Source of the DNA: Frankiaceae bacterium
GTDB lineage: Bacteria; Actinomycetota; Actinomycetes; JAFAQI01
Direction of reading: 5' to 3'
Length of the DNA stretch: 36,360 nucleotides
NCBI GenBank assembly: GCA_025929365.1
Contig: JAICMG010000012.1
Location: 1 to 36,360 of the forward strand
Shown here: positions 1 through 36,360 of the stretch, one piece after another
How the letters are laid out: every line of letters begins with the position of its first letter
How positions within the stretch are numbered: position 1 is the first letter of the stretch
Program-made: the position numbers and the translations under genes
Notes under the pieces: model-generated
Told to the model about the DNA's origin: nothing
What the model saw: the letters and a program-made list of their open reading frames with translations, nothing else
Databases searched by the model: none

Positions 1-278
1 CCGGCGTAGCCACGAAAGGACTCGTTGCGCCACACGACGTCCGGACTGTCGGGGGCAGGACGACGAAACCCGCCGAGCCGCGGATCCCAGCGGTAGCTCA
101 CCCCGATGTCCGGCAGCCAGCGCTCGAGCTCGGCCCGCGCGGCGTGGGGATGTTTGCGACTTCCGGGCGCTGTGCGAACGTCGACCACCGCCGTCACCGC
201 CCCAGCGCGCAGTCGTGCACCGAGCTCTTCTGCCGTGGCGGTGCCATGTCCGAACGTCCGAATCGTAGCCACGCCCAC
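1..278 (-). CDS. DUF488 family protein (partial, C-terminus beyond window)
   Basis: Reading the minus strand from about 278 towards position 1 gives an open frame of about 92 residues that runs off the window edge. It shows the DUF488 signature: a TFGHGTATAEELGARL start (usually TIGHS), then VVDVRTAPGSRKHP, then a WLPDIGVSYRWDPRLGGFRRP stretch corresponding to the family's GI-Y-LGG-RR segment. GTG at 278 and GTG at 272 are both usable starts and I cannot decide between them. DUF488 proteins are about 120-180 residues, so roughly the last third or more is missing here. Biochemical function of the family is unknown. The gene points away from the sulfur locus and its 5' end abuts the truncated SRPBCC remnant. 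Confidence 0.8.
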   Translation of the reverse strand, partial: MGVATIRTFGHGTATAEELGARLRAGAVTAVVDVRTAPGSRKHPHAARAELERWLPDIGVSYRWDPRLGGFRRPAPDSPDVVWRNESFRGYA

Positions 279-294
279 CAGAGTCGCTGATGGT

Positions 295-534
295 GTGCCG
301 AACGGCCGCGTGCAGACGCGTTGGAACTACCTGATCGAGTCCGCCGGCAGCGGCGTACAGGTCACCGAGTCCTACGAGTTCCTGTGGTGTCCGGTCGTCG
401 CCCGCATCGTGGAGCTGCCGTTTCCTCGCGACACCCAACTCAGACGCGGCATGCAGCGGACGCTGGACGCGCTCATGGCCGCCGCGGAAGGTAGCGCGTC
501 CTTCACGAAACCGCGGACGGAATCTCGCGGCTGA
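295..534 (+). pseudogene. SRPBCC (polyketide cyclase-like) gene remnant, 5'-truncated
   Basis: The frame from about 295 to the TGA at 534 encodes roughly 79 residues resembling the C-terminal half of a SRPBCC/START-like protein: GRVQTRWNYLIESAG, then TRVTES-like VQVTESYEF, then QLRRGMQRTLDALMAAAEG, which is the usual C-terminal amphipathic helix. Family members are about 140-160 residues. The upstream codons in this frame carry no recognisable N-terminal half and instead overlap the start of the DUF488 gene on the other strand. This is best read as a decayed or rearranged copy. An intact SRPBCC gene lies 1.2 kb away in the sulfur operon. The 3' end overlaps the 3' end of the convergent ArsR-rhodanese gene by about 30 nt. 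A short expressed protein starting at GTG 295 cannot be excluded. Confidence 0.6.
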
Positions 535-1183
535 CCGGTAGCCGCGCGGCTTCCCACTCCGGGTAGCCGTCCTCCAGGCGCGCGGCGCGGATACCGCGCT
601 TGCGGAGGACACGGACAGCCTCGTCCGCATAGACGCAGTAAGGGCCGCGGCAGTACGCCACCACCTGTTTGCCCTCCGGCAGCTCGCGCAGTCGCTTGCC
701 CACCTCGGCGATCGGCACGGACAACGCCCCCGCGATGTGGCCCGCGTCGTACTCCGCGGACGGACGGACGTCGAGGACGACGACATCTCCCGACTTTAGC
801 CGCTTCGCCAACTGGTCGCGGTCGATGGTGTCGAGCTGGGTGCGATCGCCGAGATAAGCATGCGCGAGTCGCTCGAGCTCGGCGACGTGAGCCGCGGCAA
901 CGTCGCGCATCGCGGCCCACAGCTCGCTGACGCGCTTGCTCGACAGCGAGTAGTAGATGCGGTTGCCGTCTCGCCTGGTCACGACCAGCCCCGCGCGAAG
1001 CAGGTGCTGCAGGTGTTGCGAGGTGTTCGCGACGCTTTGCGCCAGCTCCCCCGCAATCTCCTCAACCGAGCGCTCGCCCTGCGCGAGGAGGTCAATGATC
1101 TCGGCGCGGCGCCCGCTGGCGACCGCGCGGCCCACGACGGCGAACCCGTCGTACAGCGCGTCCTTCGCTGCCCGGTCAGCCAT
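503..1183 (-). CDS. ArsR-family regulator fused to rhodanese domain
   Basis: A 226-residue fusion. Residues about 12-95 form an ArsR/SmtB winged helix (recognition region SVANTSQHLQHLLRAGLVVTRRDGNRIYYSL). Residues about 120-215 form a rhodanese domain (VVLDVRPSAEYDAGHI, active-site loop YCRGPYC, then DGYPEWEAARLPV). The only cysteines are C178 and C183 in the rhodanese loop. The DNA-binding part has none, unlike persulfide sensors of the SqrR/BigR type, which use two cysteines in the winged-helix domain. By inference, sulfane sulfur is sensed through the rhodanese cysteines. The ATG at 1183 has a GGAGGT ribosome site 5 nt upstream. The gene is divergent from the DsrE-SRPBCC-MBL-MFS operon and is its probable regulator, with an operator inside its own promoter. 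Confidence 0.93.
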   Translation of the reverse strand: MADRAAKDALYDGFAVVGRAVASGRRAEIIDLLAQGERSVEEIAGELAQSVANTSQHLQHLLRAGLVVTRRDGNRIYYSLSSKRVSELWAAMRDVAAAHVAELERLAHAYLGDRTQLDTIDRDQLAKRLKSGDVVVLDVRPSAEYDAGHIAGALSVPIAEVGKRLRELPEGKQVVAYCRGPYCVYADEAVRVLRKRGIRAARLEDGYPEWEAARLPVSREIPSAVS

Positions 1184-1201
1184 CAGCCACCTCCGACACC
1201 A

Positions 1202-1230
1202 GGATAAGTATTCAAGAGAAGTCTTGACAA
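1202..1230 (-). promoter_or_regulatory. Predicted promoter of the ArsR-rhodanese gene with embedded operator
   Basis: On the minus strand, TTGTCA (1230-1225) and TTATCC (1207-1202) are separated by exactly 17 nt, a good vegetative promoter about 20 nt upstream of the start codon. The spacer contains an imperfect inverted repeat, TTCAAG-N6-CTTGAC (1211-1228 on the plus strand). This resembles the spaced dyads bound by ArsR proteins, and its position would give autorepression. The promoter is predicted only from sequence. Confidence 0.55.
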
Positions 1231-1269
1231 GTTGGGGAACGGTCGCAACTATTCAAGCGATTCATTGAA
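1224..1269 (+). promoter_or_regulatory. Predicted promoter and second operator for the sulfur operon
   Basis: TTGACA at 1224-1229 matches the -35 consensus perfectly. A weak -10, AACTAT, lies at 1247-1252 (17 nt spacer); TATTCA at 1250-1255 is an alternative with a longer spacer. A second dyad, TTCAA-N8-TTGAA (1252-1256 and 1265-1269), lies directly at and downstream of the -10, where bound repressor would block initiation. The first dyad (1211-1228) overlaps the -35. Dyad centres are 41 bp apart, close to four helical turns, so two dimers could sit on one DNA face. The leader to the DsrE start is about 60 nt. Confidence 0.5.
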
Positions 1270-1324
1270 CTACTCCCCAGACGCCACCACCTCGGCAACG
1301 CCGACTGATAGAGGGGAACGAGCG

Positions 1325-1690
1325 ATGGCAAACAAGGCAGTGGTCAGTCTGACGACGGGCCTCGAGGACACCGAGAAAGTGATGATCGCGCTGCTCGTCG
1401 CCGTGGGCGCGGCGGAAAGCGGCCGCCCGACATTGACATTCCTGACCAAAGAAGCGGTCCGACTTGCGGTCACCGGCGTCGCGACGGGCACCGCATGTGA
1501 GGGCTGCCCGTCGATTCCGGAGTTGTTGAAGCGATACGCGGCCGCCGGCGGGATCTTCTACGTCTGCCCGATCTGCTTCAACTCCAAGGGGTTGGACCCC
1601 GACACGCTGATTCCCGGCGCGGAGATCCAAGGCACTGTCCCGATGTGGGCCTGGATCGGCGACGACGGCGCGACAACGTTCAGCTACTAG
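1325..1690 (+). CDS. DsrE-family sulfur-transfer-like protein
   Basis: A 121-residue protein with the DsrE/DsrF-like fold: a KAVVSLTTGLEDTEKVMIALLVAVGAA start typical of the family, then TLTFLTKEAVRLAV, and four cysteines in two pairs, C58/C61 (CEGC) and C81/C84 (CPIC). The paired cysteines in the position where DsrE-type proteins carry persulfide suggest a sulfane-sulfur carrier, which is inference. The ATG at 1325 follows GAGGGGAACGAGCG. It is first in an operon whose next gene starts 20 nt downstream, and it is divergent from the ArsR-rhodanese regulator. Family members without known partners are often annotated as putative peroxiredoxins; I see no peroxiredoxin motif. Confidence 0.88.
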   Translation: MANKAVVSLTTGLEDTEKVMIALLVAVGAAESGRPTLTFLTKEAVRLAVTGVATGTACEGCPSIPELLKRYAAAGGIFYVCPICFNSKGLDPDTLIPGAEIQGTVPMWAWIGDDGATTFSY

Positions 1691-1710
1691 GAAGCCAAGG
1701 AGAAGAACCG

Positions 1711-2181
1711 ATGAGCAAGACGACGTCGATCACAGCTGTCGTGCCCGCCGATCCGGACGAGGTGTTCAGCGCTGTGACTGACCCGGCGCGGCTTCCGGAG
1801 TGGAACGAGGCGATTCGCCGGGTCATCGAGTCGCCGACGCGTCTCGACCCGGGCGCGGAGTGGGTAGTCGAGATGAACGCCCTCGGTCGGAGCTGGCGCA
1901 GCCGATCGCGCGTGGCGGAGATCGACCGGGCAGCGCGGGTCTTTCGGTACCGTTCGTGCACGGACGACGGCAACCCGTCGTACGTGGACTGGACATGGTC
2001 GGTGACACCGGACGACATCGGCGGGTCACGTGTGACGATCACGGGTGCGCTGAACCCGAAGACCTTCTGGCGGAGGGCGCTGTTCGTGCACATCCGGCGC
2101 CGGCAGCTTACCGGCCACGAGCTCACGAGGTCGCTTCGCGCGCTCGCAGGCACGGCGAGGGCAGCCGCTGCACGTGGCTGA
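1711..2181 (+). CDS. SRPBCC family protein (START-like fold)
   Basis: A 156-residue protein with the SRPBCC pattern: an N-terminal strand TTSITAVVPADPDEVFSAVTDPARLPEWNEAI, central beta strands, and a C-terminal helix (LTGHELTRSLRALAGTARAA). The ATG at 1711 has AAGGAGAAG upstream. The fold is a hydrophobic ligand pocket used by polyketide cyclases, lipid-transfer proteins and stress proteins; the ligand here cannot be told from sequence. It sits between the DsrE-like gene and the MBL-rhodanese gene, and its stop overlaps the next start by 8 nt, so it is probably translated with that enzyme. A role in the sulfur pathway is inferred from position only. Confidence 0.85.
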   Translation: MSKTTSITAVVPADPDEVFSAVTDPARLPEWNEAIRRVIESPTRLDPGAEWVVEMNALGRSWRSRSRVAEIDRAARVFRYRSCTDDGNPSYVDWTWSVTPDDIGGSRVTITGALNPKTFWRRALFVHIRRRQLTGHELTRSLRALAGTARAAAARG

Positions 2182-3532
2182 CGAGCTCGTGCCCGCGGTG
2201 GTCGACGAGGGGCTGGGCAACACCAGCTACCTCGTCGACCTCGGCGACGGCCGTGCGCTCGTCATCGACCCGAGCCGCGATCTGCGTGCGGTGCACGCAG
2301 CGGCGGCGGCTACGGACCTGGCGATCGGCTTCGCGGCCGACACCCATCTGCACGCGGACTTTCTCACCGGCGCATGTCAGCTCGCCGCCGACGGCGATGC
2401 CACGATCCTGGCCTCGGCAACCGGCGGACGGCACTATCACCACCGCAGGCTGAGCGACGGCGACGAGGTCGACCTCGGTGGCCTGCGGCTGCGGACCCTC
2501 GCCACCCCCGGCCACACCGATGAGCACGTGGCATACGTGCTGCTCGACGGCGCCCGGCCGCTCGGCGTGTTCACCGGCGGCTCACTGATCGTCGGCTCCG
2601 CGTCGCGCACCGATCTGCTCGGCGCGGACCGGGCCGAGGAGCTCGCCCGGGCACAGTTCGCCTCGGTGCGCCGGCTGATGCAGCTGCCGGATGACGTGAT
2701 GGTCTGGCCGACCCACGGCGCGGGATCCTTCTGCGCCGCGCCGACGGGGGCGCAGCGGACCAGCACGATCGGGCGGGAGCGAGCCTCCAATCCGCTGCTG
2801 CAACTCGACGACGAAGCCGCCTTCGTCGCGACGCTGCTGGGCTCGCCGGGCAGCTATCCGCCGTACTTCGACCACCTCTCCGACATCAACCGGTCCGGCC
2901 CGTCGCCGATCGAACGGACACCGATGCTCGATCCACTGGACCCTGACGAAGTCGCCCGGCTCGCCGACGAGGGAACTCCGGTGGTCGACGTGCGGCCGAT
3001 CGAGGCCTACGCCGAGGCACACCTACCGGGTTCGGTGTCGATCGAGCTGCGCGACGCGTTCGCGACCTGGCTCGGCTGGCTGGTGCCGTTCGGCGCACGG
3101 CCGGTCATCGTCCGCGACCCGAGTCAGGACCCGGATGAGATCCGCTGGCAAGCCGCGAAGATCGGGTACACGCTGCGCGGTGAGCTGGCCGGTGGCGTCG
3201 CCGCGTGGGTCGCGTCCGGGCGCGCGGCAACGTCGACCGTCCTTGCCGCGCCCGGCGACGTCCCGGCATACCCAACGCTCGACATCCGACAGGCGTCGGA
3301 GTACGCCGGAGGGCACGTGGCCGCCGCGGTGCACATCGAGCTCGGCGACATCCCGTCACACCTCGACACACTGCCGCGCGCGACGTACGTCGTGATGTGC
3401 GGGCACGGCGAACGCGCGATGTCGGCCGCGAGCCTGATCGAACGAGCCGGGCGGCCGGCTCCCGTCGTACTGCTCGGCGGCCCCGAGGAGTGGGCCGCCG
3501 CTCACAGGGTCGCCCTCGCCACGGGGTCATGA
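2174..3532 (+). CDS. Metallo-beta-lactamase fold protein with two rhodanese domains (persulfide dioxygenase-like)
   Basis: A 452-residue protein starting at GTG 2174. Residues about 5-200 are an MBL domain of the ETHE1/Blh type: metal motif THLHADF (H58, H60, D62), TPGHTDEH (H114), and PTHG (H181). The usual TGD aspartate that helps hold the iron is replaced by glycine (FTGGSLIVG, G136). Residues about 270-345 form a rhodanese domain without the active cysteine (loop reads VIVRDPSQD). Residues about 355-445 form a second rhodanese domain with C409 in CGHGERA. The family oxidises glutathione or other low-molecular-weight persulfides to sulfite; here mycothiol persulfide would be a reasonable substrate, which is inference. 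Rhodanese 2 may feed or accept sulfur. The stop overlaps the MFS start as ATGA. Confidence 0.9.
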   Translation: MADELVPAVVDEGLGNTSYLVDLGDGRALVIDPSRDLRAVHAAAAATDLAIGFAADTHLHADFLTGACQLAADGDATILASATGGRHYHHRRLSDGDEVDLGGLRLRTLATPGHTDEHVAYVLLDGARPLGVFTGGSLIVGSASRTDLLGADRAEELARAQFASVRRLMQLPDDVMVWPTHGAGSFCAAPTGAQRTSTIGRERASNPLLQLDDEAAFVATLLGSPGSYPPYFDHLSDINRSGPSPIERTPMLDPLDPDEVARLADEGTPVVDVRPIEAYAEAHLPGSVSIELRDAFATWLGWLVPFGARPVIVRDPSQDPDEIRWQAAKIGYTLRGELAGGVAAWVASGRAATSTVLAAPGDVPAYPTLDIRQASEYAGGHVAAAVHIELGDIPSHLDTLPRATYVVMCGHGERAMSAASLIERAGRPAPVVLLGGPEEWAAAHRVALATGS

Positions 3533-4833
3533 CGGCCAGCCCGCCGAGACCGGCGGCCTGTGACGGCGGCCGCCCACCGGCGCTCGGGATCGCGGCGAAC
3601 CTCGGGCAGTTCAGCCTGCTCGTCGGGGTCAACGCGCTCGTCGGGGCGACCCTCGGCCAGGAACGGACCGTCGTCCCGCTGCTTGCGAAGGACACCTTTC
3701 ATCTCACGGGCCTCGCGGGAGCGCTGACCTTCATCGTCGCGTTCGGGACGGTGAAGGCGATCACCAACTTCTTCGCCGGCACCCTGGCCGACCGGTACGG
3801 CCGAAAGCCCGTCCTCGTCGCCGGCTGGCTGGCCGCGATTCCGGTTCCGGTGCTGCTGATCACCGCGCACAGCTGGTGGATCGTGGTCGCCGCGAACGTG
3901 CTGCTCGGCGTCAACCAGGGCCTTACCTGGTCCACCACCGTGATCATGAAGATCGACCTCGTCGGATCCTCGCGGCGCGGGCTGGCGATGGGGCTGAACG
4001 AAGCGTCAGGATACGGCGCGGTCGCCGTCACCGCTCTCGTCACCGGGTGGCTTGCATCGGCGTACGGGCTGCGGCCCGCGCCGTTCCTCTTCGGCGCCGC
4101 GGTGATCGCCCTCGGCCTGGGAATGTCCGCGGTCGTGATCAGGGAGACACAGGCCTACGCCATCCATGAAGCGGGTGGCCACGTCACGACGAATGACGAC
4201 CTGCGCAGCGGGCTGACCACGCGCCAGGTCGCGACGCTCACCTCCTTCACCGAACCAGCGCTGTCGGCGGCGAGCCAGGCCGGGATGGTCAACAACCTCA
4301 ATGACGGACTCGCCTGGGGTGTGTTGCCGGTGCTGTTCGCGAGTCACGGCTTGTCGATTGGACGGATCGGCGCGCTCGCCGCGATCTACCCGGGCGTGTG
4401 GGGCGCGGGACAGCTCGTCACCGGTGCGCTGTCCGACCGGGTAGGCCGCAAGTGGCTGATCGCCACCGGCATGTGGGTGCAGGCGGGCGCGCTCGCGCTT
4501 TACGCGACATCGGCGACGTTCGGCGGCTGGGCCGCGGCCGCGGTCGTGCTCGGCGTCGGCACCGCGATGGTCTACCCCACTCTGCTCGCCGCGATCGGCG
4601 ACGTCGCCCATCCCGCCTGGCGGGCCCGGTCGGTCGGCGTCTACCGGCTGTGGCGCGACGGTGGCTTCGCGGTCGGTGCGGTGCTGGCCGGAGTGATCGC
4701 CGACGTGTACGACATGGTGACCGCGGTCTGGGTCGTCGCCGCGCTCACGGCAGCATCGGGCGTCATCGTCGCGATCCGGATGTACGAAACCCGGCAGCCG
4801 GCGTCGGGCGGAAGCCAGCAGCAGCCCCGATAG
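3529..4833 (+). CDS. MFS transporter
   Basis: A 434-residue membrane protein with about 12 hydrophobic segments. It carries the MFS loop motif twice, GTLADRYGRKPVLV after TM2 and GALSDRVGRKWLIA in the second half. ATG 3529 overlaps the stop of the MBL-rhodanese gene (ATGA), which indicates translational coupling and membership in the sulfur operon. The substrate cannot be read from sequence. From context it may export or import a sulfur compound (sulfite, thiosulfate, or an organosulfur toxin), but this is inference. The C-terminus is a short hydrophilic Gly/Ser/Gln tail. It is the last gene of the operon, and no clear terminator follows in the 29 nt before the next gene. Confidence 0.9.
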   Translation: MTASPPRPAACDGGRPPALGIAANLGQFSLLVGVNALVGATLGQERTVVPLLAKDTFHLTGLAGALTFIVAFGTVKAITNFFAGTLADRYGRKPVLVAGWLAAIPVPVLLITAHSWWIVVAANVLLGVNQGLTWSTTVIMKIDLVGSSRRGLAMGLNEASGYGAVAVTALVTGWLASAYGLRPAPFLFGAAVIALGLGMSAVVIRETQAYAIHEAGGHVTTNDDLRSGLTTRQVATLTSFTEPALSAASQAGMVNNLNDGLAWGVLPVLFASHGLSIGRIGALAAIYPGVWGAGQLVTGALSDRVGRKWLIATGMWVQAGALALYATSATFGGWAAAAVVLGVGTAMVYPTLLAAIGDVAHPAWRARSVGVYRLWRDGGFAVGAVLAGVIADVYDMVTAVWVVAALTAASGVIVAIRMYETRQPASGGSQQQPR

Positions 4834-4862
4834 CCGTACGGCCACGCAATATCCTGCCCGTT

Positions 4863-5375
4863 GTGGCCGAGGTCTGCGCATGTTGCGAGGAGTCGGTCCA
4901 GTGGTGGGTCAGGCTGCGTTCACACCCCGACCTGCCGATCTGTCACAACTGCCTGGGCGGCCTCAACGCGCAACGCGACGGCCAGCTGCAGCTCGCATCG
5001 GGGCAGTGGATCGTTACCGGCTTCGAGCCGGTGTTCGCGGTGGCTGACGTGGAGCGGGCGGCCGCCTTCTACGAGCAGCTGGGATTCGAGACATCCCGGC
5101 ACGACGCGACGTACGCCTTCGCGCATCGCGATCGCGACCTCACGATCCATCTCGCGAAGACCGAGGGCGCTTCCCTGCCCGGCCACGGCGCGTTGTATCT
5201 GCACTGCCAGGACGCCGACCGGGTCGCCGAGGACTGGCGAAGCGCAGGCGTCACGGTTGCCGGACCCGAGGACCAGGACTACGGCAAGCGCGAGGGATCG
5301 GTCACCGACCCCGACGGAAACCTGATCCGGTTCGGTGCCCCGCTGCGCGCAACACCATCTGACGCCGGCGATTGA
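4863..5375 (+). CDS. VOC (glyoxalase/bleomycin-resistance) protein with N-terminal Cys4 motif
   Basis: A 170-residue protein from GTG 4863. Residues about 3-33 carry CACC and CHNC, about 20 residues apart, a zinc-ribbon-like arrangement. Residues about 50-160 form one VOC module: EPVFAVADVERAAAFYEQLGFE, then HLAKTEG, LYLHCQDADRVAEDWRSAGV, and GSVTDPDGNLIRFG. VOC proteins include glyoxalases, dioxygenases and antibiotic-binding proteins; single-module members act as dimers. The function here is not predictable. The upstream gap to the MFS gene is 29 nt and no strong ribosome site is visible, so the start is uncertain. It may be the tail of the sulfur operon or the first gene of the next cluster, since it ends within 33 nt of the MDR dehydrogenase start. 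Confidence 0.8.
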   Translation: MAEVCACCEESVQWWVRLRSHPDLPICHNCLGGLNAQRDGQLQLASGQWIVTGFEPVFAVADVERAAAFYEQLGFETSRHDATYAFAHRDRDLTIHLAKTEGASLPGHGALYLHCQDADRVAEDWRSAGVTVAGPEDQDYGKREGSVTDPDGNLIRFGAPLRATPSDAGD

Positions 5376-5407
5376 ACCAGCTCCGCCGAGTCCCCGTGGG
5401 AGCCAAT

Positions 5408-6385
5408 GTGACCGAGGCGCGCGCGTTCTGGGTGCGCGAGCCCGGTGCCGGCGAGATCCGTCCCGCTACGCTGCCCGCCGCCGGTCCCGATGACGTCGTC
5501 GTCCGGACGCTGCGCACCGCCGTGAGCCGCGGCACCGAGACCCTCGTCTTCGAGGGCCGGGTGCCGCCCAGCCAGTACGACCTGATGCGCGCGCCGTTCC
5601 AGGAGGGCGAGTTCCCCGGACCGGTGAAGTACGGCTACCTCAACGTCGGCGTCGTCGAGCACGGCCCGGCGCACCTGCAGGACCGCATCGTGTTCTGCCT
5701 CTACCCGCACCAGACCCGCTACGTCGTGCCTGCCGATGCCGTCATCGCCGTTCCACAGGAAGTGCCCGTTGAGCGCGCCGTTCTGGCCGGCACCGTCGAG
5801 ACCGCGCTCAACGCCTTGTGGGACGTCGCACCCGCCGCCGGCGACCGCATCGCGGTGATCGGTGCCGGAATGGTCGGCGCCTGCGTCGCCCGGCTCGTCG
5901 CGCTGACGCCCGGTGTCGAGGTGACGCTCGTGGACATCGATCCCGCGCGCGAGAAGACCGCGCTTGCGATGGGTGCGGCGTTCGCGACCCCGGAGCGCGC
6001 GCCCGTCGACTGCCACACGATCGTGCACACCAGCGCGACGTCGGAGGGCCTGCAGCGCGCCCTCGAGCTGCTCGCGCCCGACGGCACCGTCGTGGAGATG
6101 AGCTGGTACGGCGACCGGCAGGTGACGCTGCCATTGGGCGAGGCGTTCCACTCCAAGCGCCTCACGATCCGCGCCAGCCAGGTCGGTGCGGTCACGCGGT
6201 CGAAGCGTGACCGTTACACAACGAGCGAGCGCCGCGCGATCGCCCTCGACGTGCTGCGCGACCCGGCATACGACGTCCTGCTCACGGGGACGTCGTCGTT
6301 CCAGCAGCTGCCCGAGGTCATGGCCCGCCTCACCGACGGCACACTCCGGGCGCTGTGCCACAGCATCAGCTACGACGACGAGTGA
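5408..6385 (+). CDS. MDR-family dehydrogenase lacking the zinc motif
   Basis: From GTG 5408 (GGGAGCC upstream) this is 325 residues; a TTG at 5372 overlapping the previous stop is a possible longer start. It has the medium-chain dehydrogenase layout: a GroES-like N-terminal half, then a Rossmann fold with [16 protein letters not shown] and an acidic VTLVDIDP at the end of strand 2, which favours NAD(H). The catalytic zinc cysteine and structural zinc loop of alcohol dehydrogenases are absent; the corresponding segment reads [13 protein letters not shown], similar to BchC-type and other non-zinc members. It heads a tight series with PTPS-like, glycosyltransferase, RibD-type and RibA-type genes, so it probably oxidises or reduces an intermediate of that pathway (inference). 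Confidence 0.85.
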
Positions 6386-6395
6386 GGGTGAGGAA

Positions 6396-6794
6396 GTGTT
6401 CAGCGTGACGGTGCGCGACCACATGATGGTCGCCCACAGCTTCCAGGGCGAGGTGTTCGGTCCCGCGCAGCGACTGCACGGCGCAACGTACGTCGTGGAC
6501 GCGACCTTTCGCCGCGAGTCACTCGACAGCGACAACCTGGTCGTCGACATCGGTCGCGCGAGTGCGGTGCTGCACGAGGTCCTCGGCGAGCTGACCTACC
6601 GCAACCTCGACGACGAGCCGTTGCTCGCCGGCCAGAACACCTCCACCGAGAGGCTCGCCCAGTACGTCGCCGACAAGCTGGCCGACCGCATCCACGGAGG
6701 TGATCTCGGCGAGCCGGCCCGCGAGCTCGCCGGGATCACCGTCACGCTGCATGAGTCGCACATCGCATGGGCGAGCTACGAACGGCCGCTGTGA
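6396..6794 (+). CDS. PTPS/QueD-fold protein with lost catalytic residues
   Basis: A 132-residue protein related to 6-pyruvoyl-tetrahydropterin synthase / 6-carboxytetrahydropterin synthase. Fold landmarks remain: VAHSF with H14, [14 protein letters not shown] with H28, [23 protein letters not shown], and [12 protein letters not shown] with the pterin-anchoring Glu. The third zinc His of the canonical HGH is Ala30, the catalytic Cys four residues before HGH is Ala24, and the catalytic Asp-His of the LDH motif reads Thr67-Tyr68. The C-D-H triad is therefore gone, so it is unlikely to make pyruvoyl- or carboxy-tetrahydropterin. GTG 6396 fits the family N-terminus; GTG 6405 is better spaced from GAGGA. 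The stop overlaps the glycosyltransferase start (GTGA). The pathway is a GTP-derived branch by context. Confidence 0.82.
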
Positions 6795-7861
6795 GGACCG
6801 TGCACTTCGTCGTGCCGGCAGACATCGACGACCCTGCGCGACCGAGCGGCGGCAACGTCTACGACCGCAAGGTCATCGACCGCCTGACGACGTGCGGATG
6901 GGACATCCACGAACACGCGATTGCGGGAAGCTGGCCGCGTCCCGACGAGGCGGCCGAGCGCGAGCTCGCCCGGACGCTCACTCGGATCCCGGACGACTCG
7001 GTCGTCGTCATCGACGGCTTGATCGCCGCCACCGCGGCAACCTGCATGGTGCCTGCCACCGCACGGCTACGAGTCGTCGTGCTCATGCACCTCCCGCTCG
7101 GTCACCAACCGCCTGGGCACGAGGTGCCACTCGCGCGTGAACGCGAGCACGCCGTTCTCGCGGCAGTTTCGGCGACCATCGCGACCAGCGAGTGGACCCG
7201 CCACCTTCTGTCGACCACGTACGCCGACCTCGATCCCCGCCGTATCCATGTCGCAGCACCAGGCGTCGAGCCTGCCGCCGAGGCAGTCGGTAGCCACGAC
7301 GGCGGCCGGCTGCTGTGCGTCGCCGCGATCACACGGCACAAGGGGCCCGACCTGCTACTCGACGCGCTGTCGACGCTCACCGACCTGCCGTGGCACTGCA
7401 CGTGCGTCGGCGTGCTGGACCGGGAGCCGGACTTCGCCGCCGAGCTGCGGTATCGAGCCGAGCACGACGGGCTCGCGGAGCGGATCACCTTCACCGGGCC
7501 CATCGTCGGCGCCGACCTCGACCGGCACTACGCGGCAGCCGACCTCCTCGTGCTGCCCTCGCGGGGCGAGACCTACGGCATGGTGCTCACCGAGGCGCTC
7601 GCCCACGGCGTACCGGTCGTCGCGAGCACGGTCGGCGGCGTCCCCGACACGATCGGCCACGTCGACGGCGGCCGCCGACCCGGGCTCCTGGTCCCGCCGG
7701 ACGACGCCCCCGCCCTCGCGGCAGCGATCGGCCGCTGGCTGACCGACGAGGAGCTGCGCGCCGCCCTCCGCGGGACCGCCGCGCTGCGCCGCGCGACGCT
7801 GCACTCGTGGTCGTCGACCGCTGATCGCGTGGCCGACGTGATCTCCGCCGTCGCGGCGTGA
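6791..7861 (+). CDS. Glycosyltransferase family 4 (GT-B)
   Basis: A 356-residue protein from GTG 6791, which overlaps the PTPS-like stop by 4 nt. The N-terminal half has a [10 protein letters not shown] segment like other GT4 acceptor domains. The C-terminal half has the donor-site signature [20 protein letters not shown] and the E-x7-E block [23 protein letters not shown], then GLLVPPDD. It is expected to be a cytoplasmic retaining transferase using a nucleotide sugar. The acceptor cannot be predicted; within this gene set a pyrimidine or pterin polyol intermediate is the obvious candidate (inference). The stop overlaps a possible GTG start of the RibD-type gene. Confidence 0.9.
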
Positions 7862-7926
7862 ACCGGTTCGCGCCGCGGATCGTGACATTGGGCATGGACC
7901 GCTGCGGCTCGCCGAAGGGGCCGCGC

Positions 7927-8643
7927 ATGGCTGAGCGTCCCTACACCGTGCTCAGCTGCGGGATGTCGATCGACGGCTACATCGACAGCCCCGCGATCGA
8001 CCGGCTGCCGCTGTCCAACGACGCCGACTTCGACCGCGTCGACGGTGTGCGTGCGGACTGCGACGCGATCATGGTCGGCGCCGCCACGGTACGCAATGAC
8101 AACCCTCGCCTCCTTGTGCGCTCCCCTCAGCGCCGCCGGCAACGGCAAGCCCTCGGTCTGCCCGTCTCGCCGGTCAAGGTGACGGTCACCAACACGGGTC
8201 GACTCGACCCGTGCGCACCGTTCTTCACGGTGGGGGGGGTGGACAAGCTGGTCTACTGCGCGACCGCCGTGGTGGCCGCCACCCGCGAACGACTCAGCGA
8301 TGTCGCCACCGTGATCGACGCCGGCGCAGCCGTCTCGATGCGCTGGATCGCCGAGGATCTCCATCGGCGCGGCATCACCACGCTGCTCGTCGAAGGCGGC
8401 GGAAGCGTGCACACGCAGTTCCTCACCGCCGACCTCGCCGACGAGCTACAACTCGTCGTCGCCCCCTTGTTCGTGGGCGACCCGCAGGCACATCGGTTCG
8501 TCAACGAAGGCACGTTCCCCTGGCAGCCCGGGCGGCGCGCCCACCTCGCCGAAGTGCGCCAGATCGGCGACGTCGTCCTCCTTCGCTACGCCCTGTCCGC
8601 ACGGTCGGCCTACGCCGAGGGTGCGCTGCGGGAAGCCCGATGA
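7927..8643 (+). CDS. RibD C-terminal-type pyrimidine reductase (stand-alone)
   Basis: A 238-residue stand-alone RibD_C/DHFR-like domain: RPYTVLSCGMSIDGYI, CDAIMVGAATVRNDNPRLLV (NADPH site), and TTLLVEGGGSVHTQFL. There is no deaminase domain. In riboflavin synthesis this domain reduces the ribosyl chain to ribityl using NADPH; archaeal and fungal enzymes act before deamination, on the direct GTP cyclohydrolase II product. ATG 7927 follows GAAGGGG and fits the domain edge; GTG 7858, overlapping the glycosyltransferase stop, would add 23 residues. It overlaps the next gene (ATGA), the RibA-type cyclohydrolase, so the two probably act in series. A run of eight G at 8232-8239 lies inside the gene. 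Confidence 0.9.
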   Translation: MAERPYTVLSCGMSIDGYIDSPAIDRLPLSNDADFDRVDGVRADCDAIMVGAATVRNDNPRLLVRSPQRRRQRQALGLPVSPVKVTVTNTGRLDPCAPFFTVGGVDKLVYCATAVVAATRERLSDVATVIDAGAAVSMRWIAEDLHRRGITTLLVEGGGSVHTQFLTADLADELQLVVAPLFVGDPQAHRFVNEGTFPWQPGRRAHLAEVRQIGDVVLLRYALSARSAYAEGALREAR

Positions 8644-9311
8644 TGGTGCCGCTTCCACCTGCGGCGATCCGCACGCAGGTCCCGCTCCCGTTGCGGTTCC
8701 CTGACGGCTTCGTCGCTCCCAGCCGGGTCATCACCTTCCACGGTCTCGTCGACGGCCGCGAGCATCTTGCGCTCGGCCTGGGCGCCTGGGCCGCACCGCA
8801 GCCCCGCCTCCGGGTTGCCGCCGTACCGCTGGTCCGCCCGCACAGCGAGTGCCTGACCGGCGATGTGTTCGGCAGCCAGCGCTGCGACTGCGGCGCGCAG
8901 CTTCGCGAGGCGGTCGAGCGCCTCACTGCCGTCGGCGGATACCTCCTCTATCTGCGTCAGGAAGGACGAGGCATCGGCCTTTACGCCAAGGTCGACGCCT
9001 ACGAGCTGCAAGACGCCGGGCTCGACACCTACGAAGCCAACCTCGCGCTAGGTCGCGCCGAGGACGAGCGCGACTACACGGTCGCGGCGCAGATGCTGCA
9101 TGCCCTGGGCGTCCAGCACATCCGGTTGCTCAGCAACAACCCGGACAAGGCGGCGCAGCTGGAGCGACTGGGGATCAGCATCGTCGGGCAGGACCCTACG
9201 GCGGTGCACCTGTCGACGGACAACGTGCGCTACCTTGCCGCCAAGGCAGGACGTGGTGCGCACACGATTGACGCAGCCGCGATCGGCCAGCCCTCTCCCG
9301 GCAACGGATGA
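8640..9311 (+). CDS. ribA: GTP cyclohydrolase II
   Basis: A 223-residue single-domain enzyme, without the fused DHBP synthase (RibB) common in actinobacterial rib operons. The zinc site is SECLTGDVFGSQRCDCG with C71, C82 and C84. The GTP site is LYLRQEGRGIGL. Tyr121 (in AYELQ) and Arg144 (in DERDYT) match the catalytic Tyr and Arg of E. coli RibA, so normal GCH II chemistry is expected: GTP to the 2,5-diamino-6-ribosylamino-pyrimidinone 5'-phosphate plus formate and pyrophosphate. ATG 8640 overlaps the RibD-type stop; ATG 8643 is also in frame. No other riboflavin genes are nearby, so this is probably a pathway-dedicated paralogue. S. coelicolor is known to hold several GCH II homologues. Confidence 0.95.
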   Translation: MMVPLPPAAIRTQVPLPLRFPDGFVAPSRVITFHGLVDGREHLALGLGAWAAPQPRLRVAAVPLVRPHSECLTGDVFGSQRCDCGAQLREAVERLTAVGGYLLYLRQEGRGIGLYAKVDAYELQDAGLDTYEANLALGRAEDERDYTVAAQMLHALGVQHIRLLSNNPDKAAQLERLGISIVGQDPTAVHLSTDNVRYLAAKAGRGAHTIDAAAIGQPSPGNG

Positions 9312-9318
9312 CCTGCGA

Positions 9319-10086
9319 TCAGCCGGCGATCTTCTCCGTCACCACCGCAAACTTCCGGACCCGCCCACTTCCCAGCCACTCGACCCACAGCACATGCGCG
9401 GCGACCAGATCGTCGTAGGCCCGCCGGCCGATCACCGGAACGATGACGCTCGCGTGTGACCGGAACGCACAGGTCATGGCGTCGGCGATGGCGCGGTGCG
9501 CCGACCCGCACTCGATCTGCCATCGCACCTGCAGGCCGGAGGCGTGCAGGCAGTCCAACATCTGCGGCAACGGCGTGAGCCAGACCGTGGCGGCATCAGG
9601 CATCCACTCGCGCTCGGCCGCGGTCAGCGGTTCGCCGACGGCGATCGTGAAGGCGAACCGCCCTCCGACCGCCAGTGCAGAGGCGATCTCGCGCACGAGC
9701 GCCGCCTGGTCCCGGAAGGCGAGCATCGTCTCCAGCAACAGCACGACGTCGTGGCTTCCGCGCGGTACCGGCGGCACGTCGCGCACCTCGAAGCGGCAGG
9801 GCAGCCCGGCAGCGCGCTCCCGGGCAAGCGCGATGGCCGCAGCGCTTCGATCCACGCCCAGGTACGTGCAGCCGAGCTCTCGGGTGATGAGTCGCCCCGG
9901 CCCGGCGACGCCGCAGCACAGATCGAGAACCGCGACGCCCGGCCCTACCCCGGCCCGCATCGCGACCGCGAGGATCTCGCTGGCGCACATGAAGCTCTCC
10001 TGGTCGACGAACTCACCGGGCGGGTACGCCTCGCACCGGGCGCGCAGCAGGGCGGCGTCGAATGGCGCCCGGTCGTCCTGTTCCAT
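9319..10086 (-). CDS. SAM-dependent methyltransferase
   Basis: A 255-residue class I methyltransferase. Motif I is VAVLDLCCGVAGPGRLITREL, followed by the acidic TYLGVDRSAAAI, RFEVRDVPPVPRGSHDVVLLLE, and LAVGGRFAFTIAVG. ATG 10086 overlaps the stop of the upstream CDP-alcohol phosphotransferase gene (ATGA), so the two form one transcript reading left. It converges on the GTP cyclohydrolase II gene with only 7 nt between stop codons. The substrate is unknown. Its coupling to a membrane enzyme and its position in the pterin-like locus suggest it methylates the pathway product. Confidence 0.85.
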   Translation of the reverse strand: MEQDDRAPFDAALLRARCEAYPPGEFVDQESFMCASEILAVAMRAGVGPGVAVLDLCCGVAGPGRLITRELGCTYLGVDRSAAAIALARERAAGLPCRFEVRDVPPVPRGSHDVVLLLETMLAFRDQAALVREIASALAVGGRFAFTIAVGEPLTAAEREWMPDAATVWLTPLPQMLDCLHASGLQVRWQIECGSAHRAIADAMTCAFRSHASVIVPVIGRRAYDDLVAAHVLWVEWLGSGRVRKFAVVTEKIAG

Positions 10087-12506
10087 CAGCCGGGCGGCGC
10101 CTGCGCACTGATGGTCCGGGCCGGCGGCGGCGGTGTCCCGTACGCGTCGAGGAAGCGGTTGCGGAAGGCGCTCATCGGCCAGACCGGCGCATGCCGGCCC
10201 GGGAGCAATCCGGGATCCCACCGCCACGGGTCGAGCGCGGCGATGACTTGCGGGTCGTGGGCGATGACCATCACGGGAACGTCGTGATTGGCGGCGTCGC
10301 CGCTGACCACCGTGGCCGGCTGGTGGTCGCCGAGGGCGATGACCACGAGCTTGTCGTCGTGCGCTCGCTGGATGAACGAGGTCAGCGCCGCCATGGAGTA
10401 CTGGATCGACTGGCCGTAGGCAGCCTGCACACTGCTGGCGCTTCGCCACACGACGTCCGGGCCGGGACGCTCGGCCGCCATCGGTGCGTAGATCGTGCCG
10501 TCTCCAAGGGCGCGCCACGGGACCATGCTCGGCAATGGCGCCCACGGCGTGTGACTGGAATCGAGGTCGATCTCGGCCATGACCGGCTTGTGGTGCGGGC
10601 GGGCCAGCTCGCGTTGGTAGAAGGCTTGCAACGTGTACTGGTCGGGGATCTTCGCGTAGCTGAAGTGCGGTCCCCGGTAGCCGACGTCGTTGATCCCGTA
10701 CATCTTGTCGAAGTGGTAGAAACCCTGGCCCTGATGCCAGGGACGCGGACTCGACGGGATGTCGACGACCGTCCGCCAGCCGGCCCGCTTGAACGCCGTG
10801 AAGAGGTTGAACCGGCTGCTGGCGGTGAGCTGGCTGTACCGCTGCTGGTTGTCGACCCACATCCCTGACTCCAGGGTCGAGTGCGCCAGCCAGCTGATCC
10901 CGCCGAAGGTCGGCGAGCGCAAGAACGCCGACCGCGCGGAGAACCCCGCCGCCTGGAGCGAGGACGTGTCCTGCCGCACCGCCGCGTCCACCGCGCCCGA
11001 GAAGGGCGTGTCCTGGACGGCGACCTGCCCATAGCTCTCGACGAAGACGATCAGCACGTCCTTGCCGCGCAGCCGGCTGAGCAGCTGCGAGGTCGGCTGC
11101 GCGGCGTACGGGTCGTACCTCGCGAGCTGCTGGTTGAACACACGCCGGTCGAGCAGCCCACTGTGCACCAGCTCGGCCTCGTCCACCGTGAGCCGTGCCG
11201 CGGACGTCGAGTCCACCGGGAGTCCGCTGCCGGTCCGGAGACCGAGCGCGAAGCAGCTGACCCAGACCGCGCTGAGCCCGGCGAGCACTCGCAGCGTCGG
11301 GGCGCGATGGCGAGCCGCGAGCCGCGTCACCCGGACGGTGGCGGCAGTGACTGCGATCACGACGACCGGGACGGCGGCGATCGCCAGGATCTCGGTCGCC
11401 CGCGCCGTGGTTCGCCCCACCGAGTCACGGAAGACGCTGAGCGCCGCCTGGAAGCTGGGCCAGTCCGTCACCGGGTTGAACGGGCGGTCGAGCACCTCAT
11501 AGAAGCCGATGTTCACCACACGCGCCACCGCGAGCACGCCGAGCAGGACACCGACGATCACCGCCCACGCGGTTCGAAGTCGCGGCGGCAGCACGAGCGC
11601 CAGCGCGACCACCGCCACGCCCTCGAGCGGGACTCGCAGGAACGTGGCAACGGTGAGCTGGCTCTGCCGATCGGGCCCGACCAGCGCCACCCAGAACAGC
11701 GCGACCGCCACCACGGTGAGCACCACCACCAGGACCCCGCGCAGCCGGCGGTCCGCGGCCGACGCCACAAACTCGCGACGCCGAGCGAAGAGCCAGACCA
11801 CGTCGCGTCCGAAGGACTCGGTGAGCAACAGGAGTGCGACGCCGGCCGCAACGAGCACCACGCTGCGAGGAACGGCGCCCGCGATGGCGACAGTGAGCAC
11901 GACGCCCTGTACGGCGCAAACCACCTTCCGCCAGTACCGGTGCGGTACGGGGGCGCGAAGCCACGGCCACACCAGGCCCGCGAACCAGACCACGTAGCGC
12001 ATCAGGCCGATCGCGAGTACCCACCAGGCCAGTGACCGCGCCACCTGCACACTGAGCGCGAGTATCAGGAACGCGTCGACTTCTCCGTCGAACCGTGCCC
12101 CCACCGCCGTCACCGAGCGGGTGCGGCGCGCCACCCAGCCGTCGCAGCCATCCAACGCGAGCGCGATCGCGGCGAGAGTCACGATCGTGGCAGTCGCGGC
12201 CGGTCGCTGGATCGCCGCCGCAACCAGCGCCGCGACACCTGCGACCACGGTGCTTCGGGTCAAGGTGACGGCGTTGGCGGGCCCGAGGCTCAGCGCTGCA
12301 GAAGCCGAGAGCGCTCGCGAAACGAGTGCGCCGACGACGACGGCGTACGCGAGGCCGACGGCCCATCCCGCAGCGGTGAGTCCCGCAGTGGCCGCGAGCA
12401 GGGAGAACAGCACGTTGGCGGCGACGATGCTCGCTACGGCACCGACCCATAACCGTCGAGCTGGCCGCACACTCCAGGACACGCGGCGCTCGCGCCACCG
12501 GTTCAT
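10086..12506 (-). CDS. CDP-alcohol phosphotransferase fused to LtaS/sulfatase-like domain
   Basis: An 806-residue membrane enzyme. Residues about 75-230 form a CDP-alcohol phosphotransferase with a perfect D-G-x2-A-R-x8-G-x3-D-x3-D motif (D122 to D144). Several further membrane segments follow (about 240-420). Residues about 480-790 form an alkaline phosphatase/sulfatase-like domain of the LtaS type: metal Glu in IVFVESYG, a Ser/Thr-rich nucleophile region FGGISWLAHSTLESG, DSSHTPWAP, and IALGDHQP with the Asp-His metal pair. The two halves suggest making a phospho-alcohol lipid and then transferring or cleaving a phospho-group on the outer membrane face (inference). ATG 12506 is chosen because 12551 would overlap the divergent methyltransferase. 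Confidence 0.85.
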   Translation of the reverse strand: MNRWRERRVSWSVRPARRLWVGAVASIVAANVLFSLLAATAGLTAAGWAVGLAYAVVVGALVSRALSASAALSLGPANAVTLTRSTVVAGVAALVAAAIQRPAATATIVTLAAIALALDGCDGWVARRTRSVTAVGARFDGEVDAFLILALSVQVARSLAWWVLAIGLMRYVVWFAGLVWPWLRAPVPHRYWRKVVCAVQGVVLTVAIAGAVPRSVVLVAAGVALLLLTESFGRDVVWLFARRREFVASAADRRLRGVLVVVLTVVAVALFWVALVGPDRQSQLTVATFLRVPLEGVAVVALALVLPPRLRTAWAVIVGVLLGVLAVARVVNIGFYEVLDRPFNPVTDWPSFQAALSVFRDSVGRTTARATEILAIAAVPVVVIAVTAATVRVTRLAARHRAPTLRVLAGLSAVWVSCFALGLRTGSGLPVDSTSAARLTVDEAELVHSGLLDRRVFNQQLARYDPYAAQPTSQLLSRLRGKDVLIVFVESYGQVAVQDTPFSGAVDAAVRQDTSSLQAAGFSARSAFLRSPTFGGISWLAHSTLESGMWVDNQQRYSQLTASSRFNLFTAFKRAGWRTVVDIPSSPRPWHQGQGFYHFDKMYGINDVGYRGPHFSYAKIPDQYTLQAFYQRELARPHHKPVMAEIDLDSSHTPWAPLPSMVPWRALGDGTIYAPMAAERPGPDVVWRSASSVQAAYGQSIQYSMAALTSFIQRAHDDKLVVIALGDHQPATVVSGDAANHDVPVMVIAHDPQVIAALDPWRWDPGLLPGRHAPVWPMSAFRNRFLDAYGTPPPPARTISAQAPPG

Positions 12507-12529
12507 CGAACCGTCAGCGACGGCGGGAC

Positions 12530-13228
12530 GTGGTACTCGGTGTGCAGGCATCGAGCCAGGCGGAGCAGACGCGGGAGCGCCTGATCGAGACCTACCGGCA
12601 CAAAGCGAGGCGCTATGACCTCACCGCCCGGCTCTCCCCTGTGCCCGGCTACCCGCAGCACCGGCTGCGACTGCGCGCAGTACGCGCGCTGAACCTGCGT
12701 CCGGGCGACTTCGTCGTCGACGTGGCATGTGGCACCGGTCTCAACTTCCCGCTGATCCAGCGGGCGATCGGGCCGGACGGCCGGATCGTCGGCGTGGACA
12801 TGACCGACGCGATGCTCGCAAGGGCGCAGGAACGAATCGAGAGCAGCGGCTGGCGCAACGTCAGCCTCGTGCTGTCCGACGCCGCGGAGTTCGAGTTTCC
12901 GACCGGCGCCGACGCGATCGTGTCCACGTACGCGCTCACGCAGGTACCCGACTCGGCCGCGGTCATTCGCCACGGCGCCGCGGCGCTGTCCGAGGGCGGC
13001 CGGTGCGTCGTGCTGGATCTCAAAATCCCGGGCACCGCGCCGCGATGGCTGACGCAGCTCGGTGCCGCCGCCATCCGGCCGTTCGCCGGCATCGACGAGT
13101 GGATGGCACGCCGCCCATGGGAGACGATCCGCGCGGCGATGCGCCAAGACCTCACCGAGGTGTCGTGGAGCGAGCCGTGCCTCGGCACCGCGTTCCTCGG
13201 CGTCGGCTCACGCGGCCGAACGCGCTAG
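12530..13228 (+). CDS. SAM-dependent methyltransferase (UbiE-like)
   Basis: A 232-residue class I methyltransferase. An N-terminal TYRHKARRYDLTARL segment resembles UbiE/COQ5-type enzymes. Motif I is FVVDVACGTGLNFPLI, then IVGVDMTDAMLARAQERI, SLVLSDAAEFEFP, and the post-motif LSEGGRCVVLDLKIPG. GTG 12530 has GGCGGGA just upstream; GTG 12542 is an alternative. It is divergent from the phosphotransferase gene, with only 23 nt between the two start codons. The next gene, a UPF0104 membrane protein, starts 24 nt after its stop. The substrate is unknown; lipid-linked or quinone-like substrates are usual for this type. Confidence 0.85.
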   Translation: MVLGVQASSQAEQTRERLIETYRHKARRYDLTARLSPVPGYPQHRLRLRAVRALNLRPGDFVVDVACGTGLNFPLIQRAIGPDGRIVGVDMTDAMLARAQERIESSGWRNVSLVLSDAAEFEFPTGADAIVSTYALTQVPDSAAVIRHGAAALSEGGRCVVLDLKIPGTAPRWLTQLGAAAIRPFAGIDEWMARRPWETIRAAMRQDLTEVSWSEPCLGTAFLGVGSRGRTR

Positions 13229-13252
13229 CGGAGTGCGCACGCTGGTGGTGCC

Positions 13253-14218
13253 GTGAGACGCCTACGCCGGTGGGGCGGCCCGGTGGTTGCGGTCGTGGTG
13301 CTCGCCGCCGTGATCTGGCGTGTGGGCACCGGCCCGTTCGTCGACGGGGTCGAGGCCGTCGACGCCCGTGCTCTGCTGGCGGCGTCAGCGATCGTGTGCG
13401 TCACGACGCTGTGTTGCGCCTGGCGGTGGACGATCGTCGCGCGTGGCCTGGGCCTGCGGCTCCCGCTGCCGACGGCAGTGGCTGCTTACTACCGCACGCT
13501 GTTTCTCAACCTCACCTTGCCGAGCGGCATCGCCGGTGACGTCTATCGCGCCGTCGGTCACGGTCGCGCGTCGCGCGACATGAGCCGCGCCGTCCGGGCC
13601 GTGGTGTGGGAGCGCACCGCCGGGCAGGTGGTGCAGGCGGTGCTGACCGTCGGCGTCCTTCTCGTGTTGCCCTCACCGGTGCGCTCGTCGATGCCGTTCC
13701 TCGCACTGGCCGTTGTCGGCGCCACCGTCGCAGTAGTCCTGGCGAGCCGGGTATACAGCGGCGATCCGAGTTCCCGGTGGAGGCGATGGCGGGCCACCGT
13801 GACGGCCGACCTCCGAGACGGCGTACTGCGCCGTGGCGCCCTCCCTGCGGTCGTCGTCACCTCCGCCGTCATCGTCGTCGGCCAGGCGTTCGTGTTCGTG
13901 ATCGCGGCGCGGACGGTGGGTGCGACCGCGCCGCCGTCACGGCTGATGCCGCTCGCGATGCTCGCGCTGCTCGCGATGGTCCTGCCGAGCATCGCGGGTT
14001 GGGGGCCGCGTGAGGCCCTGACCGCGGTGGCGTTCTCCGCGGCCGGCCTCGGTGCGGCGCGCGGTGCCGCCGCCGCGGTCACGTACGGCGTGCTCGTGCT
14101 CGCCGCCTGCTCCCCCGGCGCGGTCGTGCTGCTCCTCGACTGGCTTCCCGGGCACTCGTCGTGGAAGATGTCACGGCCCGCAAGCAAGCAGCGAGGGAAG
14201 GTCGTCGTCCGCACATGA
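13253..14218 (+). CDS. LPG-synthase transmembrane-type (UPF0104/YbhN) protein
   Basis: A 321-residue integral membrane protein with about 8 hydrophobic segments. It shows the family's hallmark early block CCAWRWTIVARGLGL and the LFLNLTLPSGIAGDVYRAV segment, and later WGPREALTAVAFSAAGL. This is the flippase/transmembrane part related to the N-terminal half of MprF, without the aminoacyl-transferase domain. Members move or modify lipid-linked compounds. GTG 13253 is the likely start. The stop overlaps ATG of the quinone oxidoreductase gene. With the CDP-alcohol phosphotransferase next door it suggests that the product of this locus is handled at the membrane (inference). Confidence 0.85.
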   Translation: MRRLRRWGGPVVAVVVLAAVIWRVGTGPFVDGVEAVDARALLAASAIVCVTTLCCAWRWTIVARGLGLRLPLPTAVAAYYRTLFLNLTLPSGIAGDVYRAVGHGRASRDMSRAVRAVVWERTAGQVVQAVLTVGVLLVLPSPVRSSMPFLALAVVGATVAVVLASRVYSGDPSSRWRRWRATVTADLRDGVLRRGALPAVVVTSAVIVVGQAFVFVIAARTVGATAPPSRLMPLAMLALLAMVLPSIAGWGPREALTAVAFSAAGLGAARGAAAAVTYGVLVLAACSPGAVVLLLDWLPGHSSWKMSRPASKQRGKVVVRT

Positions 14219-15183
14219 AGGCTGCCGTCTATTACGAGACCGGCTCGCCCGACGTCTTCCGCTACGAGGACGTTCCCGATCCCCGGCCGGGACCCGGCGA
14301 GCTTCTTGTCGGCATCGAGGCGGTCAGCATCGAGGGCGGCGACACCCTCAACCGCCTCGGCGGGCCGATGACCGCCCACCCGCACATCGTCGGCTACCAG
14401 GCCGCGGGCACCGTCCTCGAGCTCGGCAAGGGCGTCGAGGGCTTCGCGCTCGGCGACCGCGTTGTCACAGTCGGGCTCAACGGCTCGCACGCCGAGCAGC
14501 GGGTGGTAGGGACGAGCTTCGCGTGGCACCTCCCCGACGGGCTGGGCATGAACGACGCCGCGTGCATCCCCGTGCCATACGGCACCGCGCACGACTGCCT
14601 GTTCGAGTTCGGCCGGCTGCAGCCCGGCGAGACCGCGCTGATCCACGCGGGCGCCGGCGGGGTCGGCATCGCCGCGATCCAGATGGCCAAGCGCGCCGGC
14701 GCCCGCGTGCTCGCCACCGCATCCAGCGACGAGCGGCTGGAGCGGCTCAAGCCGCTGGGCCTCGACGAGGGCATCAACTACGCCACCGGTGACTTCGTCG
14801 CGGAATGCCGACGACTCACCGACGGCCGCGGTGCCGACGTCATCGTCGACTCGGTCGGCGGCGCGAACCTGCAGGGAAGCCTCGCTGCACTCGCCTACCG
14901 CGGCCGGTGCATCACCGTCGGCGACGCCGGCCGATCCGTCGGCGAACCACTCGACGTCTCAGGGCTGCGGGGCAACAACCAGAGCCTGACCGGCGTCTTC
15001 CTCGGCGGCGAGCTGTTCATGGGCACCCGCGCGCACGCGATGATCGCCGACCAGATCGAGGCCGTGGCGTCGGGCGCCCTGAAGGTCGTCATCGACCGCA
15101 CGTTCCCCCTGGCGGAGGCCGCCGAGGCCCACCGTTACATCGAGAGCCGTCAGGCCTTCGGGCGGGTCGTCCTCATCCCGTAG
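14215..15183 (+). CDS. NADPH:quinone oxidoreductase-like MDR protein
   Basis: A 322-residue zinc-independent medium-chain reductase of the quinone oxidoreductase type: MKAAVYYETGSPDVFRYEDVPDPRPGPGELLV, GDRVVTVG, PVPYGTAHDCLF, and the nucleotide loop AGAGGVGIAAIQMAKRAGARVLATASSDER. The Ser/Arg pattern after strand 2 fits NADPH. There are no zinc-binding cysteines. ATG 14215 overlaps the UPF0104 gene stop (ATGA), so the two are probably cotranslated. It may reduce a pathway intermediate or be a general quinone/enal reductase. It is the last gene of this plus-strand run and converges on the SCO6745-like gene across a 15-nt gap. Confidence 0.9.
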   Translation: MKAAVYYETGSPDVFRYEDVPDPRPGPGELLVGIEAVSIEGGDTLNRLGGPMTAHPHIVGYQAAGTVLELGKGVEGFALGDRVVTVGLNGSHAEQRVVGTSFAWHLPDGLGMNDAACIPVPYGTAHDCLFEFGRLQPGETALIHAGAGGVGIAAIQMAKRAGARVLATASSDERLERLKPLGLDEGINYATGDFVAECRRLTDGRGADVIVDSVGGANLQGSLAALAYRGRCITVGDAGRSVGEPLDVSGLRGNNQSLTGVFLGGELFMGTRAHAMIADQIEAVASGALKVVIDRTFPLAEAAEAHRYIESRQAFGRVVLIP

Positions 15184-15198
15184 CGAACTGCGGCTGTC

Positions 15199-16017
15199 CT
15201 ATCCCTGGGCGGCGATGAGCGCTGCGGCGATCGGCTCGAGGGCGGCGATCAGCTCGTCGCGCTCGGCCGGCTCGAGACACTCGTACGGCGGCGCGGCGAG
15301 GTCGTCGGTGAGCGCCTCGACGCGCTGCTTGACGGCACGACCCTCCGCGCTGAGCCAGCCGTCGCCGCCGATCAGGCCACGGTCGCGCATTGCGTCGACC
15401 ACCGCCTCGATCTGCGCCGCCGGAAGGTGGTGAATGCGGCCGAACTTCTCCGCCGGCATGTCCATGTCGAGGGCGAGAAGCACATGCGCCTCCAGCCCTC
15501 CGACGCCCTCGCTTATCAGCGCCGCGATGTGGCCGTCGCCACGGTGCTCGCGCAACAACGATGCGGCATGGAACAACCGGGTCACGACATCGTCGGGGAT
15601 CGGAAGCGACCGCAGCGCGGCGTACATGGGCCGCCCCTCGTACGGCGCGCCGGTCGCCGCCTTGAGGAGCAGTTCAGTGGTCCGGGCGAAGGCAGCGTCG
15701 TCGACCCGTGCGCCGAGAATGCGACGTAGTGCCTTCGCGCACCCCGCCCGGCGTGCGGCGATCGCGGCTTCGGGTGTGGTGGTGCGCCACACCTTCGGGA
15801 TGTGGCGTGCCACCTCGCCGGGAGCGAAGTTGTAGAACAGCGCGTCAACCACCGCGGCCGGCACGAGGCCCAGCGGCGCGGCCCGGCCGGCGAAGTAGGT
15901 GTCCCAGTAGTTGGTGAACCCGAGGGCGAACATCGTCTCGTTGGGGTCGTCCGCCGAGTACGGGATGAGACCGATCGGTTCGACGAGCTCGAACATCCTG
16001 CGAGCCATCAAGTTCAT
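15199..16017 (-). CDS. SCO6745-like conserved protein
   Basis: A 272-residue protein matching an actinobacterial family I remember as SCO6745-like: an N-terminal ARRMFELVEPIGLIPYS, then FTNYWDTYFAGRAAPLGLVPAAVVDALFYNFAPGEVARHIPKVWRTTTPEAA, and a C-terminal part (about 180-265) that looks like a winged helix-turn-helix (LPAAQIEAVVDAMRDRGLIGGDGWLSAEGRAVKQRVEALTDDLA). The function is unknown; a SalK-like regulatory role has been suggested for some relatives. The start at 16017 is ATG; two further in-frame ATGs lie just downstream (MARRM at 16008). It is monocistronic here. Confidence 0.75.
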   Translation of the reverse strand: MNLMARRMFELVEPIGLIPYSADDPNETMFALGFTNYWDTYFAGRAAPLGLVPAAVVDALFYNFAPGEVARHIPKVWRTTTPEAAIAARRAGCAKALRRILGARVDDAAFARTTELLLKAATGAPYEGRPMYAALRSLPIPDDVVTRLFHAASLLREHRGDGHIAALISEGVGGLEAHVLLALDMDMPAEKFGRIHHLPAAQIEAVVDAMRDRGLIGGDGWLSAEGRAVKQRVEALTDDLAAPPYECLEPAERDELIAALEPIAAALIAAQG

Positions 16018-16130
16018 CCGCTACTCCCGCAGTCCGGCGGCGCGCGTGGTGCGCCTGGCGCGCTCAGTCAATCGGACGACCACCACCCGCGAAACTCATC
16101 GCCGGGTTTGCCCTCCCGTAGCCTGCGACC

Positions 16131-16790
16131 GTGCGCCACGCCGCGGGAGTCCATGTGCTCGCGGTCGGTGTGATCGGCGTGGTCGGCGGCGTACTCGCCG
16201 GCGTGCTGTTCCGCGGCGCCATCGGCCCCCTCGTGGGCTTCGACCTGTCGGCGCTGACCTATCTGGTCTTCATGTGGCGGATGATCTGGCCACTCGACGC
16301 GGACGGCACGGCGGCTCATGCCAGCCGCGAGGACCCGAGCCGTGCCATGGCCGACATCGCGCTGCTGTCCGCGGCGGTCGCGAGCCTCGTCGGCGTCGCG
16401 ACACTGGTCGCGCAGTCGCACTCGGCGCATGGCTCGGTGCGCGGCACCGAGATCGGCATCGCGATTGCGTCAGTGGTGGCGTCGTGGTTGCTGGTTCACA
16501 CGATCTTCACGCTGAAGTACGCGCGGATGTACTACGGGGCCCCCGACACCCACGCCAAATCCGCCAAGCCCGCCAAACCTCCCGTCGAGTTCGAGAACCA
16601 CATCCGCCCGCCGTACTCGGACTTCGCCTATCTCGCCTTCACCATCGGCATGACCTTCCAGGTGTCCGACACCGACCTGCAGACCGCCGAATACCGCCGC
16701 CTCGCACTGCGGCACGCGCTGCTGTCCTACCTGTTCGGCGCCGTGATCCTGGCCGCCACGATCAACCTCGTCGCCGGCCTTGCCGGCTGA
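16131..16790 (+). CDS. DUF1345 family membrane protein
   Basis: A 219-residue membrane protein with about five hydrophobic segments and the DUF1345 landmarks FDLSALTYLVFMWRMIWPLD, ASWLLVHTIFTLKYARMYYG, and the strongly conserved DFAYLAFTIGMTFQVSDTDLQT, followed by LALRHALLSYLFGAVILAATINLVAGL. No function is established for the family. GTG 16131 is the start. It is divergent from the SCO6745-like gene (113 nt shared upstream region, no clear promoter picked out) and convergent with the SpoIIE operon, with 9 nt between stops. Confidence 0.9.
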   Translation: MRHAAGVHVLAVGVIGVVGGVLAGVLFRGAIGPLVGFDLSALTYLVFMWRMIWPLDADGTAAHASREDPSRAMADIALLSAAVASLVGVATLVAQSHSAHGSVRGTEIGIAIASVVASWLLVHTIFTLKYARMYYGAPDTHAKSAKPAKPPVEFENHIRPPYSDFAYLAFTIGMTFQVSDTDLQTAEYRRLALRHALLSYLFGAVILAATINLVAGLAG

Positions 16791-16799
16791 ACGGCGCAC

Positions 16800-17282
16800 T
16801 CAGGCGGCGTAGTCCGGCCAGGGGGTAGGTGGCTCGCCCGCGATCTGGCGGCGAAACTCCTCGAGGAACCACTCCCGGAAACGCACCAGCTCCGCCGGGG
16901 TCTCCAGTGTCAGCAGGTGCTCGCCGGTGCGGCAGTACTCGTCCGCCTCGTTGAGCAGATCGCCGAGATGGCGCGCGGCACCGCCGGCCGGAGCCGGCAC
17001 CTGGTAGGTGAGGTCGAGCTCGGTCACACCCGCGGCCGCCGCCTGGAACAGTCGCGCTTCCTGCTCCTCGGAGAAGGAGCCGTAGCTCCCACTCAGGTCC
17101 TCGACGAGCTGGACCAGGCGGACCGGCAGCGGGAGGCCGTCGTCGTCGTGCAGTTGCTGTGCCAGCAGCATGAACTCGCGAAGCAGCTCGTCGGTGTGTT
17201 GCTGCGTCCGTGCCCACAGCTCTACCGGCAGCTGCAGCAGCCGGACCTCGACGGTCGGCCCCAGGTCCGCCGTCGCCGTCAT
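16800..17282 (-). CDS. Unknown 160-residue protein of the SpoIIE phosphatase operon
   Basis: A soluble 160-residue acidic protein, mostly predicted helical (LLQLPVELWARTQQHTDELLREFMLLAQQL; EADEYCRTGEHLLTLETPAELVRFREWFLEEFRRQIAG). I do not recognise a named domain. ATG 17282 overlaps the stop of the ATPase gene, so it is translationally coupled to it. Its fixed place after an anti-sigma-type ATPase and a SpoIIE phosphatase suggests a partner or adaptor in the same switch (inference). It ends nine nt from the convergent DUF1345 gene. Confidence 0.8.
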   Translation of the reverse strand: MTATADLGPTVEVRLLQLPVELWARTQQHTDELLREFMLLAQQLHDDDGLPLPVRLVQLVEDLSGSYGSFSEEQEARLFQAAAAGVTELDLTYQVPAPAGGAARHLGDLLNEADEYCRTGEHLLTLETPAELVRFREWFLEEFRRQIAGEPPTPWPDYAA

Positions 17283-17839
17283 GCCGCGAGCGCGGTCTCG
17301 AACAGCGCGTTTCGGAAGGTGGCTGCGTGCGCGATGTCGCCGGAGCCGCCCTCCGGCTCGGGCTCGTCATCGAGGTCGAGGAAGGCCTCGAGCGCCAGCT
17401 CGGGATCACGCTCGGCCGTCGCCGAGCCATCGACGATCGCCCACACCGACTTGCCGTTCTCGGCCTTCGCGACTCCCCACTCGCGGGCCAACCGCTCGAC
17501 GAGGCGCAGCCCTCGACCGGTCGTCGCGTCCAGGTCGTAGCTGCGGGTCTGCACGCGGCGGGACGAGGTGTCGATCACCTCGAGCCTGATCGCCTCGTCC
17601 TCCCGATCGAGGCAGACCGTGAAGTCAGTGCCCGCGTGGATGATCGCGTTGCTGGCGAGCTCGGAGACGACCTGCACCAACGGCCACTCCAGATCGTCCA
17701 GGTCCCATGCCAGCGCGATCGCGGCGACGAAGCGGCGCGCCGCCGCGACGTTCTCGGGCGACGCCGAGAACTCCCGGGACTCTTGCACGGGCGAAATGTA
17801 GCGCCTCAAGTGCGCAGTTTTGTTGACCGGCACGCACAT
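17279..17839 (-). CDS. Anti-sigma-factor-type ATP-binding protein (HATPase_c_2, RsbW-like)
   Basis: A 186-residue GHKL ATPase-fold protein. The N box is LVQVVSELASNAIIHAGTDF, the G1 region is LEVIDTSSR, and the G2 region is DATTGRGLRLVERLAREWGV. Residues about 140-186 form an acidic tail (DLDDEPEPEGG) beyond the usual family length of about 140. Family members bind and phosphorylate anti-sigma-factor antagonists or bind sigma factors. It lies 11 nt downstream of the SpoIIE-type phosphatase, so kinase and opposing phosphatase are cotranscribed. No STAS-domain antagonist is present in the window. ATG 17839 is the first start; an in-frame GTG a few codons later is possible. Confidence 0.88.
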   Translation of the reverse strand: MCVPVNKTAHLRRYISPVQESREFSASPENVAAARRFVAAIALAWDLDDLEWPLVQVVSELASNAIIHAGTDFTVCLDREDEAIRLEVIDTSSRRVQTRSYDLDATTGRGLRLVERLAREWGVAKAENGKSVWAIVDGSATAERDPELALEAFLDLDDEPEPEGGSGDIAHAATFRNALFETALAA

Positions 17840-17850
17840 GCTCGCGGCGC

Positions 17851-19398
17851 TCAGCCACTCCGATGGGCCGCCACGACCACGACGTCGTCCGACGGCTGAT
17901 GACCTCGCGCATACTCGGCGAGCACGGCGACCAGCTCCTCCGGGCTGCCGCGGCTGGCCCCGGAGACGAGCTTCGCGATCACCTGGTAGGCATCGTCAGG
18001 ATCGGCGTGCGGGTCCAGCAGGCCGTCACTGAACATCACGAGCGTCGCGCCCGGCTCCAGCTGGACATGGCCGACCGCGCCGCGCGGACCCGGTGCCCCG
18101 ATCGGGGGGTCCACCAGGACGTCGACGACCTCGACCTCGCCACTGGCCCGGTGCACGATCGGCGGCGGATGACCCGCGGCCGTGACATGCACCGACCCGC
18201 TACCCAGGTCCACGCGCGCAAGTGCCATCGTGACGAGCCGCTCGCTGTCGAGGCTGTCGTGGAAGTCTCGCAGCTCGTCGATGGCTGCCTCGACGCGTTC
18301 GTGCCGGCTACATGCCGCTCGCACCAAGGTGGAGTAACGCGCCATCAGCGCCGCAGCGTGCCCGTCGTGCCCTTCGACGTCGCCGACGATGACATCGACG
18401 ACATCACCCGCGACATCGTCGACCGAGTGCGGCACCACGTCGTACCAGTCGCCGCCGACCTCGGCGGTCTCCAGCGCTGGGTGGTAGGTCGTGGCGAACC
18501 GTACGCCGGGGATCTCGGGTGGCGCCGGCGGGAGCAGACCGCGTTGCAGCCCCTCGCTGAGCGACCTCGTCGCGGCGGCCCGCGCGATAAGGACCCGGCT
18601 GCTCTCGCGCTCGGTGACGTCGCGCCACGTGACGAGCAGGGCGTCACCGAGCCGGCTGACGGCCAGGTCGTAGAGCAGCTCGCGACCGGTCGCGTCGGGA
18701 TAGGGAAAGGCGTTGAACTGCACGCCCTCACCGGTCTGCAGGACGCGCGCGTAGGTCGCGATGAAGTCGTCACCGAGCTCGGGGAACAGCTCACGCAGCG
18801 TCCGGCCGATCAGCTCGGCCCGCCCGCGGCCCGCGAAGTCGACGGACTTCTCGTTCGCGTAGCTGATCCGGAAGTCGACGACGTTGCCGGCGTCGTCGAG
18901 GACCGCTTGCTGCACGGTGACCGAGTCCAGCATCGCCTCCAGCGCGGCCGCGATCCGCTCCTCGGACTCCTGCCGCCCTCGCTGGGCCTCGAGCACCGGC
19001 CCGACGTCTCGGGAGATGATCATTCCCGCCACGATCTCGCCGCTGTCGTCGCGGACCGGCGCGACGGTCGAGCGCCAGAAGCCGGTCTCGTCGCGCAGTC
19101 CGATGTGGTCGAACACCCGTGTCTCGCCCGCCAGCGCGGCGCGCATGTGCTCCTCCAGCACCTCACCGCTGCCGTCGGAGAGGAGGTCGGTCGGGCGGTG
19201 TCCGACGATGTCGTCGAGGCGCCAGCCGAGCCGCTCGATCGCGATGCCGCCGACCAGGACGTGGCGCAGGTCGGTCCCGAAGACGAACACCGTGAGGTCG
19301 GGCGAGGAGGTCAGCAGCGCGCGGTAGACCGCGTCGTAGGCAAGCCCGGCCGGCTCGCCGCGCGGCGGCACAGGCCCAGCCGGACCGTCGACCGCCAT
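17851..19398 (-). CDS. PAS-PAS-SpoIIE (PP2C) phosphatase
   Basis: A 515-residue sensor phosphatase. Two PAS domains occupy about 20-125 (SSPDLTVFVFGTDLRHVLVGG; FWRSTVAPVRDDSGEIVAGMIISRDV) and about 140-260 (VVDFRISYANEKSVDFAGRGRAELIGRTLRELFP). The SpoIIE/PP2C domain covers about 285-512, with the metal residues in EVGGDWYDVV, VIVGDVEGHDGHAA, LVMFSDGLLDP and PSDDVVVVAA all kept. It should dephosphorylate an anti-sigma-factor antagonist in response to a PAS-sensed signal. ATG 19398 is chosen because GGGGAGGGG lies directly upstream; ATG 19422 and ATG 19443 are in frame. It is first in an operon with the ATPase and the unknown protein. Confidence 0.92.
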   Translation of the reverse strand: MAVDGPAGPVPPRGEPAGLAYDAVYRALLTSSPDLTVFVFGTDLRHVLVGGIAIERLGWRLDDIVGHRPTDLLSDGSGEVLEEHMRAALAGETRVFDHIGLRDETGFWRSTVAPVRDDSGEIVAGMIISRDVGPVLEAQRGRQESEERIAAALEAMLDSVTVQQAVLDDAGNVVDFRISYANEKSVDFAGRGRAELIGRTLRELFPELGDDFIATYARVLQTGEGVQFNAFPYPDATGRELLYDLAVSRLGDALLVTWRDVTERESSRVLIARAAATRSLSEGLQRGLLPPAPPEIPGVRFATTYHPALETAEVGGDWYDVVPHSVDDVAGDVVDVIVGDVEGHDGHAAALMARYSTLVRAACSRHERVEAAIDELRDFHDSLDSERLVTMALARVDLGSGSVHVTAAGHPPPIVHRASGEVEVVDVLVDPPIGAPGPRGAVGHVQLEPGATLVMFSDGLLDPHADPDDAYQVIAKLVSGASRGSPEELVAVLAEYARGHQPSDDVVVVAAHRSG

Positions 19399-19577
19399 CT
19401 CGCCCCTCCCCGTGCCCGGCATGTCCCCCGACGCCGAGGCCATGATCGCCCAAATCGGGCGTTTCGGGCCACCGAGCAACGTCGCGAGGCTCAGAACGCG
19501 GCGATCGTTGAGCGTGTGACGGCAGCCGCCATGGTGAAGATCGCTTCTGGGCCGTAACCTCGACGCATGGAGTCGAA

Positions 19578-19751
19578 GTGAAGAAGGTCGAGGTCGAGCG
19601 CGACGGCAAGTGGTTCGCCGGCACGATGGGCTTGTGGCGCGAGGACCCGCAAAAAGGCTGGGTCGCGACCGTGCGCTACTCGACCGGCTCGCGCGCGTAC
19701 ATGGAGACGATTCCCGCGGACCGGCTCCGCGAGCTCCCCGACAACCAGTAG
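19578..19751 (+). CDS. Small 57-residue conserved-type protein
   Basis: The frame from GTG 19578 to TAG 19751 encodes 57 residues: it begins VKKVEVERDGKWFAG, has a GLWREDPQKGWVATVRYSTG centre, and ends PADRLRELPDNQ. It resembles the small actinobacterial proteins with a V-x-V-x-x-x-G-x-W-x-x-G-x-L-x-x-W-R pattern that make a short beta-barrel-like fold; no function is known. Codon third positions are GC-rich as in its neighbours, which supports coding. It is preceded by an ATG-TGA minicistron (19567) and no strong ribosome site. It is divergent from the SpoIIE operon and lies upstream of the cold-shock gene. Confidence 0.6.
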   Translation: MKKVEVERDGKWFAGTMGLWREDPQKGWVATVRYSTGSRAYMETIPADRLRELPDNQ

Positions 19752-19866
19752 CGGCAGACCTCAACCGGCGGCGCGCAGACTGCTCCGCCGCAGCCGTAGC
19801 CACGGCCGGTGATCGGTGTTACCGTCGTAGGTAGTTGCAGTTTGCATTTCTCGTTCGTTTTCTTTC

Positions 19867-19896
19867 AGCGCCCGCGGGATGTCGACAGCGGGCGCT
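19867..19896 (+). promoter_or_regulatory. Strong stem-loop in the cold-shock gene leader
   Basis: AGCGCCCGC (19867-19875) and GCGGGCGCT (19888-19896) form a perfect 9-bp stem with a 12-nt loop, flanked by pyrimidine-rich tracts (TTTTCTTTC before, CTTTCTT after). It sits about 100 nt before the cold-shock start codon, downstream of an unusually AT-rich stretch (19835-19865) that probably carries the promoter. It may be an attenuator or a temperature-responsive leader element. It could also be the intrinsic terminator of the small gene ending at 19751, but 115 nt separate the two. Confidence 0.55.
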
Positions 19897-19949
19897 CTTT
19901 CTTGTCGCGATGACCACTCTTCGCTGACCTTCAGGGCCTCCGTGTAACT

Positions 19950-19972
19950 CCGGACCGCACAGTGCGGACCGG
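19950..19972 (+). promoter_or_regulatory. Second leader hairpin before the cold-shock gene
   Basis: CCGGACCGC (19950-19958), a 5-nt loop ACAGT, then GCGGACCGG (19964-19972) form a stem of nine positions with one A-A mismatch in the middle. It ends about 10 nt before the GGAAGGA ribosome site (19980-19986) of the cold-shock gene, so folding could change access to that site. The role is inferred from position only. Confidence 0.4.
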
Positions 19973-19996
19973 GATTTTCGGAAGGATTCCAACAAG

Positions 19997-20200
19997 ATGG
20001 CGCAAGGCACAGTTAAGTGGTTCAACTCTGAAAAGGGCTTCGGCTTCATCGAGCAGGACGGCGGCGGCGCCGACGTCTTCGTTCACTTCTCGGCGATCGC
20101 CGCGGAGGGCTACAAGAGCCTCGATGAGGCGCAGCGGGTCGAGTTCGACGTCAGCCAGGGTCAGAAGGGCCCGCAGGCCGACAACGTCCGCCCGATCTGA
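19997..20200 (+). CDS. cspA: Cold-shock protein (CspA family)
   Basis: A 67-residue single cold-shock domain. RNP1 is KGFGFIEQ and RNP2 is VFVHFSAI, after the invariant GTVKWFN start. It is an RNA/single-strand DNA chaperone. ATG 19997 has GGAAGGA upstream. Its long leader (probably more than 100 nt) contains two hairpins and an AT-rich segment, as expected for post-transcriptional control. The stop codon overlaps the next start (TGATG at 20198-20202), which is unusual for cold-shock genes and links it to a membrane protein and an RbpA-type gene. Confidence 0.97.
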
Positions 20201-20907
20201 TGAACGCCGCGTCGGCGCTGGACACGACCTGCCCGGCGCCGACGCGCGCACACCCGGTGTTACCCCCGGGTCCACAGCTGGCCACCGTGGTGCGACGGAT
20301 CGCGAAGACCCTGTCGGTCGCCACGCTCATTCCGACCGCGTTGTTCTACGTCGGTCTGGTCACCGTGAACCTCTGGGTGGCGCTGTCCGTCGCGCTGGCG
20401 TGGTGCTACACCGCCGCGGCCTGGCGGATCCGTACCAAGCAGCAGTCCTCGACGCTGCTGTGGTTGACCGTCGCGGGGCTGACCGGCAAGACGATCATCG
20501 CCTTCGCGACCGGCAGCACGCTCATCTACTTCCTGCAGCCCGCGCTCGCCGACACCGTCGTCGCCAGCGCGTTCCTGCTCTCACTCTTCACGGCGAGACC
20601 CGCGGTCGCGCGGATCGCCGCTGAGTTCTACCCGATGACCAGCGACATCGCCTCGCGGCCGGACATCCAGAAGCTGTTCGTCCGGCTCACCGTGCTGTGG
20701 GCCGCGATCTGCGCCACCCGCGCCGGTGTGACGCTCTGGCTGCTGCACACGCTGTCGACCACCGGCTTCATCACGGCCAAGACCGTGTACGGGCCCGGTA
20801 CTGCCGTGCTCGGTGCCACCCTGACGATTGCGCTCGCGGTACGGGTGGCGCGCCGCGAAGGCCTGCTGCCCGGCGCATCGCTCGCGCCGATCGGAGCCAC
20901 CGCATGA
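20200..20907 (+). CDS. VC0807/DUF3159-like membrane protein
   Basis: A 235-residue membrane protein with about five to six hydrophobic segments (LSVATLIPTALFYVGLVTVNLWVALSVALAWCYTAAAWRI; ALADTVVASAFLLSLFT; LTVLWAAICATRAGVTLWLLH; GTAVLGATLTIALAVRVARREG). The pattern of alternating hydrophobic helices with a central R-P-x-V-x-R segment (FTARPAVARIAAEFYP) resembles VC0807-family proteins. The function is unknown. Its ATG overlaps the cold-shock stop by one nt, and its stop overlaps the RbpA-type start (ATGA), so the three genes form one coupled unit. Confidence 0.7.
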   Translation: MNAASALDTTCPAPTRAHPVLPPGPQLATVVRRIAKTLSVATLIPTALFYVGLVTVNLWVALSVALAWCYTAAAWRIRTKQQSSTLLWLTVAGLTGKTIIAFATGSTLIYFLQPALADTVVASAFLLSLFTARPAVARIAAEFYPMTSDIASRPDIQKLFVRLTVLWAAICATRAGVTLWLLHTLSTTGFITAKTVYGPGTAVLGATLTIALAVRVARREGLLPGASLAPIGATA

Positions 20908-21272
20908 GACGCCGCTCCTCGATGCGCGGCAACCGGTTGACCTTGGCAAGCAACCAGGTTGACCGCGGGTCCCCCCCGGTCGCCCGCCGCGTCGTCGATT
21001 ACTGGTGTGCCGCCGACCACCGCTCCTCCCCCGCGTTCGCCACCGACATCGACGTCCCCGAGGAGTGGCCGTGCCGGGTGTGCGGCGCGCCGGCGGTGCT
21101 GCAACGCGGAGCGGCGCCGGCCGCGAGCCGGCAACGGATCTTCCCCCGCACGCCGTACGAGTTCCTCATGATGCGCCGTACCGTCGAGGACGGCGAGCGC
21201 GTCCTGGCCGAGGCGATCGCGGCGATGCACAAGGGTGACTACCCGCACCCAGGTGCCGGCCGTCGTCCCTGA
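20904..21272 (+). CDS. rbpA: RNA polymerase-binding protein RbpA family
   Basis: A 122-residue protein with the RbpA layout: an N-terminal MRGNRLTLAS (core-binding tail), the zinc knuckle DYWCAADH ... EEWPCRVCGAPAV with C35, H39, C57 and C60 at exactly the spacing of S. coelicolor RbpA, and a C-terminal RTPYEFLMMRRTVEDGERVLAEAIAAMHKG corresponding to the sigma-interacting helix. RbpA binds RNA polymerase and principal sigma factors and stabilises open complexes. ATG 20904 overlaps the previous stop; ATG 20922 would remove six residues. The cold-shock/membrane context suggests this could be a second, stress-linked copy. Sequence alone cannot say whether it is the only RbpA. Confidence 0.88.
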   Translation: MRRRSSMRGNRLTLASNQVDRGSPPVARRVVDYWCAADHRSSPAFATDIDVPEEWPCRVCGAPAVLQRGAAPAASRQRIFPRTPYEFLMMRRTVEDGERVLAEAIAAMHKGDYPHPGAGRRP

Positions 21273-21288
21273 CCGCCACGCGGTCAGG
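21268..21288. terminator. Bidirectional hairpin containing both stop codons
   Basis: CCTGACCGC (21268-21276), loop CAC, GCGGTCAGG (21280-21288): a perfect 9-bp stem with a 3-nt loop. The left arm contains the TGA of the RbpA-type gene (21270-21272) and the right arm the complement of the TGA of the convergent desaturase gene (21284-21286). Convergent placement indicates a shared terminator. There is no T-tract on either side, which is usual for high-GC actinobacterial terminators. Confidence 0.65.
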
Positions 21289-22324
21289 TCGTCGGCGCCA
21301 CTGATCTGAGGTAGCGCAGCACCTGCGCGTAGGAGGAGAACGCGCTCGTCTCGCGGTAGCTGATCGCGTGCTCCGCGCAGAACCTCTTCACGATGTGGCG
21401 GGCGCGGCGCAGGTTGCGGCTCGGCATGCTCGGGAACAGGTGGTGCTCGATCTGGTAGTTCAGGCCGCCGGATCCCGCCGCGAGCAGTCGACCGCCCCGG
21501 ACGTTGCGCGAGGTCAGGACCTGACGGCGCAGGAAGTCGGAGTAGGTGTCGCTCGACGCCATCGGCATGCCCTTGTGGTTGGGCGCGAAGCTCACGCCGA
21601 GATACAGGCCGAGCAGGCCCTGCTGCAGCGCGAGGAACGCCAGCGCGTGCAGCGGTGTCATGAGCCAGAACACGAGCAGTACGCCGCCGATCGCGTGCGC
21701 ACCGAGCAGGACCGTCTCGAGGAGGCGCCGCTCGTTGCGTGTGGGGAGCCGGCGGATGCTGTTGACCTGCAGGTTGAGCGCTTCGAGCAGCAGCAACGGG
21801 AAGAAGAAGATCGCCTGGTGGCGCGCGATCAGCCGGACGAGCCCGCGTTGCTGGTCGGCCTGCTCGGTGGTCCACGCCAGGACGCTGCGCCCGACATCGG
21901 GGTCGCGGTCGACGTCGTTGGGGTGCCAGTGATGGCGCTTGTGCTTGTCCACCCACCAGCCGTAGCTCATCCCGGCAACGCCGTTGGACACCAGCACGCC
22001 GAGCCGGTCGTTCCAGCGGCGGGTCCGGAAGATCTGCTGATGGCCGGCGTCGTGGGCCAGGAATCCGACCTGCGCGATCGCCGCCGCGAGGAACACCGCG
22101 GTCACCAGCTGCCACCACGAGTTGTGCAGCAGGAACAGCACCGTCAGCCCCACGGCCAGCATGCCGCCCACCGTCACCATGCGCGGCAGCGCGCGCAGCG
22201 CGGACCGGTCCAGCAGGCCGGCCGACTGCACGAGCCGGCGGAGGGCGGCGTAGTCGCCGGTTGCGCCGGATTCGCCCGCCGAAGCGGTCAGGTCGTCGGA
22301 CAGGAGGGTTGCGGGGGCGGTCAA
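21284..22324 (-). CDS. Membrane fatty acid desaturase
   Basis: A 346-residue integral membrane desaturase with the three histidine boxes that hold the di-iron centre: HDAGH (91-95), HKRHH (128-132) and QIEHH (291-295). Four or more hydrophobic segments surround them. The QIEHH form of box 3 is typical of acyl-lipid/front-end-type desaturases. It would introduce a double bond into membrane acyl chains, a common response to low temperature, which fits its convergence on the cold-shock/RbpA unit (inference). The start is TTG 22324, overlapping the previous stop (TTGA); no clear ribosome site is seen, so coupling is likely. Confidence 0.93.
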   Translation of the reverse strand: MTAPATLLSDDLTASAGESGATGDYAALRRLVQSAGLLDRSALRALPRMVTVGGMLAVGLTVLFLLHNSWWQLVTAVFLAAAIAQVGFLAHDAGHQQIFRTRRWNDRLGVLVSNGVAGMSYGWWVDKHKRHHWHPNDVDRDPDVGRSVLAWTTEQADQQRGLVRLIARHQAIFFFPLLLLEALNLQVNSIRRLPTRNERRLLETVLLGAHAIGGVLLVFWLMTPLHALAFLALQQGLLGLYLGVSFAPNHKGMPMASSDTYSDFLRRQVLTSRNVRGGRLLAAGSGGLNYQIEHHLFPSMPSRNLRRARHIVKRFCAEHAISYRETSAFSSYAQVLRYLRSVAPTT

Positions 22325-22695
22325 CGCGACACGCGTGACCGGGCCGACAGCGACCGGTCGAGGTAGAAGGAGGGAATGGCTCCGACGGCGCCACCGCGAA
22401 GCGTGCAGCCCTCGAGCCGTTCGGCCGCGGCCGCCGAGAGGAAGACCGTCGCACCGTGTCCGGTGACGACGATGTCGTCGGGACGACGGTCGGCCAGGCT
22501 CATCGACAGGCTGCGGTGCTGCGGGTGGATGACGATGCGCAGCCCGTCGCTGCTGGTCTCGCGGGCGCCGTCCTGCATCGAGCGGACCATGTCCGCGCCG
22601 TCCTCGGCGACCTTGAGCGGTCGTGCGGTGGGCGCGCCGACGTTCGGCCAGTCGCGTCCAGGGACCAGAAATCGAAGCTGCGACAACGTCGCCAA
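22321..22695 (-). CDS. HesB/IscA-like small protein without the cysteines
   Basis: A protein of up to 124 residues. The part from about residue 26 (LKVAEDGADMVRSMQ, GLRIVIHP, SLSMSLADRRPDDIVVTGHGATVFLSAAAAERLEGCTLRG) follows the pattern of short actinobacterial HesB-like proteins that have the A-type carrier fold. The C-terminal GCGC-type cysteines of true Fe-S carriers are absent; one Cys remains in EGCTLRG. An iron-sulfur role is therefore doubtful. The start is TTG 22695 or TTG 22686; ATG 22590 would cut into the fold. It is coupled to the desaturase by a TTGA overlap. Confidence 0.6.
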   Translation of the reverse strand: MATLSQLRFLVPGRDWPNVGAPTARPLKVAEDGADMVRSMQDGARETSSDGLRIVIHPQHRSLSMSLADRRPDDIVVTGHGATVFLSAAAAERLEGCTLRGGAVGAIPSFYLDRSLSARSRVSR

Positions 22696-22831
22696 AGTGT
22701 GCCTACTCGCCTAGAAGAATCGTGGGGTCTCACGCGGCGAGGGAGGGCGGAGTCCGGGCGGACCCAAGCTGCTGTGTGCCTCCATTGTCGCACAGCGGAC
22801 GGTGCTCTCCGGGTTCGTTACTGTGAGCGCG

Positions 22832-23068
22832 ATGGAGCGTCGTTGGGTCGTGCACATCGTCGATCTTCGCGATGGCGAACGGCAGCGGTGTGTGCGCTGC
22901 GACGAGGTGCTCGACGTCAACCAGCTGCCGTCACACGACTTCGGTGCGGGCGGCCTGATCGCGATCCGGCACGGCCAGGACCGTACGGAGTGGCGGCAGA
23001 TCGCGCACCGCGACGACCTGCTCGACGACGAGATCGCCTGCGACCAGGTCAGCGGCGACGCGTCATGA
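22832..23068 (+). CDS. Small 78-residue protein with one CxxC
   Basis: The frame from ATG 22832 encodes 78 residues: RRWVVHIVDLRDGERQRCVRCDEVLDVNQLPSHDFGAGGLIAIRHGQ and an acidic tail. I do not recognise a family. The CVRC pair and a later HD/H could bind a metal. GC-rich third positions and a 20-nt gap to the NYN-domain gene on the same strand support coding and cotranscription. GTG 22823 is a possible alternative start. Confidence 0.55.
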   Translation: MERRWVVHIVDLRDGERQRCVRCDEVLDVNQLPSHDFGAGGLIAIRHGQDRTEWRQIAHRDDLLDDEIACDQVSGDAS

Positions 23069-23087
23069 GTGCCGGACTGCGTGGTCA

Positions 23088-23648
23088 ATGGGTCTAGGCG
23101 ACGGCGAGACCGAGGAGTGGCGCGACTACGAGTGGTTCGACCCGCAGCTCTACCGTGACGTCGAAGGCGAGGCCGCGCTCGCGACGCTGGCGTCGCTGGA
23201 GCGTGAGGGCGTCTGGCAGCCGGGATCGGCGACGCGGGTCCTGCTGGTCGACCTCGACAACATCCGGGTCGCGTCGGCCCAGCTGCGCAGCCGGGTGCTG
23301 CTCGCCGTGGCGCTGGCACGCCAGGCGGACGTCGCGGTGTTTGCCGGCCAGCGCGGATCGGTGGACCGGGCGCGGTCGGCGTTGCAGGAGTTTGCTGAGG
23401 CGACGGTGGAGGTCGGCCGCGGGCGCGACGAGGCGGACTACGCGCTGCTCGACGCTGTGGCGGACAGCGGGGACGGTGACGCCCAGTACGTCGTGTTCAG
23501 CAACGACGGTGTCTTCGCGCGACTCGCGATGCGCGGGCCGTTGACGGTCGTCAGCCCGGGGGCCGGCGCGCTGAGCGATCAGCTGAGTGAAGCGGCCGAA
23601 CGCGTGATCGACCTGCAATTGCTCGAGTCAGCGGCCGCGGGCGCGTAG
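23088..23648 (+). CDS. NYN/PIN-like domain protein (putative RNase)
   Basis: A 186-residue protein. Residues about 48-175 look like a NYN (PIN-like) nuclease fold: VLLVDLDNIRVAS (first acidic site), VFAGQRGSVDRARSAL, the central GRDEADYALLDAVAD (acidic pair) and YVVFSNDGVFARLA (last acidic site). Members cleave RNA using three or four aspartates around a Mg ion; these positions appear present here. ATG 23088 is the start. It follows the 78-residue CxxC protein by 19 nt. No toxin-antitoxin arrangement is obvious, though the small upstream gene could be a partner. Confidence 0.7.
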   Translation: MGLGDGETEEWRDYEWFDPQLYRDVEGEAALATLASLEREGVWQPGSATRVLLVDLDNIRVASAQLRSRVLLAVALARQADVAVFAGQRGSVDRARSALQEFAEATVEVGRGRDEADYALLDAVADSGDGDAQYVVFSNDGVFARLAMRGPLTVVSPGAGALSDQLSEAAERVIDLQLLESAAAGA

Positions 23649-23691
23649 TCCTTGCGCTAGCTGTTGTCCAGGGCGTGGGGCGGGTGGCCCG

Positions 23692-23961
23692 TTAGCTCCG
23701 ACCGAGCGCGCGGGCGAGCTCGTCGCGGCCCATCTTGGAGCGGCCGCGGATGCCGCGCCGCTTGGCCTGCTCGTAGAGCTCCGACCTCGTCGCCGGCGAC
23801 TTGCCGCCGGTGCGCTTGCGTTGCGCCACCGCCGCTCCCTGCTTGCCGAGGGCGGTCCGCGTCGACTTCGGCAGGTTCGCGATCGAGCGCTTGCTGCGTG
23901 CTCCGGCTTGCGCCTTCTTCACATTGCGGCGAGCCGCCGCCACCTGCCGCTGACTAGCCAC
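23692..23961 (-). CDS. Small basic protein with Rho-N/SAP-like C-terminus
   Basis: An 89-residue, strongly basic protein. An N-terminal basic region (ASQRQVAAARRNVKKAQAGARSKRSIANLPKSTRTALGKQG) is followed by SRSELYEQAKRRGIRGRSKMGRDELARAL-like sequence at the C-terminus, the SAP/Rho-N-type helix-extended-helix that binds nucleic acid. GTG 23961 is chosen because GGGAGGCG lies seven nt upstream. Similar proteins are annotated as Rho termination factor-like or plasmid stabilisation proteins, without functional proof; no plasmid context is present here. Confidence 0.75.
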   Translation of the reverse strand: MASQRQVAAARRNVKKAQAGARSKRSIANLPKSTRTALGKQGAAVAQRKRTGGKSPATRSELYEQAKRRGIRGRSKMGRDELARALGRS

Positions 23962-24203
23962 ATCGCCTCCCGTCGTTCGGCCGTGGCCACATGGTTCCCC
24001 CAAGCGAAGCCGGAATGCGAGCGGCGACGCCGAGCCCAACGCAAGTAGCCAAACTCGCGGGCAAGTTAGACAACCTGCGTCGGGCTCGACGAGTAAGAGG
24101 TGGTCGTAGGCGCGGGGCGCCGGGGACGGGCCAGTGAAAAGCGTCGCCGCGCAGCAGCGGACCCTGGATCCGTTCGGCGCTATCGCCAGGGAAGATGCAG
24201 TGC

Positions 24204-24644
24204 ATGACGGATATTCGGCGCTTCGACCACATTGGCATCACCGTCACCGACCTCGACGCGGCCGCGGCGTTCTTCGTCGGACTCGGTTGCGAGGTGGAGG
24301 GACGCACGTTCGTCGAGGGCGAGTTCCTCGAGACCGTCTGCGGGATCCCGGACTCACGCACCGAGATCGTCATGCTTCGACCACCCGGCGGCGGTTCGCT
24401 GATCGAGTTGTCGAGCTTCGTCCGGCCCGCTACCTTGCCGGGCTCGCTCACCGCGATGGCGAACGAAGTCGGCTTGCGAAGCGTGGCCTTCGAGGTCGAT
24501 GACGTACACGCGATCGTCGAACGGTTGGCCGCCGACGGGTACGGACTGGTCGGCGGCATCGGCGAGTACGAGAACGCGTGGCGGATGGCCTATGTACGCG
24601 GGCCGGAGGGAGTCATCGTCGCATTGGCCGAGCGTTTGGACTGA
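24204..24644 (+). CDS. VOC family protein
   Basis: A 146-residue vicinal-oxygen-chelate protein: RRFDHIGITVTDLDAAAAFFVGLGCEVEGR, then SLIELSSFVRP, then RSVAFEVDDVHAIVERLAADG, and AYVRGPEGVIVALAERL. The His in DHIGITV and the Glu in LIELSSF are in the expected metal positions. It is one complete VOC unit with two beta-alpha-beta repeats, probably dimeric. The substrate is unknown; lactoylglutathione lyase-like is the usual automatic name. ATG 24204 has AGGGAAG at good spacing; ATG 24195 is too close. Confidence 0.88.
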   Translation: MTDIRRFDHIGITVTDLDAAAAFFVGLGCEVEGRTFVEGEFLETVCGIPDSRTEIVMLRPPGGGSLIELSSFVRPATLPGSLTAMANEVGLRSVAFEVDDVHAIVERLAADGYGLVGGIGEYENAWRMAYVRGPEGVIVALAERLD

Positions 24645-24755
24645 CCACCCGCGCGCCCACAAGGCCGCGCAGCAAGTTGTGGATGACCGACCGGCCGCGC
24701 GGAGCTGTGGACAACTTTTTTCCTTGTTTTCCAACGATATTTCCCCGCTCCGGGC

Positions 24756-24801
24756 TTGATTTCTGTCAGTCGCTCCCCTTATCGTTCGAACATCTGTTCG
24801 A
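24756..24801 (+). promoter_or_regulatory. Promoter with perfect LexA (SOS) box
   Basis: TTGATT (24756-24761), a 17-nt spacer and TTATCG (24779-24784) form a good promoter in a locally AT-rich island. Directly after the -10, TCGAAC-ATCT-GTTCGA (24786-24801) is a perfect palindrome matching the actinobacterial LexA box TCGAAC-N4-GTTCGA. It covers the expected transcription start, so LexA binding would block initiation. The ribosome site GGGAG follows within 6 nt, giving a very short leader to ATG 24816. Confidence 0.85.
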
Positions 24802-24815
24802 TCAGGGAGTCGTGA

Positions 24816-26015
24816 ATGAGCAACGGCGGTGCTGCGACGGGCCAGGCGCTCGCGGCAGCGAAGGCGGCCGTCACCGCGGACCCGCACGCACTGCCCGACG
24901 AACCACTCCTCGCCGCACTCGACGAGCTCGTCGACGCGCGTCGGCTGCTCGACGTCGCCATCGCCCGGTACCTCGCGGTCGTCGACGTACGCGAGGCAAC
25001 GATCGAGCCGTACGGCCGGGGCACCCGCGCCTGGCTGATCGAGGACAAGCATCTATCCGCGGCGAGCGCCGGACGGCTGCTCAAGGTGTCAAGGCAGCTC
25101 CCCGTCCGTCCCGTCATGAGCGAGGCGCTCACGGCCGGCGAGATGTCGATCGAGCACGCCGCGCCGATCCTGCGAACCCTTGCGAAGCTGGCCCCGGCCG
25201 ACCGCGAGGTCGACGAGAAGATCCTCGTCGAGGCGGCAAAGGACGTCGACCCGGACTCACTGCGGGCGCTGTGCCAAGCGACCGAGGAAGCCGCCTGCAC
25301 CAACGAGCAGGCCGACGCCCGCCGGGAACGCCTGCACGGCAACCGCTACCTCCACTTGTTCAGCACGTTCGACGGCATGGTCCGCATCGACGGCGTCCTC
25401 GAGCCCGACGCCGGCGCAGCCGTGATCGCCGTCATCGAACCTCTCGCCCAGAAACTCGGACCCGAAGACGACCGCACCGTCCCGCAGCGCCGAGCCGACG
25501 CGCTCGCGACCCTGGCCGGCGCGGCAGCCGGGTTCGACGACCTGCTCCCCGACTTCAACGGCGACCGGCCGCACCTCGACGTCATCGCCCGTTACGAGAC
25601 GCTGCTCGACGAGCTCGACCCGCACGCGGCGTACGACCCGGCTGGCGCGCCCACCGTCAACGGGATCCGGGTCAGCCCTGACACCGTGCGCCGGCTTGCC
25701 TGTGACGCCGACATCTTGCCCGTCGTGATGAACAGCCAGTCCGAGGTCCTCGACATCGGGCGCGCCAGCCGAATCTGGCCGAAGGCGATCCGCAATGCGC
25801 TGCAGATCGAAGACGGCGGCTGCGGCTGGCCGGGTTGCCAGATGCCGCTGTGGGCCACGCGGATCCACCACCTCATCTACTGGTTCCACGGCGGACCGAC
25901 CAGCAAGGCAAATGGCGTCCACCTCTGCCGGTTCCATCACTGGCTGGTCCACCACCGCCGATGGAAGATCTGGCGAGACGCCGACACCAACAAGATCCAC
26001 GTCGCGCGTACGTAG
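24816..26015 (+). CDS. DUF222/13E12-repeat HNH endonuclease-like protein, LexA-controlled
   Basis: A 399-residue protein. Residues about 30-310 are the DUF222 region (LLAALDELVDARRLLDVAIARYLAVVDVREA; VSRQLPVRPVMSEALTAGEMSIEHA). Residues about 335-385 are the HNH domain: CGWPGCQMPLWATRIHHLIYWFHGGPTSKANGVHLCRFHHWLVHH, with the HH, Asn and His residues kept and CxxxxC present. M. tuberculosis 13E12-family genes are known to carry SOS boxes, and this gene has a perfect one overlapping its promoter. The role in the DNA-damage response is not known. The family is repeated in many actinobacterial genomes and spreads by recombination. Confidence 0.92.
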   Translation: MSNGGAATGQALAAAKAAVTADPHALPDEPLLAALDELVDARRLLDVAIARYLAVVDVREATIEPYGRGTRAWLIEDKHLSAASAGRLLKVSRQLPVRPVMSEALTAGEMSIEHAAPILRTLAKLAPADREVDEKILVEAAKDVDPDSLRALCQATEEAACTNEQADARRERLHGNRYLHLFSTFDGMVRIDGVLEPDAGAAVIAVIEPLAQKLGPEDDRTVPQRRADALATLAGAAAGFDDLLPDFNGDRPHLDVIARYETLLDELDPHAAYDPAGAPTVNGIRVSPDTVRRLACDADILPVVMNSQSEVLDIGRASRIWPKAIRNALQIEDGGCGWPGCQMPLWATRIHHLIYWFHGGPTSKANGVHLCRFHHWLVHHRRWKIWRDADTNKIHVART

Positions 26016-26055
26016 GCCTTCTCAGCCCGAAGAGTGCCGGCCGTCGCTACCTCTT

Positions 26056-26709
26056 CTACGTGGCGGCCTTGACGAGCCCTGACTCGTAGGCCGCGATCAC
26101 GGCCTGCGACCGGTCCCGGAGGTCGAGCTTGTTGAAGATCCGCCCGACGTGGGTCTTCACCGTGCCTTCGCTGATGAACAGCGCCGTCCCGATCTCCTGG
26201 TTGGACAGGCCCTTCGCGATGAGGACGAGGATCTCGCGCTCGCGGTCGGTGAGGACCTCCAGCCGCGAATCGTTGTTCGGCTGCGGCCCTTGCGCGAGGA
26301 AGTGCGCGACGAGGCGCCGCGTCACCGTCGGGGCGAGCAGTGCATCACCCGCGTGGACGGTACGGATCGCCTCGACCAGCTGATCAGCCTTGGCGTCCTT
26401 GAGCAGGAAGCCGCTCGCCCCGGCTCGCAACGCATCGAAGACGTACTCGTCGAGGTCGAACGTCGTGAGGATCAGCACGCGCGACCCGCCCGAGTCGCGG
26501 GTGATGTCGCGCGTCGCCTGGATCCCGTCGATGACCGGCATCCGGATGTCCATCAGGATCACGTCCGGCTGATGCTGGCGTGCCAGCGCGACGGCCTCGC
26601 GCCCGTCGCGCGCCTCGGCAACGACCGTGAGGTCCGGCTCGCCCTCGACGATCATGCGGAACCCGGTCCGGACCAGGTCCTGATCGTCGGCGATCAGCAG
26701 CCGGATCAC
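26056..26709 (-). CDS. NarL/LuxR-family response regulator
   Basis: A 217-residue regulator. The receiver domain (1-120) has D9/D10, phosphorylation site D54 (ILMDIRMP), the Thr in LILTTFD and the Lys in FLLKDA. The LuxR-type HTH is at about 150-212 (LTDREREILVLIAKGLSNQEIGTALFISEGTVKTHVGRIFNKL). The start is GTG 26709, overlapping the kinase stop (GTGA), so the pair is coupled. It is activated by the DesK-type kinase upstream. Targets are unknown; the divergent small membrane protein gene at 28,080 is the nearest candidate. Confidence 0.95.
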   Translation of the reverse strand: MIRLLIADDQDLVRTGFRMIVEGEPDLTVVAEARDGREAVALARQHQPDVILMDIRMPVIDGIQATRDITRDSGGSRVLILTTFDLDEYVFDALRAGASGFLLKDAKADQLVEAIRTVHAGDALLAPTVTRRLVAHFLAQGPQPNNDSRLEVLTDREREILVLIAKGLSNQEIGTALFISEGTVKTHVGRIFNKLDLRDRSQAVIAAYESGLVKAAT

Positions 26710-27902
26710 GCGACCGGTTCGCGCTCGCGCGACAGCTCGTTCTCCCCGATCGGGATCGACGCGGCGACCCGGTAGCCGTCGTCGAGCGGTTCGGCGTGGG
26801 TGAGCTGTCCGCCCACGAGCTCGAGCCGGTGGCGCATGCCGATCAGCCCGCGGCCGGTTCCGAGCTCCTCGGCATGCTCGACCTGCTCGCCGACGGTGTT
26901 GACGATGCTGATCTCCAACGCGCCCGACCCGGTCGACATCGAGACTGTGACCGTGCTGCCGCGCGCGTATCGCGCGGCGTTGGTCAGCGCCTCCTGCACG
27001 ACGCGATAAGCGGCCAGCTCCGCGGCGGGAGCGAGGCGCGGCAGCTGCGCCGGCCGCTCCAGCTCGATGCGAAGCCCGCTGGTCTGGAACGTGCGGACCA
27101 GCTCGTCCAGCTGGTCGAGCGACCCGAGCGGTCGGGAGTCCGGGTCGCCGTCCGCCGGGCTCAGCACGGTCAGCAGCCGGCGCAGGTCGTTCAACGCAGT
27201 CCGTCCGGTCTCCTCGATGGTGGCCAGCGTCCGCGCGGCGAGGTCGGGTCGCTCGGGCAGCGCTCTCGCACCCGCCTGCGACTGGATGACGACGACGGAG
27301 ACCGCGTGCGCGACGATGTCGTGCAGTTCGCGGGCGATCGCGGCGCGTTCAGCAGCGGTCGCCGCTGCCACCTGGCCCAGATGGGCCTTCTCCCGCTCCA
27401 CGGCCTCGAGCTGCAGGCTGCTGATGCGGCGCTGCCGACCATGCAACGCGCGGCCGAGCAGGAACGCGATTGCCAGCATCCCCAGCGTCCACACGCCGTC
27501 GCCGACGCCGTGGACGGCCGGATCGCGAAGCCCGTGCACCACTCCGGTGACGAGAGCGGCGACGGCAACGACCACCGGGTTGTCCGTGTAGGCGGCGCCG
27601 GAGAAGACGGTGGCGATCAGCAGCAGGAACTCCGTCGTCGCCTCGCCGCCGCCCAACACGGCCGCACTCACCGTGATCGCCGCAAGAGTGAAGAGGACGC
27701 TGGCGAGCGGACGTCGACGCCGCGCGACCATCGGCAGCGTCAGGACGGGGATCACCAACGCGTTGGCGAGGGTCGATCCCGGCCACACCGGATGGCCGCC
27801 GTACGTCGCACCGGAAGCCAGCTCGAACTCGCCGGCCGCGCACAACGCCAGCGCGAGCAGTACGTCGCGCGCCGCGACGGTCCGTCGAAGCAGCTTCTTC
27901 AC
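26706..27902 (-). CDS. DesK/NarX-type sensor histidine kinase
   Basis: A 398-residue kinase with five to six N-terminal membrane segments (about 10-165), a short coiled region (RRISSLQLEAVEREKAHLGQV), the HisKA_3 phosphoacceptor ELHDIVAHAVSVVVIQSQAGA, and a GHKL ATPase with N box VVQEALTNAARYARGS and G box GTGRGLIGMRHRLELVGGQL. There is no extracellular sensor domain, so the signal is probably read in the membrane. GTG 27902 has GAGG seven nt upstream; GTG 27905 is the next choice. It is cotranscribed and coupled with the response regulator. Confidence 0.93.
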   Translation of the reverse strand: MKKLLRRTVAARDVLLALALCAAGEFELASGATYGGHPVWPGSTLANALVIPVLTLPMVARRRRPLASVLFTLAAITVSAAVLGGGEATTEFLLLIATVFSGAAYTDNPVVVAVAALVTGVVHGLRDPAVHGVGDGVWTLGMLAIAFLLGRALHGRQRRISSLQLEAVEREKAHLGQVAAATAAERAAIARELHDIVAHAVSVVVIQSQAGARALPERPDLAARTLATIEETGRTALNDLRRLLTVLSPADGDPDSRPLGSLDQLDELVRTFQTSGLRIELERPAQLPRLAPAAELAAYRVVQEALTNAARYARGSTVTVSMSTGSGALEISIVNTVGEQVEHAEELGTGRGLIGMRHRLELVGGQLTHAEPLDDGYRVAASIPIGENELSREREPVA

Positions 27903-28079
27903 CACGGCCTCAACGCTAGGTCGTGAGTCCGCGCTTCCGCATCCCCCTGCAGTCATACGCCGAGCGTCCGATGCGCCCACCGGCGTACGCGCAACATCCG
28001 CCCGCAGCAAGACGACAACCACCGCGCGCCGTTCCTACCGTTCCAGCGTCCTGGTCATCGCTTCCGGAAAGGCCGTCTC

Positions 28080-28607
28080 ATGACAAGCACTTCCCGCACC
28101 AGCGCCGCCGTCGCCGCGGCCGCCTTCGTCGTTGCCGGCGCCAGCGTCGTCGGCCACAAGATCCCCGACCACCACTGGGGCGCCCGAGGCACTGTCCTCG
28201 ACCTCGCGTTCGCCGTCGGCCTGATCGCGGTCGCGATCGCGCTGCCGGGTCTGGCGGCCAGGCTGCAGGTCAACCGCCTCGGAACCGCCGGGACGCGCAT
28301 CGCGCAAGTGGGCCAGCTTGCGATGGCCGTCGAGTCCATCGCCAGCACGATTCACGGCGGCAACACCCTCGGCCCGGTGTTCGTGCTCGGCCTGCTCGCC
28401 TCGCTCGTCGGCATGGCCCTGCTCGCCGTCGACGGCTTCCGCGCCGGCGCGGCGCGTCCGCTCGCGCCGATCCCGCTGCTCGCGTTGCTGGTCGGCATTG
28501 CCGGTGGCGACCAGGGCGGCGCGATCGTGCTCGGAATCGCCTGGGCAGGTCTGGCGATCCTCGCGAGCCGTGACGCCGCGACATCGCGGTCGGTGGTGAC
28601 GGCCTAG
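28080..28607 (+). CDS. Small membrane protein, unknown
   Basis: A 175-residue protein with about five hydrophobic segments (AAVAAAAFVVAGASVVGHKI; TVLDLAFAVGLIAVAIALPGLAA; VFVLGLLASLVGMALLAVDGF; PLAPIPLLALLVGIAGG; AIVLGIAWAGLAILASRD). No family motif is recognised. ATG 28080 has GGAAAGG upstream. It is divergent from the histidine kinase across 177 nt, an arrangement often seen for a two-component target (inference). It converges on the SNF2 gene. Confidence 0.75.
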   Translation: MTSTSRTSAAVAAAAFVVAGASVVGHKIPDHHWGARGTVLDLAFAVGLIAVAIALPGLAARLQVNRLGTAGTRIAQVGQLAMAVESIASTIHGGNTLGPVFVLGLLASLVGMALLAVDGFRAGAARPLAPIPLLALLVGIAGGDQGGAIVLGIAWAGLAILASRDAATSRSVVTA

Positions 28608-28619
28608 CTTGTCGCAGGA

Positions 28620-30824
28620 TCAACGAGCGGCGAGGGCGTCCGTCAACAGACTGACCAGAGTCTCGAGACGGACGTCCACGTCGGTCACCTCGACGTCCTC
28701 GGCGTCCAGCGCGCGCGCCGCGAGGCTCGCCTTCGTCCCGATCAGATCCGCGACCCGCGCGTCGACCGTCTGCGCGGCGATGATTCGCCACGCCGTGACC
28801 GGCTGGTCCTGACCGATGCGGTGCACGCGGTCGATCGCCTGCGTCTGCTCCGCCGCCGTCCACGACAGCTCGGCGAGCACGACGTTGGACGACACCTGCA
28901 GGTTGATGCCGACACCGGCGGCGGTCAGCGAGCACACGATGATCTGCACGTCGGGGTCGTTGACGAAGGCGTCGATGTTCTTCGTCCGCACCTTGGTCGT
29001 CTGGTTGCCGCGGATCGAGGAGTAGCCGATCCCGCGCTTGGAGAACAGCGCCTCGGCTGCGTCCATCACGTCGATGTGCTTGGCGAAGAACACGACCTTG
29101 CCGGCGTTGCGCGACAGCTGCGCGGCGTAGTCGGCGGCGAGCTCGGCCTTCGCCTGCCCGATCCGCCGCATCATCGCGAAGACGTTCTCGCCGGAACCGT
29201 CGTCGTTCTCGTCGGCGTTGCGCAGCTCCCGCGCACACACCTGCCGGACGACGGCCGCATCGACGCCGACGACCGAGTCGCCGTCCTTGCGCGCCTTGAT
29301 CGCGCTGTCGTAGCGCTTGACCAGTCGCGCGACCAGCTTCTTCTCCGCCGCCCGCACCGAGGTGCCGGCGGCCCCTTCGAGCTCCACCGGTACGTCGGCG
29401 ATCCGCCGCGCCGGGATGTCCTTGGCGACGTCGACCTTGCGCCGGCGTACGACTCCCATCTCGATGACGCTGTCGCGCGCCAGCGGGTAGAAGCCCGGGT
29501 CGACCGGCGTCGTCCCGTTGGCCTCGAGCGCGTGCAGCAGGTCGGGCTCGACCTCGCCACCGGAGATCCAGCCGAGGAACTCCCAGATCGCGAGGAAGTC
29601 CTCGATGTCGTTGATCAGCGGCGTCCCGGTCAGCGCCATCAGCAGCGGCCGCGGCGTGCGCTCGCGAACCTTGCGCGACAGCTCGAGCACGTTCTTCGAC
29701 CGCTGCGCGGTCTTGTTCTTGATGAAGTGCGCCTCGTCGACGACCATCCCGCGGAAGCCGAACCGGCCCAGCCACCCGACGTGGCGGCTGAGGATGTCGT
29801 AGTTGACGACCACGATGTCGCTGAACGCGTCGACCGTCTCGCCGTCGCCGTGGATCACCGTCGCCGCGTGCTCCGGCGTCCACATCGCGGCTTCCCGCGC
29901 CCAGCTGGTCTTCACGACGTTCGGTACGACGACCAGCAGGGGAAAGGCATCCGCCGCCTTCGCGGCCAGCAACGCCTCGGCGGTCTTGCCCAGACCCGGC
30001 TCGTCGGCGAGCAGGAACGTGCGGTGCCCTTCCTTCGCCTTCTCGATCACCTGCGCCTGGTGGGGCATCAGCTCCAGCCCGGGCGCGATGTGCAGATGGC
30101 TCGGCGGCGGCAGCGTCATGCACGACCGGGCATCGACGCCTGCCTGCTCGAAGGAGCGAAGCAGCGGCTTGATCAGCTCCCAGTCGATGAGCAGCCGCGG
30201 CTTCGGCTTCGGCGGCGCAGCGGCCGAGAAGTCCGGGGCGAGGAACGGGTTGACGAGGCTGCGCTGCACCGCGGACTGCGGGATCACCTGACGCTCGCGT
30301 TCGGCAACCGACGGCGGCGGCGGCGGCGCCTCCGGCTCCGGCGCGACCGCGAGACCGGCCTTCGAGCGCAGAACCCGCATCGCGTCAGCGGTGCCGGGCA
30401 GCATCGGGGCGCCCTCGGCGAGCAGCTCGAACAACGACCCGTCGCGCGCCGCGACCCGGGCGAGGCTCGCGGCGAGCCCCTCCACCCTCTTCTGCATCGC
30501 CCCACGCGCTGCCGGGCTCATCGGTGCCGTCGTCGCCTCGACCCGCTGCTCGCGCAGCAGCAACGCGGCCGCCTGGAACTCCGCCCGCATCGACGGGGTC
30601 ACCCGCGCCCGGCCGAGGTTGGCCAGCGAGATCGCGAGTACGGCGAGCGGTCCCTGCTCCTGCAGCCGTGGCGCGGCGCTTTGCCGTTGCGGCTGCGAAC
30701 GGCGCCGCCCCTCGCCGCGCTGTTGCGCCGGCTGCCGCTGCTGCTGCTGGCGCGGCGCGGGCGCGTTTTCCTCGCGCGGCACCGGCACACCACTACGGGT
30801 GCGACGGCGAGACCGTGGCGGCAA
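28620..30824 (-). CDS. SNF2-family DEAD/DEAH helicase-like ATPase
   Basis: A 734-residue protein. The first 60 residues are Arg/Gln/Pro-rich low complexity, then a helical domain of about 60-150 and a Pro-rich linker (165-210). The SNF2 motor starts near 245 (LELMPHQAQVI): motif I ADEPGLGKT (273-281), motif II DEAH (363-366), motif III ALTGTPLIND, then in lobe 2 KVVFFAKH, IIVCSLTAAGVGINLQ, and motif VI QAIDRVHRIGQDQPV. The compact layout resembles stand-alone SMARCAL1-like bacterial SNF2 proteins. There is no fused SWIM or nuclease domain. The start is TTG 30824, with GAGGAG eight nt upstream. No restriction or phage-defence partner is adjacent. Confidence 0.92.
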   Translation of the reverse strand: MPPRSRRRTRSGVPVPREENAPAPRQQQQRQPAQQRGEGRRRSQPQRQSAAPRLQEQGPLAVLAISLANLGRARVTPSMRAEFQAAALLLREQRVEATTAPMSPAARGAMQKRVEGLAASLARVAARDGSLFELLAEGAPMLPGTADAMRVLRSKAGLAVAPEPEAPPPPPSVAERERQVIPQSAVQRSLVNPFLAPDFSAAAPPKPKPRLLIDWELIKPLLRSFEQAGVDARSCMTLPPPSHLHIAPGLELMPHQAQVIEKAKEGHRTFLLADEPGLGKTAEALLAAKAADAFPLLVVVPNVVKTSWAREAAMWTPEHAATVIHGDGETVDAFSDIVVVNYDILSRHVGWLGRFGFRGMVVDEAHFIKNKTAQRSKNVLELSRKVRERTPRPLLMALTGTPLINDIEDFLAIWEFLGWISGGEVEPDLLHALEANGTTPVDPGFYPLARDSVIEMGVVRRRKVDVAKDIPARRIADVPVELEGAAGTSVRAAEKKLVARLVKRYDSAIKARKDGDSVVGVDAAVVRQVCARELRNADENDDGSGENVFAMMRRIGQAKAELAADYAAQLSRNAGKVVFFAKHIDVMDAAEALFSKRGIGYSSIRGNQTTKVRTKNIDAFVNDPDVQIIVCSLTAAGVGINLQVSSNVVLAELSWTAAEQTQAIDRVHRIGQDQPVTAWRIIAAQTVDARVADLIGTKASLAARALDAEDVEVTDVDVRLETLVSLLTDALAAR

Positions 30825-31072
30825 TCGCTCTCCTCGGTTGACCGGAAACCCGAGCGGTTGCCGGTCAGACGATGCATCGAAGCGCTGACCCGGCCGGCTC
30901 CACAGAAAAGCCGAACAGCAAGTCGCGTGCTTGCGCTCCGTCGATCGTACAAGCCGATCGCCCGAAGCGGTGGGACCCGGCCCAGCGCGTCAATGACGAC
31001 ATCTAGCCATCTATTCGGGCGCGGACCAGCCGATTGCCCCATCAACGGAGTTCGCTGAGCGAGGGGTCCATC

Positions 31073-32428
31073 GTGCGCATCCGCCCAACCGTCACATCCG
31101 GCATGTCCATCGCCGTCACCGCAGCGCTGGCCGTTGCCACCTCGGCGACGCTGTCGGCCGCAGCCGCGCCGCAGAGGTCAACGGCGCTGACGCACCCCGT
31201 CGCGGCCTTGACGCTGTCCACAGCCAAGCCCGCGGTCGGCGCGAAGGTCGTCGCCACCGTCAACCACAGCCGGCTGCCCAAGGGCGACCGGTTGCGCAAG
31301 GTGACGATCCGGTTCGGCGACCGGACCAAGGCCGTCGTCCTGCACAGCCTGAAGGGCCGTGCCCGTCACAGCTACACCAAGCCCGGGACCTTCGTCGTCG
31401 TCGTGACGGTCGTCGACCGGCACGGCAAGAAGGCCAGGAAGTCCAAGCACGTCGTCGTCCACGCCGTCCACACCTCGCCGCCCCCGGCCCCGTCCGGACT
31501 TCCACTGAAGATCCCCGCCGGCCTGCCGGCAACGACGCCGATCTCCGCCCTCGGGCTGCCCACGACGACGCTGTCCCGTATCGCTTCGCTGGTCGGCATC
31601 CCGGCCGGCACGCTCAGCGGCCTGCCCGTCGGATTCCTCGGCATGCTCCCGGCCGCCGACCTCACGGGCGCCGCCTTGCCGAGCCTGCCGGGCCTCGCCG
31701 GACTGCCGCTGTCCGGCGACCTGGTCACCTTGCTGTCCGCCACCCTCGGCGGACTGCCCTTCTCGTTGCCGACGAACGCCGGCCTCACCCCCTTCCAGCT
31801 CATCGGCACGGTTCCCTCGACGGTGCTGTCCACCGTCCAGCTGACGTCGCTGTCGACGCTGTTCGGGGTCCCGACCTCCGTCCTGCCCAACCTTCCGCTG
31901 AGCGTGCTCGGCCTGCTGCCCGGCAACCTCGTGCAGTTCGTGACGCCCGGTACGCCCCCCGGCGGCGGCACCACACCGCCCCCACCGACGCCGGTGTTCC
32001 CGCTCAGCATCGCGGCCGGCCTGCTTCCCACCAGCCTCATCTCTTCACTCGGCCTGCCCTCGACGGCGCTGTCCACCGTGTCGTCCACGCTCACAATCCC
32101 GGCGGGCACGTTGAGCGGACTGCCGGTCGGATTCCTCCGGCTGCTTCCCGCCGGCGACCTCACCGGGAGCGCGTTGCCGAGCCTGCCCGGCCTGGCGAGC
32201 CTGCCGCTGCTCGGCAACACGATCGGCATGCTGCTCGCCGGGCTCCCGATCACCATCCCGTCCGGCGTCCTGCCGACCACGCTGATCTCGGCACTGCCGG
32301 CGGGGACGCTCTCGGTCCTGCAGCTCAGCACGCTGTCGACGTACTTCGGAATCCCGACGTCAGTGCTCAAGACCCTGCCGGTGAACGTGCTGACGCTGCT
32401 GCCGACCGGACTGCTCAACGGCCTGTGA
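31073..32428 (+). CDS. Secreted protein with PKD-like domain and two long Leu/Pro-rich repeats
   Basis: A 451-residue protein from GTG 31073 (GAGGGG upstream). Residues 1-35 look like a signal peptide (hydrophobic MSIAVTAALAVATSATLSA followed by AAAAP). Residues about 45-125 form a PKD/Ig-like beta domain (TIRFGDRTKAVVLHSLKG; TFVVVVTVVDRHGKK). Residues 144-289 and 310-451 are two copies of a Leu/Pro/Ser/Thr-rich unit, joined by a PGGGTTPPPPTP linker. There is no LPxTG or C-terminal membrane anchor. The function is unknown; an extracellular binding or matrix role is plausible. I know no named family for the repeat. Confidence 0.8.
   Translation: MRIRPTVTSGMSIAVTAALAVATSATLSAAAAPQRSTALTHPVAALTLSTAKPAVGAKVVATVNHSRLPKGDRLRKVTIRFGDRTKAVVLHSLKGRARHSYTKPGTFVVVVTVVDRHGKKARKSKHVVVHAVHTSPPPAPSGLPLKIPAGLPATTPISALGLPTTTLSRIASLVGIPAGTLSGLPVGFLGMLPAADLTGAALPSLPGLAGLPLSGDLVTLLSATLGGLPFSLPTNAGLTPFQLIGTVPSTVLSTVQLTSLSTLFGVPTSVLPNLPLSVLGLLPGNLVQFVTPGTPPGGGTTPPPPTPVFPLSIAAGLLPTSLISSLGLPSTALSTVSSTLTIPAGTLSGLPVGFLRLLPAGDLTGSALPSLPGLASLPLLGNTIGMLLAGLPITIPSGVLPTTLISALPAGTLSVLQLSTLSTYFGIPTSVLKTLPVNVLTLLPTGLLNGL
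31502..31939 (+). repeat. Leu/Pro-rich protein repeat, copy A
   Basis: Encodes residues 144-289 of the secreted protein. Landmarks shared with copy B: ISALGLP, IPAGTLSGLPVGFL, LPSLPGLAGLPL, STLFGVPTSVLPNLP and VLGLLPGNL. Within the copy, shorter S-x-L-x-G-[LI]-P units recur about every 20-25 residues. Confidence 0.75.
32000..32425 (+). repeat. Leu/Pro-rich protein repeat, copy B
   Basis: Encodes residues 310-451. It matches copy A in order: ISSLGLP, IPAGTLSGLPVGFL (identical 14 residues), LPSLPGLASLPL, STYFGIPTSVLKTLP and VLTLLPTGL. The copies diverge most in the middle, where copy A has extra residues, so the duplication is not recent. Confidence 0.75.
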
Positions 32429-32443
32429 CAGCAGTGGCCGCAC

Positions 32444-34927
32444 TCACTCCGTGGGCTGCGGTTGGTCGTCCACGCCGGCGTCGCAGGCCATTGCCATCGC
32501 CTCGGCGGTCGTCATCGTTCGGCCCGCGTTCGAGGCCGCTTCGTACGTCGCTGGAGCGAGCTGGTCGCGGGTGAGCGCTACTGCGTCGTCGTGCACCACG
32601 GCGAACCACCCCGGGTAGACCCAGCCGGCCTGCTCGTGCAGCGCCGCAGCGGCGCCCAGCACCCGGGCCGCAACCTCTCCGCGACCAGCGCGCGCAGCGA
32701 CTCGCGCGGTGCGCACCAGCACCATCTCGACGGCGCCGAGATCCCCGCTCGCGTCTGCGCTGCCGTGGGCTCGCCGCAACATGGCAATCGCGTCCCCGTG
32801 CCGTCCCTCGCCGCTGACGGCGTCCGCGAGAACGGAAAGTGAGTACCACTCATTCTCGAGATCGCCGATGGCGCCGGCCCTGGCAACGATCTCCTCGTGC
32901 AGCCGGCGGAAGGTGCCGGGGTCGCCGAGCTCGCTCGCCGCCCACGCCAGGATCCGCAGCGATTGCAGCTCCCGGTGCTCGTCGCCGAGCGCCCGCCATT
33001 GCTCCGCGAGGTTCTCCATGATGGCCTTCGCATCGGCGAACTCACCGCAGTGACCGTGGGCCAGCCCGAGCTCGTGCTCGGCGAAGGCCATCCGCCATGG
33101 ATCGGGGAAGGGTTGCTGCGCCGCGACGGCGCGCTGCGCCCGCTCGAGGAAGACGTGCGGCGCCGCACCGGCACCCGGCGCCAGGTGCGAAGCGCCGAGC
33201 GCGACCTTCGCGCGCGCATCGCCGGGCTCGCCGTCCACCCTCAGCAGCTGCTCGAGCCGAAGCGATCCCTCGACGTGATGGCCGCGCAAGCACCAGAACT
33301 CCCACAGCGCGCCCCCCAAGCGCATCGCGTCGTCGGTGTCACCGCCACCTTCCAACCGGTCGAGGGCGACCCGGAGGTTGTCGTGATCGGCCTCGAGCCG
33401 GTCCAACGCCACCACCGGATGCAGGCCGAGCACGTCGGGTTCGAGCGACTCCGCGAGGGCGAGGAAGTACGCGGCGTGGGCCCGTTGGTAGGTCTCGGCG
33501 TCGCCCGACGCCGCGAGCCGCTCCGAGGCGAAGTCGCGAATGGTCTCGAGCATCGTGAACCGGCCGTCGACCACGCGGACGAGGCTCTTGTCGACCAGCG
33601 CCTCGAGCACGTCGAGGTCGGCGTCGATGACCTCGGCCGCGTCCTGCAGCGTGACCCCTCCCGCGAACACCGCCATCCGCTCGAACAGCACGCGTTCCGG
33701 CTCGTCGAGCAGGTCGTAGGACCACGCGATGGTGGCGCGCAGCGTCTGCTGCCGCGCGTCGGCGTCGCGCCCGCCCTTCAACAAGTCGAGCCGCTGACCG
33801 AGACGACTGAGGATCTGCGCCGGCGGCAGCACGCGGGCTCGCGCCGCGGCCAGCTCGATCGCCAGCGGGAGGTCGTCGAGCGCGCGGCACAGCGCCGCGA
33901 CCTCGTCGCCGGCCGCGAGCCCGGAGCGGGCGCAGAACAGCTGCACGGCGTCCGCGTTCGCCAGCGGTGGGACGGCGTACTCGGCCTCGCCGCGCACCCG
34001 CAGTCGCTCTCGCGACGTGACCAGGACGGCGAGACTGGGGCAGCGTTCGACGAGCCGTGCAATGTCTCTGGCGGCGCCGATGACCTGCTCCAGGTTGTCG
34101 ATCGCGAGCAACATGTCGCGTTCGCCGATGTGCGTCTCGAGGTCGCCGGAGCCACCGATCGCCTGCCCGATGGTGGGCAGGACGAGGTCCGGCGATCGCA
34201 GCGCGGCAAGCTCGATCCAGAACACCCCCGCCTTGCGTGATCCGACGAACTCCGCAGCCGCTTCCAGCGCCAACCGCGTCTTGCCGGATCCGCCGGGTCC
34301 GGTCAGCGTGACGAGCCGGTCGCCGCCACGCAGCAGCCGCACGACGTCTTCGAGCTCCCGCTGACGACCGACGAACTGGCTGGTCGGCCGAGGGAGGTTC
34401 GTGTTGGCCACGGTGCGAAGCGGCGGGAACCGGCCGTCGCCGAGCTGGTAGATCGAGATCGGCTGGTCGAAGTCCTTGAGCCGGTGCTCACCCAGCTCGA
34501 CCACCGCCGCCTCGATGGACGCTCGCGTCCGCTCGGAGAGCAACACCTGGCCGCCGTGGCCCGCGGCGCACAGCCGCGCCCCAAGGTGCACGTCGGCACC
34601 GACGTAACCCTCATCGGTGAGCTGCGGCTCACCGGTGTGCAATCCCATCCGCACCCGGATCCGGCCGGAGCTCAACGCTTCCTGCGCCGCTGCTGCCGCC
34701 GCCACCGCGTCCTCCGCGGTCGGGAATGCGACGAAGAACGCGTCACCCTGGGTGTCGACCTCGACGCCGCTGTGCGCGGTGACCGCCGCCCTGATGTGGC
34801 TGCGGTGCTCGGCGAGCTGGTCGGCGTAGCCCTGTTGTCCGAGCTCGTGCAACAGCGCGGTCGACCCCTCGATGTCGGTGAACATCAGTGTCACCGTCCC
34901 GGCGGGCAGCTCCGGTCGCATGTCCAT
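32444..34927 (-). CDS. Class III cyclase-STAND ATPase-TPR signalling protein
   Basis: An 827-residue protein. Residues about 8-165 are a class III nucleotide cyclase domain with both metal aspartates, D18 (FTDIEGST) and D62 (TQGDAFF). The substrate-specifying Lys before GD is Asp58, and the catalytic Asn of the VNxAAR block is His (DVHLGARL), so activity is uncertain. Residues about 185-440 are an NB-ARC/STAND ATPase: Walker A LTGPGGSGKTRLALEA, Walker B MLLAIDNLEQV, LVTSRERL and DLPLAIELAAARA. Residues about 480-800 are TPR-like helices. No LuxR HTH is present. ATG 34927 or ATG 34921 is the start. The ligand and output are unknown. Confidence 0.9.
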   Translation of the reverse strand: MDMRPELPAGTVTLMFTDIEGSTALLHELGQQGYADQLAEHRSHIRAAVTAHSGVEVDTQGDAFFVAFPTAEDAVAAAAAAQEALSSGRIRVRMGLHTGEPQLTDEGYVGADVHLGARLCAAGHGGQVLLSERTRASIEAAVVELGEHRLKDFDQPISIYQLGDGRFPPLRTVANTNLPRPTSQFVGRQRELEDVVRLLRGGDRLVTLTGPGGSGKTRLALEAAAEFVGSRKAGVFWIELAALRSPDLVLPTIGQAIGGSGDLETHIGERDMLLAIDNLEQVIGAARDIARLVERCPSLAVLVTSRERLRVRGEAEYAVPPLANADAVQLFCARSGLAAGDEVAALCRALDDLPLAIELAAARARVLPPAQILSRLGQRLDLLKGGRDADARQQTLRATIAWSYDLLDEPERVLFERMAVFAGGVTLQDAAEVIDADLDVLEALVDKSLVRVVDGRFTMLETIRDFASERLAASGDAETYQRAHAAYFLALAESLEPDVLGLHPVVALDRLEADHDNLRVALDRLEGGGDTDDAMRLGGALWEFWCLRGHHVEGSLRLEQLLRVDGEPGDARAKVALGASHLAPGAGAAPHVFLERAQRAVAAQQPFPDPWRMAFAEHELGLAHGHCGEFADAKAIMENLAEQWRALGDEHRELQSLRILAWAASELGDPGTFRRLHEEIVARAGAIGDLENEWYSLSVLADAVSGEGRHGDAIAMLRRAHGSADASGDLGAVEMVLVRTARVAARAGRGEVAARVLGAAAALHEQAGWVYPGWFAVVHDDAVALTRDQLAPATYEAASNAGRTMTTAEAMAMACDAGVDDQPQPTE

Positions 34928-34964
34928 ACGATGCCAGCAACTTCCAGCCGACCGGGCTCGCGGG

Positions 34965-35678
34965 CTACCGCTCTTTTCGCGTGACGACGAGCATCTCGTC
35001 GCCGCCCTTCTGGAACTCGTACGGCGAGGGCCGGATCTCGGTGGCGAACCCGCCGGCGGCGACGCCGTCGCGTACCGCGGAGAGAAGGGCCGAGATGTCG
35101 GTGCCCGCGTCGTTGATCAGCGGGAAGATGCGCACCTCGCGCCGGGTCACTCGCGCCATCTCACGTGCCGCGGCGACGTGAAACGCCTCGTCGAGCCGGT
35201 CCGCGTACATGAAGAGAAGGTGCGAGCTCAGCACCAGGTCGAACGACGCGTCCCGAAACGGCAGCCACGGCAGGCTCGCCGCGACATAGGTCGAGGAGCC
35301 GCGGGTCAGGTCCGCACCGAAGCGCCGGGCAGCCGCCGTGCGGCGGTCGAGGTGGTCGGTGATGTCGGCGAAGAAGGTCCACGCGAAGGCATCGACGGCC
35401 GCCGCGGTGTGCTGGTTGCCGCGCACCGCCTCGCTGACCGCGTGGTCAGCCAGCCAGTCGGGCGATGCCGCGTAGACCGGGTCGACTGCGGTGACCGCTG
35501 CGCCCTGGCTGCGCGCCTCCGCCGCGAAGCTCGCGGCACCGCCGGGACAGTCGAGGATCGAGCCGGCAAGGTCGGCGGGCGTCAGCGCGAACATCGCGAC
35601 GTACTCGTCGAACGACCGAGCACTGACCAGCGTGCGTCCGATGTTCGGCAGCCCGCTCGGAGCCAGCTCCCCCGGCAC
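34965..35678 (-). CDS. SAM-dependent methyltransferase-like protein
   Basis: A protein of 237 residues from GTG 35678; the frame stays open further upstream but that part would overlap the divergent PIG-L gene. The Rossmann part includes LAGSILDCPGGAASFAAEARSQGAAVTAVDPVYAA (motif I with C-P-G-G-A-A in place of G-x-G-x-G), ASLPWLPFRDASFDLVLSSHLLFMYADRLD, and MARVTRREVRIFPL. The variant glycine loop and the long insert between motifs I and II set it apart from the other methyltransferases here. The substrate is unknown. It lies 37 nt downstream-strand of the cyclase gene but has no overlap with it. Confidence 0.75.
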   Translation of the reverse strand: MPGELAPSGLPNIGRTLVSARSFDEYVAMFALTPADLAGSILDCPGGAASFAAEARSQGAAVTAVDPVYAASPDWLADHAVSEAVRGNQHTAAAVDAFAWTFFADITDHLDRRTAAARRFGADLTRGSSTYVAASLPWLPFRDASFDLVLSSHLLFMYADRLDEAFHVAAAREMARVTRREVRIFPLINDAGTDISALLSAVRDGVAAGGFATEIRPSPYEFQKGGDEMLVVTRKER

Positions 35679-35763
35679 GCGAGCAGCGTACGGGCCGGAG
35701 CTGCCGCCAGCCGACTCGTTTTCTGGACCGACCCCATGCCCGGCGCGGCCTAGGCTCGGCGGG

Positions 35764-36360
35764 GTGGCCGAGCGACAATTGACGTTGATGGCGGTGCATG
35801 CGCACCCCGATGACGAGGGCACCGGGACCGGCGGCGTGCTGGCCAAGGCAGCGGCGGAGGGCATCCGCACCGTCCTCGTCACGTGCACCGACGGCAGCTG
35901 CGGCGACGGGCCGGGCGGAGTCAAGCCCGGCGAGCCGGGCCACAACCCGGCCGAGATCGTCGAGCTGCGCAAGGTCGAGCTGCAGAAGTCCTGCGACGTC
36001 CTGCAGGTCAGCCATCTCGAGCTGCTCGGCTATGCCGACTCCGGGATGATGGGCTGGCCACAGAACGACGCCCCCAACTCGTTCTGGAACACGCCGATCG
36101 AGGAAGGCGCGGCGAAGCTCGCCGTACTGATCGAGAAGTACCACCCCGACGTGATCGTGACCTACGACGAGAACGGCTTCTACGGCCACCCGGATCACAT
36201 CCAGGCGCACCGCATCACCATGGCCGCGGTCGACTCGACCGGCACCGGTGCGAAGGTCTACTGGGGCACCTTCCCGCACTCCGGCATGCAGAAGTTCGCC
36301 GACGCGATGAAAGAACTAGGCCAGGACGACTGGGACGAGGAGCTTCCCGAGGGTGACGGC
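35764..36360 (+). CDS. PIG-L (LmbE-like) family deacetylase, partial at window end
   Basis: From GTG 35764 the frame is open for 199 codons to the window edge. It shows the PIG-L zinc motif AVHAHPDDEGTGTGG and the second histidine site ENGFYGHPDHIQAHRI, with TVLVTCTDGSCGDGPGG and GYADSGMMGWPQND between them. The family removes acetyl groups from GlcNAc-type sugars; actinobacterial members include MshB and Mca of mycothiol metabolism, but this sequence fits the broader PIG-L family better than either. It is divergent from the methyltransferase, 85 nt between starts. ATG 35788 is an alternative start. The C-terminus is missing. Confidence 0.9.
   Translation, partial: MAERQLTLMAVHAHPDDEGTGTGGVLAKAAAEGIRTVLVTCTDGSCGDGPGGVKPGEPGHNPAEIVELRKVELQKSCDVLQVSHLELLGYADSGMMGWPQNDAPNSFWNTPIEEGAAKLAVLIEKYHPDVIVTYDENGFYGHPDHIQAHRITMAAVDSTGTGAKVYWGTFPHSGMQKFADAMKELGQDDWDEELPEGDG

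Follow-up and report, generated by a model that had tools for sequence, protein, structure and literature searches.

The window, a 36,360-nt stretch of a Frankiaceae genome, carries on its minus strand a gene that encodes a CDP-alcohol phosphotransferase and a domain resembling LtaS in one polypeptide. The frame translates without a stop into 806 residues starting with MNRWRERR; an upstream ATG at position 12551 is also in frame, and the frame is open up to there. The original prediction had placed both domains on one polypeptide at 10086-12506, which we confirmed, adding the strand that it had left unstated. The gene is divided as follows:

10086..12506, minus strand: CDP-alcohol phosphotransferase/LtaS-like transferase fusion, 806 amino acids, with in-frame homologues in 32 other loci
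11757..12506, minus strand: N-terminal part, residues 1-250, CDP-alcohol phosphotransferase with eight membrane helices (PF01066, motif, model helices)
11241..11756, minus strand: about five predicted membrane helices, approximately residues 254-421, leading to the ectodomain (model and hydropathy)
10086..11102, minus strand: predicted LtaS-like extracytoplasmic catalytic domain, approximately residues 469-806 (profile, fold match, and invariant E490, S538, W590, H652, D727 and H728)

Judged by its sequence, the N-terminal half is of the CDP-alcohol phosphotransferase kind, and a CDP-dependent activity is predicted for it. PF01066 matched residues 77-223 (E=1.1e-11, 45.8 bits against a cut-off of 22), and the CDP-alcohol motif is complete as D119-x2-D122-G123-x2-A126-R127-x8-G136-x3-D140-x3-D144, with all eight named residues invariant in 89 of 89 aligned sequences. 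The motif had been described earlier as perfect and spanning D122 to D144; it is indeed complete, but it starts at D119. This eight-residue motif and a six-helix core are common to the known CDP-alcohol phosphotransferases (PgsA, PssA, archaetidylinositol phosphate synthase), from which the window protein differs by two additional N-terminal helices and by the C-terminal half fused to it. The N-terminal half scored under every specific NCBIfam model, the best being archaetidylinositol phosphate synthase at 21.9 bits against 180.

Searched alone, the C-terminal half has no match in Pfam; the PF00884 Sulfatase model, which recognises 22 of 32 relatives (E<=0.01), does not recognise the window protein. 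A family profile of this half found a sole PDB chain, Listeria LtaP (4uop, E=1e-4). An AlphaFold2 model, which the original prediction had suggested building, was computed from 83 sequences (pLDDT 92.7, pTM 0.80) and predicts an LtaP/LtaS-type fold: in Foldseek its best PDB folds were LtaP, LtaS and MCR-1, with 4uop, 4uor and 4uoo at the top and the first MCR-1 at rank 8 (E=6e-7). Six residues, E490, S538, W590, H652, D727 and H728, are invariant in all 88 sequences of the C-half alignment, and by this alignment E490, D727 and H728 are assigned as metal ligands and H652 as the phosphate-binding His. Together with the LtaP match, the invariant ligands bear out the earlier claim of an LtaS/sulfatase-like domain with kept metal residues.

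The putative active site nevertheless departs from that of LtaS in its nucleophile. Glu263, Asp481 and His482 bind the metal of L. monocytogenes LtaS, in which Thr307 acts as the nucleophile (PMC4192460). This catalytic Thr, an LtaS hallmark, is missing from the C-terminal half, where Ser538 is invariant instead, and we therefore describe the protein as LtaS-like and do not file it as a true LtaS. Ser538 is most likely the nucleophile, as suggested by conservation and by the secondary structure of the model rather than by superposition on LtaS: it never varies and begins a helix, whereas the nearby T533 is replaced by Val, Ala or Ile in 8 of the 88 sequences. Furthermore, counterparts of the LtaS phosphate-binding residues His353 and Arg362 (L. 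monocytogenes numbering) were not recognised in the C-terminal half; with Ser in place of the LtaS Thr, this makes glycerol phosphate an unlikely substrate. The likeness to LtaS and LtaP covers the fold and profile, the Glu/Asp/His metal ligands and the active-site His, and may extend to the approximately five membrane helices predicted before an external domain; the differences are Ser538, the unrecognised phosphate-pocket His and Arg, and the fusion to a CDP-alcohol phosphotransferase. The phosphoethanolamine transferases MCR-1 and EptA have the fold in common with this half and too draw a phospho-headgroup from a phospholipid, but they rank lower in the fold search, their nucleophile is Thr and their acceptor is lipid A.

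An invariant Ser, not Thr, at the likely nucleophile position of an alkaline-phosphatase-superfamily fold would also suit a hydrolase (phosphodiesterase, phosphatase or sulfatase) acting in the same pathway to trim or recycle what the N-terminal half makes, and the matches of the relatives to the general Sulfatase model point the same way. We consider this unlikely, because the nearest folds and the sole profile match are transferases (LtaP, LtaS and MCR-1 all transfer phospho-headgroups) and because five helices followed by an ectodomain is the architecture of LtaS. The earlier proposal that one half builds a phospho-alcohol and the other transfers or hydrolyses one fits the enzyme kinds and their complete sites, with transfer the likelier of the two activities for the C-terminal half.

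According to the model and hydropathy, the CDP-alcohol part would contain eight membrane helices; about five more, of which four are clear and one is short (294-305), would come next, and then the ectodomain. If the N-terminus is cytosolic, for which we used a positive-inside argument judged by eye from the hydropathy output, the DxxDG site would face the cytosol and the ectodomain would project from the other side of the membrane. The predicted topology thus suggests that the CDP-alcohol site is cytosolic and the LtaS-like domain external. LtaS itself carries its external domain behind five helices, and its substrate is phosphatidylglycerol (PMC3089822).

The assembly from which the window comes is a draft of 246 contigs, so that a sequencing or assembly artefact, or a pseudogene, had to be weighed. 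Such an origin is extremely improbable, since the gene is a single open frame with invariant active sites and a scan of GTDB contigs followed by frame analysis recovered in-frame fusions in 32 loci outside the window's genome. They occur in relatives from its own family, order and class, and the isolates that carry them include Geodermatophilus, Blastococcus, Kribbella, Nocardioides, Actinophytocola and Actinomycetospora. The original prediction had named a frameshift or assembly join, and absence from all relatives, as findings that would speak against the fusion; we found instead an open frame of 806 residues and fused genes elsewhere. It had also proposed searching other species for separate adjacent genes, and these exist: both halves are separate genes in 53 loci, mostly neighbours; in 47 of the 53 they share a strand, and in 32 they follow domain order with no more than about 300 bases between them. 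A frameshift in a draft genome may account for some of the split cases. On the tree of the LtaS half, the fused and split states require eight changes, and 32 of 33 fused rows fall into one supported group of 46 alongside 14 split rows, Actinomycetospora being the sole fused row outside it. Both the number of changes and this placement indicate that fusion or fission occurred more than once.

The two halves are partners at the level of whole genomes as well. In a class-wide sample of 148 genomes, the LtaS half was present in 17 and the CDP half in 20, and all 17 were among the 20 (hypergeometric 1e-19, uncorrected for kinship, with 7 of the 17 from one genus); three genomes had the CDP half without the LtaS half. 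In streptomycete-like genomes, the two genes may sit megabases apart yet still co-occur.

The genes around the fusion form a conserved cluster. We counted neighbours in 58 loci that had been located by means of the fusion and span 20 kb or more, and the members in the window are:

5372..6385, plus strand: zinc-type alcohol dehydrogenase-like protein, cluster member in 51 of the 58 long loci
6399..6794, plus strand: PTPS-fold protein of PTPS-IV type (PF01242, E=4e-22), in 49 of 58
6767..7861, plus strand: GT4 glycosyltransferase, in 53 of 58
7858..8643, plus strand: RibD C-terminal-type reductase, deaminase domain absent, in 46 of 58
8640..9311, plus strand: GTP cyclohydrolase II paralogue (PF00925, E=3e-54), zinc cysteines and YLRQEGRG kept, in 43 of 58
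9319..10107, minus strand: SAM methyltransferase immediately 3' of the fusion, with which it shares 22 bases; a neighbour of the fusion in closer relatives as well
12530..13228, plus strand: UbiE-type methyltransferase divergent to the fusion, beside it in near relatives only
13253..14218, plus strand: flippase-like/LPG-synthase transmembrane protein (PF03706), in 52 of 58

The GT4 and the flippase-like PF03706 protein are therefore the most constant neighbours. On an Agrobacterium plasmid the set is complete, each half being encoded by a gene of its own. Most of the cluster, again with split halves, is also present on a contig labelled Candidatus Marinimicrobia (locus L054). No cytidylyltransferase was found among the window genes scanned, which favours CDP-diacylglycerol as the donor.

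The GTP cyclohydrolase II (RibA) and RibD of the cluster are paralogues of the riboflavin enzymes, since the genome of the window has its canonical riboflavin locus (RibBA, RibD, RibH) at another site, on contig C118. The cluster RibD is closest to the archaeal diaminopyrimidine reductase model TIGR01508, below its cut-off. The PTPS of the window, as well as 72 of 74 cluster PTPS, contains FGPAQ, which is the PTPS-IV signature (PMC5445326); in nearly all members the zinc motif HGH is changed to HGA and the position of the usual catalytic Cys is not Cys. A connection of PTPS-IV with PF00925 and PF01872 had been published from an AGeNNT analysis of genome neighbourhoods (PMC5445326), and the window cluster, which has the same signature and neighbours, adds the phosphatidyltransferase/LtaS-like pair. 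The main text of PMC5445326 mentions neither a phosphatidyltransferase nor a sulfatase, and that of PMC5041015, which refers to unpublished evidence for an F420 role of PTPS-IV, mentions no phosphatidyltransferase.

A creatininase-family gene was present in 12 of 15 loci whose RibA is without YLRQEGRG and in none of 37 with it, counts that are uncorrected for kinship (loci noted for creatininase: L054, L056, L064, L069, L071, L076, L081-L083, L087-L089 and L096). Relatives in this family include the deformylases ArfB and BrbF, and also MftE, and the protein may deformylate the RibA product in those loci. A loss of the Tyr of LxYxRxEGRG from the cluster RibA in the creatininase loci was considered and rejected, as the Tyr is kept in all.

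The pair also occurs apart from the pyrimidine genes. In 11 genomes the fusion or pair locus is without the dehydrogenase and PTPS; six of these hold both genes side by side elsewhere, and in the other five (two Kribbella, two Blastococcus and G. ruber) no close relatives of either were found, the halves being fused in four and apart in one. Roseobacter plasmids carry the CDP-alcohol/LtaS-like pair (L113, 15053-18418; L116, 13992-17282) with a GT4 and an adjoining NMT1/THI5-type ABC importer, and the Dinoroseobacter locus additionally holds the flippase-like protein; RibA, RibD and PTPS are absent from the plasmid stretches read. The five genomes and these plasmids indicate that the pair can stand apart from the pyrimidine genes, in which case it may use an imported or a different headgroup. 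The NMT1/THI5 family includes binders of pyrimidine precursors, and the roseobacter importer might supply a headgroup precursor; no NMT1-type binding protein was found in the actinobacterial loci. Separately, a cytochrome b561 gene adjoins the cluster in three alphaproteobacterial plasmids (L113, 10980-11537; L114, 5790-6323; L116, 10778-11314).

This separability bears on how the cluster is read as a whole. One alternative is that the pair, the GT4 and the flippase-like protein make an ordinary surface glycolipid bearing glycerol, inositol or polyol phosphate, and that RibA, RibD and PTPS-IV make a separate soluble pyrimidine or pterin and merely share the locus. The Kribbella, Blastococcus and Geodermatophilus ruber genomes, in which the pair stands without close dehydrogenase or PTPS relatives, would fit this, as would the roseobacter plasmids that keep the pair with only a GT4 (and, in Dinoroseobacter, the flippase-like protein). 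However, the full set recurs in Actinomycetota, on the Agrobacterium plasmid and, for the most part, on the contig labelled Marinimicrobia, six of the 11 genomes retain the two missing genes elsewhere, and the roseobacter loci have in their place an importer of a family with pyrimidine-precursor binders. We accordingly consider this alternative rather unlikely.

The fusion joins enzyme kinds that act in sequence in known pathways, so that the cross-phylum cluster is predicted to make a phospholipid-borne group and to move it outside the cell. By analogy with these pathways, we put at about even the chance that the N-terminal half uses CDP-diacylglycerol and an alcohol to make a phospholipid, whose phospho-headgroup the external half then moves to an acceptor. 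At the cytosolic face, the N-terminal half would join the alcohol to the phosphatidyl group of CDP-diacylglycerol, giving a phospholipid whose headgroup would be unusual. This lipid would then be moved across the membrane, a step in which the flippase-like protein of the cluster may take part, and the external LtaS-like domain would take the phospho-headgroup onto Ser538, with the metal held by E490, D727 and H728. The phospho-headgroup would finally pass to an acceptor, e.g. a glycolipid or a glycan started by the clustered GT4. PgsA makes phosphatidylglycerol. The proposed logic is the same as that of PgsA and LtaS, one of which makes the phospholipid donor while the other uses its phospho-headgroup (for LtaS, PMC3089822); PgsA and LtaS are separate enzymes, whereas here the two activities would reside in a single chain or in co-conserved neighbours.

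Within this proposed two-step scheme, the GTP cyclohydrolase II, RibD-type reductase, PTPS-IV and dehydrogenase of the cluster probably make the headgroup alcohol, although this is not certain. More specifically, and only tentatively, the cluster may make a phospholipid or surface phosphodiester of a new class, with a GTP-derived ribityl-diaminopyrimidine or pterin headgroup, which the CDP-alcohol half would attach and the LtaS-like half would transfer outside. That such a GTP-derived headgroup would be built by the paralogues of riboflavin enzymes is a similarly tentative suggestion. A ribityl phosphate had been raised in the original prediction as a partner of the fusion, and this is plausible; the link to RibA- and RibD-type genes on which it drew is conserved across phyla, but the pair is separable from them and five genomes are without dehydrogenase and PTPS relatives. 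If true, the ribityl reading would mean a new lipid headgroup chemistry, and the fusion offers a concrete test for the role of PTPS-IV and of the extra GTP cyclohydrolase II and RibD paralogues of actinobacteria.

In the literature searched, with most subscription journals outside its scope, no description of the fusion was found. The fusion was already present in deposited genomes, and PTPS-IV with cyclohydrolase and RibD neighbours has been published (PMC5445326); the combination of the two enzyme kinds appears new, and with it come an altered putative nucleophile and an uncharacterised conserved pathway.

Elsewhere in the window, a regulator of the ArsR type with a fused rhodanese domain (503-1183, minus strand) lies near a metallo-beta-lactamase/rhodanese protein (2174-3532, plus strand), and both genes are probably sulfur-related. 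An 827-amino-acid protein with a guanylate-cyclase domain, a STAND-type NTPase and TPR repeats is encoded at 32444-34927 on the minus strand.

Follow-up and report, generated by a model that had tools for sequence, protein, structure and literature searches.

A gene on the forward strand of the 36,360-nucleotide stretch of DNA analysed here (the window) was described in an earlier note as coding for a secreted protein that carries a duplicated, leucine- and proline-rich fold of no recognised family. The locus raises the question of whether a real and maintained protein stands behind this frame, how its repeat is built, and what an apparently exported protein of such composition might do.

Coding status and surroundings of the gene

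The reading frame lies where it had been reported, running on the + strand from a GTG at 31073 to a TGA ending at 32428 (31073..32428) and encoding 451 amino acids. We know of three copies of the gene, one in the window and two in G001, the only further genome of this genus covered by the search. An alternative start codon, a TTG, is found 39 nt upstream of the GTG; the GTG is supported by its context, CAnCGTGCG, which is common to all three copies. By the Nei-Gojobori method, dN/dS was 0.28–0.46 in six between-genome comparisons, which indicates a maintained protein, and 0.33 and 0.56 between units within one protein; as judged from these ratios, selection on the gene is purifying. That the frame is spurious, a product of GC-rich DNA with no real protein behind it, is extremely improbable: the window is indeed rich in long overlapping ORFs, including one of 348 residues antisense to this gene, but the protein has homologs at 65 and 71% identity and a PKD match, and dN/dS stayed below 0.6 in 8/8 comparisons.

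The N terminus, aa 1 to ~32 (31073..31168, + strand), has by eye a basic start, a hydrophobic core and an AAAA stretch ahead of the mature part, and we agree with the earlier prediction of a signal peptide for export. The following segment (aa 33-141), rich in Lys and Arg, has a net charge of +18, compared with +13 and +18 in the two relatives. Inside it sits a PKD_4-like domain (aa 41-125; 31193..31447, + strand). The PKD_4 model (PF18911) scored 26.4 bits in the window copy, 0.6 under the Pfam cut-off of 27, whereas the relatives, at 42.6 and 39 bits, both exceeded it, so that the gathering score is reached by the protein family and is borderline for the window copy. Because the corresponding region of the relatives scores this well, we accept the PKD-like domain that had been proposed for the window copy. 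Other rows over the PKD part were weak, namely the NCBIfam model PamR at E 0.006 (15.5 bits against a cut-off of 300) and one PHROG at E 0.12.

Upstream of the gene, a 19-nt block, AATGNCNNNANNTAGCCAT (30992..31010, + strand), was the most conserved 19-column stretch of the three-way alignment, with 13/19 columns invariant, and its ATG precedes the start codon of the three copies by 80, 80 and 81 nt. Allowing for at most one mismatch, we found no further occurrence of the block in either genome, compared with one match for the reversed control pattern. Each copy has a short ORF that starts with the block, M[TA][TR]SSH..., with lengths of 21, 48 and 14 residues, the one in the window (30992-31058) having 21 residues and starting MTTSSH; the fourth codon, for Ser, is TCT in one copy and AGT in two. 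The block may be a regulatory site, or it may open a short reading frame ahead of the gene; three related copies are too few to separate an operator from a leader peptide. A degenerate pattern, M[TA]R.SH, gave 21 matches in 40 genomes (the two G001 copies included) compared with 23 for its reversed control. No NCBIfam family matched the upstream peptide, Rfam gave no match in the window at gathering scores, and no promoter or terminator consensus was found in 30700-32700.

Both nearest neighbors of the gene lie on the - strand. On one side is an SNF2-type helicase (28620-30824, - strand, by Pfam) that is 83% identical in G001; named genomes hold at least 125 stretches related to it, of which 80 were kept, and its best named matches, among those listed, are MAGs labelled Frankiaceae or Frankiales at 74-76% identity, which suggests an actinomycete close to these groups as the host. 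On the other side is a protein with an adenylate/guanylate cyclase catalytic domain and a STAND-type ATPase (32444-34927, - strand, by Pfam; a TPR stretch scored below cut-off), which resembles a signalling protein. The G001 paralog with two units is found near a SecD/SecF gene, and the one with three units adjoins an alpha/beta hydrolase. Of seven window genes compared with three stretches of G001, two had a match, the helicase and the repeat protein, and these lay on different stretches; the nearest genes differ between copies, and no functional partner gene emerged. Elsewhere in the window, a SpoIIE-type phosphatase with PAS domains lies at 17851-19803 (- strand), and 20628-22454 (- strand) is spanned by a 608-residue ORF, perhaps a true frame, that nothing in Pfam matched at E 1e-4.

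Architecture and composition of the repeat

Two units of roughly 145 residues, as had been claimed, make up the C-terminal region: unit 1, of internal type (aa 142-288; 31496..31936), and unit 2, of terminal type (aa 308-451; 31994..32425), both on the + strand, as are all parts of the array given below. They are 59% identical, and their local alignment score of 393 compares with a mean of 75.8 (sd 11.1, max 119) for composition shuffles (n=1000). The DNA shows the duplication too, with 78% identity over 144 nt between stretches 498 nt apart. Both units end in SVLxxLPxxVLxLLP, which bears out the earlier remark that they end alike, and a Pro/Gly/Thr linker that differs in the relatives (aa 289-307; 31937..31993) joins them.

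The 145-residue block does repeat, but it is not the sole unit. Each unit is itself an internal duplication, unnoticed by the earlier reader, consisting of a half-unit A, a conserved LPSLPGL spacer and a half-unit B. Unit 1 is made up of half-unit A1 (57 aa; 31496..31666), a spacer of the form GxxLPSLPGLxxLP... (28 aa; 31667..31750) and half-unit B1 (62 aa; 31751..31936). Unit 2 comprises half-unit A2 (57 aa; 31994..32164), its conserved spacer (25 aa; 32165..32239) and half-unit B2 (62 aa; 32240..32425), which forms the C terminus of the protein. Six comparisons of A with B gave Z values of 7.0-12.0 against composition shuffles, with the observed score reached by 0/1000 shuffles in each. When blocks of 8 residues were shuffled whole, which preserves the local rhythm, the observed score was reached by 1, 1, 0 and 1 of 1000 shuffles in four comparisons.

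Within the half-units of 57-62 residues runs an 8-residue rhythm. What had been described as S-x-L-x-G-[LI]-P corresponds to this period of 8, built of PxxxLxxL steps. Pro pairs at spacing 8 numbered 15 against 5.7 expected, and the pattern P...L..[LA] occurred 13 times against 3.1, neither count being reached in 2000 shuffles; P..[VILFA][LVIF]..[LPA] was found 10 times against 3.0 (reached by 1/2000), and autocorrelation at lag 8 was 0.21 for Leu and 0.25 for Pro. Averaged whole-unit hydropathy had no periodicity over shuffles (peak 23.4 against a 95th percentile of 36.2). The rhythm therefore resides in the placement of Leu and Pro, and periodicity in the sequence does not decide between helix and strand. 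As read from the alignments, the architecture has four levels: the 8-residue step, the half-unit, the unit and the array.

The array is rich in Leu, Pro, Thr, Gly and Ser and almost charge-free. Its 310 residues include 7 that are charged and no Glu, His or Cys, and the repeats of the relatives have 10 charged residues in 296 and 19 in 455. Across the seven units of the three copies, Leu, Pro and Gly are conserved by position, and the linkers between units are more variable than the units themselves. A single Asp is the only charged residue that is invariant in all seven, which argues against an enzymatic role.

Unit number across the three copies is 2, 2 and 3. The internal unit of the window and those of G001 are 69-74% identical, compared with 59% between this unit and the window's own terminal unit, and terminal-type units are likewise closest to each other (69 and 80% between the window and G001). 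Because unit types match best across genomes, the two-unit plan is older than the divergence of the two genomes; by the same comparison, what the three-unit G001 paralog has in addition is one more unit of internal type.

Known families, fold and distribution

The claim that no known repeat family fits holds in the Pfam, NCBIfam, PHROGs and PDB libraries that we tried. With the whole protein as query, the C-terminal two thirds matched no Pfam model at E up to 1. Searched singly, the seven units gave a best E of 0.46 in Pfam (at E up to 10) and of 1.5 in NCBIfam, in each case for one member only, and no PHROGs model covered the repeat. The best PDB sequence match was to LRRC33, at E 0.48 with the single protein and 0.016 with a unit profile; it vanished with a half-unit profile, and we take it as common Leu-richness rather than kinship. 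No leucine-rich repeat appeared in the Pfam scans. Neither a sortase signal, an SLH or S-layer domain nor any other anchor was found in Pfam or NCBIfam at E up to 1, and by eye the C terminus, LLPTGLLNGL, has no basic tail. A literature search for repeats of this kind returned unrelated matches at most, and we claim absence from print only as far as that search extends.

AlphaFold modelled the whole protein alone at a mean pLDDT of 39.7, and unit 1, with unit 2 as its alignment, at 49.8; low values are expected for an orphan with one or two sequences in the alignment. In both low-confidence models the repeat has short helices, and strands of three residues or longer are absent from it. Each model has a helix of 7-11 residues directly ahead of G[IV]P in A1 and B1, followed by shorter helices; the whole-protein model has the same helix in B2 and not clearly in A2. 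We note this agreement, which is weak since both models come from one program, and do not rely on it. In a search of solved folds, neither model had a match below E 0.001, and all of the 19 chains compared stayed under a Z of 2. The solenoid or beta-helix suggested in the earlier note, which in its beta form would have strands in regular coils, is, with short helices at such pLDDT values and no PDB fold, not supported as stated. The note had proposed prediction of a single unit and named a disordered prediction as refuting; at such low confidence, disorder is neither clearly indicated nor excluded.

To see how far the repeat extends, we searched genomes at increasing distance. The window's own genome, an assembly 92.14% complete, yielded one copy. 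A search with the single protein in 40 relatives, own genome included, matched in 3/40; the match in G035, which covers the PKD part only, within an 883-aa ORF, was rejected as a relative. The order sample carries the repeat in 2/13 genomes. In the family, a full-length profile matched 7/12 genomes, and the five outside the genus were set aside as matches to profile positions 12-161 only, chiefly the PKD domain (two loci were opened). In the class sample, the unit profile A2 matched 7/393 genomes at E<=0.01, these being the genus pair and five weak matches. Four of the five were opened and rejected by eye, two of them falling within ORFs that resemble aldehyde dehydrogenases and the others within one that resembles a permease; the fifth, G357, was left unopened and has the same genus label and the same profile positions as the permease matches. 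The half-unit profile A6 matched 5/393 genomes of the class sample, namely the genus pair, two at the known permease places, and G270. The phylum sample gave matches in 3/396 genomes at E<=0.001, own genome included, and the two others were judged by eye to be chance.

Two strict peptide patterns gave 30 stretches in genome_contigs, none of them a relative; viral_contigs gave 28 stretches and again no relatives, and nothing in plasmids and phages matched the repeat protein. These scans of named collections, by strict patterns or tblastn, reach close relatives, and they may have excluded records from the same genome or a closely similar one. The 80 named helicase loci contained no match to the full-length profile at E<=1, and a single weak one, L080, to the unit profile, at E 0.016; as a positive control, both profiles recovered the two G001 copies when these were added to the loci. 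With the weak matches set aside, G357, G270 and L080 being the ones left unopened, no credible relative of the repeat was found outside the genus in 393 class, 396 phylum and 13 order genomes. The profile searches score part of the first-look candidates in most genomes (10/22 in one example from the class search), so a distant relative could escape. In the genomes searched, then, the repeat appears restricted to one genus, which describes the search and not nature.

Possible function and comparison with known systems

What might such a protein do? From its PKD domain, basic segment, charge-poor array, varying unit number and mode of selection, all read from sequence, we infer that the protein is secreted and has a structural role in the cell envelope or the extracellular matrix, with a basic PKD part for docking and a hydrophobic coat. 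This is the reading we favor, held tentatively and somewhat short of probable. The basic PKD part would hold the protein on anionic wall polymers or polysaccharide, a link suggested by its charge. The hydrophobic array of PxxxLxxL steps could then pack with itself or with neighboring molecules, and the packed array may form a water-repellent or adhesive coat, in which unit number would tune reach and avidity. Several observations point this way. The segment at aa 33-141 is strongly basic and its PKD_4 domain scores above cut-off in the relatives; unit number varies while the internal and terminal unit types are kept; and the almost charge-free units of the window have GRAVY values of 0.94 and 1.08, above the range of 0.163-0.600 given for short chaplins (PMC3079736).

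Against this reading count the Pfam and NCBIfam scans, in which no anchor domain turned up, and the differing neighbors of the three copies. Hydrophobicity of this strength would suit the binding of a hydrophobic ligand just as well, and PKD domains have many roles. Their frequency in extracellular binding proteins counts toward a second reading, less probable though still worth weighing, in which the PKD part and the array act as an adhesin, making no coat but binding one particular surface, sugar or hydrophobic material such as plant wax, mineral or chitin. The best PDB rows for the low-confidence whole-protein model were in fact the adhesin SiiE (E 0.16) and glycoside hydrolases, none of them near significance. 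An aromatic-rich face is lacking, however, with 9 aromatic residues among the 310 of the repeat, and the PKD domain is the only binding module that Pfam recognised.

The Leu-rich half-units might instead fold into helices around a hydrophobic cavity, in the manner of secreted lipid-binding proteins, making the protein a carrier or scavenger. High hydrophobicity and the short helices of both models would fit, but the models are of low confidence, no lipid-binding family matched in Pfam or NCBIfam, and the nearest genes differ from copy to copy (helicase and cyclase/STAND in the window, SecD/SecF or alpha/beta hydrolase in G001), and we think this unlikely. We give the same low standing to a disordered, elastomer- or spacer-like Pro-rich array that merely holds the PKD domain off the cell. 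A mean pLDDT below 50 in both runs, the high Pro and Gly content with a Pro-rich linker in the window copy, and a whole-unit hydropathy periodicity that does not rise over shuffles are what one could cite for it; the conservation of Leu, Pro and Gly at fixed positions in the seven units, like a GRAVY near 1, is atypical of disorder, and the linkers vary more than the units.

Returning to the structural coat, a bolder version of it, which we consider rather improbable, is that the repeat has a fold not seen before: short helical PxxxLxxL steps of 8 residues, arranged in A-B half-units, would wind into a solenoid with hardly any charge, and its self-assembly would give a hydrophobic surface coat of a non-amyloid kind, serving this lineage in place of chaplins.

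We regard the array as a genuine orphan repeat, on the strength of the library searches, within an ordinary secreted architecture. It adds a repeat family absent from all domain libraries searched, and its properties form an uncommon combination: strong hydrophobicity, near absence of charge and prolines eight residues apart, in a protein that nonetheless seems to be exported and evolves under purifying selection. For now, it offers a clearly bounded candidate for structure determination and not a mechanistic surprise.

Among known systems, extracellular proteins with PKD_4 (PF18911) share with the repeat protein its N-terminal domain; the C-terminal two thirds, by contrast, matched no Pfam model at the thresholds given above. 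Leucine-rich repeats resemble the array in having Leu at short regular spacing, here in LxxLP steps, but they follow an LxxLxLxxN period of 20-30 residues, whereas the period found here is 8. Sortase-anchored proteins carry LPXTG and a membrane tail, and S-layer surface proteins carry SLH domains. Pfam holds a chaplin model, which was not among the Pfam matches (searched to E 1 with the whole protein and to E 10 with the seven units), and the chaplins of Streptomyces are a functional analogue only. They too are secreted, very hydrophobic segments from an actinomycete with several gene copies, and they are described as part of the coat that renders Streptomyces aerial mycelium and spores hydrophobic, with a domain of ~40 hydrophobic residues that is predicted and measured as beta-rich (PMC3079736). 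Compared with that description, the repeat unit of the window has 57-62 or 145 residues rather than ~40 and no Cys, and its weak models lean to short helices rather than to beta structure. If the coat reading is true, the protein would represent a different route to a hydrophobic bacterial surface.
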